A model generated the notes under the pieces. The model did no database searches. It was not told the origin of the DNA and saw only the letters and a list, made by a program, of their open reading frames with translations. A stretch of DNA of 64,000 nucleotides from Undibacterium sp. KW1 (GTDB lineage Bacteria; Pseudomonadota; Gammaproteobacteria; Burkholderiales; Burkholderiaceae_D), in NCBI RefSeq assembly GCF_009937955.1, contig NZ_AP018439.1, forward strand, positions 6,493,366 to 6,557,365, given 5' to 3'. A program made the translations under genes and the position numbers. Below, in pieces: positions 1-64,000 of this stretch (positions are counted from its first letter, which is position 1; each line of letters opens with the position of its first letter).

Positions 1-121
1 AACGACCACATCCTTTGTTGATCCCGTTGCTTGATCATTGTTGTTCATGAGGTGTTCCAGACATATTTTAAATGGTCACTTGAGCTGACGAACTATCATC
101 GTCCTTGCCGGGACATCGGGC

Positions 122-160
122 AAAAAAAGCCTCCCCCACAGACTGATCAGGGGAGGCTTT
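122..160 (-). terminator. Rho-independent terminator after the TonB receptor remnant
   Basis: An 11-bp perfect stem (AAAGCCTCCCC / GGGGAGGCTTT) with a 13-base loop lies about 40 bases beyond the stop codon of the minus-strand receptor remnant. Read on the minus strand the stem runs into a U-rich tail of seven bases. This suggests the receptor was once an expressed transcription unit. Bases 1-121 hold nothing I can recognise. Confidence 0.85.
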
Positions 161-200
161 GTGTTACTGGCCTGGATACTCCCGGCCATCATCGTGCAGA

Positions 201-1589
201 TCAGAACTTGGCCCTGACACCTACGCTGTAACGTGCGCCGTTTTCATACACGCCAACTGGCAGGCCATCTGTGGTGTTGGTGCGTATCACAGAATTGGTC
301 AGGTTGACAGCTGTCGCAAACAGGCTGATCTTTGGTGTGATATCCCAGTTGGCCGTGGCATCCCACTGACCATAGGCGCTGGTGACATCCTGTCCACCTT
401 CATCCAGGCCACCGTAGGATTTGGAACGATAGTTATACGACAGACGGAAGCTGATGCCATTCTTCTCATAGTAACCGCTGGCATTCAACTGATTGCGTGA
501 GTTGCCGATGACATTCAGTTTTTGTCCGCCAGCGATGGAGCCAGCTTTTGCGTCGGTGAAGGTGTAGTTCACGATGGCGCCAAAACCATTGCCAAAAGCC
601 TGTTGCCATTGCAGTTCCAGTCCATTGATGACCGCGCCATTGTCGGCATTATGCGGACGTGTTACCGGGCGCGTTACGCCACCTACATTTTCTTGTGCGG
701 TCGAGGTGTAGATGAAGGTATCCAGGCGTTTTGTGAACAATGTTGCAGACAACATCGATGCATCAGCAAAATACCATTCTGCACCTATCTCTGCCTGGTC
801 AGCATGGTAAGGCTTGAGCAAAGGATTACCTGCGGTGGCTGCATTGGTGGTGCCACTAACTTCAGTACTGGCGCTGAGGTCACTGTAGGTGTTACGTGCC
901 ATGACGCGGGCTATGGCACCGCGTATGATCAGGTCTTTGCGCAAGTCATACACGACGTTCAGGCTGGGCAAGACATCGTTGTAAGTGCGTGTCGTGCTGC
1001 CGATGACATGGTTGCCTTTGCCGGTCAGGTCTTGATAGGCTTCAGATGTCTGCTCAGTCTTGACCAGGCGCACACCAAAGTCACCACGCCATTTGTCTGC
1101 AGCAAAATCAGCCTTGACATAAGCTGCCGTAATTTTCTCTTGTATTTTGTAGTATTCGCCCTTGGCTTCGTTATAGACCATGCCCTTGTCATACATGGCA
1201 AAACCTTTGCTCGCAGCGAGTGCGTCATTGACCCATGCATATTGTGTCAATGAGCCAGAGGTTGCGGCAGCCTGGCTCAACAGTGGTGATGGGCCAGTGG
1301 ATAAATCGGCCAGGCTGAAAGACTGCCAGCCAGTACTGCCTGGGCCTACCGTGCCTATGGTGCGGTGATTTTGCACGGTGTTGTCACGATATTTCAGGCC
1401 CAGCTTGATGTCCTTGATGAAAGAGCCAGTCAGGTCCCATGTCAGGTCACCCTGTACATAGTTTTCTTTGCTTTCCATCTTGCGCACCCAGTCACGTGCA
1501 TTTTGCAGCGTGAGCTTGGTTGGATCGAACCGGATGCATATTACCAAAGGGGGCTGCTTTCTGGTAGGCATTGTTCTTTTGTGTACACA
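201..1589 (-). pseudogene. TonB-dependent receptor, 5'-truncated remnant
   Basis: This is the C-terminal half of an outer-membrane TonB-dependent receptor: alternating beta-strand segments and a terminal aromatic residue (ending VGVRAKF). The open frame gives about 450 residues, whereas complete receptors have roughly 700-1000. Signal peptide, TonB box and plug domain are all missing. Receptor-like coding (NNAYQKAAPFGNMHP) continues a little upstream in another frame, entering the main frame at about 1528-1533 (DPTKLTLQN), so there is a frameshift as well. Beyond about 1590 the coding character stops, and a dispersed palindromic repeat follows at 1653. I read it as a decayed gene left by a deletion; the former ligand cannot be told. 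Confidence 0.8.
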
Positions 1590-1652
1590 ATCACGTTTGA
1601 GATGTAACGCCTTGCTATGCTCACTGTGGAAGTGGTCACATATCCGTAAAAT

Positions 1653-1756
1653 CGTAGGTTGGGCTACGGTTCACCAGCCCAACACTCAGCCTGGGAATAA
1701 CGTGTACGTTTATTAAACGCCCAGTGTTGGGCTGATACCCCGTAGCCCAACCTACG
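1653..1756. repeat. Dispersed palindromic repeat, family A copy 1
   Basis: An inverted repeat of about 104 bp. Both arms begin with CGTAGGTTGGGCTACG and continue with a CAGCCCAACACT block, so each arm is about 34 bases with a few mismatches, around a central part of about 35 bases. The same arrangement recurs at 23499-23616 and 60900-61001, and a lone half arm lies near 16975-16987. It fits a REP/MITE-like non-coding element. It fills the gap between the receptor remnant and the osmoprotectant gene. Confidence 0.85.
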
Positions 1757-1797
1757 AACCTTCGCCCGACATACAGCACATACCGCGCGCCGCATGT

Positions 1798-3297
1798 TTA
1801 ACAATCCCTTTTCCTCACGACCACCCTCTCCAGCAAATCAAATCCCCACTGCGTCAGCAAAGCCAAAGCCGCCGCTGGCAAGGCGCCTGCCAGCAGCATC
1901 TGATTATCATTCAAGGCCAGGCCTATGGTGATGCGTTCACCGTAACCACCGGCACCGATGAAGGCGGCGATGGTTGCCGTACCTACGCTCATGACTGCTG
2001 CGGTTTTAACGCCTGCCAGTATCATCGGCAAGGCCAGAGGCAAGTCTATATTCAATATGCGATCTCGCGATGACAGGCCCAGGGCTTGCGCTGCGAGGCG
2101 TAATCCGGCTGGTACTTGCACCAGGCCTACACAGGTATTGCGGACGATGGGCAGCAAGGCATATAGCGACAGGGTGATCAGGGCGGGGACAAAACCTATC
2201 CTGCCCAGCAGAGGGATCAACATCGCCAGCAAGGCCAGTGAGGGGATAGTTTGCAAAATGCCGACAGTCGCCATGACGACTTCACGCAAGCGCGGGGCAA
2301 AGGCGGCGATGATGCCCAACGGGATACCCACTAAGCAGGCTAGGGCAACTGATAGCAATACCAGCGTCAGATGTTGCCAGGTCAGTTTCAAGAAATCTGC
2401 ACCAAACAGTTTGGACATGAAGCCTGCGCGCTCAACATTTGCAGGTGACTTTGCCACAAATTGCTGTGCCGCCTGGGCAAAGCTCAGGCCATCAATTTCT
2501 ACCGCCGCATTCATCGCTATCATTTGCGCATTGTCTATCTTGCTCTCCAGTTTCTGTATGGCTGCCCAGGCTTGCGGGAAGCGGGCGGGGACATCCAGTC
2601 TGTACAGCAAGACGGCGTCATAACGCGGGAAGTAATTTGTATCATCCACCAACACGCGCAAGCCCAGTTGTTTGATCTTGGCATCGGTGGAATAAATATC
2701 AATGACATCTACCTGTTTTGCAGTCAGTGCTTCATAAGCGATGCCATGATCCAGCCCACTGGCTTGTTGCGGCAAGTGATAACGTTTGACCAGACCCGGC
2801 CAGCCATCGGCGCGGCCCAGAAATTCATGCGATAGTCCAAAGCGTAAATCAGTTTTTGCCGCCAGATCAGTCAGTGATTTTATGTCAGGAGCATCAGGCC
2901 GCATCGCCAATGCGTAGGTATTATTAAAGCCCAAAGGCACTGATACGCCCAGGCCCTGTTTAGCCAGTTCTGTCTGCATCTCCTGCATGCTGATGGCGTT
3001 TTCATGCTTGAGTATCTCGGTATTGATGGTACCCATATATTCGGGATAGACATCAATGCTGCCATTCTTGAGTGCATTGAAGACAATGGCAGTATTGCCC
3101 AGCCCTTGCTGATGTAGGGCAGGATTATGTGCTGCCGCAGTTTGCGTCAGGATTTCTCCCAGCACATAGGATTCAGTAAAGCGCTTGGAGCCAACTTTGA
3201 GTGTATCGGCGGCTTGTGCCTGTACTGCAAAACTGCTTAGTAATAACAGTTTCAAGGCTAAAGACAAAAGGTATTGCAGCCTGCACCAGATCAGCAT
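1798..3297 (-). CDS. Osmoprotectant (glycine betaine/choline-type) ABC transporter, fused substrate-binding and permease protein
   Basis: Predicted to bind and import a quaternary-amine osmoprotectant. From the chosen ATG (3297, with GGAG nine bases upstream) the protein has 499 residues: a signal peptide (LLLLSSFAVQAQA), an OpuAC/OsmF-type binding domain from about residue 30 to 300 (VGSKRFTESYVLGEI near its start), then a multi-spanning permease domain of about 190 residues with the EAA-like segment around LGLSSRDRILNIDLPLALP. An in-frame ATG at 3366 would add 23 residues before the signal peptide and is less likely. Such fusions need a separate ATPase. None lies next to it; the downstream side now holds a repeat and a decayed receptor, so the partner is elsewhere or lost. 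Confidence 0.9.
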   Translation of the reverse strand: MLIWCRLQYLLSLALKLLLLSSFAVQAQAADTLKVGSKRFTESYVLGEILTQTAAAHNPALHQQGLGNTAIVFNALKNGSIDVYPEYMGTINTEILKHENAISMQEMQTELAKQGLGVSVPLGFNNTYALAMRPDAPDIKSLTDLAAKTDLRFGLSHEFLGRADGWPGLVKRYHLPQQASGLDHGIAYEALTAKQVDVIDIYSTDAKIKQLGLRVLVDDTNYFPRYDAVLLYRLDVPARFPQAWAAIQKLESKIDNAQMIAMNAAVEIDGLSFAQAAQQFVAKSPANVERAGFMSKLFGADFLKLTWQHLTLVLLSVALACLVGIPLGIIAAFAPRLREVVMATVGILQTIPSLALLAMLIPLLGRIGFVPALITLSLYALLPIVRNTCVGLVQVPAGLRLAAQALGLSSRDRILNIDLPLALPMILAGVKTAAVMSVGTATIAAFIGAGGYGERITIGLALNDNQMLLAGALPAAALALLTQWGFDLLERVVVRKRDC

Positions 3298-3458
3298 GGG
3301 TTTGTGCTCCGCTAAATGTGATCGAAACTGCGATTGACGGTACCGTATTCTACATGCCGTTTGCAAATGTCCAATTCCGCCTTGATTCTGGCGGAACTGC
3401 CGCTATTCCTGTGTCTGACTCAGACCTACACTTCTAGCTTGGGATTATTAATCAGAAG

Positions 3459-3602
3459 ACCTCTCAACACAGAGGCACAGAGACACAGAGAAAGACAGGA
3501 GAAAAGCCTTTTACGGGAGGTCATTTTTCTTTGTCATTGCAATTAGTGTGCAATAACAAGAATTTCTCTGTGCTTGTCCTCTGTGTCTCTGTGGTGAGAG
3601 GT
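3459..3602. repeat. Imperfect inverted repeat of the CACAGAG type
   Basis: Left arm (3459-3493) reads ACCTCTCAACACAGAGGCAC onward, and the right arm (3563-3602) is its near reverse complement, ending in CTGTGGTGAGAGGT. The arms are about 35-40 bases, with a spacer of about 70 bases. It lies between two divergent genes, immediately upstream of the dienelactone hydrolase ribosome-binding site. It resembles widespread intergenic repeats built on CACAGAGGCACAGAG. It may fold in the leader RNA; no coding sequence was seen in it. Confidence 0.7.
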
Positions 3603-3636
3603 TTTGATATTCAGTGGTTTGAAATCAGGAGTGCTT

Positions 3637-4506
3637 ATGTCGAAAGTGGAATTTACGCAAATACCGATACAGGAAATCACATTTAGTCCTAAACAGGACA
3701 TGCATGCTGATGACCCGCTCAGCGACTTCAGCGCACGCGAGATCACGCTTAATGAAGTCAGCAAGCGTGTCTATGTTGCAGGATCTGGGCCTGCCGTCAT
3801 CGTCATGACAGAGATGCCCGGCATCAGCCCGCATGTGGCACGCTTTGCGCGCTGGGTGCGTGATGCTGGTTTTACGGTGTATATGCCCTCTTTGTTCGGG
3901 CGAGATGGCGTCGTGGTATCAGCAGAAGAGGGAGCGGCTGTATTTCAGAAAGCCTGCGTCAGTGCAGAGTTCCGCGCCTTTGCAGGCAAAGGTTCCAGCC
4001 CTGTCACGCTATGGCTGAGGGCGCTGGCAAGACTTGCACATGAAGAATCTGGTGGTCCTGGTGTGGGGGCGATAGGTATGTGCTTTACCGGTAATTTTGC
4101 TTTATCGATGATGCTGGAACCCGCCGTGCTTGCACCAGTGGTATCGCAGCCATCCTTGCCTATGGATGACCCGGCAGGCACTGGTATAGAAGCTGCTGAC
4201 CTGCAGGCTGTACGCCAGCGTCTGGAGACAGAAGACCTGACTGTCATGGCTTACCGTTTTGCCGGCGATGCATTTTGCCGTGCCCAGCGCTTTGCGGCAT
4301 TTTCAGAAGCCCTGGGTGAGCGCTTCATCAGCAAGGTGTTGCCTGACAGCGCTGCCAATCAGGATACTGCGCCTTTTTTTAAACGTTACGTAACAACACC
4401 GCATAGCGTGGTGACCGCACACCTGATCGATGAGACAGGTCAGCCAACCATCGCTGCGCGGGATGAAATACTGACTTTCTTTGCCCATCGCTTGAAGCAA
4501 GCCTAA
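3637..4506 (+). CDS. Dienelactone hydrolase family protein
   Basis: An alpha/beta hydrolase of 289 residues. The nucleophile motif G-M-C-F-T-G places a cysteine where dienelactone hydrolases have one, after the segment GPGVGAIGMCFTGNFALS, and a histidine suited to the triad (TTPHSVVTAHLID) lies near the C-terminus. The ATG at 3637 follows AGGAG at a spacing of five; an upstream in-frame start at 3604 lacks a site. There is no signal peptide, so it is cytoplasmic. The family hydrolyses dienelactones in chlorocatechol breakdown, but many members have unknown substrates, and no other aromatic pathway genes are adjacent. Confidence 0.88.
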   Translation: MSKVEFTQIPIQEITFSPKQDMHADDPLSDFSAREITLNEVSKRVYVAGSGPAVIVMTEMPGISPHVARFARWVRDAGFTVYMPSLFGRDGVVVSAEEGAAVFQKACVSAEFRAFAGKGSSPVTLWLRALARLAHEESGGPGVGAIGMCFTGNFALSMMLEPAVLAPVVSQPSLPMDDPAGTGIEAADLQAVRQRLETEDLTVMAYRFAGDAFCRAQRFAAFSEALGERFISKVLPDSAANQDTAPFFKRYVTTPHSVVTAHLIDETGQPTIAARDEILTFFAHRLKQA

Positions 4507-4517
4507 GAAAGAATGTG

Positions 4518-4550
4518 CAAAAAAAATGCCTGGATCAATATCCAGGCATT
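4518..4550 (-). terminator. Terminator between the convergent hydrolase and glpQ genes
   Basis: A ten-base stem AATGCCTGGA / TCCAGGCATT with a six-base loop (4525-4550). On the minus strand it is followed by a run of eight U, so it mainly serves the glpQ-like gene. On the plus strand it may also end the hydrolase transcript. Confidence 0.85.
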
Positions 4551-4572
4551 GGCATTATCACTTTAAAGGAGT

Positions 4573-5736
4573 TTACTTCTTGAACGCGGTCACCGCAGCA
4601 CGGCCAACGGCTGGATCATCTGTGAAGAAGCCATCGATGCCGGCTTTCAAATAAGCCGTGATCTCAGCGATGGAATCACCACGCTGTGTCAATGAGGCAG
4701 CATCACCCAGACGCATGCTGGGTGGCAGGAAAGGATTCTCCGGGCGCAATGTCCAGGTATGCACTTTCAAGCCAGCGGCATGCGCATCAGCAACAAAGCT
4801 GGTCGCCGCGCCCAGTTCATTCTTCGCATCACGCGGGATGATGACTTCCTTGTAAGGTGATACGGCATCTGCATATTGCGCGATTTCTTTCAAGCCAGCA
4901 GGTTTGACCAGGTCAGCATAAGTACGGTTGCTGCCAGCAGCGATGAAGTCATACGGTGCATTGCGTGGTACGCCATTGACAGGCGGGTTGAGCGGATTAT
5001 CAACCAGTTGCACCAGACGCATGTCTGTCATGCCACGCAATTCTTTCAGGTTCGCCACTTCAAAAGACTGAATGAAGACCGCTGCATTTTTTCCCTTATA
5101 GCCATTCGCGACCAGTACATCAACCAGACGTTTTTCCAGCGGCAAGCCTATAGATTTGAAATAGGTAGGATGCTTGGTTTCAGGATAGATACCGATGACG
5201 CGGTTTTTTTCTTTGGCCTGTTGCTTGACCAGGTCGATGACTTCTTGCAGCGTCGGTATTTCAAACTGACCATCAAAAGCCGTGTTGGCTGGACGATTCG
5301 CCGGTATGCGTTCCTTGGCGCGTATGGTCTTCAGTTCCGCCAGCGTAAAATCTTCCGTGAACCAGCCAGTGACAGGTATACCATCGATGGTCTTGGTAGT
5401 TTTGCGGGCAGCAAATTGCGGCAGTGTTGATACATTGGTTGTGCCGGAAATTTCATTCTCATGACGCGCGACCAAGACACCATCCTTGGTGGCAACCAGG
5501 TCAGGCTCAACAATATCTGCACCGTCATCTATCGCTCTTTGATAAGAAGCCAGCGTATGTTCAGGGCGCAGTGCAGATGCACCACGGTGGCCGGTGACTG
5601 TCGGCAATGGTGGCCATGACAGACCTGGATTTTGAAAATCAACAGGCTCGCTGCTATTGCCACCACAGGCGCTCAGACTCAAGCTCGCAAATACTGCGCA
5701 CAGCAAATGCGCAGAGTTTTTAGATAAATTGCTCAT
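4573..5736 (-). CDS. glpQ: Glycerophosphodiester phosphodiesterase, periplasmic lipoprotein
   Basis: Hydrolyses glycerophosphodiesters to glycerol 3-phosphate and an alcohol. The protein has 387 residues from ATG 5736 (GAGGA eight bases upstream; the TTG start five codons earlier is unlikely). The N-terminus is a lipoprotein signal with lipobox LSAC at residues 21-24, so it is anchored in the cell envelope. The GDPD signature is clear: TGHRGASALRPEHTL, then the acidic metal pair in VEPDLVATKDG, and ARHENEISGTT. Later motifs IGIYPETKHP and GFFTDDP also match. It stands as a single gene with its own terminator; phosphate or glycerol supply is the usual role. Confidence 0.93.
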   Translation of the reverse strand: MSNLSKNSAHLLCAVFASLSLSACGGNSSEPVDFQNPGLSWPPLPTVTGHRGASALRPEHTLASYQRAIDDGADIVEPDLVATKDGVLVARHENEISGTTNVSTLPQFAARKTTKTIDGIPVTGWFTEDFTLAELKTIRAKERIPANRPANTAFDGQFEIPTLQEVIDLVKQQAKEKNRVIGIYPETKHPTYFKSIGLPLEKRLVDVLVANGYKGKNAAVFIQSFEVANLKELRGMTDMRLVQLVDNPLNPPVNGVPRNAPYDFIAAGSNRTYADLVKPAGLKEIAQYADAVSPYKEVIIPRDAKNELGAATSFVADAHAAGLKVHTWTLRPENPFLPPSMRLGDAASLTQRGDSIAEITAYLKAGIDGFFTDDPAVGRAAVTAFKK

Positions 5737-5900
5737 CAAAGTATTCCTCAATATGCATTAGAAAATGAGGCCAATATAATTGGTCAGATATGTTTCGCTG
5801 CCATTATGTTGGCGTTGGCAGGAATGTAAGGCTTGAGAGTTACCAGATGATGACTTGAGGAAATTTATTACAAACTGTTGCACCTCTGTTTTTTTAAAAG

Positions 5901-5934
5901 AAAATGAAAAGGCCGACCATCATGGCCGGCCTTT
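5901..5934 (-). terminator. Terminator of the nemA-like gene
   Basis: Stem AAAGGCCG / CGGCCTTT (5908-5934), extended by weaker pairing in the loop, followed on the minus strand by a U-rich tail. It sits about 50 bases past the stop of the flavin oxidoreductase gene. The remaining gap up to glpQ (5737-5900) shows nothing else. Confidence 0.8.
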
Positions 5935-5983
5935 CACGGTATTACTTGATCTGCATTACTTGAGCTGTATTACATGTAGCGCA

Positions 5984-7048
5984 TCATGCAGCTGGCAGGC
6001 TAGGATAATCCGTATAGCCTTTTGCACCTGGTGTATAGAAAGTCGCTGCGTCAGGTGCATTCAAGGCCGCGCCCTGCTTGATACGTGCAGGCAGGTCAGG
6101 GTTAGCCAGGAAGCTGGTACCAAAAGCTACCGCATCCAGTGTGGAATTACTGATCGCTTGCGCTGCTTCTTCAACGTTGTAACCCATATTGCCGATCAAC
6201 ACACCTTTGTAGTTGGCGCGTGCAACGGTCATTACATCACCAGTCTGTGCCTGGAAGAAGTCAGAACGCATCAGGTGCAAATATGCCAGGTTGAATTCAT
6301 TCAGACGTGTCGTCAGATAAGAAATCAGGGCCAGTGGGTCGCTGTCCTTCATGCTGTTATAGCTGTTGATTGGGGACAGGCGCAGGCCGACTTTATCAGC
6401 GCCAATGGCAGCACTGACTGCAGTCAATACTTCAAACAAAAAGCGCGCGCGGTTTTCTATCGAGCCACCATAGCTGTCAGTGCGCTTGTTGGCACTGTCA
6501 CGCAGGAACTGATCAATCAGGTAGCCATTCGCACCATGCACTTCTACACCATCAAAGCCGGCAGCAATTGCATTTTTTGCGCCTTGTGCATAAGCGGCAA
6601 CCAGCGCCGGAATTTCATCCAGACGCAATTCGCGTGGCACTGCATTTGGGATTTTACCGTCTGGTGTATGCACTTCGCTGTCAATCGCGATAGCGCTGGG
6701 GCCGACGTTTTCAACACCATTGTTGAATGCCGGAACAGCAGCACGGCCAGCGTGCCAGATCTGCATGAAAATCTTGCCGCCCTTTGCGTGCACGGCGTCA
6801 GTCACGACTTTCCATGCAGCGATTTGTTCTGCATTGTAGATGCCTGGTTCAGCATAAAAAGCGGAGGTATTTTCAGCCACCATCGTGCACTCAGTCACGA
6901 TCAGGCCTGCGGTGGCGCGTTGACTATAGTATTCCGCCATCAGGGCGTTGGGCATATGACCAGCATCAGCACGTGCACGTGTCAGCGGGGCCATCAGGAT
7001 GCGGTTAGCGAGGGATACAGAACCGGTTTGCAGAGGATTGAATAACAT
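5984..7048 (-). CDS. nemA: Old Yellow Enzyme family NADH:flavin oxidoreductase (N-ethylmaleimide reductase type)
   Basis: FMN-dependent ene-reductase of 354 residues, reducing activated C=C bonds and nitro-compounds with NAD(P)H. Hallmarks: N-terminal FNPLQTGSVSLANRILMAPL, the active-site pair region MQIWHAGRA, and the family signature HGANGYLIDQFLRDSANKRT followed by DSYGGSIENRARFL. C-terminal phosphate-binding strands are visible in GVLIGNMGYN and DAVAFGTSFLANPDL. The TetR gene lies upstream on the same strand, with a 17-bp operator about 140 bases before this start, so induction by electrophiles as in the nemRA system is likely. Confidence 0.93.
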   Translation of the reverse strand: MLFNPLQTGSVSLANRILMAPLTRARADAGHMPNALMAEYYSQRATAGLIVTECTMVAENTSAFYAEPGIYNAEQIAAWKVVTDAVHAKGGKIFMQIWHAGRAAVPAFNNGVENVGPSAIAIDSEVHTPDGKIPNAVPRELRLDEIPALVAAYAQGAKNAIAAGFDGVEVHGANGYLIDQFLRDSANKRTDSYGGSIENRARFLFEVLTAVSAAIGADKVGLRLSPINSYNSMKDSDPLALISYLTTRLNEFNLAYLHLMRSDFFQAQTGDVMTVARANYKGVLIGNMGYNVEEAAQAISNSTLDAVAFGTSFLANPDLPARIKQGAALNAPDAATFYTPGAKGYTDYPSLPAA

Positions 7049-7188
7049 TTCTTAATTCCTTTATTGGGCGTGTTGGGGGCAGCAAAAATCGATGGTAAAA
7101 CTCATATGGGCAAACTTAGGGTAAAACTTATTGGGTAAGCAAATCCAAAACTCTATGTGTAGCCAACCCAGGGTACTTCAAGACAAAA

Positions 7189-7205
7189 ATTAGACTGGTC
7201 GTCTA
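7189..7205 (-). promoter_or_regulatory. Predicted TetR (NemR-like) operator upstream of nemA
   Basis: On the minus strand this reads TAGACGACCAGTCTAAT. It differs by two adjacent bases from the site before the tetR gene (7892-7908), has the same orientation, and is internally near-palindromic (TAGAC...GTCTA). Its end, TCTAAT, could be the -10 element, so bound repressor would cover the promoter. Confidence 0.75.
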
Positions 7206-7283
7206 GAAAAAACTTATAAGAATAAATGTTTCGTTACTATTGTTTGCTAAGAGGAATATGTTTCTTGTTTCAAGCTCAAAACT

Positions 7284-7871
7284 TTACAGCTTGAGCATCT
7301 TGCGGGTGGCTAACATGGCACTCTCCAGCGCACTCATGTCGCGCCGCATCTTGGTCAGCAAGCCTGCACCCAGCCACATCTGGTACAGGGTCAGTGCACA
7401 TGCATCAGCATCCAGGTCTGCAGGTAGCGAACCGTCGATAATACCTTCACGCATGCAATCGGCCAGCCTGGCAATGATACTGTCCGTGCCACGTTGCAAG
7501 GTGACGCGCATGGCTTCAGACAAGTCAGACACCTCGCCACCGAGTTTGGTCGCCAGACACTGGCATTGCACACCCTCACCCGGGCGCTCCGGTAACCAAC
7601 CCTGCCAGTAACGCATGAGGCGTTTGGCTGCTGGTATGTCTGGGTTTTTCAAAACCACATCAACTGCTGCCAGGTAGCCGGCAAAATAATCTTCCAGCAA
7701 GGCTTCGCCAAATAATTCCTTGGACTTGAAATAATGATAAAACGAGCCCTTGGGTACTGCCGCCGCCTTTAATACCTCGTTCAGGCCGACCACAGAAAAG
7801 CCCTTGCCCAGGATAATGGGCTTGGCTGTATCGAGGATATGTTGCCTGACATCGGTGCGTGGAGTGTTCAT
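7284..7871 (-). CDS. TetR/AcrR family transcriptional regulator (NemR-like)
   Basis: A repressor of 195 residues. The N-terminal helix-turn-helix is clear (VRQHILDTAKPIILGKGFSV, then LNEVLKAAAVPKGSFYHYFK). The remainder is a ligand-binding helical domain with two cysteines in the GEGVQCQCLATKLGG segment, which could sense electrophiles; cysteine sensing is known for NemR but is inference here. The gene precedes nemA on the same strand with 235 bases between them. A matching operator lies 21 bases before its own start (autorepression) and another lies before nemA. Confidence 0.9.
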   Translation of the reverse strand: MNTPRTDVRQHILDTAKPIILGKGFSVVGLNEVLKAAAVPKGSFYHYFKSKELFGEALLEDYFAGYLAAVDVVLKNPDIPAAKRLMRYWQGWLPERPGEGVQCQCLATKLGGEVSDLSEAMRVTLQRGTDSIIARLADCMREGIIDGSLPADLDADACALTLYQMWLGAGLLTKMRRDMSALESAMLATRKMLKL

Positions 7872-7891
7872 AGTTTTGAATTCTAAAACAA

Positions 7892-7908
7892 ATTAGACCA
7901 GTCGTCTA
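7892..7908 (-). promoter_or_regulatory. Predicted operator of the tetR gene (autoregulation)
   Basis: On the minus strand TAGACGACTGGTCTAAT, the twin of the site at 7189-7205. It ends 21 bases before the tetR start codon, a position expected to block its own promoter. Confidence 0.75.
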
Positions 7909-8368
7909 GTGATTTTTTTGCAGAAAAATGCGTCGAAAAGGGACGAGAGCAGGTAAATAAGATTGGTCAGTGTTTTGAACGTGGATGTCATAGGCCGCGT
8001 ATATTGAATCGCTTGATTGGTTGGCAACAAACGCAACCAGGCTCCAGCCTGCACTGGTAGGCTCACTATTGTCAGGAATAATCTCCTTGACCAAGCAATA
8101 ACGAGTAATCTCCCTCCCTTTCAAGGGGAAGGAGCTTCAAGCATAATCGCTGGCAAAATTATTCAATTGCAGAATTAAGTTTCCAACGTAGAAAAATCGT
8201 CGAGACGCTGTACGTACTTGACGCTCCGAACGAGTAAAGAGAATTATTCCAGACAGCGGTGAGCGTAGGCAGGAACGCAGCGGCGTCCGTTGATCATCAT
8301 AGACATCTTTTGCTGGCAAGCATCAAACCTGAAGTTATCGTAACAAAAGCTGCAATCCCCCAAATCCG
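7909..8368. other. Intergenic region without a recognisable gene
   Basis: About 460 bases between the tetR gene and the aspartate kinase stop. Short open frames here have no family features or convincing ribosome-binding sites. Near 8110-8132 is a CCCTCCCTTTCAAGGGGAAG stretch that recurs at 53.45 kb, probably a dispersed repeat arm. Nothing else was recognised. Confidence 0.5.
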
Positions 8369-9772
8369 TCATCCTCCAAAAAACTCCGCATGTATCGCCT
8401 GCAAAGCCAGCTTCCTGTCCTCCTGCTGTACCAGCATATACGCCGCCACCTCGCTGGCACCTGCAGCCGCGAGGCAGACATGCACGCCTGCCGCAATCGC
8501 TGCCGACAGGGCACGGCTGGCGATTGCGCCACCTACATCTGATGCCTCCAGCACACCGTCACCAACCACTGCGACAATAGCCACATCCGCGTTGCGTGAC
8601 ACTTCCACCACACCGGCCAGGTGATGTTCCACCAGTGCAGCGTAAGCCGCATCCAGATGGTCGCGTGATACCAGTATATTGATGGCTGTCTGCGCCGTAA
8701 GCACGCTCTTGATATTGATGCCATTGGCATCCAGCGTATTGGTCACCTGCGCCAGGATGCCAGGTTTGAATCCCACGCCAGGGCCGTGTAATTTCAGTAT
8801 TGCCACGTCTTCTGTCGATGTCACACTCTTCACCACATCACGTGTCACCTTGCGTTGTGCATTGATGATGGTATACGGCAAGAGACCACGCTTGGGACGG
8901 GTGATGTTCAAGATACGGATAGGAATATTCTGGTCGAACAAAGGTTCTACCGTGCGCGGATGCAAGATCTTGGCGCCGAAGTAAGACAGCTCTGCTGCTT
9001 CCAGATAATTCAATTGCGTAATCGTATGCGGTGCACTCACCGTGCCAGGGTCGGCGCTGAGGAAACCATCCACGTCCTTCCATACATCCAGTGATTCTGC
9101 ACCTATGCAGCAGGCGATGGATGCTGCTGAGTAATCTGAGCCGCCGCGGCCAAACAGGGTCGCCTTGCCATCACGATCTACTCCATAAAAGCCCGGCACG
9201 ACGATGACTTCATTGCCTTGCAAGGCTTTCGAGACAGTCGGGGCGCTCGCATCAAAATCACAGGCGGCATTGCCAAATACGCCATCGGTGACCAGACCTA
9301 TGTCTTCTGGCAAGGCTTCGCGTGCGCGTATGCCATGGCTGAGCAAGACTTCGGTCAGCAACAGGCTGGACAGACGTTCACCATAGCTGAGGATGGCATC
9401 ATTGACAAAGGTGGGCACATCACCTATGCAGTGTATGCCGGTCAGATAACGGTCGAGCTGATCAAGGCGTACTGACAGGGCTTTTTCTATACGTGCGCGG
9501 TTGGTGGCATCACTGATATTGGCTTCCAGTATCTGCTTTTTCAGGACACGCAGGTTTTGTGTGTAATCCCGGCTTTCGGCCAGGGCAGCTGCGGTGCCCG
9601 CGCCTTCTCTTGCGGCTTGCACACAGGCGATGAGGGCATTGGTAATGCCATAAAAGGCAGATACCACCAGCACCAGTGGCTGTTGATAAGTTTGCACGAC
9701 ATTGACAACGCGGTTGATATCTTCAGGCTGGCGCAGATTGGAGCCACCAAATTTAACGACAATTTTTTTCAT
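8369..9772 (-). CDS. Aspartate kinase
   Basis: Phosphorylates L-aspartate, the first step towards lysine, threonine and methionine. The protein has 467 residues. The catalytic amino-acid-kinase domain comes first: VVKFGGSNL at the N-terminus, VSAFYGITNALIA, then GRGGSDYSAASIA, VDGFLSADP and YFGAKILHPRT. Two ACT-type regulatory repeats follow from about residue 310 (ILKLHGPGVGFKPGILAQV; DVAIVAVVGDGVLEASDVGG). The length and single function resemble LysC-III or the kinase part of ThrA rather than the roughly 410-residue alpha/beta type that I would expect as the main enzyme in this order, so it may be a second isozyme. It stands alone. Confidence 0.9.
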   Translation of the reverse strand: MKKIVVKFGGSNLRQPEDINRVVNVVQTYQQPLVLVVSAFYGITNALIACVQAAREGAGTAAALAESRDYTQNLRVLKKQILEANISDATNRARIEKALSVRLDQLDRYLTGIHCIGDVPTFVNDAILSYGERLSSLLLTEVLLSHGIRAREALPEDIGLVTDGVFGNAACDFDASAPTVSKALQGNEVIVVPGFYGVDRDGKATLFGRGGSDYSAASIACCIGAESLDVWKDVDGFLSADPGTVSAPHTITQLNYLEAAELSYFGAKILHPRTVEPLFDQNIPIRILNITRPKRGLLPYTIINAQRKVTRDVVKSVTSTEDVAILKLHGPGVGFKPGILAQVTNTLDANGINIKSVLTAQTAINILVSRDHLDAAYAALVEHHLAGVVEVSRNADVAIVAVVGDGVLEASDVGGAIASRALSAAIAAGVHVCLAAAGASEVAAYMLVQQEDRKLALQAIHAEFFGG

Positions 9773-10000
9773 TGCAATTTCCAGGACAGGGATAGCGTGT
9801 TGATCACAGACATCCCGCAGACAGGATGCGAAATGAAGTATATCGAAACGACAAGGGTAATGCAGTGAGCCGGGCAGGTCAACGCGGCCACCATCTACGG
9901 CGAAAAAACAGGAGGCGAAACACTGCTGTATTCCCCCATTTGATCTGGCGCATTGTCTTTATAGTTGTAGCATCGCCCGTATTATGACCTATGCCTCATC

Positions 10001-11482
10001 ATGAAAAAATGCCAAGCCCCGGATCACCCCCATTGCACGCATTGGGTGGCAGAGGGCGAGGCCGTCTGTGCTGCAGGTCATTCCCAGGCAGCCAGCCCCC
10101 GCAGACAGGAGTTATTGCATGCCTCTGCTGGCAAGCTGATGCAAAAGCGTGTAGCGGTGGCACCCGGTAATCTGCATCTGCATTTCAGCGGTTATGACCC
10201 GCGTGCCGCTGGTGGCCGTCAAACCATAAGGCTGGAGTTGCGTGGCATGTTGCCACCAGATATCAGCATCATCGAAGTGCAATTGCGCTCGGAACTGATA
10301 GCCGCTGGTGCTACAAAGCAACGCCTGCTGCGCACTGCATCTGGACTATGGCAACCCTTGTTGCTCAGCTTTTCTTCCAGAAACAAAGAACATGGGCAAT
10401 ACCCGCTTGAAATCAGCCTGTCGCATGAACAGGTATCGAAGGCCAGGCGTACATGGCTATGTACCAGCGTCATCTTTGTGCCGCGGGCAGACGCATCGCT
10501 GACAGAGATACACAGTGTGTTTTTAACCGCACAAAAGAATATACGGGTCGTAGCGGAAGATGGTGGAATTGCCACGCTCAGCGGATTGGGCCAGTCGAAC
10601 GGTTATGCGCAAGGCAATATGAATATTGAAATCAGTGCCACGGATGCCTCTATAGCCAAACTGGACATGCGTCCACCGTCAGGCAAATATGAAATCGCCA
10701 TGGGCACTATTGCCTGGGATGAAGAACTCATGGAAATCACTGGCGAACCTGAAGCCCCGTTGGCAATAGCCACTTCTGCCAGGCCAGAGAAAGTGCCGCC
10801 AGCCAGGCCAGCAACAAACACGTCAAAAACAACTGCAACACGATGGGCCGGCCTCACGGGACAACAGACCCGGCCTCACAGCAATATGCGGCTCTTTGCC
10901 CTGGATGAGTATGTGCTTGGCCGAATGGAGCAACATCCACAGGCTGACATTCTGCTCAGTCACCGCACCAGTAGCGCAGCAGAAAATGTCAGACTGACAC
11001 GCCGCATCAGCGCCCGCCATGCCCTCATCCGCTGGAAGGGCGTGCGAGCAGAAATCACCGATGTCTCGCGCTATGGCACTTTGCTCGATGGCATGGTCAT
11101 GGAAAAAGACCTGCCCTATGCTTTAAGTGCAGGCATGCAGATAGAGTTCTGCGCCAGCGTCAGAGGCATAGTCCGGCTACAGGTCATGGCGATACTGCCG
11201 CATGCCATGATCATTGCCGAGATAGATGCAGGGGCAGGAAGCGATTTGTTATACCTGATCAAACCAGAAACCCGCCCCCAGGCCGCCGCACAAAGTCCGC
11301 CAGCAGGCTTGCCACTGGTATTTCATTTTCAGGGTGGGTTCTGGCACCGGGACATAGCGACATTGCAAGAAAACAGCCTGGATGCACACACTGATTTGAA
11401 GGCAATTCCTCAGTTGGCATCAGTAGGTCGGTATGCAAGTGTGCCTTATGCAGGCGTACAGGACTATGGGACAAGATACTGA
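10001..11482 (+). CDS. FHA domain protein with N-terminal Cys/His cluster (cassette gene 1)
   Basis: A 493-residue protein. Residues 4-27 hold cysteines and histidines (C4, H9, C12, H14, C23, H27) that could bind zinc. Residues about 45-255 form a beta-rich region I cannot assign. Residues about 295-410 are a forkhead-associated domain: YVLGRMEQHP, then ISARHALIRW, and TDVSRYGTLLDG, which carry the family's glycine-arginine, S-x-R-H and G-T-x-x-D/N-G positions. FHA domains bind phosphothreonine. The Ser/Thr kinase two genes downstream is an obvious writer for this reader. No signal peptide or membrane segment is visible. No strong ribosome-binding site precedes the ATG. The middle and C-terminal parts are of unknown function. 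Confidence 0.85.
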   Translation: MKKCQAPDHPHCTHWVAEGEAVCAAGHSQAASPRRQELLHASAGKLMQKRVAVAPGNLHLHFSGYDPRAAGGRQTIRLELRGMLPPDISIIEVQLRSELIAAGATKQRLLRTASGLWQPLLLSFSSRNKEHGQYPLEISLSHEQVSKARRTWLCTSVIFVPRADASLTEIHSVFLTAQKNIRVVAEDGGIATLSGLGQSNGYAQGNMNIEISATDASIAKLDMRPPSGKYEIAMGTIAWDEELMEITGEPEAPLAIATSARPEKVPPARPATNTSKTTATRWAGLTGQQTRPHSNMRLFALDEYVLGRMEQHPQADILLSHRTSSAAENVRLTRRISARHALIRWKGVRAEITDVSRYGTLLDGMVMEKDLPYALSAGMQIEFCASVRGIVRLQVMAILPHAMIIAEIDAGAGSDLLYLIKPETRPQAAAQSPPAGLPLVFHFQGGFWHRDIATLQENSLDAHTDLKAIPQLASVGRYASVPYAGVQDYGTRY

Positions 11483-11695
11483 TTGCCCGCAAATAAGACA
11501 TTTCTTAACATTCTTCAGCATTCCTCTGTGCCCCTGCCCAATGTGTTGAAAGGTCTTGTCTTTTCCATACAAATCACGATCTGGCCCTAAAACCCCCTTC
11601 TGTTCCCGTCTTTCAAATCTACCCCCGGTGCTACCATTTTTGCTCAGGTGCAGTTCCCTCGTCCCCGCACCGCGCCGCGATAGAAGGAGTTCCCC

Positions 11696-13951
11696 ATGTT
11701 CAGCATCTTTGCCAGTTCCAAGCTCAAATGCCCTCAGTGCGACCATAACAATATACAAGATGCAATTTATTGTACGCATTGTGGCCTGATGCTGAGCAGC
11801 CCTCGCCATGAGACGATATTGCGCCACAATCGCTGGCTGCCAAAAGAGAACGAGGTCGCCATGTATTTTGGCGTGCGTCCACTCAACAGCATTACCAAAC
11901 AGGATTTGCATATCCCGGTCAGCGCCCGCGCGTATATATTGCAAGAAGGACGTTTCGTTGAATTGCAGGCCGGTGACTATATAGGGCAAGACATCAGCAG
12001 CCAGCTCATGGGTTTGCAGACCGACAGAGCGGCAGAAATCTTGCTGACGCGCCTGAATCCCTTTGCCCTGCTGTTCAGTTTTGAAGACCTGCATACGGCA
12101 GAATTTCTGGCTATCGCAGCCAAATTTGTCATCAGCGTCAAGATTGCCGACGTGCCTGCATTTGCCAAACACTTCATGGCTGCGCCAGGCATCATCACCT
12201 GCCAGCAATTGCAACAATTGCTGGAACCCATGGTGCGTCAGATTGCGCTTGAATTCCTGGGCGCACAATCCTTAAGGGACTTGCAAGACAATGTCCACCT
12301 GCGCCAGCAACTCGATGAGCGTTTGCTCTCGACACTGAATTTGTCGATTGCGGAATATGGTTTCGTCGCGACCCAGGCCGTGACCCGCGAAGTGCGGCAT
12401 GACAAGCTGACAGATGACAGGGAAAAAATCAGTGAAAGAATAAGCAGCATGCATCTGATTATCGATGGTCAGCGCGCCAAGCTGGAACAAAGCAAACTTA
12501 TCGATGCACTCTATACCAATAGTGAATGGCAAAAGATCGCCAGACAGGAAGAGCAAATCCGCCTGCGTTACCGCCATGAAGAAATGCGCCAGCAGTTTGG
12601 CAAAGACCTGGGCTGGCTCTACATGCAAGGCCATGCAGAGGATGCAAAAAAACGCCTGAGCCGTGCCAAGTTGCGCCAGGATGAAAATGAAAGACTGCAA
12701 ACCATACGCGCGCGTGAGCTGGAATTGTATGGCCGCATTGCCGATGCCACCACCCGCAAACATGCGCTGGAACGCGGTGCCGCAGAGACCATCAAAGAAC
12801 TGGAACACGGTCTCAAGCAGAAATCCGAACATCGCCAGAACGAAGCAGACCAGTGGCTGCATATACGCACCATGGCACGTATCAAGATGCGTTCAGAATC
12901 AGAAATCACCCAGCTTCAGGGTAAGGAAGCTGCGCAACTGATGCAGCAAAAAATCCAGCATCAGTTAAAAAAATTCCAGCTCGAACACGAGTTTGCGCAA
13001 GCCAACCTGATCGCTGACCAGGAACAGCAAAAAGTCCAGACAGAATTATTGCGCCACAGGCAAAACCAGTTGGCACGCCGTGAGCAGGAACTGGAAGAGG
13101 AAGAACAAAAAAGCCGCCTGATACTGATCAGCATAGAAGCAGAAGCCAAGGCCAGGGAGTTCCAACGCATACAGGCATGGGAAGAAGAATTGCAACAGCA
13201 GCGCACACGTGCGTTGCAACGTGAAGACAGCATCAGCGATGTGGATACTGCATTCAAACTCAGCCAGGTGCAGGAAAAGATCAATGGCATCAAACGCAAC
13301 GACAGCCAGGCCGATGCCATGGCCCAGCATGAAAAGCTGCTGACGACGTTGAAAGCCCATGCCCTGTTTGAACAACAAACGCAGCAGCAACAACATCAGG
13401 CCAGGCTGGCCGAGGTGGAAATAGAAACCCTGCGCCAGCAACTCAGGCAGCAAGAAGATGAACGTCGCTGGAAAAAAGAACTGCAACAGGCAGAAGCCGA
13501 GCGGGCTGACAAATTCGCCAGACTCAGCCTGGAACGCGAACAGCGCCAGGCTGAACAGGCGCATGATGCCCTGCTGGCCCGCATTGCCATAGAGCGCATG
13601 AACGCCATCGCCAACTTTAGCGAAACCGGCAAGATCGCCACTGCCGATCCAGCCAATGCGATTGCACTGGCCGAGATCGTCAAGGTTCAGGCACAAGCCA
13701 GCCTGACGGCTGAACAAATCCTCGCCATGCAGGCTGGCAGCTCAGAACATGCTGCCAATGCCATGAGTGCCCTGGTCAGTGCGCAGCAAGGCATGAGTTG
13801 GGAGCAGGCCGTCAAGATGTTGCAAGAGCGCATACAGGACGAACGCGGGCAAAGAGAAGCTGAACAGCAAAGGCGTCATGAGATAGACCTGAGCATGGCG
13901 CAAAACCTGGGCAGCCGTGTAGCGCAGTCGGGCCAGGCAGGTAGAAAATAG
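11696..13951 (+). CDS. Zinc-ribbon, SPFH-like and long coiled-coil protein (cassette gene 2)
   Basis: A 751-residue protein with a good ribosome-binding site (AAGGAG). Residues 12-29 are a zinc ribbon (CPQC and CTHC). Residues about 45-240 resemble the SPFH/band-7 (prohibitin-like) fold of YdjI-type proteins: VPVSARAYILQEGRFVELQA-like strands, then LLSTLNLSIAEYGF before the helical part. From about 245 to 640 it is almost continuous coiled coil rich in Q, E, R and K. A final segment (NAIALAEIVKVQAQASLTAE) resembles the tail of SPFH proteins. SPFH proteins form ring- or cage-like membrane scaffolds; no transmembrane helix is seen. The likely role is a large scaffold controlled by the neighbouring kinase (inference). 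The SPFH call is from pattern only. Confidence 0.8.
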   Translation: MFSIFASSKLKCPQCDHNNIQDAIYCTHCGLMLSSPRHETILRHNRWLPKENEVAMYFGVRPLNSITKQDLHIPVSARAYILQEGRFVELQAGDYIGQDISSQLMGLQTDRAAEILLTRLNPFALLFSFEDLHTAEFLAIAAKFVISVKIADVPAFAKHFMAAPGIITCQQLQQLLEPMVRQIALEFLGAQSLRDLQDNVHLRQQLDERLLSTLNLSIAEYGFVATQAVTREVRHDKLTDDREKISERISSMHLIIDGQRAKLEQSKLIDALYTNSEWQKIARQEEQIRLRYRHEEMRQQFGKDLGWLYMQGHAEDAKKRLSRAKLRQDENERLQTIRARELELYGRIADATTRKHALERGAAETIKELEHGLKQKSEHRQNEADQWLHIRTMARIKMRSESEITQLQGKEAAQLMQQKIQHQLKKFQLEHEFAQANLIADQEQQKVQTELLRHRQNQLARREQELEEEEQKSRLILISIEAEAKAREFQRIQAWEEELQQQRTRALQREDSISDVDTAFKLSQVQEKINGIKRNDSQADAMAQHEKLLTTLKAHALFEQQTQQQQHQARLAEVEIETLRQQLRQQEDERRWKKELQQAEAERADKFARLSLEREQRQAEQAHDALLARIAIERMNAIANFSETGKIATADPANAIALAEIVKVQAQASLTAEQILAMQAGSSEHAANAMSALVSAQQGMSWEQAVKMLQERIQDERGQREAEQQRRHEIDLSMAQNLGSRVAQSGQAGRK

Positions 13952-14043
13952 GTAATTAAAGAATGTAGTCGAGTACAGCAAAAATTGATCTTAAGCCCTA
14001 TACCCCTAGCCCTATACCCATTTGAAGAACCCAGCCCCTGACA

Positions 14044-15477
14044 ATGCAAACGCCACTACAAAAAATCCGTGAATTGCGCGCATTGCTGGATGAAGGTCTG
14101 CTCACAGAAGACGAATTCACGCAACGCAAAGACGCTATTCTCGATAATGAGCTTGCCCCTGCTATTTCCAGGCAGACCAGCAAAGCCGCGCAAGAAGCGG
14201 CACAGGGCACTGACCTGGGTTTTCTGGCGGGGCAAGAAGTGGGTGGTGTTTCCAAACGCTACAGGCTGGAAAAACTCCTGGGGCAAGGCGGCATGGGCCA
14301 GGTGTGGCAAGCCAGCGACCTGGCAACCCAGGCTGAGCTTGGGCATAGCGAGACGGTTGCGCTCAAGATCTTGCCGCCACAACTTACCCAGAGTGCCCTG
14401 CATGCACGCCTCCTGGTGGAAGAAGCCTCGCTGGTGCGCAGGCTCGCGCATGAGCATATCGTCAGGGTCTATGACTGGGCCCGCGACCCGGCCACCAACA
14501 GCTATTTCATCATCATGGAATATCTGGACGGGCACGATCTGGAAAACTATCTCATCAAGCATACCCGCTGCACCCTCAAGCAAGTGCTGGACATGCTCAG
14601 CCCTGTGGCCGATGCACTCGATTATGCCTGGGGCAAACACAAACTCGTGCACCGTGATCTGAAACCGAGTAACCTCTTGCTGACAACAGCAGGTGACATC
14701 AAACTGCTTGATTTTGGCATCTCGGCACGTTTGCGCAGCCATACCCAGGCAGGCTTGATTTCAACCAGCATGACCCCTTCGCGTTCTCCCTATGCGGGTA
14801 CCGCAGGTTACCGCGCGCCGGAAGCTGGCAGCCATCAGCACAGTCCCGGTCTGGATGTGTATGCCGTTGCTGTCATGATTTACCAGATGCTGGAAGCGGC
14901 CATGCCCTTTGGCGAATATCGCCACCCTCAGCAGCAACCGATACAACCAGCTGCACTGAACGCCGCCCAATGGCAAGTCTTGCAAAGTGGTTTTGCCATC
15001 CAGCCAGACCAGCGCCCTGCCAGTGTGCGTGCGTTATTGCAAACTCTGCAGGCTGCAGCCAGGCCGCTTGGCAACGCAGCACAAAGCAAGGCAGCCAGTC
15101 ATGGCAAACAGCCAGAAATAAAAGAATCCCCAATAGAGGCAGCAGCCCGCCAGCGCGCCGAACAAAGACGGCAACGTAAGGAACTGGAAAAACAAAGACG
15201 CGAACAAGCCAGCGCTGCCCTGCGTGCACTCATTGCCAGACAAAATCGTCTGCATGCCATAGAAGATGCCCAGCGTCGTCAGAAAGACGAACAACAGCGC
15301 CTGCACAAAGAACAGCAAGAACAAAAACGCCTGCAGGAAGAGGCGATGACTGCGGTTACACATAGCGGTGCACCAGGGGATGTCACCATTACATGGGAAG
15401 AAGCACAGCGCTATCTTGCCGCCATCAGCCGCAACACAGGATCAGAGAACGGGCAAGTTCCTGGCATGACAGCGTGA
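14044..15477 (+). CDS. Serine/threonine protein kinase with N-terminal SHOCT domain (cassette gene 3)
   Basis: A 477-residue Hanks-type kinase. Residues 3-30 match a SHOCT domain (LRALLDEGLLTEDEF). The kinase domain spans about 76-345: glycine loop LGQGGMGQVW, catalytic lysine K108 (VALKIL), HRDLKPSN at 203-210 with D205, and DFG at 223-225. All key residues are present, so it should be active. After a Q/A-rich link, residues about 365-440 are a highly charged coiled coil (AEQRRQRKELEKQRREQ). No transmembrane segment or extracellular sensor is seen, unlike PknB. It lies 92 bases after the SPFH-like gene on the same strand. Substrates may be the two upstream products (inference). Confidence 0.92.
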   Translation: MQTPLQKIRELRALLDEGLLTEDEFTQRKDAILDNELAPAISRQTSKAAQEAAQGTDLGFLAGQEVGGVSKRYRLEKLLGQGGMGQVWQASDLATQAELGHSETVALKILPPQLTQSALHARLLVEEASLVRRLAHEHIVRVYDWARDPATNSYFIIMEYLDGHDLENYLIKHTRCTLKQVLDMLSPVADALDYAWGKHKLVHRDLKPSNLLLTTAGDIKLLDFGISARLRSHTQAGLISTSMTPSRSPYAGTAGYRAPEAGSHQHSPGLDVYAVAVMIYQMLEAAMPFGEYRHPQQQPIQPAALNAAQWQVLQSGFAIQPDQRPASVRALLQTLQAAARPLGNAAQSKAASHGKQPEIKESPIEAAARQRAEQRRQRKELEKQRREQASAALRALIARQNRLHAIEDAQRRQKDEQQRLHKEQQEQKRLQEEAMTAVTHSGAPGDVTITWEEAQRYLAAISRNTGSENGQVPGMTA

Positions 15478-15481
15478 ATGC

Positions 15482-15515
15482 AAAAGGCCCGTCCCATTTT
15501 AAGGCGACAGGCCTT
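15482..15515 (-). terminator. Terminator between kinase and hydrolase genes
   Basis: Imperfect hairpin with outer stem AAGGCC / GGCCTT and additional G-C pairing inside. On the minus strand it is followed by UUUUG, so it likely ends the alpha/beta hydrolase transcript, and it sits between convergent genes. Confidence 0.6.
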
Positions 15516-15532
15516 GATCTCAATTCAACAGC

Positions 15533-16300
15533 TTAGTTCCTGACCGCAGCCAGAATCGCTTCTGCAACCGCTTTAGGCTGGGACAACATCGGCACATGGC
15601 TGGTTGGTAGCGTGGTTGTCACGGCATTGATCTTTTTCGCAAACGCCGCTTGCAAGCCCGGATCTATCATGCGGTCCTTGCTGGCGACGATGTAATAATT
15701 TGGTTTGTTTTTCCATGCAGCGAATGTCACCGGTTCGCCAAACACCTTGGCTGGCAACAGGCCTTGGGTAGTGGCCAGCACCGCCGTTTTTTCTTTTGGC
15801 ACATCTTGCGCAAAGTTGGTCGCAAATGATTCCGGTGACAATTCCAGATTACCGTTCGCATCAGGTTTCAGGGTCGCGATACCTGGCGGTACAGGGTAAT
15901 CTTTACCCAGGCCGCCCAGTGCCTCACCTTCAGATGGTGCAAAGGCGGCCACATACACCAGCGCCTTGATTTTGTCGCTGACACCCGCCTGTGTGATCAC
16001 CGCGCCACCCCATGAGTGGCCTACCAATACTACCTTGCCAGTCTGTGCATCAACTACACGCTGTACCGCAGCTACATCATCTGCCAGAGAAGACAAGGGG
16101 TTTTGCACGGCGACGACTTTCACCCCTTTGGCTTGCAGGTAAGGCGTGACCTGGTTCCAGCTTGAGCCATCGGCGAAAGCGCCATGGACCAGAACTACCG
16201 TGGTGTCATTGCCAGAGGCAGCCAATGCATGGCCTGGCAAGGCAGCAGCAGAGGCAAGGGCGACAGACAAGATCAATGCAGTTTTACTTATGTTTTTCAT
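15533..16300 (-). CDS. Secreted alpha/beta hydrolase
   Basis: A 255-residue alpha/beta-fold hydrolase with a cleavable signal peptide (ALILSVALASAAALPGHALA), so it is probably periplasmic. The core starts with VVLVHGAFADGSSW (oxyanion region), the nucleophile elbow is VGHSWGGAV, and the C-terminal histidine is in LPTSHVPMLSQP. The family includes esterases and dehalogenase-like enzymes; the substrate is unknown. A MarR/OhrR-like gene lies upstream on the same strand, and three GCGC-centred palindromes fill the gap between them, so the hydrolase is likely repressor-controlled. Confidence 0.9.
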   Translation of the reverse strand: MKNISKTALILSVALASAAALPGHALAASGNDTTVVLVHGAFADGSSWNQVTPYLQAKGVKVVAVQNPLSSLADDVAAVQRVVDAQTGKVVLVGHSWGGAVITQAGVSDKIKALVYVAAFAPSEGEALGGLGKDYPVPPGIATLKPDANGNLELSPESFATNFAQDVPKEKTAVLATTQGLLPAKVFGEPVTFAAWKNKPNYYIVASKDRMIDPGLQAAFAKKINAVTTTLPTSHVPMLSQPKAVAEAILAAVRN

Positions 16301-16339
16301 GATGAGCTTTCAAAGAAAATTTAAAAACAGATAAATTGG

Positions 16340-16426
16340 TTAGCGCGCTAAGTATTTAAATGGCATTTCCTGTCTTTTGCGCTTTGCCATGTGCTGAATA
16401 ATAGCGCGCTAATAATTAGTGCGCAA
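16340..16426. promoter_or_regulatory. Cluster of three palindromes, probable MarR/OhrR operator region
   Basis: Perfect palindrome TTAGCGCGCTAA at 16340-16351, TAGCGCGCTA at 16402-16411, and a weaker TTAGTGCGCAA at 16416-16426. They lie directly upstream of the hydrolase start and directly after the stop of the MarR-family gene. The repeated dyad is the type of site a dimeric winged-helix repressor binds. Confidence 0.65.
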
Positions 16427-16464
16427 GTTAAATTTGAATATTTTTATTGCTGCTTGTTTTCAAT

Positions 16465-16899
16465 TTAACTGTCGAGGTGGCTACTCAGCTTGTTCAGGCC
16501 TGCCATGAGTTGCTGGAAATCAGACAGCTGCAAGTCGCAGGCAGCGGCAATTTTCTGACTGATACGTACTCCGGCTGTGCGCAGTTTATTGCCTTCGTCC
16601 GTCAGCGTCAGAACCCGATTACGCTCGTCTTTTGGGTCGCGGTTACGCAGCAGATAACCTTCTGCTTCCAGCCGCTTGACCACAGGCGTGATAGAACCAG
16701 AGTCCTGTCCCAGGCGGTTAGCCAGATCGCGTATCCCCAGGCCTTCTTCTTCCCACAACACCACCATGACCAGGTATTGCGGATAAGTCAGATTCAACTC
16801 GGCCAGCAGCGGCTTGTACAACTGCGTCATCTTCAAGGACGTGGAGTACAGGTTGAAACACAGATGGTCTGCGAGCAGGGGTGGTTTGCGGGTAGTCAT
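16465..16899 (-). CDS. MarR family regulator, OhrR-like
   Basis: A 144-residue winged-helix regulator. The N-terminus has the OhrR-type segment DHLCFNLYSTSLKM, with cysteine 14 in the position of the peroxide-sensing cysteine of OhrR. The recognition region and wing are RDLANRLGQDSGSITPVVKR and DPKDERNRVLTLT. Sensing of organic hydroperoxides is therefore likely by family knowledge, yet no ohr gene is adjacent; the downstream target appears to be the secreted hydrolase. The palindromes downstream of this gene are its presumed sites. Confidence 0.88.
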   Translation of the reverse strand: MTTRKPPLLADHLCFNLYSTSLKMTQLYKPLLAELNLTYPQYLVMVVLWEEEGLGIRDLANRLGQDSGSITPVVKRLEAEGYLLRNRDPKDERNRVLTLTDEGNKLRTAGVRISQKIAAACDLQLSDFQQLMAGLNKLSSHLDS

Positions 16900-16982
16900 T
16901 TGGTAAAAGCTTCTTTGGAGGAGCTTAGCGTAACGTAATTTGGGGTAGTGAGCAAATGTGAGTGGCGTTGGCCCGGCCCAAC

Positions 16983-17783
16983 CTACGACGAAGGCCCACC
17001 TAGGTTATTTTTTATCCCGCCCACCAACTCCCGCATCTGCACATGCAATTCATCTTCCCACTCCACTTTCAACTGCTGCTTGGCCCGCAGATAGTGATCA
17101 GTGAACACTTCGAGATACATTTCCAGCGCCTGTGCAGCCGCAGTCTCGCCCGCCAGCCCCAGGCACAGAGCCGCGACTTCAGACGTACACAAATGATCGT
17201 CCCGCCGGGAACGGCGCAAGCGATAGCGTGACAACTGTTCCGGCAACAGGCTCAACACCGGGAACTGCGCCAGGTAAGGACTTTTCTTGAATATCTTGCG
17301 TGCCTCTGGCCAGGTCGCATCCAGCAAAATGAACAGCGGGCGCTTGTGACTATTCTGCTCTGCATCTACAGATGGCAACTCCATAATCACCCGCTCTGGA
17401 GCCACAAATTCACCGGGAAATACTACATACGGCTGCCATTGCGGGTCCGCCAGCACGGTCAGTAAAGCCGGATCGACTTCGGTACGCGCCCAGCCAAAAG
17501 CCATGGTATCGGGCACCACGTCGGCAATCAGCCAGCCGGTGTTGCTGGGTTTTAACGTCTCATGTTCAGCCATCAGCAGGCATACTCCGGCGCGGGTAGG
17601 CACGATGGGGCGCAACTCACACATGCAATGACTGAGTATCAGCCTGCAAGCACCGCAACGCTCGCCCTTGGGCCCGCCACGTGCCAGAAACGGCCTGGTA
17701 CTGCGTTCCAGACGGGCAGAACGCAAGCGCGACACAGCATGTGGTGAAGAAATGAGCTTCATAGGTGAATCAGGATTGGTCAT
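16983..17783 (-). CDS. DTW domain protein (TapT/YfiP-type tRNA-uridine aminocarboxypropyltransferase)
   Basis: A 266-residue member of the DTW family, whose characterised members add the acp group from S-adenosylmethionine to uridine in tRNA. The N-terminal cysteine cluster (CGACRLILSHCMC) fits the family's zinc-like motif, and the name motif appears as D-A-T-W in LLDATWPEARK. SRYRLRRSRRDDHLCTSEVA is the conserved substrate-side block. It starts with a 28-residue basic extension that may be over-called; ATG 17783 is retained because no better site is evident. It is transcribed alone. Confidence 0.88.
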   Translation of the reverse strand: MTNPDSPMKLISSPHAVSRLRSARLERSTRPFLARGGPKGERCGACRLILSHCMCELRPIVPTRAGVCLLMAEHETLKPSNTGWLIADVVPDTMAFGWARTEVDPALLTVLADPQWQPYVVFPGEFVAPERVIMELPSVDAEQNSHKRPLFILLDATWPEARKIFKKSPYLAQFPVLSLLPEQLSRYRLRRSRRDDHLCTSEVAALCLGLAGETAAAQALEMYLEVFTDHYLRAKQQLKVEWEDELHVQMRELVGGIKNNLGGPSS

Positions 17784-17902
17784 GCAGGCAACAAAGACAG
17801 TATGCCCGTTCAGACCGCAAACAGGCAGGCAATATTATCGGGGAAATTGGCGTCCTGCTGATACATCCAGACGCCCAGACGGCCAGTTCTGGCCTGAAGA
17901 AG

Positions 17903-17928
17903 CGGGTACTGCAAAAAAACAGTACCCG
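17903..17928 (-). terminator. Hairpin downstream of the DUF3297 gene
   Basis: Perfect nine-base stem CGGGTACTG / CAGTACCCG with an eight-base A-rich loop, 20 bases past the DUF3297 stop. On the minus strand the U run lies in the loop, not the tail, so termination is plausible but not certain. Confidence 0.45.
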
Positions 17929-17949
17929 GCTGCAACCAAGTAATAGCAA

Positions 17950-18198
17950 TCAGCGGTAAAACGCCTCAACCACGCCCTTGACCTTGATCATCAGGGGATT
18001 GCCTTTGCGATCACGTGCCTTGCCAGCAGCAACACTGATCCAGCCTTCGCTGATGCAATATTCTTCAACGTCATTGCGCTCTTTGCCATTGAGCTTAATA
18101 CCGACATCGTGCTGAAACACGGCGGCAACATGATAAGGGCTGCGCGGATCAACCGACAGGCGATCTGGCAATGGGGGGAGTTGTGTAGTGTCGTTCAT
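17950..18198 (-). CDS. DUF3297 family protein
   Basis: A small cytoplasmic protein of 82 residues that matches the conserved DUF3297 pattern: LPDRLSVDPRSPYH, then LNGKERNDVEEYCISEGWI and GNPLMIKVKGVVEAFYR. The family is widespread in Proteobacteria and has no established function; database labels as a peroxidase are not supported by any motif here. It stands alone between the DTW gene and katG. Confidence 0.88.
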   Translation of the reverse strand: MNDTTQLPPLPDRLSVDPRSPYHVAAVFQHDVGIKLNGKERNDVEEYCISEGWISVAAGKARDRKGNPLMIKVKGVVEAFYR

Positions 18199-20739
<2,541 letters not shown>

Positions 20740-20775
20740 ACCTGAAAAACTCGCATGAATTGAGGCATTGACGTA

Positions 20776-20809
20776 CTGATCTGGTAGTGATTTTTGGCTA
20801 CCAGATCAG
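20776..20809 (+). terminator. Hairpin downstream of katG
   Basis: A perfect 12-base stem CTGATCTGGTAG / CTACCAGATCAG with a ten-base loop, 36 bases past the katG stop. There is no U tract, so it may stabilise the 3' end or act as a weak terminator. Confidence 0.55.
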
Positions 20810-20888
20810 CATTAGCTACATCTTGCAAACTACCAGAGCTTGTTGAATCCTATATCTTGCTATGCCTGCAAAAACTTAGCATGCGAAT

Positions 20889-21230
20889 CTACTCTTGCTT
20901 GAGCTTGCTGGCATGCGACATCATTCTGACGCCAAAGAATGTACCGATAGGGAAAGCGAACAATAAGGGAGTTGCCAAAATATACGAAGCAGTAGATGCC
21001 CATGTTTTACCTTTTTCAACAGCATCACTGGTCTTGTAATGTGCAAAAGTCCAAGGAATAAAAATTCCGCAAGCAATCAACATTTTTACCAGCTCGTCTC
21101 CACCTTTGCTAAAGCTTTCATACAGCGAATACAGACATAGCAGTGACATAAAAGCATACATCACAGCGAAATAAAGATGCATGCTCGTGAGTGGGCGCAC
21201 AGGTGAATTACTGTCCCATGAAGAAGACAT
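20889..21230 (-). CDS. Small membrane protein of unknown function
   Basis: A 113-residue protein with about three hydrophobic segments (MHLYFAVMYAFMSLLCLYSL, then LIACGIFIPWTFA and ILATPLLFAFPIGTFFG) and a short charged C-terminus. I do not recognise the family. Its hydrophobic pattern suggests a real inner-membrane protein rather than a chance frame. It is convergent with katG, and no partner gene is obvious. The ribosome-binding site is weak. Confidence 0.6.
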   Translation of the reverse strand: MSSSWDSNSPVRPLTSMHLYFAVMYAFMSLLCLYSLYESFSKGGDELVKMLIACGIFIPWTFAHYKTSDAVEKGKTWASTASYILATPLLFAFPIGTFFGVRMMSHASKLKQE

Positions 21231-21493
21231 AGTGGTGATCTTTCAAATTTTGATTTTATTGATACGTATGCGCCCGGTGCACTGTGAAAAATACTACACG
21301 ATGATGCAATCTTAATCAAACGCAAAGCAAATTCGGAGAAAATTCACAGATAAGCGCAATTGATTGATCGCAGTTTTACGTGCGTCGCGTACGGACATTA
21401 GGCACGTCAATCTCGTATCATAGTGAGGCTTGGCCCAGGTGACGAAATCTCAAAGGCCAGACTAGCCACCCCAATAGCTATCCTCAATGGACA

Positions 21494-22762
21494 TCAACTA
21501 GTCTTCCCGACTCCCGCCACCTTCAAAGTATCCTTGTCAAACCCAGCCAAACGTTTATAACGCAAAGAAATCGCCTCAAGCTCAGCCTGCGCAATCACCT
21601 CATTCACATCAGAAAAACCCTGAGGCGCACGCTCCTCTGCCATCTGCATCACCTGCTCAGGCCCGTTCATGCGGTTACGCAATACTATGCCTGTCGTGCG
21701 CGGCAAACGCTCAGCTTCATACTCACGCAAGGCATACAAGGTACTTGCTTCACCACGCAGGCAATCGGCCAGGCAGTCACTCAAATACCGCGCATCAAGT
21801 ATTGCCTGCGCACTACCGTTCGAGCCTATAGGGTACATGGGGTGGGCAGCATCACCCAGCAGCGTCACACGTTCAAATGTCCAGCGCGGCAAAGGGTCAC
21901 GATCTACCAGCGGGAATTCATATACCACCTCTGCGGCCTCTATAAGTGCAGGAATATCTATCCAGCCCCAGTTCCAGCTATCAAAGGGTTTGCTGAATGT
22001 AGATTTATCGACCTTGCGGTTCCAGTCCGAGGCGGGCAATTCGCCACCCGGCACCCGCAATTCTGCAATCCAGTTGATCAGCGAACGGCCCTGTTTGCGC
22101 AAAGGCTCAGAGATAGGGTAGCAAACAAATTTCTGGTCCTGGTGCCCCGCCATGAACATGCTGCGCCCATCCATATACGGTGCAGCTTCTGTCACGCCAC
22201 GCCACAACATGCGTCCAGAAAACCGTGGCTGATCACCCTGCGGATACAAAAAGCGCCGCACTGCTGAATGTATGCCATCCGCACCTATCAGCAAATCAGA
22301 CTCCACCGTCACCGCCGCTTTGTCCGCCTGCCTTGTGAAAGTAGAAATCACCTTGTCTGCGACCTGCTCAAAAGACGTGAATGCATGACCTTGGTGGATA
22401 CACCCAGCACCCAGGCGCTCAATGACATTTTGCAACAAAGTCATCTGCAATTCGCCACGGTGTATCGAGTATTGCGGTGAGTCATACCCAGCTGCACGGC
22501 CACGTGGCTCCTGCCAGATTTTTTGCCCCAATTTATTGAAGTAGGACAATGATGAGGTCTCGATGCCCAGCTCGGCAAGGCAGCTTTCCAGCCCCAACTG
22601 GCACAATTGCTGGCTCGCATGCGGCAGCAAATTAATGCCCACACCCAGCGGCTTGATCTCATTGACTGCTTCATAGACTTCTACATCTATCCCGCGCTCA
22701 TGCAACATCAAGGCAAGAGTCAGGCCACCTATCCCGGCACCAGCGATTACCACTTTCATGTC
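21494..22762 (-). CDS. FAD-dependent monooxygenase (salicylate hydroxylase-like)
   Basis: A 422-residue class A flavoprotein monooxygenase. The N-terminal Rossmann motif is VVIAGAGIGGLTLALML, the second FAD/NAD contact is SDLLIGADGIHSAVRRFLY, and the late FAD motif is VTLLGDAAHPMYPIGSNG. The ATG at 22762 follows GGAGG, which lies within a slightly longer frame. Such enzymes hydroxylate aromatic rings with NAD(P)H; the substrate is unknown. The gene is divergent from a marR gene, and a 7-3-7 palindrome in the shared promoter region recurs before the substrate-binding protein at 23869, suggesting one aromatic-compound regulon. Confidence 0.9.
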   Translation of the reverse strand, partial: DMKVVIAGAGIGGLTLALMLHERGIDVEVYEAVNEIKPLGVGINLLPHASQQLCQLGLESCLAELGIETSSLSYFNKLGQKIWQEPRGRAAGYDSPQYSIHRGELQMTLLQNVIERLGAGCIHQGHAFTSFEQVADKVISTFTRQADKAAVTVESDLLIGADGIHSAVRRFLYPQGDQPRFSGRMLWRGVTEAAPYMDGRSMFMAGHQDQKFVCYPISEPLRKQGRSLINWIAELRVPGGELPASDWNRKVDKSTFSKPFDSWNWGWIDIPALIEAAEVVYEFPLVDRDPLPRWTFERVTLLGDAAHPMYPIGSNGSAQAILDARYLSDCLADCLRGEASTLYALREYEAERLPRTTGIVLRNRMNGPEQVMQMAEERAPQGFSDVNEVIAQAELEAISLRYKRLAGFDKDTLKVAGVGKTS

Positions 22763-22810
22763 TTCCTCCAGCAAATTGATAATACTGCGCGTTTTTAAAT
22801 ACGACTATAT

Positions 22811-22827
22811 TGTTCTACTGTATAACA
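22811..22827. promoter_or_regulatory. Predicted MarR operator between monooxygenase and marR
   Basis: TGTTCTA-CTG-TATAACA: seven-base arms with one mismatch and a three-base spacer. It lies 48 bases before the monooxygenase start and in the promoter region of the divergent marR gene. The same layout is perfect at 23731-23747. Confidence 0.65.
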
Positions 22828-22957
22828 ATTATTCCGGGTAACACAAGTCTTGTTGCAAATTTCTATTTGTCTATTGCTGGTAATGTAGATTAGCTAATTT
22901 AAAATAACCCAACATGTACAATACTTCAACGAACAAGTTCACTCATATTGCCTGACC

Positions 22958-23490
22958 ATGCCCAAACAAAAAACAGACAACTCCAAAGTACAAGCCAGGG
23001 CCGTAGCAAGCAAGCGTCAGCCCAGCACACCGCAACTGCCCACTTTCAACGCCCGTATAGAAGGCATAGACTATGGCATCCTTGATGAACTGACTGGCTA
23101 CGCCGTCCGCCGCGCCCAGCTATCCATCTATGCAGACTTCAGTGCCAGCCTCTGTGTCTATGACATCACCCCCAGCGCTTCTCATCCTTGGTGATAGTCA
23201 GCAACAATCCAGGCATCTCCCAAACCCGCCTCGCAGAAGTCATGGGCATCGCCCGCTCAGGTGTGGTCGCCATCATCGACAATTTTGAACAGGCAGGCCT
23301 GCTGGAACGCCAGGGTTCTGGCGACCGCAGGGCCTATAACCTGCACCTGACCAAAGAAGGCCAGAAGCAATTAGAGAAATACCAGCAGGCAGTGAAAGAA
23401 CACGATGACAGGGTTAGCCAGCACCTGAACGCGAAGGAAAGGCAGCAGTTGCGTGCCTTGCTGGGGAAGTTGTGTGTGGAGCCGAAGTAA
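22958..23490 (+). pseudogene. MarR family regulator, split by a one-base frameshift
   Basis: Two frames together encode one MarR protein of about 177 residues. The first (22958-23194) ends shortly after LCVYDITP; the second (23188-23490) starts within VIVSNNPGISQTRLAEVMGI and contains the winged helix (RSGVVAIIDNFEQAGL, GDRRAYNLHLTKEG). Adding one C to the run at 23169-23173 restores DITPQRFSSLVIVSNNPG, the expected MarR sequence. The gene is therefore either freshly inactivated or carries a sequencing indel. It is divergent from the FAD monooxygenase and precedes a substrate-binding protein gene, and both targets have a matching palindrome. Confidence 0.88.
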
Positions 23491-23498
23491 TAATTTTG

Positions 23499-23616
23499 CG
23501 TAGGTTGGGCCGCGCCTCGCTAGGTTACGCTGCATCAACCCAACACTTAGCGGTTAAATAAGGTATACGTTTATTGAGGCCCAGTGTTGGGCTGATACCC
23601 CGTAGCCCAACCTACG
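23499..23616. repeat. Dispersed palindromic repeat, family A copy 2
   Basis: The right arm is intact (CCCGTAGCCCAACCTACG). The left arm starts with CGTAGGTTGGGC but is diverged and longer by about 15 bases. The centre shares TATACGTTTATTGAGGCCCA with only small differences from the other copies. It lies nine bases after the marR stop and may act as its transcript end. Confidence 0.8.
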
Positions 23617-23730
23617 GTATACGAGTTTACGTTTTCGTGGCGCAATGACTACATCGTCGTCGCCAACGCGAAACTCAAAAATTCAAATCCCCGCTTGCAT
23701 CCCATCCAAAATATTATTATATTAAATAAC

Positions 23731-23747
23731 TGTTATGCGACATAACA
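23731..23747. promoter_or_regulatory. Predicted MarR operator before the substrate-binding protein
   Basis: Perfect palindrome TGTTATG-CGA-CATAACA. Its arms and spacing match the site at 22811-22827. It lies about 120 bases before the ATG of the binding protein and probably overlaps that gene's promoter. Confidence 0.65.
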
Positions 23748-23868
23748 ATATTGCGTCGCAATAAAAAAAGCAAAATTGCTAGCCCGGCCAGCAACAAGGC
23801 CTATAGAGAAAAGCAACAATACGCCACACCACGCATCTGCAATACCAACAATAATTCAGGAGACCGCA

Positions 23869-25011
23869 ATGCAAATCAAACTCAAACCCAGCTTATTGGC
23901 CTTGCTGATAGCCGCCACCACAGGCATGGCCCACGCCGACATCACCATAGGCGTCAGCCTGCCACTGACCGGCCCCGCATCTGGCCTGGGCATTCCCACC
24001 AAAAACGGCATAGGCCTGTGGCCAGAAACCATAGGTGGTGAAAAAGTAAAACTGATTATTCTGGACGATGCATCCGACACCACCCAATCGAGCAAGAACG
24101 CCCGCAGACTTATCACTGACGACAAGGTTGATGTCATCGTCGGTTCTACCGCCACACCTGCCTCCGTTGCCCTGGCAGAAGTTGCCTCTGAACTCAAGAC
24201 GCCACAAATCTCTACCTCGCCTGTTGAGGTAGCACCCGGCAAAGGTACCTGGACTTTCCGTGTCGCTCAATCAACCCCGCTCATGGCCCACGCCGTGGCT
24301 GATCACATGAAAAAAACAGGTGTCAAAACCTACGCCTACCTTGGTTATTCTGATGCCTATGGCGAAACCTGGTTCAAGGCCATCACCGCTGCTGCCAGCA
24401 AAGACGGCTTGCAATCGGTCGCCACAGAACGCTTCAACCGCCCCGACACCAGCGTCACCGCACAAACCCTGAAGTTACTTGCCGCCAAGCCAGATGCGAT
24501 ACTCATAGGCGCATCCGGCAGCGGTGCAGCCATGCCGCACAAGGCTTTGATAGAACGCGGCTACAAAGGCAAAATCTACCAGACTCATGGCGCCGCCTCG
24601 CGTGACCTGATACGCCTGGGCGGCAAAGATGTAGAAGGCGCCTTCGTCGTCGCAGGCCTGGCCATCCTGCCCGAGCTGCTGCCAGACAACCACCCGTCAA
24701 AACAACTGGCTACAGACTTCACCAACCGCTATGAAAAACAATACGGCGAAGGCACAAGAAACCAGTTCGCCGCCCACGGCTACGACGCCTACCTGCTACT
24801 GAACCGCGTCATCCCCCTGGCACTGAAAAAAGCCAAGCCCGGCACACCAGAATTCCGCGCAGCTTTGAAAGATGCGATGGAATCCGAGATCGATATCCCT
24901 ATTACCCAGGGTGTTTTGCATTACACAGCAAATGACCGTTTCGGTCTGGAAGAAAAGGCGAGGGTGATGTTGACCATACAAGGTGGCAACTGGAAAGCCG
25001 TAGGCCCTTGA
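23869..25011 (+). CDS. Branched-chain amino acid/aromatic-type ABC transporter substrate-binding protein
   Basis: A 380-residue periplasmic binding protein of the LivK type (type I fold). The signal peptide is SLLALLIAATTGMAHA; the mature start DITIGVSLPLTGPASGLGIP is typical. Later landmarks: VIVGSTATPASVALAEVASE and YAYLGYSDAYGETWFK. ATG 23869 has CAGGAGA upstream; the frame opens at 23776 but without a site. No permease or ATPase genes follow, so it is an orphan that must use a transporter encoded elsewhere. The upstream palindrome links it to the monooxygenase, so the ligand may be an aromatic acid (inference). Confidence 0.92.
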   Translation: MQIKLKPSLLALLIAATTGMAHADITIGVSLPLTGPASGLGIPTKNGIGLWPETIGGEKVKLIILDDASDTTQSSKNARRLITDDKVDVIVGSTATPASVALAEVASELKTPQISTSPVEVAPGKGTWTFRVAQSTPLMAHAVADHMKKTGVKTYAYLGYSDAYGETWFKAITAAASKDGLQSVATERFNRPDTSVTAQTLKLLAAKPDAILIGASGSGAAMPHKALIERGYKGKIYQTHGAASRDLIRLGGKDVEGAFVVAGLAILPELLPDNHPSKQLATDFTNRYEKQYGEGTRNQFAAHGYDAYLLLNRVIPLALKKAKPGTPEFRAALKDAMESEIDIPITQGVLHYTANDRFGLEEKARVMLTIQGGNWKAVGP

Positions 25012-25092
25012 TGTTCAGGGTGAAACCTGGAGCTAAGCACTGATGTCCTGGCAAGCGCCGCCTGATGCGGCTCTTGCCTTTTTAATTCTTGA

Positions 25093-26499
25093 TTAATCGT
25101 TTGCCGCGTTGCCAGGTTTGCCCCATAGTCGTCGATATGATCCATCACGATCATGGTCATTGACTTGTTTTTGGACATTGAAGCGCCTGCCATTGCGCGG
25201 GTCTGTGCCACGCCCTGCGATATACAACCAGTTACCTTGATTGCTATACACATCATAATCAATAAGCTGAGCTTCAAACCATGCTGCACCAGCGCGCCAG
25301 TCGCAAGCCAGTTCATGGATGAGATAACTGGCAACCACCTGACGCATGCGGTTCGATAAATAGCCTGTTGCTGCAAGCTCTGCCATCGCCGCATCAATAA
25401 ACGCATTGCCTGTCCGGGCCAGACACCAGTTGGTGAAATTTTCTGCATCATGTGCCGGCGCCGCTGCCTGTAAATCGCTCAGACCCTTGGCAAAATATAA
25501 GCGGCGTCCATACTTCAGATGCAGCAAGCGAAAATAATCACGCCACAATAATTCAAACCAGATCCAGTAACTGCCTTCATTGGCACCATGTTCCGCTTCA
25601 AATTTTTTCAGTGCACTAAAAATCTGGCGTGCTGATATCGCACCAGAAGCCAGCCACGGAGAGAATTTGGTCGAATAATCCAGCCCAGACAATTGATTGC
25701 GGGTTTGCTTATAGGTGTGCGGCAGCTTACGCTTCAGAAAGTCTTCTACATGCGCGCAAGCTGCAGTTGAACCACCAGAAAACGCAGGTAAAAAGTAGGG
25801 GAAAGATGAGCGATCATCATTCAGCAAGGCTGATGCTTCAGCACTTGCCTCTACCGCGCCAGCGTGTGAGTCAATCCCCCACTTCTTTACAATCTGGCCA
25901 AAATTGTCTGGCAGAGCTGGCAAGGACTGTGGTGCTGGCAGCGGCGCAGGCGGCTGCACGCCATTGGCTTCGATGAGAGTGCGAAACTGCGTAAATACAT
26001 CAGGCAGTGCATCTGGTTTGAACGGCAGATGCACTGGATCAAGCAAGGTGGATTGCCAGTGTGCATGCACCGTCAAGCCTGCTGCTCTTAATGCCAGGAT
26101 ATCGTCTTGCTCATAAGGTGCAGCAATCTCTTCACAGTAAACCACCTTGCTATCTAGTTCACTTGCGAGCAGCGGCAGAAATTCCACGACACTCATGTTC
26201 ACCTCCAGTAGCTGGCTACCCATTGCGTTTAACTGATCGTTTAAATCAGCTAAAGCAGATGCCTCAAAGCGCTGGCGATGCAGCCCAGGGCGAGGCAAGT
26301 TCCAGCGCTGTGGCTGCAAAGTCGAGAGTGAATGACAATAGACAAATACCAGGCTCTCCGCATGCTGGCAGGCATGAACCAAAGCCCGGTTATCTGCCAA
26401 ACGCAGGTCATTGCGAAACCAATAAATTACAGTACCTGGCGTGTTGGTAGGGCTGCCTTCTTGAGCTGGTGCTGAAAGAACACATGAACTATCACTCAT
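25093..26499 (-). CDS. Cryptochrome DASH
   Basis: A 468-residue photolyase/cryptochrome family flavoprotein. The N-terminal alpha/beta antenna domain starts VIYWFRNDLRLADNRAL. The FAD domain has the DASH-type blocks LDYSTKFSPWLASGAISARQ and WIWFELLWRDYFRLLHLKYG, and near the end VYSNQGNWLYIAGRGTDPRN. DASH proteins repair pyrimidine dimers in single-stranded DNA or act in light responses. ATG 26499 is preferred because AAGG lies at good spacing; ATG 26505 would add two residues. It is the last gene of a lipocalin-photolyase-cryptochrome operon, 33 bases after the previous stop. Confidence 0.93.
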   Translation of the reverse strand: MSDSSCVLSAPAQEGSPTNTPGTVIYWFRNDLRLADNRALVHACQHAESLVFVYCHSLSTLQPQRWNLPRPGLHRQRFEASALADLNDQLNAMGSQLLEVNMSVVEFLPLLASELDSKVVYCEEIAAPYEQDDILALRAAGLTVHAHWQSTLLDPVHLPFKPDALPDVFTQFRTLIEANGVQPPAPLPAPQSLPALPDNFGQIVKKWGIDSHAGAVEASAEASALLNDDRSSFPYFLPAFSGGSTAACAHVEDFLKRKLPHTYKQTRNQLSGLDYSTKFSPWLASGAISARQIFSALKKFEAEHGANEGSYWIWFELLWRDYFRLLHLKYGRRLYFAKGLSDLQAAAPAHDAENFTNWCLARTGNAFIDAAMAELAATGYLSNRMRQVVASYLIHELACDWRAGAAWFEAQLIDYDVYSNQGNWLYIAGRGTDPRNGRRFNVQKQVNDHDRDGSYRRLWGKPGNAAND

Positions 26500-26532
26500 C
26501 GCCATCCTTATTCTTTATCTTTTGTTTTCATC

Positions 26533-28089
26533 TCACCAGTCCAGTTCCAATTGCACGCTGACAGGCTGTTTGCTGGATGCAGTCTGCTGGCGCATCTTGC
26601 CAGGCGTCTTTTTGCGCGAACCATGTTTTTTTATGACAGCTAATTTTGGGGCCTGCATGTGAGGCTGCTTGCGCAAATCAAACAACCGGGTCTTGGCAAT
26701 GCGAGTGGCCTGTTCCAGATCGACTATAGGCTCAGGGATATCGACACCCACTTTGACGCCGCAAGCAGCCTGCACATCTGGCGGCATGTGCCATGGTTCA
26801 AATAACCAGGTGTCAGGTACGCGCCGCATCGCAGGCAGCCAGCGCCGCACGAAATGGCCATGGGGATCATGGTCACTGGCCTGCTTGATAGGATTATAAA
26901 TACGCGGCACGTTCATCCCTGTAGTGCCTGATTGCATCTGCATCTGGCTCCAGTGTATGCCTGGCTCATAATCCAAAAACTGGCGCGCAAGCCAGTGCCC
27001 GACTGGCCGCCAGTCCAGCCACAAAGGATAGGCTGCGACAGAAACCAGCATGGCACGCATTCTAAAATTAAGCCAGCCTGTTTGCCGCAACATGGTTACG
27101 CACGCATCGACCAGCGGCCAGCCAGTGCGTGCAGAAACGAGTGCGTAAAAATGCGCCTCATTAAATTCCTGCTCACGCAGTCCGTCATAACCACGATGCA
27201 TATTGCGGTATTCAATTTCTGGCTCACTCTCCAGTTTTTGAATAAAGTGACAATGCCAGTACAGGCGACTGATAAAGGCTTCCAGCCCTTTTTTGTGACG
27301 CTCAGCCGTGGCTGGCAAGCTGGCGATGTGGTCGCGTGTGGCATGCACGACTTCCCGCAAACTAAGACAGCCAAATGCCAGGTACGGCGACAGGCGCGAA
27401 CAAGCCGTGGGTGCCGACAAGGGCGATGAAATCCCGCCCCGGTATTGATGGCTGCGCTCACGCAAAAAACTATCCAGTATCATCAAGCCATTTTGCCTGC
27501 CACCACGCTGACGCTCAGGCGGATCATAAGGGTCCAGGTGCAACTCCTGTACTGAAGGCGGTAATCGTGGGAGTGTAATTGCAGGTATCATTGGTGCAAA
27601 ACTGGCGGTGCTCAATGGCGGCAGCGCTGCAGAGGGCAAGTCATTATGTGCATTCCAGCTGGCCTGCCAGTCATCCCTGCTCTGCAGGCGACGCACCACA
27701 CCAAACTGGGCAAACTCATGCCATTCCACTTGTTGCGCGCGACACCAGCGCGCCAGCGCCTTATCACGCTGGTAGGTGAAATTGTTGCCCGTTTCTTCGT
27801 GTGAATAAATAGCTGAGAATGGCTGGTGTGCAAAAATGTGCGCAAAGACCTCAGTGACTTCGCCCGTCAGGATATGCAGTTGGCCACCGCTTTTTCGTAA
27901 AGCAAGGTACAGCACACGCAGGCTCTCTAGCAAAAACTGATAATGCTGGTTCGCCGCAACAGCCTGCGCCCACAAGGATGGCTCGACCACGTACAAGCAC
28001 AGCACAGGCCCTTTGCTGATTGCTGTATGTAGCGCAAGATGATCATGCAAACGCAGATCGCGTTTGAACCAAACGATGCTATATGTCAT
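26533..28089 (-). CDS. Cryptochrome/photolyase family protein (FAD-binding)
   Basis: A 518-residue member of the photolyase family, distinct from the neighbouring DASH protein. It starts YSIVWFKRDLRLHDHLAL (antenna domain) and has the FAD-domain blocks PYLAFGCLSLREVVHA, ISRLYWHCHFIQKLE and LVDACVTMLRQTGWLNFRMR. The segment FLDYEPGIHWSQMQMQSG corresponds to the canonical DYDPGINWSQ-type motif that contacts FAD and the lesion. A basic C-terminal tail of about 50 residues follows the core. It may be a dimer photolyase or a photoreceptor; sequence alone does not decide. It sits between the lipocalin gene and cry-DASH. Confidence 0.92.
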   Translation of the reverse strand: MTYSIVWFKRDLRLHDHLALHTAISKGPVLCLYVVEPSLWAQAVAANQHYQFLLESLRVLYLALRKSGGQLHILTGEVTEVFAHIFAHQPFSAIYSHEETGNNFTYQRDKALARWCRAQQVEWHEFAQFGVVRRLQSRDDWQASWNAHNDLPSAALPPLSTASFAPMIPAITLPRLPPSVQELHLDPYDPPERQRGGRQNGLMILDSFLRERSHQYRGGISSPLSAPTACSRLSPYLAFGCLSLREVVHATRDHIASLPATAERHKKGLEAFISRLYWHCHFIQKLESEPEIEYRNMHRGYDGLREQEFNEAHFYALVSARTGWPLVDACVTMLRQTGWLNFRMRAMLVSVAAYPLWLDWRPVGHWLARQFLDYEPGIHWSQMQMQSGTTGMNVPRIYNPIKQASDHDPHGHFVRRWLPAMRRVPDTWLFEPWHMPPDVQAACGVKVGVDIPEPIVDLEQATRIAKTRLFDLRKQPHMQAPKLAVIKKHGSRKKTPGKMRQQTASSKQPVSVQLELDW

Positions 28090-28153
28090 GCGGGCATTAT
28101 ATCAACGCCTGTTTATTTTATCCGGCATGCGCAAAAACTGGCAGGCAAGCCTG

Positions 28154-28708
28154 CTACTCCTGTTTAGTGGGCACCAGCTTGCTTACATCAAAGCCTTGCG
28201 CCACCAGCCGTGCGACCAGGGCATCGTACTTTTCCTTATCAACTTTTTTCGTGCGCGACAATATCCACAAGAACTCGCGCTTGGCTTCGCTGACGGCAAC
28301 CAACTGATAATCCTGGTCCAGATCTATGACCCAATAATCACCCCACACCATAGGCAGAAAAGACAAAAACGCTGGCGCAAAGCGCACTTTCAACTTCGGT
28401 GAGCTTGAGTTGCCCACCTGCCTGGCCTCGCCTATAGCCTCGATGACTTCACCACCACTGCCCTGGCAACGGTTGGTGACCTGTACCTTGTCGTCCGCTA
28501 ATGCTGAATACGTCGCCGAGGTAAAGCCCGTACAATTCTTCTGGAACCGATTTTCAAACTTTGCTATTTCATACCAGGTACCCATGTAGCGCGGCACATC
28601 CAGTGCGGCTATCGTCACAACCGGCTTGGCAGCAACTTGCGGCGCGTCGGCAGCATTCGCGCTAATGCTTAATGCAAACATTACCGCGCAGATGATTCTC
28701 TTCTTCAT
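28154..28708 (-). CDS. blc: Lipocalin family protein (Blc-like)
   Basis: A 184-residue secreted lipocalin from ATG 28708 (GGAG upstream; the frame opens seven codons earlier). The signal peptide is IICAVMFALSISANA. There is no lipobox, so it is soluble periplasmic rather than an outer-membrane lipoprotein like E. coli Blc. Family motifs: MGTWYEIAKFENRFQKNC, VTNRC, WGDYWVIDLDQDYQLVAVS and FLWILSRT. It binds lipids or other hydrophobic ligands. It is the first gene of the operon with two photolyase-family genes, an arrangement seen in light-inducible gene sets of other Proteobacteria. Confidence 0.92.
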   Translation of the reverse strand: MKKRIICAVMFALSISANAADAPQVAAKPVVTIAALDVPRYMGTWYEIAKFENRFQKNCTGFTSATYSALADDKVQVTNRCQGSGGEVIEAIGEARQVGNSSSPKLKVRFAPAFLSFLPMVWGDYWVIDLDQDYQLVAVSEAKREFLWILSRTKKVDKEKYDALVARLVAQGFDVSKLVPTKQE

Positions 28709-28840
28709 TAATACTCCAAATGATTTCATGGCAATTGCAGTTCAGTGACGGCGACGCTTGCCGGACATGCCAATATACAGCTAATTTGTAAGACGCTCAC
28801 AGACGTTGGGTAAGTTCAGGCATTGACCAGCGATCATCTG

Positions 28841-28990
28841 TCATGATCTACCATGTCTCATGCAACAGCATGCGCTGGCTGGTACCACTCTGGAATTCAT
28901 ATGCCAGTCCAGTGATGGCGCCGCTTCAATATGCAAACTCCGCAACCAGACTGGCAAATTTTCATATTGCATGTTTTTCAACTGAGACAT
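28841..28990 (-). CDS. Possible small protein or gene remnant
   Basis: A 49-codon frame (MSQLKNMQYENLPVWLRSLH...) with GAGGA five bases before its ATG at 28990. The first 30 codons look protein-like, and the end is cysteine-rich and random-looking. It could be a real small protein, a truncated gene, or chance. The rest of 28709-29223 holds nothing I recognise. Confidence 0.25.
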   Translation of the reverse strand: MSQLKNMQYENLPVWLRSLHIEAAPSLDWHMNSRVVPASACCCMRHGRS

Positions 28991-29223
28991 TTTGTCCTCA
29001 TGTAGGGAAACAGCTTTGAGGTAGTATGCATCAGGGCGCACAGCAACACCATTATTGCGTGACAGTTGTGAACGTCTGCTTATTTCTCATCCGAATTCAG
29101 CAAATCACTATGCTGGATGCCTGAGGGGGGATGGTTTAAAAAAACGAAGCTGCTGGAGCGGTGTTTTACGGTAGTGCTCTCCACACCATAGATAGTGCCA
29201 ATAACAACCTGAAAATACTCAAA

Positions 29224-29454
29224 ATGATGGATTGGATTCCTATAGTCCTGCTGACATTCAAGCTCCTCGTGCTCGCCATAGGCATGTTCTTCGCCATCAA
29301 GTGGCATTATGACCAAGGGAAGAAAATGGCGACGAATGCGGTACTACGCGCGGGCGGCAAGGTGGCCGCAATCTTCATGTTCTCGCTCATGGGCCTGGGA
29401 CTCTTCACCCTCGTCCTTGCCAGGACGTTCGGTTTGGACTTGAGTTTCCCGTGA
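29224..29454 (+). CDS. Small membrane protein of unknown function
   Basis: 76 residues with two clear transmembrane helices (WIPIVLLTFKLLVLAIGMFF and FMFSLMGLGLFTLVLA) joined by a charged loop (KWHYDQGKKMATNAVLRAGG). I do not recognise the family. The start at 29224 (or the next ATG at 29227) is chosen because the hydrophobic segment begins there; no strong ribosome-binding site is seen. The IS element begins 100 bases downstream. Confidence 0.6.
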   Translation: MMDWIPIVLLTFKLLVLAIGMFFAIKWHYDQGKKMATNAVLRAGGKVAAIFMFSLMGLGLFTLVLARTFGLDLSFP

Positions 29455-29553
29455 TCGCAAAGAATAGTCGGTTGATATCCAGTGATGCGGTAGCAATTCT
29501 CCGATGCGGCTATGAGGCAATGTAGGCAGGCGAGTCGTCTATATTTTTACTAG

Positions 29554-30406
29554 AACTCATTTCATAAATACCTTCGAAGCAGGCTCATAGAAAGAGCCAA
29601 ATGTACAAAGCTTGTATATCGATCAGCACAACGATCCCAAGGAGTGAGGACACGCTTGAATTTGTTGGGCCATGCGAACAGACGTTCGACTTTCCAGCAA
29701 CGCTTGTATCGACGCAAAGTGCGACCATCCTGAGTAACTGCACGTTTGCGGTTGCGTTTGTGTGGTGCGATCAGTTCTACACCTTGTTTTGCCAAGAGGC
29801 AATCGAGCGGATCACTATCGTAGGCGCGATCCCCAATAAGTCGTTTGGGTCGTCCCACCGTGATGGTTTCATCGAGCGTAGCTTCGACAAGGGTGACTTC
29901 ATGTGGGCTAGCAGAAGACGTGTGCACGGCGAGTGGAAGACCAGTAGCGTCTGCAATAACCATGAGCTTCGTACCCTTGCCCCGCTTGGTCTTTCCCACT
30001 TTTGGGCCCCTTTTTTTGCCAGCACAAATGTGCCGTCTATAAAGCATTCGGATAAATCGATTTGCCCCACTTCTTCCAGATGCCGTGCCAGCGTTTCCAA
30101 TATCTTGCGCAATACACCATCTTTAACCCACCGGCTAAATCGACGAAAGCAGGTAGAGCCTGATGGGAATCGGTCTGGTAAATCAGCCCAACAAGCTCCG
30201 GTACGTAATATCCATAAAATCCCGTTGAGCACCGCACGATTATCATGCACTTCGGGCCTTCCACGACCATCACTACGCCTGGTCGATTCTGGAATTAAGG
30301 GAGCTAATACGCTCCATTGATCTTCGGTTAATTCTTCTCTTCGTGTCATGCTCCAAGGTTAACATAATCCGAAAAAAGTTAACAGGCCCTATTTATGAAA
30401 TGAGTT
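29554..30406 (-). mobile_element. IS5-family insertion sequence (IS427-group type)
   Basis: An 853-bp element bounded by perfect 17-bp inverted repeats: AACTCATTTCATAAATA at 29554-29570 and its complement at 30390-30406. CTAG flanks both ends (29550-29553 and 30407-30410), which may be the target duplication, or a TA duplication with a longer terminal repeat. One transposase is encoded in two overlapping frames on the minus strand. The ends and slippery site are intact, so it may still be active. Confidence 0.9.
29562..30349 (-). CDS. IS5-family transposase, two frames joined by a programmed frameshift
   Basis: The upstream frame (30349 downwards) encodes the N-terminal part: MTRREELTEDQWSVLAPLIP, then FRRFSRWVKDGVL and the first catalytic aspartate in ECFIDGTF. 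The downstream frame (stop at 29562) carries KLMVIADATGLPLAV, the second aspartate in LIGDRAYDSDPL and the glutamate in CWKVERLFAW. They join at the minus-strand slippery run of seven A followed by GGGG (plus-strand T run 30011-30017), as known for IS427-group elements, giving one DDE enzyme of about 260 residues. No residue of the triad is missing. Confidence 0.9.
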
Positions 30407-30410
30407 CTAG

Positions 30411-30670
30411 TCTGCTTCAACGAGCTGTCTCCCAGGATAAGGTCGCGGAGATAAGCCTGTCCGCCATGAAGTGGGTAAATATTCAGTGGGTAATTATTCA
30501 GCAGGTATTATGCTGGCAGTCTGTTGGTCTTGGGCAAGCTAAGTGCTGGCGAGATAGCATTTGTATAAAAAACAGACATTCCGGCGTGGTAAGGCAGGTA
30601 TTTGTGATATCAGCAGGCAGGCAATTATCGGCAGGTTTATTCGTGCTAGCTCAGGTCTTGAATTGAGTCC
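30411..30670. other. Intergenic region beside the IS element
   Basis: About 260 bases with no recognisable gene. A plus-strand frame running out of the IS to 30666 has no family features. There are short direct repeats of the type GTGGGTAAATATTCA / GTGGGTAATTATTCA near 30472-30499. Nothing else is seen. Confidence 0.4.
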
Positions 30671-30723
30671 GTAAAAAATAAACTGAACTCCAAAATCTGG
30701 TGCTCCAATTTTGGGTTCAGTTC
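30671..30723 (-). terminator. Terminator of the chemoreceptor gene at 30722
   Basis: A stem of about 15 pairs with one mismatch, AACTGAACTCCAAAAT / ATTTTGGGTTCAGTT, loop of 11 bases (30681-30722). On the minus strand it runs into UUUAUUUUUUA. The stem begins at the present stop codon. A stop at 30755, in the frame that ends WEEF, would leave a more usual 33-base distance. Confidence 0.85.
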
Positions 30724-32479
30724 AAGTTTGTTGAGGAACTTTTATTGAAGGCTTAAAACTCTTCCCAGCCATCGGTCGCTGTTGCCACGGGTTCTTTTCT
30801 GGGGCTACTGGTTTTGTGGTTTTGGTGACAGGTTTAGCTGTCGGTTTGGACAGCCTGCGTACCAGCGGTTTTTCAGAAACGCTGGCGACTGCGACCGGTT
30901 TTGAAGCAGGTTTGGGTACAATGACGTGGCTCTGGTCAAGTTTAAAGACACTGACTATGCGGCTCAGGTTTTCGGCCTGGTCTTGCAAGGCACCTGCAGC
31001 GGCTGCGGCCTGCTCTACCAGGGCAGCATTTTGCTGCGTCATCTGATCCATCTGGGTAACGGCAACATTGATCTGTTCTATACCGGCGCTCTGCTCGGTG
31101 CCCGCTGCGGTAATTTCACTGATGATGTCACTGACGCGTTTGACACTATCCACGACTTCTTTCATGGTTTCACCAGCCTGATCAACCAGGCGGGTACCTT
31201 GTCCTACTTTATCGACAGAATCGTTGATGAGTTCCTTGATCTCTTTGGCGGCACTGGCCGAGCGCTGCGCGAGGTTGCGCACTTCTGATGCCACTACGGC
31301 AAAGCCGCGCCCTTGTTCACCGGCACGAGCAGCTTCTACCGCTGCGTTCAGGGCGAGGATATTGGTCTGGAAGGCAATCCCGTCGATGACGGCGATGATA
31401 TCGACGATTTTTTTCGAGGATTCATTGATGGAACCCATGGTATCAACTACCTGCGACACCACATCGCCACCTTTTTGTGCCACCGCAGATGCAGAATGGG
31501 ACAGTTGATTGGCCTGGCGTGCATTATCGCTATTGTGTTTGATGGTAGAGGTAATCTCTTCCATCGAAGAAGCGGTTTCTTCGAGTGAACTGGCCTGGTT
31601 TTCTGTACGGTTGGACAAGTCCATATTACCTTCGGCAATTTCTTTGGTCGCCGAAGCAATTTCATCGGTGCCCTGACGTACTTCACTGACTACCTTTAGC
31701 AGGCTCTGGTTCATTTCTTTCAACGCTTGCAATAACAAACCGGTTTCATCAATGGTGTGCGACTCGATATGGCTGGTCAGGTCGCCGGCAGCCACGGTCT
31801 GAGCGACCCTGACAGCGTCTTGCAATGGCCGTGACACAATGCGCGCAATCGCGACCGCAAGCAATATGCCAAGGACGAGACTACTGACAAGCACGATGAT
31901 AATCAGGGTGCGTGAAGACTCATAAGATTCCGTACCACGCTTGTAGGCATCAACACCACCCTCGACATTGGTCTTGACCATTTTATCGACGAGAGCACGG
32001 ACTTTGGTATTGAGCTTGGAAGAGTCTCCACGCATCAAGGCCATGGCATCCTTGCTGTTACCCTCTTTTGCCAATGCCGCCATCTTGTCCGAGATTTGCA
32101 AATACTCGGTCATAGACTTGCTGTATTCCTCAAACTGCTTTTTTTCATCAGGATCAGAAATCAGACGTGAATACTCGGCCTCGTTCTCTTTGAGGCCGCT
32201 CACAGCTTCTTTGGTGCGGCCTATATATTTTTCGACCTCTTCGGCATTTTCAGCGGAAACCAGTTGTGCTTCCTGTGAGCGTATGCGCGATACTCTTTCC
32301 TTGATACCCATGGCGGCGTTCACGCTGGGCATCCAGTTGGTGCCCAGCTCGTAGGCGTTCTGGTTCACCTTGGCCAGCATGGTAATCGAAAATACGCCGA
32401 GGAATATCGTCAGCAGCAACAGCAAACCAAAGCCAACAAACAGCTTGGCTGAAATTTTCAGGTTATAAAAAATCTTCAT
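30722..32479 (-). CDS. Methyl-accepting chemotaxis protein, C-terminus frameshifted
   Basis: 585 residues from ATG 32479 (GGGAG upstream). First transmembrane helix at about 10-30, a four-helix-bundle periplasmic sensor ([20 protein letters not shown]), second helix at about 185-205, HAMP, then the cytoplasmic signalling domain with the hairpin tip [20 protein letters not shown]. It closely resembles the next gene upstream. Near the end the frame reads KNPWQQRPMAGKS to a stop at 30722, but another frame encodes EPVATATDGWEEF and stops at 30753-30755. A lost base near the T run 30795-30798 would explain this; WEEF is the CheR/CheB docking pentapeptide type and the paralogue ends DWEEF. Confidence 0.93.
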   Translation of the reverse strand: MKIFYNLKISAKLFVGFGLLLLLTIFLGVFSITMLAKVNQNAYELGTNWMPSVNAAMGIKERVSRIRSQEAQLVSAENAEEVEKYIGRTKEAVSGLKENEAEYSRLISDPDEKKQFEEYSKSMTEYLQISDKMAALAKEGNSKDAMALMRGDSSKLNTKVRALVDKMVKTNVEGGVDAYKRGTESYESSRTLIIIVLVSSLVLGILLAVAIARIVSRPLQDAVRVAQTVAAGDLTSHIESHTIDETGLLLQALKEMNQSLLKVVSEVRQGTDEIASATKEIAEGNMDLSNRTENQASSLEETASSMEEITSTIKHNSDNARQANQLSHSASAVAQKGGDVVSQVVDTMGSINESSKKIVDIIAVIDGIAFQTNILALNAAVEAARAGEQGRGFAVVASEVRNLAQRSASAAKEIKELINDSVDKVGQGTRLVDQAGETMKEVVDSVKRVSDIISEITAAGTEQSAGIEQINVAVTQMDQMTQQNAALVEQAAAAAGALQDQAENLSRIVSVFKLDQSHVIVPKPASKPVAVASVSEKPLVRRLSKPTAKPVTKTTKPVAPEKNPWQQRPMAGKSFKPSIKVPQQT

Positions 32480-32548
32480 CACAACTCCCGGTAAAAGGGA
32501 CGACAATACGTCGAAAAAAAGTCAGTAATACGGGCCGGGTCAGACATC

Positions 32549-34264
32549 TCAGAATTCTTCCCAGTCTTGCTCTGTTTTGGCTGGTTCTCGCTGTTTGGAT
32601 ACTGCTTTTGCTGGTGGCAGTTTGCGTGTATTCGCTGCAGGTTTATCGGCTTGTGCAGATATTCTGACTGCGGGCCCGGCTACCTGTTTTTGAAAACCTG
32701 CTGCAGGCTGCACGTGATGGAGTTTGAACACCGCAACAACGCGGCTCAGGTTGGCTGCCTGTTCTTGCAGAGCCCCCGCTGCTGCGGCGGCTTCTTCCAC
32801 CAGCGCGGCGTTCTGCTGGGTGACCTGGTCCATTTGTATGATGGCGGTATTGATCTGGTCTATGCCTGAGCTTTGTTCGGCACCGGCTGCCGTGATTTCG
32901 CTGATGATGTCACTGACACGCTTGACGCTATCGACCACTTCTTTCATGGTGATACCTGCTTCATCGACCAGGCGTGTACCGAGACCGACCTTTTCGACTG
33001 AGTCATTGATGAGAGTCTTGATTTCTTTTGCGGCACTGGCAGAGCGCTGCGCGAGGTTGCGCACTTCTGATGCCACCACGGCAAAGCCGCGCCCCTGTTC
33101 GCCAGCCCGTGCAGCCTCTACCGCTGCGTTCAGCGCCAGGATATTGGTCTGGAAGGCGATGCCATCAATGACAGCGATGATATCGACAATTTTTTTAGAC
33201 GATTCGCTGATGGAACCCATGGTATCCACTACTTGTGATACCACACTACCGCCTTTTTGCGCAACGGCAGAAGCCGAATGCGACAACTGATTGGCCTGGC
33301 GCGCATTATCACTGTTATGCTTGACGGTAGAAGTCAGTTCTTCCATGGAAGATGCCGTTTCTTCGAGAGAACCGGCCTGGCTTTCTGTGCGGGCTGACAA
33401 ATCCATATTGCCATTCGCAATTTCTGTCGAAGCGGTGGCGATCAGGTCTGTACCGGTGCGCACTTCGCTGACTACCGACAAGAGGCTGGCATTCATTTCT
33501 TTCAGGGCTTGCAGGAGTTCCCCGGTTTCGTCCCTGGTCTTGACCTGAATATCGCTGGTCAGGTCGCCAGAGGCCACCGTCTTGGCGACCTTGACTGCTT
33601 CCTGCAAGGGTCTTGCCACCACCCTGGCTATCCAGGAGGCCAGTAACAGGCCAAGTGCAATGGTCACCACGATGAGGCCGATTATCAAGGCTCGGGAGTT
33701 GGCATAGATCTGTTCGCCCATACGGTATTCAGCGATACCGCCATCGGCGTTTACCCGCACCATCTTGTCGGCTAGCGCCAGTATCTCGGCATTCAGTTTT
33801 GACGACTCGCCGCGCAAGGTGGTGCGCGCTTCTTCCATATTGCCTGCATTGGCCTGGGCGGTCAGCTTTTTTGCCTCTACTACATAGCGATCCCACAGTT
33901 TGCTGTAGTCGGCAAAGAACTTTTTTTCGTCCTCCGTGCTGATCAGTTTGACGTAGTCTGCTTCATACTTCTTGAGCTCGGCAACATAATCATTCCAGCG
34001 TTTTTCGTATTTCTTCAAATTCGCTTCATCACCTGCTGATAACACTATTTGCATTTCCTGCGTGCGCAGGCGTGAAATTCTTTCCTTCATGCCCATGGCG
34101 GCGTTCACGCTGGGCATCCAGTTGGTGCCCAGTTCCAGTGCAGTACCATTTACCCGCGACAATTGAAAGACTGAAAAGCCGCCAAGAAAAACGGTGAGTA
34201 TCAGCAGCAGCATAAAGCCAACGAACAGCTTGGCAGAAATCCTCAGGTCGTAAAACAATTTCAT
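32549..34264 (-). CDS. Methyl-accepting chemotaxis protein with CheR/CheB tether
   Basis: 571-residue chemoreceptor: transmembrane helix at about 10-30, four-helix-bundle sensor domain (residues about 35-185, with [20 protein letters not shown]), second helix at about 190-210, HAMP, signalling domain with hairpin tip [20 protein letters not shown], and a flexible proline/lysine linker ending in DWEEF, the x-W-x-x-F docking peptide for CheR and CheB. Sensor domain ligands of this class are often bound directly or through a binding protein; the PstS-like protein just upstream could be such a partner (inference). The next receptor gene follows after 69 bases and is a paralogue, most divergent in the sensor domain. 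Confidence 0.95.
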
Positions 34265-34420
34265 GGTGAGTCCTTTACAGAAAAGAACAACAAAATTGCT
34301 AAGGTCAGGAAATCAGGAACAGAGGCAGGGGATGCTATAACTATATATCTAGTTGTAGAAGGAAGTGTTGCAAAATGCAAATTTCTTATTACTAATCAGC
34401 AGGACAGGTGAGAAAAGCGT

Positions 34421-34460
34421 GGCAAAAAAAAAGAAAGCTGACCAGCAGCTTTCTTTTTGA
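34421..34460. terminator. Bidirectional-looking terminator after the PstS-like gene
   Basis: Perfect ten-base stem AAGAAAGCTG / CAGCTTTCTT with a five-base loop (34431-34455), A run on the left and T run on the right. It ends the porin-PstS-like unit on the minus strand and separates it from the chemoreceptor genes. Confidence 0.85.
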
Positions 34461-34479
34461 TAATTGGCCGACTGATTGG

Positions 34480-34893
34480 TCAGGGCAAGAAAGTGACAAC
34501 CTTGACCGTGGCATCCACCGCTGATTTTTCTATATAGCCTATGCCGGTAGGATTGGCAGCCACGGCTTTTTTTACTTCTGCACTATTGTGCAATTCCTTC
34601 GGTGCTGTACCTTTGCCGGTGAACACCAGCTTGGACCAGATGGTCTTTACTTCAGACAAGTCCTTGTCGGCGACTTTCTTGTAGAACTCTGCACGTATCG
34701 GTGAGTTGTCTGGCAAATCGACAGGAGTAAACATGGCCGACTTGCCAAGGAAAAACTGCGAAGCCTGGGTGGCTGTCATTGCCGTTGCCGGGTTGGCAGT
34801 ATTCACGATCACTACCAGCTCGGCTGCTTGCACCATTGCAGTGCCAGTCATGACAGTGGCGGCCAACAAAAACTGTATCAATAGCTTATTCAT
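34480..34893 (-). CDS. Half-size PstS-like phosphate-type substrate-binding protein
   Basis: 137 residues from ATG 34893, with GGAGG just upstream (the frame opens five codons earlier). Signal peptide LLAATVMTGTAMVQA, mature start AELVVIVN. The domain resembles one lobe of the PstS fold: SQFFLGKSAMFTPVDLPDN, IRAEFYKKV, IWSKLVFTGKG, and VAANPTGIGYIEKSAV with the Gly-x-Gly-Tyr seen in phosphate-binding proteins. Full PstS has about 330 residues, so this is a stand-alone half domain, a form common next to porins in this group. It lies 14 bases after the porin stop and so is co-transcribed. Anion binding is inferred. Confidence 0.85.
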   Translation of the reverse strand: MNKLLIQFLLAATVMTGTAMVQAAELVVIVNTANPATAMTATQASQFFLGKSAMFTPVDLPDNSPIRAEFYKKVADKDLSEVKTIWSKLVFTGKGTAPKELHNSAEVKKAVAANPTGIGYIEKSAVDATVKVVTFLP

Positions 34894-34907
34894 CGCGCCT
34901 CCCCCCA

Positions 34908-36101
34908 TCAGAATACAAAATCAACTGCTGCTGCAAACACGGTCACTGGACCTTTGAAACCCGGCTTGGCATTGATGAATACCCCTGGGCCATTGTCGGG
35001 TGACATCCTGTCGAGCTGCAATTTCAGTGCGGCAGATTTATGGAAATCCCAGCGTACACCTATGCTGTTGCTGCTTTGTATAGGAGATGCTGACGCCAAA
35101 GCATTGGCTCCCAGCGTATAAGGCAGCAGCGGGCCAGCTGTTGGCAAGCCAGCGACAGTGCGTGGGCTGTCCTGGGTGGCCGATGCATGGACTACATAGG
35201 GAAGGAAGGCACCCATGCGGTAGCCAAACATGGTGTACCAGGAAGTGGTGTCAGCAATAGACAGGCTGGCAGATTTACGCTTGCCATATTCTGCCTGCAC
35301 TACCATGCTCTTCCAATCCACACCGAGACCGACGGAAGTGAAAGAAGCCTTGGTGTCATTCACTGCAATTGCATTTGCCCCAGAGGCAAAACCAAACTTC
35401 GTCAGGCCAGAAACCAGGGTGTTCAGGTTAGTGGAATTATCGACAGTGACATTCGCATCGACACGGCCAAAACGGAAAGTGAAAGGACCGTTTTCAGCAA
35501 CGATATTGATGCTCGATACCTTTTTAAATTTCGCTGTGAAGCCACCGCGGTTGTCCGAGTCTGTGACACCATAGGCAACTTGTGCAGTCACGGAAGTATC
35601 ACCAAGATTGGTCTGGTACAGCACGTCGGCACCATCCAGGCTTTCCAGCGTGACCTGGGTATACATTTCTACTGGCGGGCGCAACATGGTGTTGGCATAG
35701 CCTACATTACGGTAGTCAGAAATCATATACACAGGCAGACCGACGCGGCCCACGCGTATGTTCAGGTTGTCAGATACCTTGGCTTTGGCAAAGGCCCAGG
35801 CCAGTTCTGCACCAAAATTGTCCGTAACGTTTTTACGCACCAGACCCTGCCCCGTAAAAGACAGCCAGTCATTCATTTTTGCCGTGACCTGCAAACCAAG
35901 ATTGGAATCCACCCCGGTTTTTGCGCCGCTGGTGACGCCAGCCAATTGATTTGGGCGGGCAAACTCTGCGTCAGAAGTATTGCTGCGTGTCAGTGCGGCC
36001 GTACCAAATCCGCTAACGGTGATGTTCGATGTGTCCTCAGCCCAGGCGGCTGAAACAGCGGATGCCATCGCCAATAAAGTGATAAAAGGTTTCAATTTCA
36101 T
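34908..36101 (-). CDS. Outer-membrane porin
   Basis: 397 residues. Signal peptide (ITLLAMASAVSAAWA), then an all-beta mature part starting TSNITVSGFGTAAL, with many alternating strands and a terminal phenylalanine (AAAVDFVF), as needed for insertion by the Bam complex. The ribosome-binding site AAGGAG precedes the ATG. It is of the trimeric-porin superfamily but not the common short OmpC-like type; the segment MLRPPVEMYTQVTLESLDGA recalls porins found beside PstS-like proteins. It is the first gene of a two-gene unit. The upstream gap to 36384 shows no Pho-box-like sequence that I trust. Confidence 0.88.
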   Translation of the reverse strand: MKLKPFITLLAMASAVSAAWAEDTSNITVSGFGTAALTRSNTSDAEFARPNQLAGVTSGAKTGVDSNLGLQVTAKMNDWLSFTGQGLVRKNVTDNFGAELAWAFAKAKVSDNLNIRVGRVGLPVYMISDYRNVGYANTMLRPPVEMYTQVTLESLDGADVLYQTNLGDTSVTAQVAYGVTDSDNRGGFTAKFKKVSSINIVAENGPFTFRFGRVDANVTVDNSTNLNTLVSGLTKFGFASGANAIAVNDTKASFTSVGLGVDWKSMVVQAEYGKRKSASLSIADTTSWYTMFGYRMGAFLPYVVHASATQDSPRTVAGLPTAGPLLPYTLGANALASASPIQSSNSIGVRWDFHKSAALKLQLDRMSPDNGPGVFINAKPGFKGPVTVFAAAVDFVF

Positions 36102-36384
36102 GCTATCTCCTTGAAAGTTTCTTCATTGTAAGTTTTATTGAACAGACAGATTTAGACTATTTCCTCAGGGAAATCCGCAAAACAATTGCATAGTGGCAAC
36201 TCGATGGTTGGCAAAAAAATAGTAATCTGTTATGTGATTTTTTGATGCCTACTAGGAGATGCTTGACGGAAACATAAACAAAAGGCCCGCCTTTTCAAAT
36301 TAGGCGATGGTCAGACTTACAAAAAGTCATTTCACCATTTCTTGCACTTTCCGTGGCGAAATGCCGACAATACGCATGCTTAAA

Positions 36385-36417
36385 AAGCAAAAATGGCAGG
36401 TCAAAACGGCCTGCCAT
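36385..36417 (-). terminator. Terminator of the TonB-dependent receptor gene
   Basis: Perfect eight-base stem ATGGCAGG / CCTGCCAT with a nine-base loop (36393-36417), then UUUUGCUUUUUA on the minus strand. It lies 27 bases after the receptor stop. Confidence 0.85.
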
Positions 36418-36443
36418 CACCAAATCAGTGCACGCAAATTAGT

Positions 36444-38660
36444 TTAAAAATCAGCCGTCACTGAAAAATTCCAGCTGCGTGCTGGTACAAAAGTATATTG
36501 ATCAAATGCTGCACCCTTGCTATTTGCGGAAATGGATGTGGCATCCTGTTTGTCGAACAGATTATTGATGCCAAACTGCGCCTTCACATTTTTGAGCATC
36601 AGCCCATCGGTCTTGTAGCGATAACCGATAGTGAAATCCGTAGTTGTATAAGCCGCTATTTTGTAGGCTGACGGTTCGCCATCTTTTGCATATTGCTGGC
36701 CCGTGGTTTTTGCGATCAGTGAAGCATGCAAGCCGTTGGCCTTGTACAGCAAACCAAAAGCAGAGGTAGATTCTGGTGCCTTGGCAACCTGCAAGCCTGT
36801 GTCTTTTGTCTTGGCACTATTCAGGGAAGCATTCGCATGCACTGAGAAACCGCTACCGAGATAGTAAGTCGCCGCAGCTTCTATCCCCTTGTAGATGACA
36901 CCACCCTGGTTGTAATACACGACATCATTGCCTGTGCCAGTGGATGCAATCTTGTTGTTGAAGTCTATGTAATACACATCGGCATCCAGCGTCAAATCGC
37001 GGGATTGATGAACCATGCCCAACTGATAATTGGTCGATGTCTGTGGCTTTGGTGCGCTCAGGCTGGGCGTGTTGACATAGAACATGGACAAGTCAGGCAC
37101 CAGAAAGCCGCGGGCGATTTGCGTATAGGCAGACCATTCCTTGTTGATGCTGTAGTTGGCAGTCAGGAAAGGCAAGGTCGTTGTATAGGTTTGCTCTGTA
37201 ACGGTCGGGATGCGGGTGGTCTGGTTGACCTTGGCATCGAGTGAGCGCTGGAAGCTGACATATTTCAAACCTGGGGTAATTGTCAGGTCTGGCATCGCGG
37301 CCCATTCAAATTCGACGAAGGGCTGATATTGCCTCCAGTTCGAGCCTTGCTCATAGGCGACATTCTTGGGTGCAGTCGATTCTTTCGGGTTGGCGACACC
37401 CAGGGTCCAGTCAAAGTCATAGGTATGGCGGTTGGTGCTGGCATTTTCCATCCATATGCCAAGACGCAGCAAGCCAGCATCAAATTGATTGCTCGCCTTC
37501 AGGATATCGCCATTCACGCGGTAGGCATTGAGCTTGTTATAACCCGGGACATTCAGATTACCTGTTACACCAGCCTTGGTGCCATTCGCAGTCGCGCCAC
37601 TGGCGTCCTGGCCAGAGTAAGTGTCATTGGTATAGGAGTAGGTGTAGAGGGTATTATCGATTCCCCAGCCAGCCAGTTTTGACTGCAGGCGTATGTAGTC
37701 AAAATCCGTGTTTTTATTATTGAAGTTGTAGCCGTAATAATTCTGGCTCTTGGGATCATTATTGAGTGCATAGTTTTTGCCGAACTGCGCTACCTGGTTC
37801 AAGGTCACGCCACCTTTGTCGGCTGCATAGCTGGTGATTTTGTTGAAGGTCGAGAACACGGTCAGCGTGGTGTCCTTGCCCAGGCTGCGTTGCAGTTTGA
37901 ACTGGTAATTGTCTTCGGTCACGCCGCTATAAGTCAGATAGCCATCTGTCGTCAGGCGCGAACCATTGAACATGAAACGGGTATCGCCAAAATACGAGCT
38001 GGTGCCGCTGTCGATTTGCACGCCAGTCATCCTGGTATTCCAGGAACCAAATGTGGCATAAGGCGAGAAATGAAAATCCTGCGACAACTCTTTGGAAAAC
38101 AGATTGACCGAGCCACCAAATGTCGCCTGCCCCAGATTGCTGGCATTGCCAGGGCCACGTTCTATGACCATGCCACCGATGATGCGTGCCGGGAAATACG
38201 ATGTGGAATGATGAGTAGGATTATTGGTGTCGCCAAAAGGAATGCCATCATAGGTGATGTTATATTCACCATCCTGAAAGCCACGCAGTGTCACCTTGGT
38301 TTCTGCCAGGCCCGGCCCATTCGGTGAGACACCGGCACCGACGCTGGGGGCGATGCGTGCCACCGCATTAAAATCTGCCAGTGGCGTCACTGATTGTTCT
38401 ATGAAGGTCGCCGTGATCACGGACTGTGGCTGAGTCGCTTTCAACGACGTTTGTACTGGTGCCCGGTTACCTATTGAAGAGCCACTGATGACAACACGCG
38501 ATTTGATGGCATCCGCATCCAGCGCGGATGGGGATTCTTGAACAGTTTCAGGAGCAGCAATGGCTTGCGCCATGACGTGCTGCTGTGTCATGCATGCGAT
38601 GGCGAGCAACACCTGCGCCGTCATGATATGCATGGAAAATTGAACTTGCTTGCGTGTCAT
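36444..38660 (-). CDS. TonB-dependent outer-membrane receptor
   Basis: 738 residues from ATG 38660 (GGAAGG upstream); a longer frame to 38777 adds an unlikely extension. Signal peptide LLAIACMTQQHVMAQA. The plug domain contains VSPNGPGLAETKVTLRGFQD and ERGPGNASNLGQATFGGSVN, and the 22-stranded barrel ends FSVTADF. This class imports iron chelates, vitamins or sugars by TonB energy. No siderophore or regulator gene is adjacent, and I see no convincing Fur box, so the ligand is open. The 314-base gap to the divergent gene at 38975 holds nothing else clear. Confidence 0.93.
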   Translation of the reverse strand: MTRKQVQFSMHIMTAQVLLAIACMTQQHVMAQAIAAPETVQESPSALDADAIKSRVVISGSSIGNRAPVQTSLKATQPQSVITATFIEQSVTPLADFNAVARIAPSVGAGVSPNGPGLAETKVTLRGFQDGEYNITYDGIPFGDTNNPTHHSTSYFPARIIGGMVIERGPGNASNLGQATFGGSVNLFSKELSQDFHFSPYATFGSWNTRMTGVQIDSGTSSYFGDTRFMFNGSRLTTDGYLTYSGVTEDNYQFKLQRSLGKDTTLTVFSTFNKITSYAADKGGVTLNQVAQFGKNYALNNDPKSQNYYGYNFNNKNTDFDYIRLQSKLAGWGIDNTLYTYSYTNDTYSGQDASGATANGTKAGVTGNLNVPGYNKLNAYRVNGDILKASNQFDAGLLRLGIWMENASTNRHTYDFDWTLGVANPKESTAPKNVAYEQGSNWRQYQPFVEFEWAAMPDLTITPGLKYVSFQRSLDAKVNQTTRIPTVTEQTYTTTLPFLTANYSINKEWSAYTQIARGFLVPDLSMFYVNTPSLSAPKPQTSTNYQLGMVHQSRDLTLDADVYYIDFNNKIASTGTGNDVVYYNQGGVIYKGIEAAATYYLGSGFSVHANASLNSAKTKDTGLQVAKAPESTSAFGLLYKANGLHASLIAKTTGQQYAKDGEPSAYKIAAYTTTDFTIGYRYKTDGLMLKNVKAQFGINNLFDKQDATSISANSKGAAFDQYTFVPARSWNFSVTADF

Positions 38661-38974
38661 TATTTGCCTTCCAATGAACTTGGTGGGTAGAAAACCCGCA
38701 AGTGTAGGAAGTGCATGTGACCGGACGGTGTAAATAGCGTGACTGTTTGATGACGCAGCAACAGGCTCTGTTTGCAAAAGTTAAAAATCTTGAACTCATT
38801 GTAAATCCCGGCTTATGCCAGGTGGATCGTTGTATCGTCCTCATCTGTAAGAAATATATATAAATTTTCTTGAAGGGCACTTCCTTCTTATAATCAATTG
38901 ATCTGCGTTCTGGTAGCATTAATTGCACTATTGGCAAACAATTTAGACTATTTCCCATAAGACGGAGTCCATGA

Positions 38975-40717
38975 ATGGCTGCAATCAGGAAATCAGGCAC
39001 CGTGCTGGCAATGTCGCTGGTGCTTGTGCTGCCATGCCTGCATGCACATGCCGATCAACTGGCTGCCGAAAAATGGCTGCGCGAAGAATTCAGGATATCC
39101 ACCTTGTCTGCTACCCAGCAGATGGACGAGATGCGCTGGTTCATTGCAGCGGCGGACAAACTGAAGCGGGCCGGTGTCAGCGAGATCAGGGTGGCGTCTG
39201 AAATCATTGATACCCATGCCTATGAATCCACCGTGCTGGCAAAAGCCTTTTTCGAGATTACCGGCATCAAGGTCATTCATGAAACCATGCCTGAGGGTGA
39301 GCTGGTTGAGCGTCTGCAAAAAGCAATCTATGCCGACAAGAGCAGCTACGATGGCTGGATCTCCGACTCTGACCTGATAGGCACGCATTACCGCTACGGG
39401 GTCATCGAGCCCTTGTCGGATTATATGAAGGGTCAAGGCAGGGAATACACCAACCCCGGCCTCGACATCAAGGACTTCATCGGTACCAGTTTTACGACTG
39501 CACCCAATGGCAAACTCTACCAACTGCCAGACCAGCAATTTGCCAATCTCTACTGGTTCCGGGCTGACCTGTTTGCCCGCAAGGACTTGCAAGAGCAATT
39601 CCGGCAAAAGTATGGCTATGAACTCGGCGTACCGCAAAACTGGTCGGCCTATGAAGACATCGCAGAATTCTTCAGCAAGGATGTCAAAACCATAGACGGC
39701 AAAGCTATCTACGGTCACATGGACTATGGCAAGCGCGACCCTTCGCTGGGCTGGAGGTATACCGATGCCTGGTTGTCGATGGCAGGCGCGGCAGACCGTG
39801 GCATACCAAATGGTTTGCCGGTCGATGAATGGGGTATACGTGTCGCCAGTGACAAATGCACGGCAGTAGGTGCCAGTGTTGCCAGAGGTGGTGCCACCAA
39901 TTCACCAGCGGCAGTGTATGCACTCAGCAAATACCTGGAATGGCTGAATAAATATGCGCCGCCGCAAGCCAGGCAATTGAATTTCAGCGAGGCCGGGCCA
40001 GTGCCGGCGCAGGGGCAGATTGCCCAGCAAATATTCTGGTACACCGCTTTCACTGCCGCCATGATCAAGCCTGACTTGCCGGTCATGAATGCTGACGGCA
40101 GCCCCAAATGGCGCATGGCGCCATCTCCGCATGGTGCCTACTGGAAAACCGGCATGCAAAATGGTTACCAGGATGTGGGTTCATGGACCTTCTTCAAATC
40201 CACACCAGAACAACGCAAGGCCGCTGCCTGGCTGTATGCGCAATTCGTCACTTCAAAAAGCGTGTCGCTGAAAAAATCCATCGTCGGCCTGACCTTCATA
40301 CGTGAATCCGACATACGTCATGAGTACTTCACAAAAAATGCCTATCGTTACGGCGGCCTGATCGAGTTCTACCGCAGCCCGGCCAGGGTGGCATGGACAC
40401 CAACCGGGAATAATGTGCCGGATTACCCAAAACTGGCAAGCCTGTGGTGGAGCAATATCGCCCCCGTAGTGCAAGGCGAGATCAGCCCACAAATAGCGCT
40501 CGACAAACTGGCCGTACAGATAGACCAGGTCATGGCGGAACTGCAAAGCAAGGGTATGAAGAATTGCCCGCCAAAACTGAATCCCGTGCGTGATACAGCA
40601 AAGTACCTGACCGACAAGGGCGCACCATGGAAAAAACTGGCGGTGGAAAAACCCAAAGGCGAAACCATTGCCTACGACAAGTTATTGCAAGCCTGGCGCG
40701 AGGGCCGTGTTAAATAA
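38975..40717 (+). CDS. Extracellular solute-binding protein (family 1), paired with a histidine kinase
   Basis: A large periplasmic binding protein of 580 residues. Signal peptide LAMSLVLVLPCLHAHA. The fold resembles sugar/glycerol-type binding proteins: ASEIIDTHAYESTVLAKAFF, YDGWISDSDLIGTHYRYGVI, YQLPDQQFANLYWFRADLFA, and FTAAMIKPDLPVMNADG. GGAG precedes the ATG. There are no permease or ATPase genes; instead a histidine kinase with a periplasmic Cache domain begins 31 bases after the stop. This suggests the binding protein feeds the kinase with ligand information, as known for other periplasmic co-sensors, although use by a distant transporter is possible. Confidence 0.88.
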   Translation: MAAIRKSGTVLAMSLVLVLPCLHAHADQLAAEKWLREEFRISTLSATQQMDEMRWFIAAADKLKRAGVSEIRVASEIIDTHAYESTVLAKAFFEITGIKVIHETMPEGELVERLQKAIYADKSSYDGWISDSDLIGTHYRYGVIEPLSDYMKGQGREYTNPGLDIKDFIGTSFTTAPNGKLYQLPDQQFANLYWFRADLFARKDLQEQFRQKYGYELGVPQNWSAYEDIAEFFSKDVKTIDGKAIYGHMDYGKRDPSLGWRYTDAWLSMAGAADRGIPNGLPVDEWGIRVASDKCTAVGASVARGGATNSPAAVYALSKYLEWLNKYAPPQARQLNFSEAGPVPAQGQIAQQIFWYTAFTAAMIKPDLPVMNADGSPKWRMAPSPHGAYWKTGMQNGYQDVGSWTFFKSTPEQRKAAAWLYAQFVTSKSVSLKKSIVGLTFIRESDIRHEYFTKNAYRYGGLIEFYRSPARVAWTPTGNNVPDYPKLASLWWSNIAPVVQGEISPQIALDKLAVQIDQVMAELQSKGMKNCPPKLNPVRDTAKYLTDKGAPWKKLAVEKPKGETIAYDKLLQAWREGRVK

Positions 40718-40748
40718 TATGCCTTAAATCACATCGGTCAGGCTGGTG

Positions 40749-43004
40749 ATGGATGGAGTAATGAAAGAAAGGGAAGCTGTGTTCCTGCGTAAAAATCTGA
40801 GCCTGATTACCGTTACGATACTGATCGTGTCGGCCATCCTGGCGCAGTCATACTGGAGTGCCCGGCAAGATAGGGAATTGACGCTGGAAGCAGAGCGCAG
40901 CAATGCCCATGTAGCCGTGCGCCTGCTTGAAGAACATGTGGCCCAGACCATGCAGGATGGCGTGCAAAAAATTGATACTGCTGCCATTGCCGCTGCCTCT
41001 TTCACGGACGTTGGTGTTGATATCCAGCATTTCATCAATAATTATGATGCCCAGGATTACCGCTATATCAAGGCTTTGCGCTACATAGACCTGGCTGGTA
41101 ATAGCTGGGTCAGCTCGCCTGATTTTCCATCGCATCAAATGTCAGTTGCTGACAGGGATGATATTCATTTCCTCATGCAACATCCTGAATATAAAGAGGT
41201 CGTCATCGGTAGCCCGTATGAAAGCCGCTACGACAGCCAGCTGGTCTTGCCTATCGCGCGCAATGTGTTTGATAAGAAGGGTAAGCAGGTGGCAATGATC
41301 AGCACTGACCTGCGCATCGCTTACTTTGCCGAGCTGTATGCGAATGTGGCAAAAGAGAATAATGCGATGCTGGCCCTGATTGCCAATGCTGGTTTTATCA
41401 TCGTTCGCTCCCCGTTTGAGGCGCGCTATGTGAACCGCGATATCAGCAAGGAGCCTGCGACACACAGGCTGGCCAGCCAGGACAAGGAAGGCAGTTTCAC
41501 TGACCCTGAATGGCTTGATGATGAGTTTGAGCGTCTGTATGCGTATCGCAAGGTCAGCGGTTTCCCGCTCAGCGTCGTATATGGGCGTGATCTTGAAAGT
41601 ATACTCGCCCCCTGGCACCAGCGCCTGCAAACCAGGGCCATCTTTACTGCGGTGGTGGTCTTGCTACTGCTCGGTGTCATGGCCATGCTGGCCAGACAAT
41701 TCCATAAATTGCGGGTGTCTGAAGCGACCCTCAGAAATGCCGAATATAAATTTTCTGAAATTTTTGAACGTTCGCCACTGGCGATTTCCCTGGTCAATCT
41801 GCACACCCGGAAAATCGATGCTGTCAATGATGCCTGGATACGATTATTTGGCTACCGTCAAGAAGACATCGTCGGTCCTGAAGAACAGTACCTGAAATAT
41901 TTTTGGGTAGATAAAGAAGAGTTACGCAGCTTTGTCTCACTCTTGCGCACTGAACCGCAGATAGATCATTTTCAGGCGAGACTCAGGCATGCTGACGGCA
42001 GCATCAGGGTTTGCCTGCTGTCCTCGCGCACTTATATGGCGGATGGTGAAGCTCGTTACATCGTCACCCCGCAGGATGTGACACGCCAGCTCGCCGCAGA
42101 GCAGGACTTGCTGAACCTGAATGCCTCGCTCGAAGACCGGGTTGCCAGGCGTACAGAGAACCTTGAGCGCTCGAATGCAGAACTGGCAGAAGCCCTGAAT
42201 TCGCTGCAACTCATGCAAGGTGAATTGATACGCCAGGAAAAACTGGCCTCGCTGGGTTCGCTGGTGGCGGGTGTGGCGCATGAACTCAATACCCCGATAG
42301 GCAATAGCGTGACCGTTGCCAGTACCCTGCAAGACCAGGCCAGGGTATTTCAGGGCGAATTGCAGCAAGGGGCAATCAAACGCAGTGCCTTTAACGCTTT
42401 CCTGGAGAGCACCATTTTTGGTGCTGATGTCTTGATGCGCTCTCTGCAGCGTGCTTCTGAACTGATACGCAGCTTCAAGCATGTGGCGGTCGATCAGTCC
42501 AGCGATATGCGCAGGCAATTTGACTTGAGGCAGGTAGTGGAAGAAATCCTGCTGACCAATTCATCCCTGTATGCCAAGACCGGCTTTGCAATGCAAACCG
42601 ATTTGCAGGCAGATATACGTATGGATAGTTATCCTGGCGCGCTGGGACAAATCATAGGAAATTTCCTGACCAATTCCATCCGGCACGGTTTTGAAGGACG
42701 CAGCAGCGGCATGATGTGCCTGAGTACCAGCCTGCTGGACCAGGATCATGTCAAACTTGAATTCAGGGACAATGGCAGCGGGATCGCGCAAGAGCATTTG
42801 ACGAAAGTCTTTGATCCCTTCTTTACCACCAAGTTAGGCCAGGGTGGTTCTGGCCTGGGCATGAATATAGTCTATAACCTGGTGAGCAAGATACTCGGTG
42901 GGAAAATCCAGGTGCACAGTGAAGCTGGCGAGGGCAGCTGTTTTACTGTCATCGTGCCTTTAATTGCGCCGGTAGCGGAAGAAAAAACCAAGCCCCAGCC
43001 CTGA
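40749..43004 (+). CDS. Cache-PAS hybrid sensor histidine kinase (no receiver)
   Basis: 751 residues from ATG 40749 (a GTG lies one codon earlier). Transmembrane helix at about 14-35, a periplasmic double-Cache-like sensor (KALRYIDLAGNSWVSSPDFP; VISTDLRIAYF-like strand), a second helix at about 297-317, PAS domain (YKFSEIFERSPLAISLVN to TPQDVTRQ), coiled coil, phosphoacceptor His at about 511 in VAGVAHELNTPIGN, and an HATPase domain with NSIRHGF, DNGSGI and GLGMNIVYNLV. All catalytic boxes are present. No response regulator is encoded in the window, so its partner is elsewhere. It is likely co-transcribed with the binding protein. Confidence 0.92.
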   Translation: MDGVMKEREAVFLRKNLSLITVTILIVSAILAQSYWSARQDRELTLEAERSNAHVAVRLLEEHVAQTMQDGVQKIDTAAIAAASFTDVGVDIQHFINNYDAQDYRYIKALRYIDLAGNSWVSSPDFPSHQMSVADRDDIHFLMQHPEYKEVVIGSPYESRYDSQLVLPIARNVFDKKGKQVAMISTDLRIAYFAELYANVAKENNAMLALIANAGFIIVRSPFEARYVNRDISKEPATHRLASQDKEGSFTDPEWLDDEFERLYAYRKVSGFPLSVVYGRDLESILAPWHQRLQTRAIFTAVVVLLLLGVMAMLARQFHKLRVSEATLRNAEYKFSEIFERSPLAISLVNLHTRKIDAVNDAWIRLFGYRQEDIVGPEEQYLKYFWVDKEELRSFVSLLRTEPQIDHFQARLRHADGSIRVCLLSSRTYMADGEARYIVTPQDVTRQLAAEQDLLNLNASLEDRVARRTENLERSNAELAEALNSLQLMQGELIRQEKLASLGSLVAGVAHELNTPIGNSVTVASTLQDQARVFQGELQQGAIKRSAFNAFLESTIFGADVLMRSLQRASELIRSFKHVAVDQSSDMRRQFDLRQVVEEILLTNSSLYAKTGFAMQTDLQADIRMDSYPGALGQIIGNFLTNSIRHGFEGRSSGMMCLSTSLLDQDHVKLEFRDNGSGIAQEHLTKVFDPFFTTKLGQGGSGLGMNIVYNLVSKILGGKIQVHSEAGEGSCFTVIVPLIAPVAEEKTKPQP

Positions 43005-43036
43005 TCCTGATCCTGATCTTGAGACAGGGACTGGGG
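42993..43036. terminator. Possible terminator between the kinase and metallophosphoesterase genes
   Basis: Imperfect stem CCCCAGCCCTG / CAGGGACTGGGG separated by about 22 bases that include three CCTGAT repeats. It starts inside the last codons of the kinase gene. The U tail is poor (UAGUAUU). Confidence 0.4.
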
Positions 43037-43063
43037 TAGTATTAAAAAAGCGATAACCCAGAT

Positions 43064-44479
43064 TTACTTGTTGCTGCACTCCGTCTTATTGCCCTGCATG
43101 CGGCACTCAGTAATCAGCTTGCCCTGCTTGTTCCAGGCCTGGACTTTCCAGCTTTGCTGTTCACGCTCCATGGTCATGAAGCCGACTTCATTCGAATTGC
43201 TGAAGTAATCCAGTTTTGCCTCGGTATACGGTGTGGAATTGGCTGCCAGTGGCACAGGCAGCGGCGTATCAAGCGAAGAGCCACCATTCCCTGAAACAAA
43301 TTGCACAGGATGATCAGTACTGAAAGTCAGCGCTTCAAACAGATGCACATGACCGGACAAGGTCGCCTGTACTTTGGAAGGGAACAGGCGTGTGGTATTC
43401 AGGGTTTGCATGATGTCTTGCATGGCGAGATTGCCAGGGAAGATATTCAGCGGCCCGTCTTTTTTACGTTCAGCAGCAAAGGCCAGCACTGGGTGGTGGT
43501 CGATGAAGATATTGAAGTCTGCACTTTCTGCCAGCTTGTTGACGGTCTTGAACTGCTCCATATATAAAGAATAGGCAGCATCGGTTTTTGCAAGTGGTTT
43601 GATAGGTACTTTGGCTGAATCAAAGATGATCAGTTGCGCCTGCTCGCTGCCTATACGCCCCAGCGGTACGGCATAAGGGTCGCTATAGTCGCCACGTATA
43701 TCATTTGCTTCATCGACACAGTCACGTCCTCTCTTCAAAGGGCGCGGGTCCATCAGACGCCACCAGCCCTGGCCTGCACGGACACATGTTTCATGATTGC
43801 CGCGCACAACGACCCACGGTGCAACCTTCAGCAAAGCTTGCGCAGGCGTGAAGAAATCTGCCTGCCAGGTATCCCAGCCATAACCCCATGGGCTGCCTGC
43901 ACATTCCTTATTACCCTCAGGGCAGGCATTTTCACGGTAATGGTAATCACCGACATGCACAACCAGGTCAGGCTTGAAGCGCGCTGCGGTTTCCACCATT
44001 TCACGGAAAGCCCATTTCTCGCTGTCATTGCATGACTGGAAGTAATTGTCAGCCACTTTCAAACGGCAACCGGTATCGCCAATGACGATGATTTTTTGTG
44101 CGACCGGTTTTGGTATCGGTAAATCCCGTCCGCCTACGCTGGCTGTTTTGGTCGCAGGCAGCAAGGGTGCTTCACAAGTCAGCACAGGGAAATCGGAAGG
44201 CTTGCTGTCTTCCGGTTTGCTGGCTGTCTTGCGCAAAGGCAGGGTATTTGCCGCAGCCCTGTGGTTCATCGCAACCAGATTGCCATCCTGCACCAGGGCA
44301 GGACAGATATTGTCGGTCGTGACAGCGCGGGCAATCGCCTGGCCATTTTCACCCAATACTACCCAGGCAGCCTGTATTTTTGCATCGTGTTGCGTAGGCA
44401 GGCTGCTACAGGCCGCCAGCAAGCTGCTGATGGCAGCGATAGCGAATAGTCGTCGTCCTGGCAAGCTATGTGTGTGCAT
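43064..44479 (-). CDS. Metallophosphoesterase lipoprotein (purple acid phosphatase-like)
   Basis: 471 residues from ATG 44479, which has GGAG upstream. Lipobox LAAC at residues 21-24, so it is membrane-anchored in the envelope. The calcineurin-type metal motifs are complete and in order: IGDTGCR, VHVGDYHYR, VVRGNHETC, DHHPVLAF and SGHVHLFE. Four or more cysteines could form disulphides (YFQSCNDSE, ACPEGNKECAG). It likely cleaves phosphomonoesters or diesters outside the cytoplasm. It lies 15 bases after a serine-hydrolase gene and probably shares its transcript. The substrate is unknown. Confidence 0.9.
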   Translation of the reverse strand: MHTHSLPGRRLFAIAAISSLLAACSSLPTQHDAKIQAAWVVLGENGQAIARAVTTDNICPALVQDGNLVAMNHRAAANTLPLRKTASKPEDSKPSDFPVLTCEAPLLPATKTASVGGRDLPIPKPVAQKIIVIGDTGCRLKVADNYFQSCNDSEKWAFREMVETAARFKPDLVVHVGDYHYRENACPEGNKECAGSPWGYGWDTWQADFFTPAQALLKVAPWVVVRGNHETCVRAGQGWWRLMDPRPLKRGRDCVDEANDIRGDYSDPYAVPLGRIGSEQAQLIIFDSAKVPIKPLAKTDAAYSLYMEQFKTVNKLAESADFNIFIDHHPVLAFAAERKKDGPLNIFPGNLAMQDIMQTLNTTRLFPSKVQATLSGHVHLFEALTFSTDHPVQFVSGNGGSSLDTPLPVPLAANSTPYTEAKLDYFSNSNEVGFMTMEREQQSWKVQAWNKQGKLITECRMQGNKTECSNK

Positions 44480-44494
44480 ATTGTTCTCCATCTT

Positions 44495-45673
44495 TTATTT
44501 CAATCCCAATGTCTCGTAGGCCAGTCTCTTGAAGTCAAAAGAGAACGGATGCCAGAAGCTCATCAATCTTTGTGTCATCAATACCCCGGCGATATTGTGG
44601 CGTGGTGATATCCACCAATGCGTGCCAGCGATACCACCCCATTCAAATTCGCCAACGGAAGCTGGTGGGTCTATCGATGAAGGTTTTATTGTTACCGCGC
44701 CACCGAGGCCAAAGCCCTTGCCAGGTACATCACCAACGCCAGGAAAAGCAATGCCTGTACCAGCAGGCAAGTGGTTTTGCATCATCAATTTGATCGTTTC
44801 TGGCCTCAGCAAGGTATCGCCATCGGGCATGAAGCTGCGCATCAGTGAAAGCATATCCTGCATGCTTGATACCAGTCCACCACCGCCGGACAGGCGTGCT
44901 ACTGGCGAGGTGAATGCGCCGGGGTAAGGTGATTTGTCGAGCTTGCGCAAGCCACGCTGCAAGATATTTTGCGGGTCCGTACCGGCATAGTAAGACGCCA
45001 GCCTGGCTAGCTTATGCGCAGGCACGACAAAGCTGGTGTCATGCATGGCCAGGGGATTGAATAAGCGCAACTGCAGGAAGCGTTCAAAGCTCATGCCACT
45101 AGCCACTTCGACCAGGCGCGCCAACACATCGGTGGCTATCGAATATTCCCAGTCTTCACCAGGATGAAAGCTCAGCGGCAATTCTGCCAGCACATCCATC
45201 ATCTCAGCCAGAGTAGTAAAGGCATTCATGACCCGCTTTTCATTGTAGGCCTTGTACATGACCGTACCATGATCCAGCAAGCCATAACTGAGGCCAGCGG
45301 TATGGCAAAGCAAATGCCTGATGGTGATCTTGTTGCGGGCTGGCTCGGTATCGTCAATACGGGTCGCACCGGGTTTGAGCACCTGCAGGTGCGCGAGCTG
45401 AGGCAGGAATTCTTCGGCAGGTTGATCGAGTTCCAGCTTGCCGTCTTCCATCAACAGTAGCACAGCCACTGAGGTAATCAGCTTGGTATTGGAAAACACG
45501 CGGAACAAGTGGTCATCGCGCATAGCCGTCTGGCTCTCGCGGTCAGCCCAGCCTGTACTATGCTGGTGCACCAGTTCACGTCCAACAAGCACCGCAGTCG
45601 AGACACCGGACAGGATTTGCCTATCTACATATTTTTGCATCGCTGCGTTAACTGCGCTGAAATCGTAAGTCAT
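44495..45673 (-). CDS. Serine hydrolase of the beta-lactamase/esterase (class C-like) family
   Basis: 392 residues from ATG 45673; the frame extends to 45715 but the family begins near MTYDFSAVNAAMQKYV. The nucleophile S-x-x-K is in VFSNTKLI, the tyrosine element in WEYSIATDVLARLV, and a late G-rich strand in WGGIAGTHWWISP. There is no signal peptide, so it is probably cytoplasmic, closer to EstB-type esterases than to secreted beta-lactamases. It lies between azlD (38 bases upstream) and the metallophosphoesterase, so these four genes may share a transcript. Confidence 0.88.
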   Translation of the reverse strand: MTYDFSAVNAAMQKYVDRQILSGVSTAVLVGRELVHQHSTGWADRESQTAMRDDHLFRVFSNTKLITSVAVLLLMEDGKLELDQPAEEFLPQLAHLQVLKPGATRIDDTEPARNKITIRHLLCHTAGLSYGLLDHGTVMYKAYNEKRVMNAFTTLAEMMDVLAELPLSFHPGEDWEYSIATDVLARLVEVASGMSFERFLQLRLFNPLAMHDTSFVVPAHKLARLASYYAGTDPQNILQRGLRKLDKSPYPGAFTSPVARLSGGGGLVSSMQDMLSLMRSFMPDGDTLLRPETIKLMMQNHLPAGTGIAFPGVGDVPGKGFGLGGAVTIKPSSIDPPASVGEFEWGGIAGTHWWISPRHNIAGVLMTQRLMSFWHPFSFDFKRLAYETLGLK

Positions 45674-45711
45674 TTGCCAAATATTGAAGCTACAAAGGGT
45701 ATATCCTACCC

Positions 45712-46032
45712 TCAACTCAACATATACTGCCAGCTAAAGAATACGGTCAGACCGACGATGATGGTCGCTAACTGATGCCTGGTCACCGCGCACAGCAAGG
45801 CTGCCACAGTTGCTGCCACCAGTTGCGGATTACGCCAGCTCAATTCCAGTTCCTTGCCATGCGGCGACAAAATCATGGGAACGATGATGGCTGTCAGCAC
45901 AGTCACAGGCACAAACTCCAGCGCCTTTTTGAGATTACCGGAAAATGCAACGCGGTCGCCAAGGATAAAGATGAGGGCTTTGACCAGAAAGGTGATGATA
46001 GCCATGCCGAGTATGGTCAAAGTGATATTCAT
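45712..46032 (-). CDS. azlD: AzlD family branched-chain amino acid export subunit
   Basis: 106 residues, small subunit of the AzlCD exporter for branched-chain and related amino acids. Four hydrophobic segments are visible, including LTILGMAIITFLVKALIFIL, VTVLTAIIVPMILS and ATVAALLCAVTRHQLATIIV. Its ATG overlaps the azlC stop by four bases (ATGA), showing translational coupling. Confidence 0.92.
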   Translation of the reverse strand: MNITLTILGMAIITFLVKALIFILGDRVAFSGNLKKALEFVPVTVLTAIIVPMILSPHGKELELSWRNPQLVAATVAALLCAVTRHQLATIIVGLTVFFSWQYMLS

Positions 46033-46766
46033 GCCTGCTCCACGGTGATTTGTTCTTGCTTATTATCTTGTCTGGTGAAGCGCGACGCCAGCATGCCAGT
46101 CGCGACCCCAAAGGCAATCGCCACCAGCAAACCCAGCTTATAGGGCAAATGTTGCAAGACATAGGCCGTGCTGCCAGCAACGATGGCTGCCAGCAAATGC
46201 GGGCGCTTGAACAATTGCGGCACGACGATAGCAATAAAAGTTGCCACCATGGCAAAATCCAGACCCAGGGTCTGCAACTGCGGGAATATCGCCCCGAACA
46301 TCAGGCCTATCAGCGTCCAGACTTGCCAGTTGACATACATGGACAAGCCAGAACCCAGGAAATACCAGTGCCCCAAAGCATCTTGCGGATGCTGGCGGTA
46401 ATAGCGATCTACTACGGCAAAGGTCTCGTCAGTCAACAAGAAGCCCAGCGCCCAGCGCCAGCGTCTTGGTAAATGACGTACATGTGGCATCAGGGCCGCT
46501 GCATACAGCATATGGCGCAGGTTAACGATGAAGGTCGCCAGCCAGATCACCAGCATGCCCGTGTGGCTGGCAATAAGACCCGTGGCAATAAACTGGCTGG
46601 ACCCGGCAAACACCGCCAGCGACATCAACTGCCCCTGCCAGGCTTGCATTTGTGCTGTGGCGACCAGAGTGCCAAAGATCATGCCGAAAGGGGCTGCACC
46701 TATCAGCATGGGGATGGTGTCGCGGACGCCGGCGGTGAAGTGCTTCGTTCTTGAGGATGAGGGCAT
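46029..46766 (-). CDS. azlC: AzlC family branched-chain amino acid export permease
   Basis: 245 residues, the large membrane subunit of AzlCD. The family opening is clear: GVRDTIPMLIGAAPFGMIFG, AVFAGSSQFIA and LRHMLYAAALMPHVRHLPRR; the segment FLLTDETFAV is also typical. About seven to eight transmembrane segments. An AraC-type regulator gene lies about 600 bases upstream on the same strand and is the likely controller. Confidence 0.93.
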   Translation of the reverse strand: MPSSSRTKHFTAGVRDTIPMLIGAAPFGMIFGTLVATAQMQAWQGQLMSLAVFAGSSQFIATGLIASHTGMLVIWLATFIVNLRHMLYAAALMPHVRHLPRRWRWALGFLLTDETFAVVDRYYRQHPQDALGHWYFLGSGLSMYVNWQVWTLIGLMFGAIFPQLQTLGLDFAMVATFIAIVVPQLFKRPHLLAAIVAGSTAYVLQHLPYKLGLLVAIAFGVATGMLASRFTRQDNKQEQITVEQA

Positions 46767-47362
46767 GGGGTGATTCCATATTGCATTGTGATTGAATGGG
46801 ATCTTGCCTGTTAATTGGGGAATGGGCTTGTACGTTCTTGCGGTTTGGGGGCGTTATTTGAAATAAAGAATTTACTTATGCACCTTACCTGGCTGAAAGT
46901 AAATTAAATGACTCTAAATGTTAGTTACGTCATTCCAGCGTGGGGTTAGCTGGAATACAGCGGGCTGGCGCTCCAGCGGCGTTCGCGGCATATCGGACAA
47001 CACATTAAATTCAGAATCGTGAATTTATGAGTTAAGTATTTCAAATACCATTATCAGTCACTCACGATTGCCGGTCGGGGGTAGCCCGACAGCTACATAC
47101 CTTTCTTGCGTCGCCAAGAAAGGTATGCCAAAGAAGGCGACCCAGGCGTCGCTGCCCCCTAAAGGGGGTTCCCTTTGCTGCAAGTCAAAAAATGGGAAAT
47201 GCCCGAAACTCGCTTCGCTCAAACAACGGTCATTTCTTAATCCATTTTCTGCCTCGCAGCAAAGGCATCGACACATGGGAACTGCGAAAATCAACAACAA
47301 CGTCAATACGACCGTTAATTGCTTTACTTAATACACGAATGGTCGAACCATCAAAAGTAAAT
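46767..47362. other. Gene-free gap with a repeat-like segment
   Basis: About 600 bases between azlC and the araC-type gene. From about 47078 to 47190 is a segment with TACCTTTCTTGCGTCGCCAA / GAAAGGTATGCC (a short inverted repeat) followed by CCCCCTAAAGGGGG, of a type I know as a recurrent intergenic element in Burkholderiales. A plus-strand frame across it (MPKKATQASLPPKG...) is probably not a gene. Another dyad, ATTCCAGC / GCTGGAAT, lies at about 46931-46955. Confidence 0.45.
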
Positions 47363-48190
47363 TCAAACCCGCCATCTCCCCGGCGCGACCCCAAACGCCT
47401 TCTTAAAATGCCGCGTGAAATGACTCTGGTCCGCAAACCCCGTCATCGTTGCTATCTCAGTCACCGACAAATTCTGCCGCAGCAGACTCTGTGCACGGTT
47501 CAGTCGAAGTTGATTACGCCAGGCATGTGGTGGCATACCAGTCGTACGGGAGAACAAACGGGCGGCGTAAAAGGATGAAAGGCCTACCTCTTGCGCCAGT
47601 TCAGTCAGGCTGATCGCAGCGCTGAGGTCTTCGCTAAGCCTGGATTTCATCATTTCTACCCTGACGGCGTCGGGCAAGATAGTTTGTATGGTCGGACGGC
47701 TGCGGGCGTAGCGCGACAGCATCAGGGCAAAGCCTGCCGTCAGGGCGTTTTCGGCTGCAAGTGGATCACTACCCGCTTCCAGCAAACGGTGTGCAAAGGC
47801 AAGTTGGGCAGAGACTTCGGCATCCTCGATTACGCCATCAGGTAACCAGGGGACACCGACAGCGCTGCCTGCCATGTCGCTGGCGAGCTGCTGCATCCAC
47901 TCTACCGAAGGGTAAAAGGCGCGGTAGGCCCAGCCATGCTCAGTGGCCCTTTCACCCGTATGCACTTCGCCGGGATTGATAGCAGCGATGCAGCCAACCG
48001 AGGCCAGGCAACGGCTGCCGCGATAGCGGTAGGTTTGTGCGCCTGACTGTATGACGGGGATGGAAAAGCCTTCATGCCAGTGCGGGGCAAATTCTTGCGC
48101 GAAGTATTCAGCCGTCAGCAACTCAGCATCTGGCAGCAGCGGGCTGCGCCAGAAATGGGCATCGTCACGGAAGGTTGCTGGTTTGTCCAT
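47363..48190 (-). CDS. AraC family transcriptional regulator
   Basis: 275 residues. The N-terminal part is an AraC-type cupin (FAPHWHEGFSIPVIQSGAQT, AINPGEVHTGE), and the C-terminal part is the double helix-turn-helix (ISLTELAQEVGLSSFYAARL; LSVTEIATMTGFADQSHFTR, ending HFKKAFGVAPGRWR). This subgroup is often found next to azlCD, so it probably controls amino acid export. ATG 48190 is chosen over a TTG two codons upstream; no clear ribosome-binding site is visible for either. Confidence 0.9.
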   Translation of the reverse strand: MDKPATFRDDAHFWRSPLLPDAELLTAEYFAQEFAPHWHEGFSIPVIQSGAQTYRYRGSRCLASVGCIAAINPGEVHTGERATEHGWAYRAFYPSVEWMQQLASDMAGSAVGVPWLPDGVIEDAEVSAQLAFAHRLLEAGSDPLAAENALTAGFALMLSRYARSRPTIQTILPDAVRVEMMKSRLSEDLSAAISLTELAQEVGLSSFYAARLFSRTTGMPPHAWRNQLRLNRAQSLLRQNLSVTEIATMTGFADQSHFTRHFKKAFGVAPGRWRV

Positions 48191-48452
48191 ACACAAAGAA
48201 ATGCTGTAAAGGTTTGATTATTAAGGGCTATTCTATACTTAGTCGGTAAATCTTACATTTGACACCACCATACATTTGCCTGAAACCTGTGCATTTGCAA
48301 AATCTTGTATGCAGGTTTGCAGGCAAGCGCGCATTCATTTTTATCTGATGCTGGAAAACAACGCAAAACAGTCACATGAAAAATTTAAATGATTTCTTCC
48401 AATTTGATATCGGGCAAACAAATTCCACCTTGTACTAAATGACAGATAGATT

Positions 48453-48482
48453 TTGAAATTGTGCGTTGCCGCCACTTATAAT
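48453..48482 (+). promoter_or_regulatory. Predicted sigma-70 promoter of the BMP transporter operon
   Basis: TTGAAA, 18-base spacer, TATAAT (perfect -10). It lies about 95 bases before the GTG start of the ATPase gene. The rest of the 48191-48575 gap shows nothing I can name, and no riboswitch pattern. Confidence 0.6.
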
Positions 48483-48575
48483 GTCAGGCGTATGTCCGCC
48501 ATGTTGTTGCCGTGATGTACAGCAACAGGCTTACTCCCTACTCTAGAATCTTGAATACCGGATGGAAAGGTCAAA

Positions 48576-50192
48576 GTGACTTCTGCTGATGCGCCCATAG
48601 TACCCAGGCTGGAACTGACCGATATCTGTAAACGCTATCCGGCGGTGGTTGCCAATGATGGCGTCAAACTGCAGGTGGCACCGGGTGAAATCCACGCGGT
48701 GCTGGGTGAAAATGGCGCAGGCAAATCGACGCTGATGAAAATCATCTTTGGTGCCGTCAAGCCAGATTCAGGCACGGTGCGCTGGAATGGCCAGGAAGTC
48801 AGGGTAGCGACACCACAGGATGCGCGCAAGCTGGGCATTGCCATGGTGTTCCAGCATTTTTCCCTGTTTGATACCCTGACCGTGGCCGAGAATATCGCCC
48901 TGGGTCTGGACCAGCATGTGAATATGCTGGAGCTGTCCGAGCAAATCGCCCAGACCGGTGAAAACTATGGCCTGGAGCTGGAACCACACCGCCATGTACA
49001 TACCTTGTCAGTTGGTGAAAGGCAGCGCGTGGAAATTGTGCGCGCCCTGCTGACCAAACCGCAATTGCTGATACTTGATGAGCCAACCTCGGTACTGACG
49101 CCGCAAGCCGTACAAAAACTGTTTGTCACCCTGCGCAAGATTGCTGCTGAGGGTTGCAGCATCCTGTACATCAGCCACAAGCTTGATGAAATCCGTGAAC
49201 TCTGTCATAACGCCACCGTCATGCGTACAGGCAAAGTCACAGGCCATTGCGACCCGGCGCAGGAAACTGCCGCCAGCCTGTCGCGCATGATGATAGGTGA
49301 GGACTTACCTCCATCTGCCCATACAGAGCCAGTCACCCTGGGTGAGTCGCGCTTGTGCATCAGGCAATTGAGCCTGCCCAAGGCACATGCGTTTGCCACT
49401 GCACTCGAAGACATACATCTGGAATTATTTGGTGGCGAAATTGTTGGCATCGCTGGTGTATCCGGCAATGGCCAGCAAGAACTGCTGGCCGCATTGTCGG
49501 GCGAAGACAGGCGCGCCGCGCCGCAAATGATAGAACTCAAAGGCAAGCCAGTAGGCAACCGCGGCCCTGAGAGCAGGCGCAAGCTGGGCCAGAGCCTGGT
49601 GCCGGAAGAGCGCCTGGGCCGTGGCGCAGTACCTGAGATGAGCCTGACTGCCAATATGCTGTTGTCGCACCAGCACGCGCCCTTCATCAGCAAGGGTATG
49701 ATCAATTTTCGCCATACGATACAGGCAGCGGCAGACATCATCGCCCGCTTCCGTGTCAAGGCTGGTGGGCCTGCGGCACTGGCGCGCAGCCTGTCGGGTG
49801 GCAATCTGCAAAAGTTTATTGTGGGTCGTGAAATTACACGCCAGCCCGATGTCTTCATCGTCGCCCAGCCAACCTGGGGTGTTGATGTAGGTGCGGCAGC
49901 GCAAATCCATGATGAGATACGCAAGCTCAAGCAGGCGGGTTGCGCGGTGCTGGTGATTTCGGAAGAGCTCGATGAATTGTTTGAATTATGTGACCGCATG
50001 CATGTGATCGCTAAAGGCCGTTTGTCGCCATCAATAGCAACTGCCAGTGCGACCAGGGAAAAGATAGGATTGTGGATGAGCGGTTTGTGGGAAGAATGGA
50101 CAACGGCAGAAACTGTGTCCCTCGGTAAAACCGGTGGCGGTGGCAGCCGCAAAAAGAAACCATACATCAACGAGCGGGGTGAGCATGCTTAA
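48576..50192 (+). CDS. BMP-family (nucleoside-type) ABC transporter, duplicated ATP-binding protein
   Basis: 538 residues with two ATPase domains. The first has Walker A GENGAGKST, signature LSVGERQR and Walker B LLILDEPTS. The second has the degenerate P-loop GVSGNGQQE, signature LSGGNLQK and VAQPTWGVDVG; this asymmetry is normal for the YufO/RbsA class. The start is GTG 48576 with a GAAAGG site. Together with the next three genes it forms a full importer; characterised homologues take up nucleosides or purines. The stop overlaps the start of the first permease by eight bases. Confidence 0.93.
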   Translation: MTSADAPIVPRLELTDICKRYPAVVANDGVKLQVAPGEIHAVLGENGAGKSTLMKIIFGAVKPDSGTVRWNGQEVRVATPQDARKLGIAMVFQHFSLFDTLTVAENIALGLDQHVNMLELSEQIAQTGENYGLELEPHRHVHTLSVGERQRVEIVRALLTKPQLLILDEPTSVLTPQAVQKLFVTLRKIAAEGCSILYISHKLDEIRELCHNATVMRTGKVTGHCDPAQETAASLSRMMIGEDLPPSAHTEPVTLGESRLCIRQLSLPKAHAFATALEDIHLELFGGEIVGIAGVSGNGQQELLAALSGEDRRAAPQMIELKGKPVGNRGPESRRKLGQSLVPEERLGRGAVPEMSLTANMLLSHQHAPFISKGMINFRHTIQAAADIIARFRVKAGGPAALARSLSGGNLQKFIVGREITRQPDVFIVAQPTWGVDVGAAAQIHDEIRKLKQAGCAVLVISEELDELFELCDRMHVIAKGRLSPSIATASATREKIGLWMSGLWEEWTTAETVSLGKTGGGGSRKKKPYINERGEHA

Positions 50193-51252
50193 GCTGGAAT
50201 TGCGCGCTGCCAGCTCGCGCAGCATGGCCTACCTTTCTCCTGTGCTGGCTTTGCTGCTGACGATCTTTTTGGGTGCCCTGTTATTCATGGCACTGGGCAA
50301 AAACCCTTTGACTGGCCTGCAGGTATTTTTGATAGAGCCGATACGCAGCAAGACTGCCATCGCCGAATTATTATTGAAGACCACGCCGCTGGTCTTGTGC
50401 GCGCTGGGGCTGTCGGTCTGCTATCGCGCCAATGTCTGGAACATCGGTGCCGAGGGACAGTTGATCGCCGGCGGCCTGGCTGCGGGCAGCACCATCTTGT
50501 TTTTTGATACCGGCACGCCAGGTTTGTCGGGCGGCATGGTCTTGTTGCTGGCAACCTGCGCGGGGGTGCTTGGTGGCGCTTTATGGGCATCCGTCACTGC
50601 CTTGCTGCGTGACCGTTTCAATGCCAATGAGATACTGGTGTCGCTGATGCTGACCTATATCGCGCAATTGCTGCTGATGTATGCCGTCAATGGCCCGCTG
50701 AAAGACCCACATGGTATGAACTTCCCGCAGTCCAAGGTGTTTTCCAGCGATTATCTGTTGCCCCACCTGTTCTCGGGCAGCCGCCTGCATATAGGCTTTA
50801 TCGCCATGCTGGTCGCCAGTGGTTTGATGGCAGTGTTTGTGTATCGCAGCTTTGCTGGTTACCGCTTGACGGTAGGCGGACTGGCACCGCTGGCAGCGCG
50901 TTATGCAGGTTTCTCCAGCCGCCGTGCCTTGTGGACATCCTTATTGATATCTGGCGGTTTCGCTGGCATGGCGGGTGCGTTTGAAGTGGCCGGGCCGATA
51001 GGGCAGGTCTTGCCGTCCATCTCGCCCGGTTATGGTTTTGCTGCCATCATCGTCGCTTTCATAGGCCGTCTGAATCCCATAGGCACCATCTTTGGTGGCC
51101 TGGTGCTGTCGCTGTTTTACCTCGGTGGCGAAATGGCGCAATCGCGCCTGGGCCTGCCTTCTGCCATCACTGGCCTGTTCCAGGGCATGCTGCTGTTTTT
51201 GCTGCTCGCTTGCGACACCCTGATCAATTACCGCCTGCGCTGGCAGAAATAA
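50185..51252 (+). CDS. BMP-family ABC transporter permease 1
   Basis: 355 residues from ATG 50185, which overlaps the end of the ATPase gene and has GGGGTGAG upstream. About eight to ten transmembrane segments; family marks are TTPLVLCALGLSVCYRANVW and NIGAEGQLIAGGLAAG, and later GYGFAAIIVAFIGRLNPIGT. It forms the membrane channel with the following permease. Confidence 0.93.
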   Translation: MLKLELRAASSRSMAYLSPVLALLLTIFLGALLFMALGKNPLTGLQVFLIEPIRSKTAIAELLLKTTPLVLCALGLSVCYRANVWNIGAEGQLIAGGLAAGSTILFFDTGTPGLSGGMVLLLATCAGVLGGALWASVTALLRDRFNANEILVSLMLTYIAQLLLMYAVNGPLKDPHGMNFPQSKVFSSDYLLPHLFSGSRLHIGFIAMLVASGLMAVFVYRSFAGYRLTVGGLAPLAARYAGFSSRRALWTSLLISGGFAGMAGAFEVAGPIGQVLPSISPGYGFAAIIVAFIGRLNPIGTIFGGLVLSLFYLGGEMAQSRLGLPSAITGLFQGMLLFLLLACDTLINYRLRWQK

Positions 51253-51258
51253 ACAATC

Positions 51259-52179
51259 ATGGAAAATTTTGCTGCCCTGATCGCCGCCTCCATCAACTCT
51301 GGCACACCCTTACTGATCGCTGCTTTGGGTTTGCTGATCAATGAACGTGCAGGCGTGCTCAATCTTGGTGCCGAGGGTATGATGCTGGTGGCTGCCATCA
51401 CCGGTTTTGCCGTGGCCCACCAGACCCATCTACCCTGGCTGGGTTTTGTTGCAGGCGCCGTTGCCGGCATGTTGATGGCCTCGCTGTTTGCCTGGCTGGC
51501 ACTGGTGCTGGCAACCAACCAGGTAGCAACTGGCCTGGCCCTGTCCATCTTTGGTACCGGCCTGTCGGCCTTCATCGGACAGTCATTTGTCGGCCAGTCT
51601 TTGCCTGCCGGGCCACATGGCGTCGCCTTTTTATCGGACATCCCCTTCCTCGGCAAAGCCTTTTTTGATCAGCATCTGGCCGTGTATTTTGGCCTTTTGC
51701 TGTGTGCAGGCATCATCTGGTTCCTGCAACGCAGCCGTGCTGGCCTGGTCTTGAAGGCGGTCGGGGAATCGCCAGAATCTGCCCATGCACTGGGTTACCC
51801 CGTGCGCAAGATACGTTATCTGGCGCTGCTGTTCAGTGGAGCTTGCTGTGGTATCGCCGGGGCTTACCTGTCTGTCGTGTATACACCGATGTGGGTGGAA
51901 GGCCTGGTCGCCGGGCGTGGCTGGATCGCACTGGCGCTGACGACTTTTGCCACCTGGCGTCCGGCACGGGTCTTGCTGGGTGCTTTACTGTTTGGCAGCG
52001 TGACGATCTTGCAGTTCCATTTCCAGGCGATAGGCATTGCCATCCCCTCGGAAATTTTATCCATGCTGCCCTATTTGGCAACGATTATCGTGCTGGTGCT
52101 GATCTCGCGTAACCCTGACTGGATACGCCTGAACATGCCAGCCTCCCTGGGCAAGCCTTTCCGCCCGGGGTCTGCTTAA
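51259..52179 (+). CDS. BMP-family ABC transporter permease 2
   Basis: 306 residues, multi-spanning. The family segments INERAGVLNLGAEGMMLVAA and GLVAGRGWIALALTTFATWR are clear. It starts six bases after the previous stop, so it is co-translated. It pairs with permease 1 to form the importer channel. Confidence 0.93.
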   Translation: MENFAALIAASINSGTPLLIAALGLLINERAGVLNLGAEGMMLVAAITGFAVAHQTHLPWLGFVAGAVAGMLMASLFAWLALVLATNQVATGLALSIFGTGLSAFIGQSFVGQSLPAGPHGVAFLSDIPFLGKAFFDQHLAVYFGLLLCAGIIWFLQRSRAGLVLKAVGESPESAHALGYPVRKIRYLALLFSGACCGIAGAYLSVVYTPMWVEGLVAGRGWIALALTTFATWRPARVLLGALLFGSVTILQFHFQAIGIAIPSEILSMLPYLATIIVLVLISRNPDWIRLNMPASLGKPFRPGSA

Positions 52180-52250
52180 GTATTGATAGAGATGTCATTT
52201 GCTGTGCGTTTTTTTGATTACAACTGAAATTCAGACGAAGGAAGCTACCC

Positions 52251-53408
52251 ATGAAAATTACCCGCAGAAAAACCCTGGCAGCCGCGCTGTCCCTGGCTAT
52301 TGTCGGTCTTGCTGGTTGTGGCCAGAAAGAAGAAAACAAATCCGCCAGCGCCAGCGCAGCAGCGCCTGCACCAGCCAGTACCGCTGCCGCACCTGCTGCG
52401 GCAGAACCGCTGAAAGTCGCTTTCGTCTATGTAGGCCCGGTCGGTGACGCAGGCTGGACTTATGCCCACGATGCAGGCCGCAAGGCAGTGGAAGCCAAGT
52501 TTGGCGACAAGGTGAAAACCAGCTTCGTTGAAAACATTCCTGAAAGTGCCGCCGATGCAGAACGCGTCTTCCGCGACCTGGCCACACAGGGTAACAAAGT
52601 CATCTTCGGCACCACCTTCGGTTACATGGAAGCCATGCTCAAAGTCGCCAAGGATTTCCCCGATGTGAAGTTTGAACACGCCACCGGCTATAAAACTGCT
52701 GAAAATCTCGCGCAATATGATGTGCGTACTTACGAAGGCGCCTACCTCGCCGGTATCGCTGCTGGCAAGATGAGCAAGTCTGGCAAGCTCGGTGTGGTCG
52801 CCTCCCTGCCTATTCCTGAAGTGCTGCGCAATATCAATTCCTTCACCCTCGGTGCCCGCTCTGTGAATCCCAAAGCCACCACCAAGGTAGTCTGGGTCAA
52901 TAAATGGTTTGACCCAGGCAAGGAACGCGAAGCCGCCACCACCCTGATAGGCCAGGGCGTTGATGTGCTCATGCAAAACACTGACTCTGCCGCCGTCGTG
53001 CAAACTGCAGAAGAAAAAGGCGCATATGCCTTTGGCTGGGACAGCGACATGAGCAAGTTCGGCGCCAAAGCCCACCTGGCAGCATCCGTCATCGACTGGG
53101 GTGTGTATTACACCAAGCGCGTCGATGAAGTGCTCAACAAAACATGGAAATCAGACACCACCTGGTGGGGCCTCAAAGAAAACATGATAGACCTCAAAGC
53201 CTTCAACGCAAGCCTGTCAGACGAAGTCAAGAAACTCATCGCCGACAAACGCCAGGGCGTCATTGACGGCACGGGCCCGATCTGGAAAGGACCTATCAAG
53301 GACAATACCGGTAAGGAAGTACTGGGCAAGGATGCGGTGGCGGATGACAAGTTCCTGCATGACATCAAGTTTTATGTCGAGGGTGTTGAAGGGAAAGTGC
53401 CGGGTTGA
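52251..53408 (+). CDS. BMP family substrate-binding lipoprotein
   Basis: 385 residues. Lipobox LAGC with C23, followed by an Ala/Ser-rich linker (residues about 30-52) and a PnrA/BMP-type periplasmic binding domain: VAFVYVGPVGDAGWTYAHD, VIFGTTFGYMEAMLKVAKDF, KLGVVASLPIPEVLRNINSF, FGWDSDMSKFG. Homologues bind purine nucleosides. It is the fourth gene of the operon, 71 bases after the permease, with GAAGGAAG upstream. A palindromic repeat just beyond its stop may end the transcript. Confidence 0.94.
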   Translation: MKITRRKTLAAALSLAIVGLAGCGQKEENKSASASAAAPAPASTAAAPAAAEPLKVAFVYVGPVGDAGWTYAHDAGRKAVEAKFGDKVKTSFVENIPESAADAERVFRDLATQGNKVIFGTTFGYMEAMLKVAKDFPDVKFEHATGYKTAENLAQYDVRTYEGAYLAGIAAGKMSKSGKLGVVASLPIPEVLRNINSFTLGARSVNPKATTKVVWVNKWFDPGKEREAATTLIGQGVDVLMQNTDSAAVVQTAEEKGAYAFGWDSDMSKFGAKAHLAASVIDWGVYYTKRVDEVLNKTWKSDTTWWGLKENMIDLKAFNASLSDEVKKLIADKRQGVIDGTGPIWKGPIKDNTGKEVLGKDAVADDKFLHDIKFYVEGVEGKVPG

Positions 53409-53443
53409 TGTAGGGAAAACCTTTAGCGTACGCTATGTTTTAG

Positions 53444-53558
53444 TTCCCTCCCTTTCAAGGGGAGGGTTAGGGTGGGGATGGTTTTCGGTTAATTAACCTA
53501 TAATCAAATTGTTAGGGAACCCCATCCCAACCCAACCTTCCCCTTCAAGGGGAAGGAG
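53444..53558. repeat. Long inverted repeat, family C (TTCAAGGGGA type)
   Basis: Arms of about 38 bases: CCCTCCCTTTCAAGGGGAGG with the following GGTTAGGGTGGGGATGG on the left, and the near reverse complement (CCCATCCCAACCCAACCTTC onward) on the right, separated by about 40 AT-rich bases. Each arm contains its own small palindrome, CCCCTTCAAGGGG. Single arms occur near 8110-8132 and, in a variant form, 61025-61045. It lies between the BMP operon and the convergent LysR gene. Confidence 0.75.
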
Positions 53559-53614
53559 TCACTTTAATCCCACTTTGCCGGGCTAAGGTTCATCAACCAA
53601 GCTACGCGAGTGCT

Positions 53615-54541
53615 TTACACCATCACCTTAGCCGAAGCCTCTGCCACTATCCTTCGTAACCATTGCACCTCCGCCGCCGCATGCGCACGTTCATGCCAGA
53701 GCATGAAGAACTTCATCTTGGGTACGGTAATCGGCATGGGCAAGACTTCTATCGGCCAGTCTTTCGAGCATTGCACGGCGAAGCTGCGGCTGGTGGTGAA
53801 GATGAGATCGGTGCGTGAGAGTACATAGGGCACCATGCCGAAGTAGGGGATGGTCATCTGTATCTTGCGCTTCAGACCCTGCTCTGCGAGCGCGCTATCG
53901 ATGATGCTGCGGTGGCCCATCATGTAGGGCGTGGGGGCGAGGTGAGCCATTTCCAGGTAATACTTGATCGACAAACCCTTGCTGACTACCGGGTGTTTAC
54001 GGTTGACCATGCACACTACTTCATCTTCAAACAATTGTGCCAGATGCAGATGAGGTGGCAAGTCTGGCCAGTTGCCGATGACGCAATCAAGCTCACCACT
54101 TTCGAGACCAGCGGCATAGTCAAAACCGGCATTCAGGGCATGTACGGTCAGGCCAGCATTGGGAGCTTGTTCGCGCAGTTTTTCAATAATCAGTGGAATC
54201 AGCAGAGCGCTCAGGTAATCCGGTGCACCGAGCTGGAATATGCGCTGGCTCGAAGCAGGCATGAAAGCCGGTGCCGGGCTGGCGATGCTTTCCAGTACAT
54301 TCAAACCCTGGCGAGCCAGCAACAAGAGTTCTTCACCACGCTCGGTCGCGGTCATGCCATTCTTGCCACGCACCAGGATGGCGTCTCCGGTAATTTCGCG
54401 CAGGCGTTTCAGCATATTGCTGATGGCGGGTTGTGATTGCCCCAGCTTCATCGCGGTGCGGGTGACGCTGCGCTCGGTCAGCAGGGTATGCAAGACACGC
54501 AAGAGATTGGTGTCGAGCTGATCGACCAGGCGCTGGTTCAT
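53615..54541 (-). CDS. LysR family transcriptional regulator
   Basis: 308 residues. N-terminal helix-turn-helix: NLLRVLHTLLTERSVTRTAM and KLGQSQPAISNMLKRLREI. The effector domain follows (QLGAPDYLSALLIPLIIEKL; GELDCVIGNWPDLPPHLHLA). It resembles the NodD/LinR-like subgroup. Its ATG overlaps the stop of the glutamine amidotransferase gene by four bases, so the two are coupled. It may also act on the convergent BMP transporter operon, but no site evidence supports that. Confidence 0.92.
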   Translation of the reverse strand: MNQRLVDQLDTNLLRVLHTLLTERSVTRTAMKLGQSQPAISNMLKRLREITGDAILVRGKNGMTATERGEELLLLARQGLNVLESIASPAPAFMPASSQRIFQLGAPDYLSALLIPLIIEKLREQAPNAGLTVHALNAGFDYAAGLESGELDCVIGNWPDLPPHLHLAQLFEDEVVCMVNRKHPVVSKGLSIKYYLEMAHLAPTPYMMGHRSIIDSALAEQGLKRKIQMTIPYFGMVPYVLSRTDLIFTTSRSFAVQCSKDWPIEVLPMPITVPKMKFFMLWHERAHAAAEVQWLRRIVAEASAKVMV

Positions 54542-55329
54542 GCCGCAACCCCTGGCTGGGGCAAAGCCAATACATCACCATCCACAAATACCAGCATCTG
54601 GCCAGCTTCACATTGCGTCCAGCTTTCATTCGTGGTCAGGGGTTCGGTAACGATGATGGCGACCTTGTCGGCTGGCGTAGTGACTTGAGAAAAATCCACA
54701 GCCACGTCTTCATCCGTCAAGGCGGCTGTGCTGAAGGGATGCTGGCGCACGATGTAGTACAGCTTGGTCGAACAATGGGTGAACAGGGCTTCGCCATTCG
54801 ACAGCATCATGTTGAAAGTACCATAGCTGGCGATTTCTGCCGTAATCTCATACATGAACAGCGCCAATTGTTGCACAGATGGTAATTGCTCGCCAAAATG
54901 GCGGCGCATACGTTGCAACAGGTAACAGAATGCCCGTTCACTGTCGGTATTGCCCACCGGCTGGAAGCTGCCATCCAGCACGGGTGAAAATTCCTTCAGA
55001 TCGCCATTATGGGCAAATACCCAGTAACGTCCCCAGCATTCACGTACAAAAGGGTGACAGTTTTCCAGGCTGACCTGGCCCTGCGTGGCCTTGCGTATGT
55101 GGGCGATGACATTCCTGGATTTGATGGGATAACGTTTGATGAGCTCAGCCACCGGTGATTCTACCGCTGACTGGTGATCAACAAACAGGCGTACGCCGCT
55201 GCCTTCAAAGAAAGCGATACCCCAGCCGTCCTTGTGCTCGTCCGTCAAACCACCGCGTGTTGCAAACCCGGTAAAACTGAAAACGATATCAGTCGGGGTA
55301 TTGCAGTTCATTCCTAGTAATTGACACAT
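54538..55329 (-). CDS. Class II glutamine amidotransferase (YafJ-like)
   Basis: 263 residues when started at ATG 55329, which places cysteine at position 2 (MCQLLGMNCN), the catalytic N-terminal nucleophile of Ntn-type amidotransferases after loss of Met. Other family marks: GGLTDEHKDGWGIAFFEG, VIAHIRKATQGQVSLENCHP, WVFAHNGDLKEF and GNTDSERAFCYLL. An upstream in-frame start at 55380 would bury the cysteine and is rejected. The acceptor of the ammonia is unknown, as there is no fused synthase domain. It is operonic with the LysR gene. Confidence 0.92.
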   Translation of the reverse strand: MCQLLGMNCNTPTDIVFSFTGFATRGGLTDEHKDGWGIAFFEGSGVRLFVDHQSAVESPVAELIKRYPIKSRNVIAHIRKATQGQVSLENCHPFVRECWGRYWVFAHNGDLKEFSPVLDGSFQPVGNTDSERAFCYLLQRMRRHFGEQLPSVQQLALFMYEITAEIASYGTFNMMLSNGEALFTHCSTKLYYIVRQHPFSTAALTDEDVAVDFSQVTTPADKVAIIVTEPLTTNESWTQCEAGQMLVFVDGDVLALPQPGVAA

Positions 55330-55418
55330 GATGCATATAGTGAAAACAGTTTGCACATACCTTACCATAGGCAAACCCACTTATTATTCCCATCTTTATA
55401 AGATTTTGAAGTTTGCTT

Positions 55419-55715
55419 ATGTTATTTGTTGTCAGATTTACCGACAAAACAACGATGCGCCATGTCCGCACCGACTATATGGCTGCTCACATAGACTGGC
55501 TGGCAGCGCGTCAGGCACAAATCAAGGTGGCCGGCTCATTGCGCCATGATGCCAATGACTACCCCATAGGTGCTTTATGGATCATCGAAGCCAAAGACCG
55601 GGCGGAAGTGGAAAACCTGTGGCGAACTGACCCTTTCTGGCTTCACGGTATGCGCGAAAGTGTGGAAATTTTGCACTGGTCCAAGGCATTTCCAGAGGCG
55701 ATGGTGGCAATTTGA
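55419..55715 (+). CDS. YciI family protein
   Basis: 98 residues with the ferredoxin-like YciI/EthD-type fold: MLFVVRFTDKTTMRHVRTDY, then HIDWLAARQAQIKVAGSLRH and FWLHGMRESVEILHWSKAFP. The conserved histidine and aspartate pair of the family (H in the first helix region, D near WLHG) appears present. Its precise reaction is unknown. It is divergent from the glutamine amidotransferase. The ATG at 55419 fits the family start; the ribosome-binding site is weak. Confidence 0.88.
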   Translation: MLFVVRFTDKTTMRHVRTDYMAAHIDWLAARQAQIKVAGSLRHDANDYPIGALWIIEAKDRAEVENLWRTDPFWLHGMRESVEILHWSKAFPEAMVAI

Positions 55716-55876
55716 GGCAGTCTTCAGGGGGCTTTTACTATTTTGATAGCAAGTTGGCAGTGAGCTCACAACATGCCCGTGGTAAATGTTTTACATTTTG
55801 ACCGTGGACTAAGTTGATATTGAAGCCGATAATAATCTGTGAGACCTGATATCAGGTGAACAAAGGATGGATAATC

Positions 55877-56212
55877 ATGCACAATTTCAGCACTGATGCC
55901 TTATTGCTGGCCGTACCCGAATTAAAGGATGTTGCGCCCAAACACTACCCTGAGCTGGTATTGCTGGCAGCGCAGAAAACATTCAAGACACGCAAGCCAT
56001 TCTGGCGTGAATTCCTGACAGGCCTGACAATATTTGCGGCTGTTTATCTGTCCAACCGTATCGCTGCTCCAGACTCGATATGGATCAGCTGCGTGCTGAC
56101 TGTGGGCCTGGCTCTTGTTTCCATGTTTGCGATAGACCTGGTGTACTTCCGCAAGTTAAAGCCTGCGATCATAGACCGCCTTGCCAAGATCAAGCTGGGT
56201 ACAAAAGAATAA
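55877..56212 (+). CDS. Small membrane protein of unknown function
   Basis: 111 residues: a soluble N-terminus (ALLLAVPELKDVAPKHYPEL), then two transmembrane helices (FLTGLTIFAAVYLSN and SIWISCVLTVGLALVSMFAI) and a basic tail. I do not recognise the family. ATG 55877 has AAAGGA upstream; a GTG seven codons earlier is possible. The stop lies inside a nine-base tandem repeat. Confidence 0.65.
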   Translation: MHNFSTDALLLAVPELKDVAPKHYPELVLLAAQKTFKTRKPFWREFLTGLTIFAAVYLSNRIAAPDSIWISCVLTVGLALVSMFAIDLVYFRKLKPAIIDRLAKIKLGTKE

Positions 56213-56252
56213 GCCGAATAAACCAAATAAGCCAAATAAGCCGAATAAGCGA
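56208..56252. repeat. Nine-base tandem repeat
   Basis: Five imperfect units of AATAAGCCR (units end CCG, CCA, CCA, CCG, CGA). The first unit contains the TAA stop of the membrane protein gene, and the run ends just before the convergent ArsR-type gene. Probably slippage-generated. Confidence 0.75.
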
Positions 56253-56269
56253 AGCGCAGGTTCCCAGCT

Positions 56270-56986
56270 TCAGGTTTTTATGGCAAACACTTTTTGAAAC
56301 TCACGTTTGCCCTTGCTGGTCAGTGCCAGTGCCCGGCTATCAAGATCACGCTCCAGCCAGGCGCGGTTCAGCAGCAAATTCAATAAAGCCGCGCCCAAAG
56401 CGCCACCCAGATGTGGTGTGCGCTCACTCCAGTCCAGGCAGGAACAGGCGAAACGCCGTCTGGCCTTGCGGGTAGCAGCAATATCCAGCCCCAGTTCTTC
56501 CAGGCCCTTGCTGCCTGCTGTTGTCAATTCATAAGCGGTTTCTTCGCCTTCTACTGGCCTGATCCAGTCTTGATGCATCAGGTAATCATGCACACCCACT
56601 GCCACCTCGCCCGCCATATGGTCATAGCAGGTACGCGCCTTGCGCAGCCGGTCTGGTGTATTCGGTACAAAGCGTGACTTGGGCAAACCGGCGATCAGCA
56701 ACAGCGATTCCAGTGCAATTGCCACTTCATTACTGGCAAGCTGGTAATAGCGGTGCTTGCCCTGCGCCACCACGTTCACCAGATGCTGTTCCAGCAATTT
56801 GCTCAAATGCACACTGGCAGTGGAGGGGCTGACCTCTGCCACGGCAGCCAGCTCGGTACTGGTACGGGCGCGCCCGTCCATCAGGCTGCACAGCATGCGC
56901 GAGCGCGCAGGCTCGGCAATGGCCCCGGCCAGCTTGGCTAACTGGGTATCGGCGTATTCTATATGGGTGGAATTTTCTGCATTCAT
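56270..56986 (-). CDS. ArsR-type winged-helix regulator
   Basis: 238 residues from ATG 56986. The N-terminal third is an ArsR-like winged helix (LAGAIAEPARSRMLCSLMDG, TELAAVAEVSPSTASVHLSK, GKHRYYQL). The longer C-terminal domain contains the cysteines RTCYDHM and FACSCLDWSERTPHLGGALG, which could bind a metal or ligand. It is divergent from a P450 operon with an 87-base promoter gap between the two starts, so it most likely controls that operon and itself. Confidence 0.9.
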   Translation of the reverse strand: MNAENSTHIEYADTQLAKLAGAIAEPARSRMLCSLMDGRARTSTELAAVAEVSPSTASVHLSKLLEQHLVNVVAQGKHRYYQLASNEVAIALESLLLIAGLPKSRFVPNTPDRLRKARTCYDHMAGEVAVGVHDYLMHQDWIRPVEGEETAYELTTAGSKGLEELGLDIAATRKARRRFACSCLDWSERTPHLGGALGAALLNLLLNRAWLERDLDSRALALTSKGKREFQKVFAIKT

Positions 56987-57073
56987 AGTTTGATGGTAAG
57001 CGAATTGTTCAATGCAAACAAGTCCTATACTGCATTTCATTACTTAGCCACCAAACTTAGCATTAAGCCTGCC

Positions 57074-58279
57074 ATGACACAGAAAATCTCTATCCTAAAT
57101 TCCGCTTGCCACCCAGACCCCTATCCGTATTACGCCAGCCTGCGTGCAGGGCCAGCGCTGGTTTTTGATACCGAACTCAAATGCTGGATTGCCAGCCGGG
57201 CCGCTATAGTGCAACAAGTACTCGAATCTCCGGCCTGCGCCGTCAGGCCGGTGACAGAACCCGTGCCGCGCAATATTGCAGGTGGCACAGCGGGAGAAAT
57301 ATTTTCACATCTGGTACGCATGAATGAAGGTCAGGCGCATGCAGTGCCAAAACAAGTCATACAAAGCTCGCTACGCAAGCTCGATTTGTCTGGCGTCGCT
57401 GCATATACACAGCAGCATGCTGCCGAGCTCGCCAGCAAATATGATCTCACTACCGGAAACGGGCTGACACAATACCTGTTAGCCTTGCCCATCCATGTCA
57501 TGGGCAGCATATTGGGATTTGAAGAAAATGCTTTACCCGATCTGGCAAACTGGATGGCAGATTTCGTGCGTTGTCTTTCTCCCTTGAGTACTGCAGAACA
57601 AATTGATGCGGCACATGTGGCGGCAAAGACTTTGCAAAGCAGCTTTCGCCAGTTGCTACAAGACAGCCAGGCAAAACCGCATGGATTTTTGGCCGACCTG
57701 CAAAGCGAAGCTGAGCTATGTGGCTGGCAGCATGCTGACGGCATTTTGTCCAACCTCATAGGCTTGCTGTCGCAAACTTATGAAGCCACTGCCGGCCTGG
57801 CTGGCAACAGCCTCACCGCGTTGCAAACTCACTCTGACATACTGAAAAGCCTGCGTGAGGCTGGGGCTGACTTGCCACAAAAATTAGACCAACTGATAGC
57901 CGAGGTGGTACGCCATGACGCATCAGTGCAAAACACCAGACGCTTCGTCACTCAGACTTGCGAAATCGGCGGTCAGGCTTTGCAAGCAGGCGATGTCATC
58001 GTCGTCTTGCTGGCGGCTGCCAACCGTGATGCGGCAGTCAATCCTGATCCTGATATTTTGCAACTGAGCAGGCCAGACAGAAAAGTCTTCACCTTTGGCT
58101 ACGGTCGCCACGCCTGCCCTAGTCAGCACATTGCAGAACAAATCACCGTCAATTGCCTGCATCACTTGCTAAACATGCCTGCATTTGATTTCACTACCTT
58201 GCGCTGGGCATACCGGCCTTCACTGAATGGTCGCATCCCCATATTCACACAGAATATACAAAACCAGGAGAACACATGA
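57074..58279 (+). CDS. Cytochrome P450
   Basis: 401-residue soluble bacterial P450. The haem-binding loop is FTFGYGRHACPSQHIAEQ with the axial ligand C348, and the K-helix E-x-x-R is in AEVVRHDASVQNTRR. The I-helix region (LLSQTYEATAGLAGN) carries a threonine but departs from the usual A-G-x-x-T order, which may reflect an unusual reaction. ATG 57074 is chosen because the family start fits; the frame opens at 56963 inside the divergent gene. No ferredoxin or reductase gene is adjacent. The next gene, an ABM monooxygenase, overlaps by four bases. Natural-product oxidation is a reasonable guess. Confidence 0.92.
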   Translation: MTQKISILNSACHPDPYPYYASLRAGPALVFDTELKCWIASRAAIVQQVLESPACAVRPVTEPVPRNIAGGTAGEIFSHLVRMNEGQAHAVPKQVIQSSLRKLDLSGVAAYTQQHAAELASKYDLTTGNGLTQYLLALPIHVMGSILGFEENALPDLANWMADFVRCLSPLSTAEQIDAAHVAAKTLQSSFRQLLQDSQAKPHGFLADLQSEAELCGWQHADGILSNLIGLLSQTYEATAGLAGNSLTALQTHSDILKSLREAGADLPQKLDQLIAEVVRHDASVQNTRRFVTQTCEIGGQALQAGDVIVVLLAAANRDAAVNPDPDILQLSRPDRKVFTFGYGRHACPSQHIAEQITVNCLHHLLNMPAFDFTTLRWAYRPSLNGRIPIFTQNIQNQENT

Positions 58280-58620
58280 TCGCCGTAATTTTTGAAGTCA
58301 TCCCGCATGCAGAAAACAGGCAGGAATACCTGGATATCGCAGCAGGACTTGCACCCTTGCTCAGGGAGATGGATGGCTTCATTTCCATAGAACGTTTTCA
58401 GAGTCTGATTGACCCCGGCAAGATTTTGTCCCTGTCATTCTGGCGCGATGAAGCGGCAGTCGCCAACTGGCGCAATACCGAAGAGCACCGGGCGGCGCAG
58501 TCGCAAGGACGCGGTCATGTCTTTGCAGGCTATCGTCTGCGCATCGCGTCTGTCGTGCGCGACTATGGTTTGCTGGAACGTGAGCAGGCACCGGCAGACA
58601 GCCGCCAGGTGCATGGCTAA
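58276..58620 (+). CDS. Antibiotic biosynthesis monooxygenase (ABM) domain protein
   Basis: 114 residues with the dimeric alpha/beta-barrel ABM fold: MIAVIFEVIPHAENRQEYLD, LREMDGFISIERFQSL, ILSLSFWRDEAAVANWRNTE, EHRAAQSQGR. Members oxidise polyketide-like quinone precursors without cofactors or cleave haem; many are uncharacterised. It starts within the P450 stop (ATGA overlap), so the products are likely made together. Confidence 0.9.
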   Translation: MIAVIFEVIPHAENRQEYLDIAAGLAPLLREMDGFISIERFQSLIDPGKILSLSFWRDEAAVANWRNTEEHRAAQSQGRGHVFAGYRLRIASVVRDYGLLEREQAPADSRQVHG

Positions 58621-58643
58621 TTCAATTCATCCAGGAACTCAAA

Positions 58644-59348
58644 ATGTCAGCACTTGATCTTTACCTGAAAAAACACTACCTGAACAAAGTACAGTTTGCT
58701 GCTGCCTGCCTATGCACAGAGGCAGATATTGATGCACTGATACAGGCTCAGTTATTGGCTGCACCATCCTATGTCGTCACTGACGATGCAAAAATTCACT
58801 CTGCTGTTTTTGGTGAGATGGATGCAGTCAATACCAGCGCTGGCGCTTATTTTCATCCGGCCAATGCAGTCTGGTATACGCTTGCATTGCAGCTTATCGA
58901 TAAGCATGGTCTAAACGCCGCGCCAGCTATCCTGAAAGAAAATTTCATCAGGGATTTTATTGCTGCGCTGACCGAGATGCATCACAGCACATGGCGTCTG
59001 GATGATTGTTTTACTGCAGACGGCCAGCCTGTCGTTTCTGGCCTCATGCAACGTGCAGAATTTTCGTGGCAGCATTTTTTGCTGGGTACTTTTGGTCTTT
59101 GTGTCGCCCATCCTGTTTCTGTCTCAGCGATAGTGTGCAAAGAAATACTGCAGGAAAAACTCGCCCATCTTAGCGACAATGGCAGCAAGGAAAATTTTAC
59201 TTCTGCCGAAGCAAAAGCATTGCTGCCTGTTGTTGATGCTTTTGCAGAAGCCGCCATGTGGTTTTCACCAGCAGAATATCCACGCTGCAGCCGCAAACGT
59301 CTGGTGGATGATTTACGGCCACGCCTGCAAGCTGCCATGGCGGCATAA
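58644..59348 (+). CDS. DUF6058-like protein
   Basis: 234 residues, mostly helical, no signal peptide. The opening (LDLYLKKHYLNKVQFAAACL, then AAPSYVV) and the late block PAEYPRCSRKRLVDDLRPRL fit the family labelled DUF6058, which appears in natural-product contexts; I give this from memory of the pattern, so treat it as probable. It lies 23 bases after the ABM gene and is the third gene of the P450 operon. It might bind the product or a precursor. The function is unknown. Confidence 0.7.
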   Translation: MSALDLYLKKHYLNKVQFAAACLCTEADIDALIQAQLLAAPSYVVTDDAKIHSAVFGEMDAVNTSAGAYFHPANAVWYTLALQLIDKHGLNAAPAILKENFIRDFIAALTEMHHSTWRLDDCFTADGQPVVSGLMQRAEFSWQHFLLGTFGLCVAHPVSVSAIVCKEILQEKLAHLSDNGSKENFTSAEAKALLPVVDAFAEAAMWFSPAEYPRCSRKRLVDDLRPRLQAAMAA

Positions 59349-59394
59349 ATGATGGGCAGGCTGTCTGCTCTACTTGCCCTACCTGTCCTATTTC

Positions 59395-60800
59395 TTATTT
59401 ACCTATACAAAAGCGCGAGAAAATCACACCCAGCAAATCGTCAGACGTAAATTCACCCGTGATGCTGTTCAAGCGGTCTTGTGTCAGACGCAGTTCTTCG
59501 GCAAACAAATCCAGCGACTGGTCATTTTGCGCTGCATACTCTGCCGCGTTTTGCAGATGCTCATGCGCATGCTTGAGGGCGATCAAGTGGCGTTCACGTG
59601 CCAGGTACAGCGACTCACCTGTCTGCTCCCAACCGGCAATGCGCAGCAGTTCCTTGCGCAGCAAATCTATACCTATGTGTTCATGGGCAGACAGATAAAT
59701 ATGTGTCGCATCTGACATTTCATCAACGCTGGCATGATGGCCGGACAAGTCTATCTTGTTCCAGATGCGTATGACCGGCACACCTTCCGGGAAGCGGGCG
59801 ACGATGGCTTCATCGGCGCGGGTAGGGCCACGGCTGGCATCGAGCAGGTGCAGGATGACATCGGCCTTTTCCACTTCTGCCCAGGTGCGTTCTATACCTA
59901 TACGTTCTACCGTATCAATGGCATTGGCGACCTGGCCTTCTTCAACTTCATCATGCTCATGGCGTATGCCGGCAGTATCGATGATGTTGAGGGGGATGCC
60001 TTCAATATGGATAGTCTCGGTCACCTTGTCGCGGGTAGTACCAGCGATAGGCGTGACGATGGCCACGTCGTCACCTGCCAGCACATTCAGCAAAGATGAT
60101 TTGCCAACGTTAGGTTGACCTGCCAGCACCACATTCAAACCGGCACGCAACAAGGCACCCTGGGCTGCCTGCTCAAACACTTTTTGCAGAGCAGTTTGTA
60201 TCGTCGCCAACTGGCCGCGGGCATTCGATTTTTCGAGGAAGTCGATTTCTTCTTCCGGGAAATCCAGCGTCGCCTCCACCAGCATGCGCAGGTGCACGAC
60301 TTTTTCTACCAGTGCATGAATGACTTTGGAAAAAGCACCGGACAGCGATTGCGATGCCGATTTGGCTGCAGCCTCAGTCGATGCCTCGATCAGATCAGAC
60401 ACGGCTTCAGCCTGCGCCAAGTCCAGCTTGTCATTCAAAAAAGCGCGCTGGGTGAATTCACCTGGTTCTGCCAGCCGCAAACCTGCATCCTTGCCTGCTT
60501 CCAGACAACGTGACAGCAGCATCTGCATAACGACCGGGCCGCCATGGCCTTGCAGTTCCAGCACATCTTCACCGGTATAAGAATGCGGCGCCTTGAAATA
60601 AATCGCGATGCCCTGGTCAATGACGGTGCCATCAGCCTGGGTAAACGGCAGGTAACTGGCATGACGTGGCTTGAATTGGGTAGCGCCAAACAAGGCAGTG
60701 ATAACAGGCGCAAGGTCCTTGCCGGAAATGCGCACTACACCTATGCCACCACGCCCGGGGCAGTGGCAATAGCAGCGATGGGAATGGGTTCGTAGATCAT
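59395..60800 (-). CDS. mnmE: tRNA uridine-5-carboxymethylaminomethyl modification GTPase, with an apparent frameshift at codon 16
   Basis: With MnmG it modifies the wobble uridine of certain tRNAs. The G domain is complete ([27 protein letters not shown]), and the C-terminus ends CIGK, whose cysteine is essential. The true N-terminus, [16 protein letters not shown], is encoded from ATG 60800, but it is out of frame with [14 protein letters not shown]. Adding one base at about 60753-60756 (GGGCGT to GGGCCGT on the minus strand) joins them into about 468 residues. Otherwise only a shortened start (GTG 60825 in the other frame) would be available. A sequencing indel is a likely explanation for so conserved a gene. 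Confidence 0.95.
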
Positions 60801-60899
60801 GTTGAAATTCTATCTGTGCTTGCACAGTATGAGTGCAAATTAGTCTGTGGGTTTGTGACGGAAATGCGACAGGGGCTTATATCTATAAGAACAATTATT

Positions 60900-61001
60900 G
60901 TAGGTTGGGCTACGCTTTACCAGCCCAACACTGGGCCGTTAAATGACGTATGTGTTTGTTGAGGCCAAGTGTTGGGCTGATACCCCGTAGCCCAACCTAC
61001 G
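60900..61001. repeat. Dispersed palindromic repeat, family A copy 3
   Basis: Arms GTAGGTTGGGCTACG / CGTAGCCCAACCTAC with the inner CAGCCCAACACT block on the left and AGTGTTGGGCTG on the right, and a centre similar to the other copies. About 102 bp, between mnmE and yidC. Confidence 0.85.
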
Positions 61002-61063
61002 AGACGGACTATCTCATTTTTAATCCACTCCCTTTAAGGGAGAGGAACTAAAACAAATCACAT

Positions 61064-61098
61064 CATAAAAAAAGCCCGCAAGCAAACTTGCGGGCTTT
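61064..61098 (-). terminator. Terminator of the yidC transcript
   Basis: Perfect 12-base stem AAAGCCCGCAAG / CTTGCGGGCTTT with a four-base loop (61071-61098), followed by UUUUUU on the minus strand, 23 bases after the yidC stop. It ends the rpmH-rnpA-yidD-yidC unit. Confidence 0.92.
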
Positions 61099-61120
61099 CT
61101 CATTTGCTCAATCTTGACGC

Positions 61121-62785
61121 TTAAGCCTTATGCTCTGGCGGTATCAATTTATTGTTGATGACCCATTGCTGTGCAATCGACAAGATATTGTTGACTACCC
61201 AATACAATACCAAACCAGACGGGAAGAAGAAGAACATGACCGAGAATGCCAGTGGCATGAACATCATCATTTTCGCCTGCACTGGATCAGCCGGGGCCGG
61301 GTTCAGCTTGGTCGTGATGAACATGGAAATTGCATACACCACAGGCAAAATATACCAAGGGTCAGGAGAAGTCAGATCGGTGATCCAGCCCACCCATGGT
61401 GCGCCGCGCATTTCCACGCTGGCTTGCAAGACCCAGTACAGCGCCAAAAAGATAGGCATCTGGATCAGGATAGGGAAGCAGCCACCGAGAGGGTTGATCT
61501 TCTCGGTTTTGTACAACTCCATCATGGCCTGGTTCATTTTTTGCGGATCGTTTTTGAAACGTTCACGCACAGCCTGCATCTTCGGTGTGACGACCTTCAT
61601 TTTTGCCATGCTGCGATAACCGGCTGCCGACAAGGGGAACAAAGCCAGTTTGATCGCGATCGTGAAGACCACGATAGTCCAGCCCCAGTTACCCAGCATT
61701 TTGTGGATTTGTTCCATGACCCAGAACAGCGGCTTGGCGATGATAGTCAATACACCATAGTCTTTCACCAGTTCAAAGCCAGGAGCAATTGCTTCCAGCT
61801 TGGCAGATTCTTGCGGGCCGGAATACAGATGTGCATTCATGCTCACTGTTGCACCAGGTGCCACTGTACCCATAGGCAAGACATTACCAACTGCGTACAA
61901 GTTGGTATCAACCTGTTTCGTGAAAATTTCGCGCTTGGTCTTGTCTTGCGGAATGAAAGAAGACACAAAGAAATGCTGCAACATCGCTACCCAGCCATTA
62001 TCCGATGCTTTGGCATGGCCATCTGTACCCTTGGCGATTTTTTCAAAATCCAGTTTCTGGAATTTTTCTGCGTCTGTATATACAGCCGGCGCATAGAATT
62101 CGCCGCTGCCAGAGAACATGCCGCCACTTTCAGGCTTGGTGCCGTCATGCAGTAATTGCAGATACAGGGAAGGCGTGATAGCTGCCGCACTGGAATTGGT
62201 CACATCATGGCGCACGTCGATCAGGTACTCCCCCTTCTTGAAGGTATAAGTCTTGGTCAGCTTGACGCCGCCTTGCTCTGCTTCCAGCACCAGTTGTACC
62301 TGGTTGCCACCTTCCAGGGTACGAACGCCTGGTTTGGCGATGAAGCCAGATTTGTGATTAGGGAAAGGGCCACCCAACAAACCAGTCTGCGCCAGATAAG
62401 TACGTTTGGTCGAGTTATCGAACAGAACCATGTTTTTTGTATGGTCTGAGCCATCTTTATGCTTCAGCAATTCCAGCTTTTTGAGTTCGCCACCGATGGT
62501 ATCAATATCTGCCTTGATGACATCAGTAGTAATAGTGATGGTTTCGCTTTTGATGACAGGGGCAGCATCAGTACCCGCCGTTGTCGTAGCACCAGCCACA
62601 GCACTGGCGCTACCCGTAGCGCTTGATGCACTGGCAGACGCGTTGGCAGATGCAGAAGCACTGGCCACTTTCGGTGGTGGAGGGGCAAAGATAGACGGCT
62701 TGCCGCTATACACGCCCCAACCATTCCAGAGCATGATCAGCGCGAAAGAGAAAATTACCCACAGGACGGTACGTTTGATATCCAT
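61121..62785 (-). CDS. yidC: Membrane protein insertase YidC
   Basis: 554 residues. Inserts and folds inner-membrane proteins alone or with Sec. N-terminal helix (TVLWVIFSFALIMLWNGWGV), a periplasmic Ala/Ser-rich linker (residues about 40-70), the large P1 domain, and the conserved C-terminal core of five helices (MLGNWGWTIVVFTIAIKLAL, MKVVTPKMQAVRERFKNDPQ, GGCFPILIQMPIFLALYWVL). The arginine of the hydrophilic groove lies within GYRSMAK. The start and length fit the gram-negative family. It lies nine bases downstream of yidD. Confidence 0.98.
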   Translation of the reverse strand: MDIKRTVLWVIFSFALIMLWNGWGVYSGKPSIFAPPPPKVASASASANASASASSATGSASAVAGATTTAGTDAAPVIKSETITITTDVIKADIDTIGGELKKLELLKHKDGSDHTKNMVLFDNSTKRTYLAQTGLLGGPFPNHKSGFIAKPGVRTLEGGNQVQLVLEAEQGGVKLTKTYTFKKGEYLIDVRHDVTNSSAAAITPSLYLQLLHDGTKPESGGMFSGSGEFYAPAVYTDAEKFQKLDFEKIAKGTDGHAKASDNGWVAMLQHFFVSSFIPQDKTKREIFTKQVDTNLYAVGNVLPMGTVAPGATVSMNAHLYSGPQESAKLEAIAPGFELVKDYGVLTIIAKPLFWVMEQIHKMLGNWGWTIVVFTIAIKLALFPLSAAGYRSMAKMKVVTPKMQAVRERFKNDPQKMNQAMMELYKTEKINPLGGCFPILIQMPIFLALYWVLQASVEMRGAPWVGWITDLTSPDPWYILPVVYAISMFITTKLNPAPADPVQAKMMMFMPLAFSVMFFFFPSGLVLYWVVNNILSIAQQWVINNKLIPPEHKA

Positions 62786-62794
62786 TTGTGTATG

Positions 62795-63091
62795 TCAGGA
62801 AAGGGGAGAAGAATGTCCATTGTGCTTGCCATCATGGCAGCACTGGGCAGATGTGGGGGTGGTTTGCGATTTTTCACTAGCTGGCGGCACGTTATCCACG
62901 CCACCGGGATGCCAGGGATGGCATTTGCACAAGCGTTTCCCTGCCAGCAAGCTACCCTTGGCAGCACCGTGTATTTTGATAGCCTCTGCCGCATATTCAG
63001 AGCAACTGGGATAAAAACGACAGTTCTGCCCCAACATAGGACTAATTGCCAGTTTATAAAATCTGAGCAACAGGAGCAGCAGGGTTTTCAT
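62795..63091 (-). CDS. yidD: Membrane protein insertion efficiency factor YidD
   Basis: 98 residues. An amphipathic N-terminus ([17 protein letters not shown]) and the family block [20 protein letters not shown] and [19 protein letters not shown] with conserved cysteines. It helps YidC-dependent insertion. It lies between rnpA and yidC in the standard order. Confidence 0.97.
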
Positions 63092-63111
63092 CTTAAATGC
63101 CCTAAGTTCGC

Positions 63112-63546
63112 TTATGTACTACTTGCAGGTGGCTTATGACTAACTGGCGCGCAAGCCGGTGCCGCAAACAGACGCAAGATTTCCGCCCTGAGCTCACGCT
63201 TGAGCTGGGCGGTCGTCGCCGGCCCCGCCTTGCTGTTAACAGGGCGGGACAGCCGCACGATGCAATCCACATTCAACAAGGCTGAATGGCGAAATATCTC
63301 GCGAGTGACACGCTTGATCGTATTGCGCGTCACTGCACGTGGCGCAAAACGCTTGGCGGCCACCACACCCAGACGGGCATGCGGCAAATCATTGGTTCTG
63401 GTATAAAGCACAAAATGGGCTGTCTTTTGCACGGGGCGCAAACGAAAAACGGATGAAAACTCATCCGTTTTAACGATGCGCCTGACGCGGGCAAAATCTG
63501 CGCCGCCTGCACCTGCCTGAACTGGCTCAGTTATATTATTGATCAT
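63112..63546 (-). CDS. rnpA: Ribonuclease P protein component
   Basis: 144 residues. Protein subunit of RNase P for tRNA 5' maturation. The family signature is [20 protein letters not shown] (the RNR motif), with [19 protein letters not shown] before it. It carries about 15 extra residues at the N-terminus relative to short homologues, so ATG 63546 may be slightly early. It follows rpmH by 39 bases. Confidence 0.97.
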
Positions 63547-63585
63547 GCGAATTCAGCAAGGCTGCGCAGATCAACGAACTGATAA

Positions 63586-63720
63586 TCAAGCTGCCAGGCG
63601 TTTACGGCCTTTGGCGCGACGTGCGTTCAGAACAGCGCGGCCACCGCGGGTTGCCATGCGTGCGCGGAAACCGTGAGTGCGCTTGCGGCGAACGACGGAA
63701 GGTTGGTAAGTACGTTTCAT
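63586..63720 (-). CDS. rpmH: 50S ribosomal protein L34
   Basis: 44 residues, [20 protein letters not shown] onward, ending GRKRLAA: a complete L34. The start is ATG 63720; the open frame extends to 63798 but the family always begins at MKRT. It is the first gene of the rpmH-rnpA-yidD-yidC operon, normally divergent from dnaA, which should lie just beyond the right edge. Confidence 0.99.
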
Positions 63721-63918
63721 GTTGGTCTCGCTAATTGAGCAATAAAAAAAATCGGAATTACGGATAAAGGCTGTCTTGGGTGCGACTTCGGCTTGCACAT
63801 TTTCGTCAGGCCTTTCGCCTTTACTGCCCCAAAACCGCTGCTCATGGTGTTGCGCATCAATCCATCAAAAAACCGATAATTAAAGCCGCACCAATAAAAG
63901 AGGGGTAGGGAACCCTGA

Positions 63919-63948
63919 ATTAGACACCATTTTTGCTTTGCGTGTCAA
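63919..63948 (-). promoter_or_regulatory. Predicted promoter of the rpmH operon
   Basis: On the minus strand TTGACA (63948-63943), 18-base spacer, TCTAAT (63924-63919). It would give a leader of about 190 bases before rpmH. The AT-rich stretch to the window end may be the start of the origin region; I see no clear DnaA box in it. Confidence 0.6.
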
Positions 63949-64000
63949 TCACTTAGCGCAAAAATTAATCAAACAAGGCACACCTATTGGTGCAATGCAA

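Follow-up and report, generated by a model that had tools for sequence, protein, structure and literature searches.

What kind of system do three consecutive plus-strand genes of Undibacterium sp. KW1 encode, and on what does it act? The 64,000-nucleotide stretch of DNA that we analysed (the window) carries genes for an FHA-domain protein, a zinc-ribbon/SPFH protein and a SHOCT-Ser/Thr kinase, and follow-up confirmed this make-up, first noticed from the bare sequence. Literature searches returned no paper on a trio of this composition. Searches of the window for tRNAs and Rfam families gave zero matches, promoter and terminator scans stayed near shuffled counts (4 versus a mean of 3.5 and 10 versus a mean of 7.6), and no mobile or defence context was found around the trio.

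Architecture of the three proteins

Features of the trio, with positions in the window
Feature	Position	Strand	Basis
FHA protein gene, 493 aa	10001..11482	+	ORF; Pfam FHA 6.2e-8
Cys/His cluster C4-C12-C23-H27, FHA protein N-terminus	10010..10081	+	invariant, 21 aligned rows
Beta-sandwich region of FHA protein, weakly C2-like, residues 55-246	10163..10738	+	
FHA domain, residues 304-383	10910..11149	+	Pfam
Zinc-ribbon/SPFH/long-helix scaffold gene, 751 aa	11696..13951	+	ORF
N-terminal zinc ribbon of scaffold, residues 11-30	11726..11785	+	Pfam 4e-4 to 1e-3, below cut-off
SPFH domain of scaffold, residues 64-236	11885..12403	+	AlphaFold2 model; matches to prohibitin, stomatin, flotillin
Long helical region of scaffold, residues 240-639, probably coiled-coil	12413..13612	+	DSSP on AlphaFold2 model
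SHOCT-Ser/Thr kinase gene, 477 aa	14044..15477	+	ORF
SHOCT domain of kinase, residues 7-33	14062..14142	+	Pfam 5.2e-7, above cut-off
Protein kinase domain, residues 73-298	14260..14937	+	Pfam 1.2e-41
C-terminal tail of kinase, charged, coil-like	15106..15363	+	sequence

The FHA domain scores 33.4 bits, above the Pfam cut-off of 20.7, and zero NCBIfam models match the protein. The phospho-Thr binding loops of FHA domains contain Arg, Ser, His and Asn residues. R308, S337 and H340 are invariant in a 21-row alignment, and Tyr358 occupies the usual Asn position, placed by eye, in 21/21 rows. With the usual Asn replaced in every row, phospho-Thr binding by the FHA protein is therefore not assured. 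The N-terminal C4-C12-C23-H27 cluster is a putative zinc site, which we infer to bind metal.

The second protein had been predicted to contain an SPFH fold; the AlphaFold2 model and its structure matches bear this out and place the scaffold in the SPFH/band-7 superfamily. Behind this domain, DSSP on the model assigns long helices to residues 363-437, 442-532 and 538-639. C12, C15, C26 and C29 of the zinc ribbon are each kept by 90% or more of the 21 aligned rows, and hydropathy revealed no transmembrane segment or membrane anchor. Profile comparison, in which six family profiles were set against the SPFH region and five against the FHA protein, reached 0.7 at best. SPFH, coiled coil and zinc ribbon also share a single protein in the archaeal Meth_adaptin ESCRT group, a likeness of domain content; ESCRT partners accompany that protein in the available part of the source (PMC10936438), whereas none is among the genes named here.

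The kinase is Hanks-type, and its motifs are as intact as originally proposed (GQGGMG glycine loop, VALK, HRDLKP and DFG); HRD and DFG are present in 68/68 kinase family ORFs. Its best-scoring solved relatives are mycobacterial PknA (4e-28) and then PknB. A transmembrane sensor had been thought lacking, and hydropathy indeed found no transmembrane window; Pfam matched no PASTA domain, and the PknB_PASTA model scores 189 against a cut-off of 450. The window kinase is without the FGE-sulfatase domain that most non-Undibacterium relatives carry C-terminally (PF03781 9.1e-59 at residues 517-768 in one of them); the FGE motif occurs in 0/12 Undibacterium-type versus 53/56 other kinase family ORFs. 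A reported protein combines an N-terminal SHOCT domain, a kinase and a C-terminal FGE domain with a peptidoglycan-binding domain, according to the available part of its description (PMC3581485). One relative here has the same order, its SHOCT domain falling just below the Pfam cut-off; the window kinase differs in having no FGE domain, and the peptidoglycan-binding domain sets the reported protein apart.

Inheritance and gene order of the trio

Relatives of the scaffold were found in 36 of 145 family genomes (zinc-ribbon-only matches in G066 and G104 excluded). A close kinase relative is present in the same 36, and a full-length or near-full-length FHA protein in 37 (short FHA-domain matches in G068, G073, G143 and G187 excluded), so that the predicted co-occurrence of the trio holds in 36/36 scaffold-bearing genomes. 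The carrier genera are Undibacterium, Massilia, Duganella, Janthinobacterium, Rugamonas and Pseudoduganella. Conserved adjacency, also predicted, stood in part. In the best 80 of the 149 loci found (12 Undibacterium-type and 68 others), the scaffold gene is followed by the kinase gene in all 80; strict adjacency of all three genes is mixed, with 7/12 Undibacterium-type loci versus 0/68 others. In G060 the genes lie at three distant places, with a divergent scaffold. Judged from its sequences, the trio is an inherited signalling core of kinase, SPFH-type scaffold and phospho-reader.

Beyond the family, a scaffold profile run against 369 class genomes recovered the window's own protein only (at most two candidates per genome scored; distant relatives may be missed). 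The FHA profile gave six long matches among 399 order genomes, all from the same family; four matches from other families were short and confined to the FHA domain (at most three candidates per genome scored; distant relatives may again be missed). Undibacterium-type scaffolds all fall on one side of a fully supported tree branch, the pattern that vertical descent would give.

Wall-synthesis genes in the extended locus

In related genera, the scaffold-kinase pair forms the end of a longer operon with a transpeptidase gene at its head (57/68 non-Undibacterium loci). This arrangement is a new observation. Where at least 8 kb of upstream sequence is available, the transpeptidase is found in 53 of 59 non-Undibacterium loci and is absent from six. 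One transpeptidase that was scanned matches PF00905 (8.5e-16); for another, the nearest NCBIfam model is PBP2 (2.4e-18, far below the cut-off). The motifs SxxK, SxN and KTG occur in 48/49, 45/49 and 49/49 sequences. We also considered whether the extended operon encodes a second SPFH protein (L088 7689-8747) and dropped the idea at a profile comparison probability of 0.2.

The FHA gene of these relatives belongs to a group of convergent orientation that often includes a PP2C phosphatase gene. It lies on the opposite strand in 47/68 non-Undibacterium loci, or 44/55 of those with at least 9.5 kb of downstream sequence, and a PP2C gene adjoins it in 29/68, many of the 68 loci being cut short (PP2C_2 2.5e-7 for the one protein scanned). 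In all three genomes read far enough, the FHA group also encodes an additional SEDS protein and another kinase (8.6e-28 and 2e-31 for the two such second kinases scanned). The SEDS protein matches PF01098 at 1.2e-18; its nearest NCBIfam model is RodA (2.4e-15, far below the cut-off), with FtsW close behind. An extra divergent SEDS copy stands near the FHA gene, beside canonical copies, in six of ten genomes searched, and the transpeptidase is present in all four tested of these six. We do not claim an FHA-like domain at the N-terminus of this extra SEDS protein, as the profile probability is 37% (3 sequences) and Pfam calls none there.

Undibacterium carries the core only. The transpeptidase and the SEDS partner protein were both absent from 15/15 scaffold-bearing Undibacterium genomes tested, and the extra SEDS protein was absent from 3/3 of these that were checked. 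The window genome (G000) has no transpeptidase relative, only canonical SEDS genes, elsewhere in the genome, and no close PP2C relative, its PP2C matches being weak (best 8e-8) and likewise elsewhere. In genome G177 the trio and a PP2C gene are present, but the transpeptidase and extra SEDS are missing. Since G177 and all 15 Undibacterium genomes manage without the transpeptidase, wall synthesis is not the core's only job. The idea of a self-contained module accordingly fits Undibacterium only; many relatives add the transpeptidase and, further off, SEDS, PP2C and a second kinase.

Candidate roles of the core

The position of the trio beside extra wall-building enzymes in many relatives suggests a role in cell envelope control, and the membrane or envelope work originally proposed for it is plausible. 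Our preferred reading, to which we give about an even chance, is that the trio makes up an SPFH scaffold that serves the envelope under phosphorylation control and is tied in many relatives to a dedicated wall synthase. The SPFH protein would form a ring or cage on the inner membrane face and tether the soluble kinase, probably via the SHOCT domain and helical parts. The kinase would phosphorylate a partner Thr, the FHA protein would read this mark, and the growth or repair of the envelope would be controlled as a result. The core of many carriers would be coupled to the additional SEDS-transpeptidase pair, the PP2C phosphatase and the second kinase; as Undibacterium keeps the bare core, the core there would have to act on other targets.

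Alternatively, the scaffold could detect membrane damage in the manner of the Psp/YdjI system, with kinase and FHA protein relaying the signal and wall genes being one output among several. We regard this as doubtful, though the model has a precedent: B. subtilis YdjI is, in the available part of the source, a likely soluble SPFH protein from an envelope-linked gene group that is needed for membrane placement of PspA (PMC8581546), and the lack of the transpeptidase in Undibacterium also speaks for it. Here, however, the SPFH gene is accompanied by kinase and FHA genes; PspA was found neither among the ten named flanking genes of the window trio nor among the identified recurrent neighbours in relatives (many neighbours being without assignment), and the recurrent enzymes that were identified are cell-wall makers. 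An anti-phage or other conflict system, with the kinase triggering the response, is very improbable. The kinase does match PADLOC mad6 (2.4e-57 over residues 42-435, which span kinase domain and tail; no cut-off is given for this model) and many PD-T4-6 kinase models, but with 128 bits against a cut-off of 460 in the curated MADS6 model it falls outside MAD6. Just one of the ten flanking genes has a PADLOC match, a weak one (9.1e-7, 26.5 bits), protein searches of phage and plasmid collections with the scaffold as query gave no match, and the scaffold tree looks as it would under vertical descent; the suggested phage response thus finds little support.

The PpkA, PppA and Fha proteins of type VI secretion are kinase, PP2C and FHA parts. 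Kinship of the trio with this threonine-phosphorylation switch would fit the shared kinds of part (PP2C in relatives only), yet the FHA protein lacks an NCBIfam match, no secretion gene was found among the ten named flanking genes, and to our knowledge the switch includes no SPFH protein such as the one present here; we consider such kinship extremely unlikely. Flotillin and the major vault protein join SPFH domains to long helices and form cages. A closed compartment of this type, in which a long-helix SPFH cage would enclose the kinase or its targets, is improbable: Foldseek matches the scaffold model to flotillin (3.6e-9), which forms a cage in the available part of its description (PMC11260169), and to major vault protein (1.6e-6), but these extended alignments have a very large rmsd of about 54-86 Å, and only the SPFH part is therefore truly matched.

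The reading as a phospho-regulated envelope scaffold can be set beside the actinobacterial pstP locus, which comprises fhaA-fhaB-pstP-rodA-pbpA-pknA-pknB in the available part of its description (PMC6554272). Like that locus, the extended relatives unite Ser/Thr kinases, PP2C, FHA, SEDS and transpeptidase in one region, and PknA and PknB are themselves the best-scoring solved relatives of the window kinase. Unlike it, the window kinase has neither PASTA match nor transmembrane part, the centre is an SPFH scaffold with zinc ribbons, the relatives' genes lie in two convergent groups, and the window genome is without transpeptidase, extra SEDS and close PP2C relative. The resemblance is one of gene content, not ancestry. 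A bolder version, which we put forward tentatively and think rather unlikely, is that Oxalobacteraceae independently built an equivalent of this kinase-phosphatase-FHA-RodA-PBP wall-control locus, organised around a cytoplasmic SPFH cage where the actinobacterial one has an external PASTA sensor and driving an extra dedicated SEDS-transpeptidase synthase, and that the bare core of Undibacterium regulates the housekeeping synthases. If this is so, kinase-phosphatase-FHA clusters that control a peptidoglycan synthase by phosphorylation would extend beyond Actinobacteria and Firmicutes, and a Gram-negative version with an SPFH hub would connect membrane scaffolds to wall synthesis in a testable way. 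A clear question is also which part of the wall the additional SEDS-transpeptidase pair builds, and when.

Separately, an aspartokinase-like gene neighbouring the trio has a close relative in 4 of 13 trio-free Undibacterium genomes, one of them matched piecewise with a stop.

The three-gene core and its inheritance

Open reading frames in the window bear out the original prediction of three consecutive plus-strand genes, which are separated by gaps of 213 nt (FHA–scaffold) and 92 nt (scaffold–kinase). The first product contains an FHA domain (Pfam, 6.2e-8), the second is a zinc-ribbon/SPFH/long-helix protein (the scaffold), and the third joins an N-terminal SHOCT domain (5.2e-7) to a protein kinase domain (Pkinase, 1.2e-41). 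By hydropathy, all three proteins lack a typical transmembrane segment, as had been claimed for the kinase. The best-scoring solved relatives of the kinase are mycobacterial PknA and PknB, and HRD and DFG motifs are present in all 68 kinase-family ORFs examined. The window belongs to an Undibacterium-type genome: its scaffold is 98% identical to the nearest named relative, from Undibacterium sp. YM2. The divergent neighbor of the trio is an aspartokinase-like gene. Of 13 Undibacterium genomes without the trio, only four have a close relative of this gene, so it too is patchy in distribution.

Counting full-length or near-full-length matches, the scaffold is present in 36 of 145 genomes sampled from the family. 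The same 36 genomes encode a close kinase relative (best E ≤ 1e-90; next best 4e-36) and a long FHA-protein match, the latter also found in one further genome (G102, 68% complete). Scaffold and kinase genes are adjacent by coordinates in 35 of the 36, the exception being G060, and the FHA and scaffold genes lie within 20 kb of each other in 30 of 31 genomes with both on one contig (in five genomes they fall on different contigs). Although kinship among the genomes inflates these counts, the trio genes clearly travel together. The scaffold is carried by 15 of 36 genomes of the genus and by none of the 24 order-level genomes in the genus/order sample. G060 has all three genes on one contig but at three widely separated positions, with a TGA inside the FHA match and a divergent scaffold.

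Gene order around the scaffold

Neighborhood counts rest on the best 80 of 149 loci found, comprising 12 Undibacterium-type loci (11 so named and the MAG locus L022) and 68 others. In all 80, the scaffold and kinase genes share a strand, with the kinase gene downstream. The predicted three-gene adjacency holds in part: the FHA gene is directly upstream in 7 of 12 Undibacterium-type loci, but occupies the opposite strand, 2.5–9.4 kb away, in 47 of the 68 others (44 of the 55 whose downstream sequence extends 9.5 kb or more). Nine of the 12 have FHA upstream on the same strand; the interval lacks any ORF of ≥90 aa in seven of these nine, and minus-strand ORFs intervene in L022 and L024. L026 ends too early to show FHA, and no FHA gene was found within about 10 kb in L027 and L028, despite the presence of scaffold and kinase. 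In its place, these two loci carry minus-strand ORFs of about 800 aa that belong to one family.

A transpeptidase-headed operon leads into the scaffold in 57 of the 68 other loci (53 of the 59 that have 8 kb or more of upstream sequence). PP2C occurs in at least 29 of the 68, and at least 26 encode SEDS or the partner protein of SEDS; both counts are too low because loci end there. The 12 Undibacterium-type loci yielded no member of the transpeptidase, PP2C, or SEDS families. Kinase open frames span 443–520 codons at these 12; at the others they span 730–879 codons in 64 and 355–566 in 4. The FGE motif is found in 0 of 12 Undibacterium-type versus 53 of 56 other kinase-family ORFs; one relative has a C-terminal FGE-sulfatase domain (9.1e-59), which Pfam does not find in the window kinase.

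In a quick unrooted tree of the 80 scaffolds, a fully supported branch sets the Undibacterium-type sequences apart from all the others. The transpeptidase label changes eight times on this tree, with five cut-short loci scored as absent. Six other loci surely without the transpeptidase account for three changes and sit among carriers, so these absences look like losses.

Wall-synthesis genes of the extended relatives

The operon-head protein is a transpeptidase (8.5e-16, one protein scanned) with conserved SxxK (48/49), SxN (45/49), and KTG (49/49) motifs. Its nearest NCBIfam model is PBP2, but the match (66 bits) falls far below the cut-off (455), and “PBP2-like” therefore names no more than the nearest model. 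The transpeptidase query matched nothing in any of the 15 scaffold-bearing Undibacterium genomes, in G177, or in G060. The four proteins encoded between transpeptidase and scaffold could be assigned to no family above cut-off. In all, five proteins of the extended groups (about 453, 191, 353, 386, and 510 aa) stay below the Pfam and NCBIfam cut-offs, although they recur across Massilia, Duganella, and relatives. One transpeptidase gene is directly preceded by masked or unassembled sequence (a run of N).

The convergent group, read in three genomes (G127, G166, and G154), encodes a kinase, SEDS, an unknown protein, PP2C, and FHA; further ORFs lie in between. The second kinase is about 320–330 aa (8.6e-28 and 2e-31, two proteins scanned), and in each of the three genomes its short gene sits immediately before the gene for the extra SEDS protein (Pfam was run on two). 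The extra SEDS protein (1.2e-18, one scanned) is nearest to the RodA model (56.5 bits versus 336.7), with FtsW close behind. About 300 residues precede its SEDS part, including one early hydrophobic segment and a weakly FHA-like sequence (profile probability 37%).

In addition to canonical copies (about 318–350 bits), 6 of 10 genomes searched have a divergent SEDS copy (59–76 bits) near the FHA gene. The transpeptidase query covered four of the six (G077, G127, G154, and G166), and all four have the gene; the other two are G103 and G145. No such copy was found in the three Undibacterium genomes searched or in G177; G031 (Undibacterium) has a weak third SEDS match (29 bits) elsewhere in its genome. 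The SEDS-region query was a run-on frame that corresponds mostly to the partner protein; it found no partner in the same 15 Undibacterium genomes or G177 and a weak match in G060 (3.3e-29). For PP2C, the matches in G077, G127, G154, G166, and G177 have E-values of about 3e-104 or better, and those in G060 (1.8e-7) and the 15 Undibacterium genomes (best 5.5e-9) are weak. In the window genome the match to the second canonical SEDS gene is split in two, and one part contains two TGA codons, perhaps through an assembly error or frameshift.

Coordinates of the features discussed
Feature	Location	Strand	Remark
FHA protein gene	window 10001-11482	plus	
Scaffold gene	window 11696-13951	plus	
SHOCT-kinase gene	window 14044-15477	plus	
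Aspartokinase-like gene	window 8369-9772	minus	
ORFs between FHA and scaffold	L024:6566-9142	minus	99 and 743 aa
ORF between FHA and scaffold	L022:3538-4296	minus	252 aa
Extended-group proteins without family	L088:5744-9904, L144:8115-9644		
Run of N	L145:2112-3353		
Second kinase gene	L144:11992-12951, L142:17080-18069, L146:7641-8606	minus	
Extra SEDS protein gene	L144:9641-11989	minus	
Split SEDS match	G000:C1:891363-892447		window genome

A putative envelope-signaling core

On the best-supported reading, the trio is a putative SPFH-centered phospho-signaling core that serves the envelope and that in many carriers is linked to an additional wall synthase. Counting against this, Undibacterium, G177, and six other loci have the core but not the wall-synthesis genes. 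A function in phage defense, for which the original prediction had allowed, is unlikely on the present evidence, even with the PADLOC models mad6 and PD-T4-6 matching the window kinase.

No published description of this gene set was found in the parts of the literature searched, whose coverage mostly excluded subscription journals. Related papers describe an actinobacterial cluster of seven genes in which pstP, rodA, and pbpA stand together with kinase and FHA genes (PMC6554272), an SPFH protein required for PspA placement on the membrane (PMC8581546), an archaeal protein that combines SPFH with a coiled coil and a zinc ribbon (PMC10936438), FHA as an occasional effector domain (PMC7159879), and one SHOCT-kinase-peptidoglycan-binding-FGE protein (PMC3581485).
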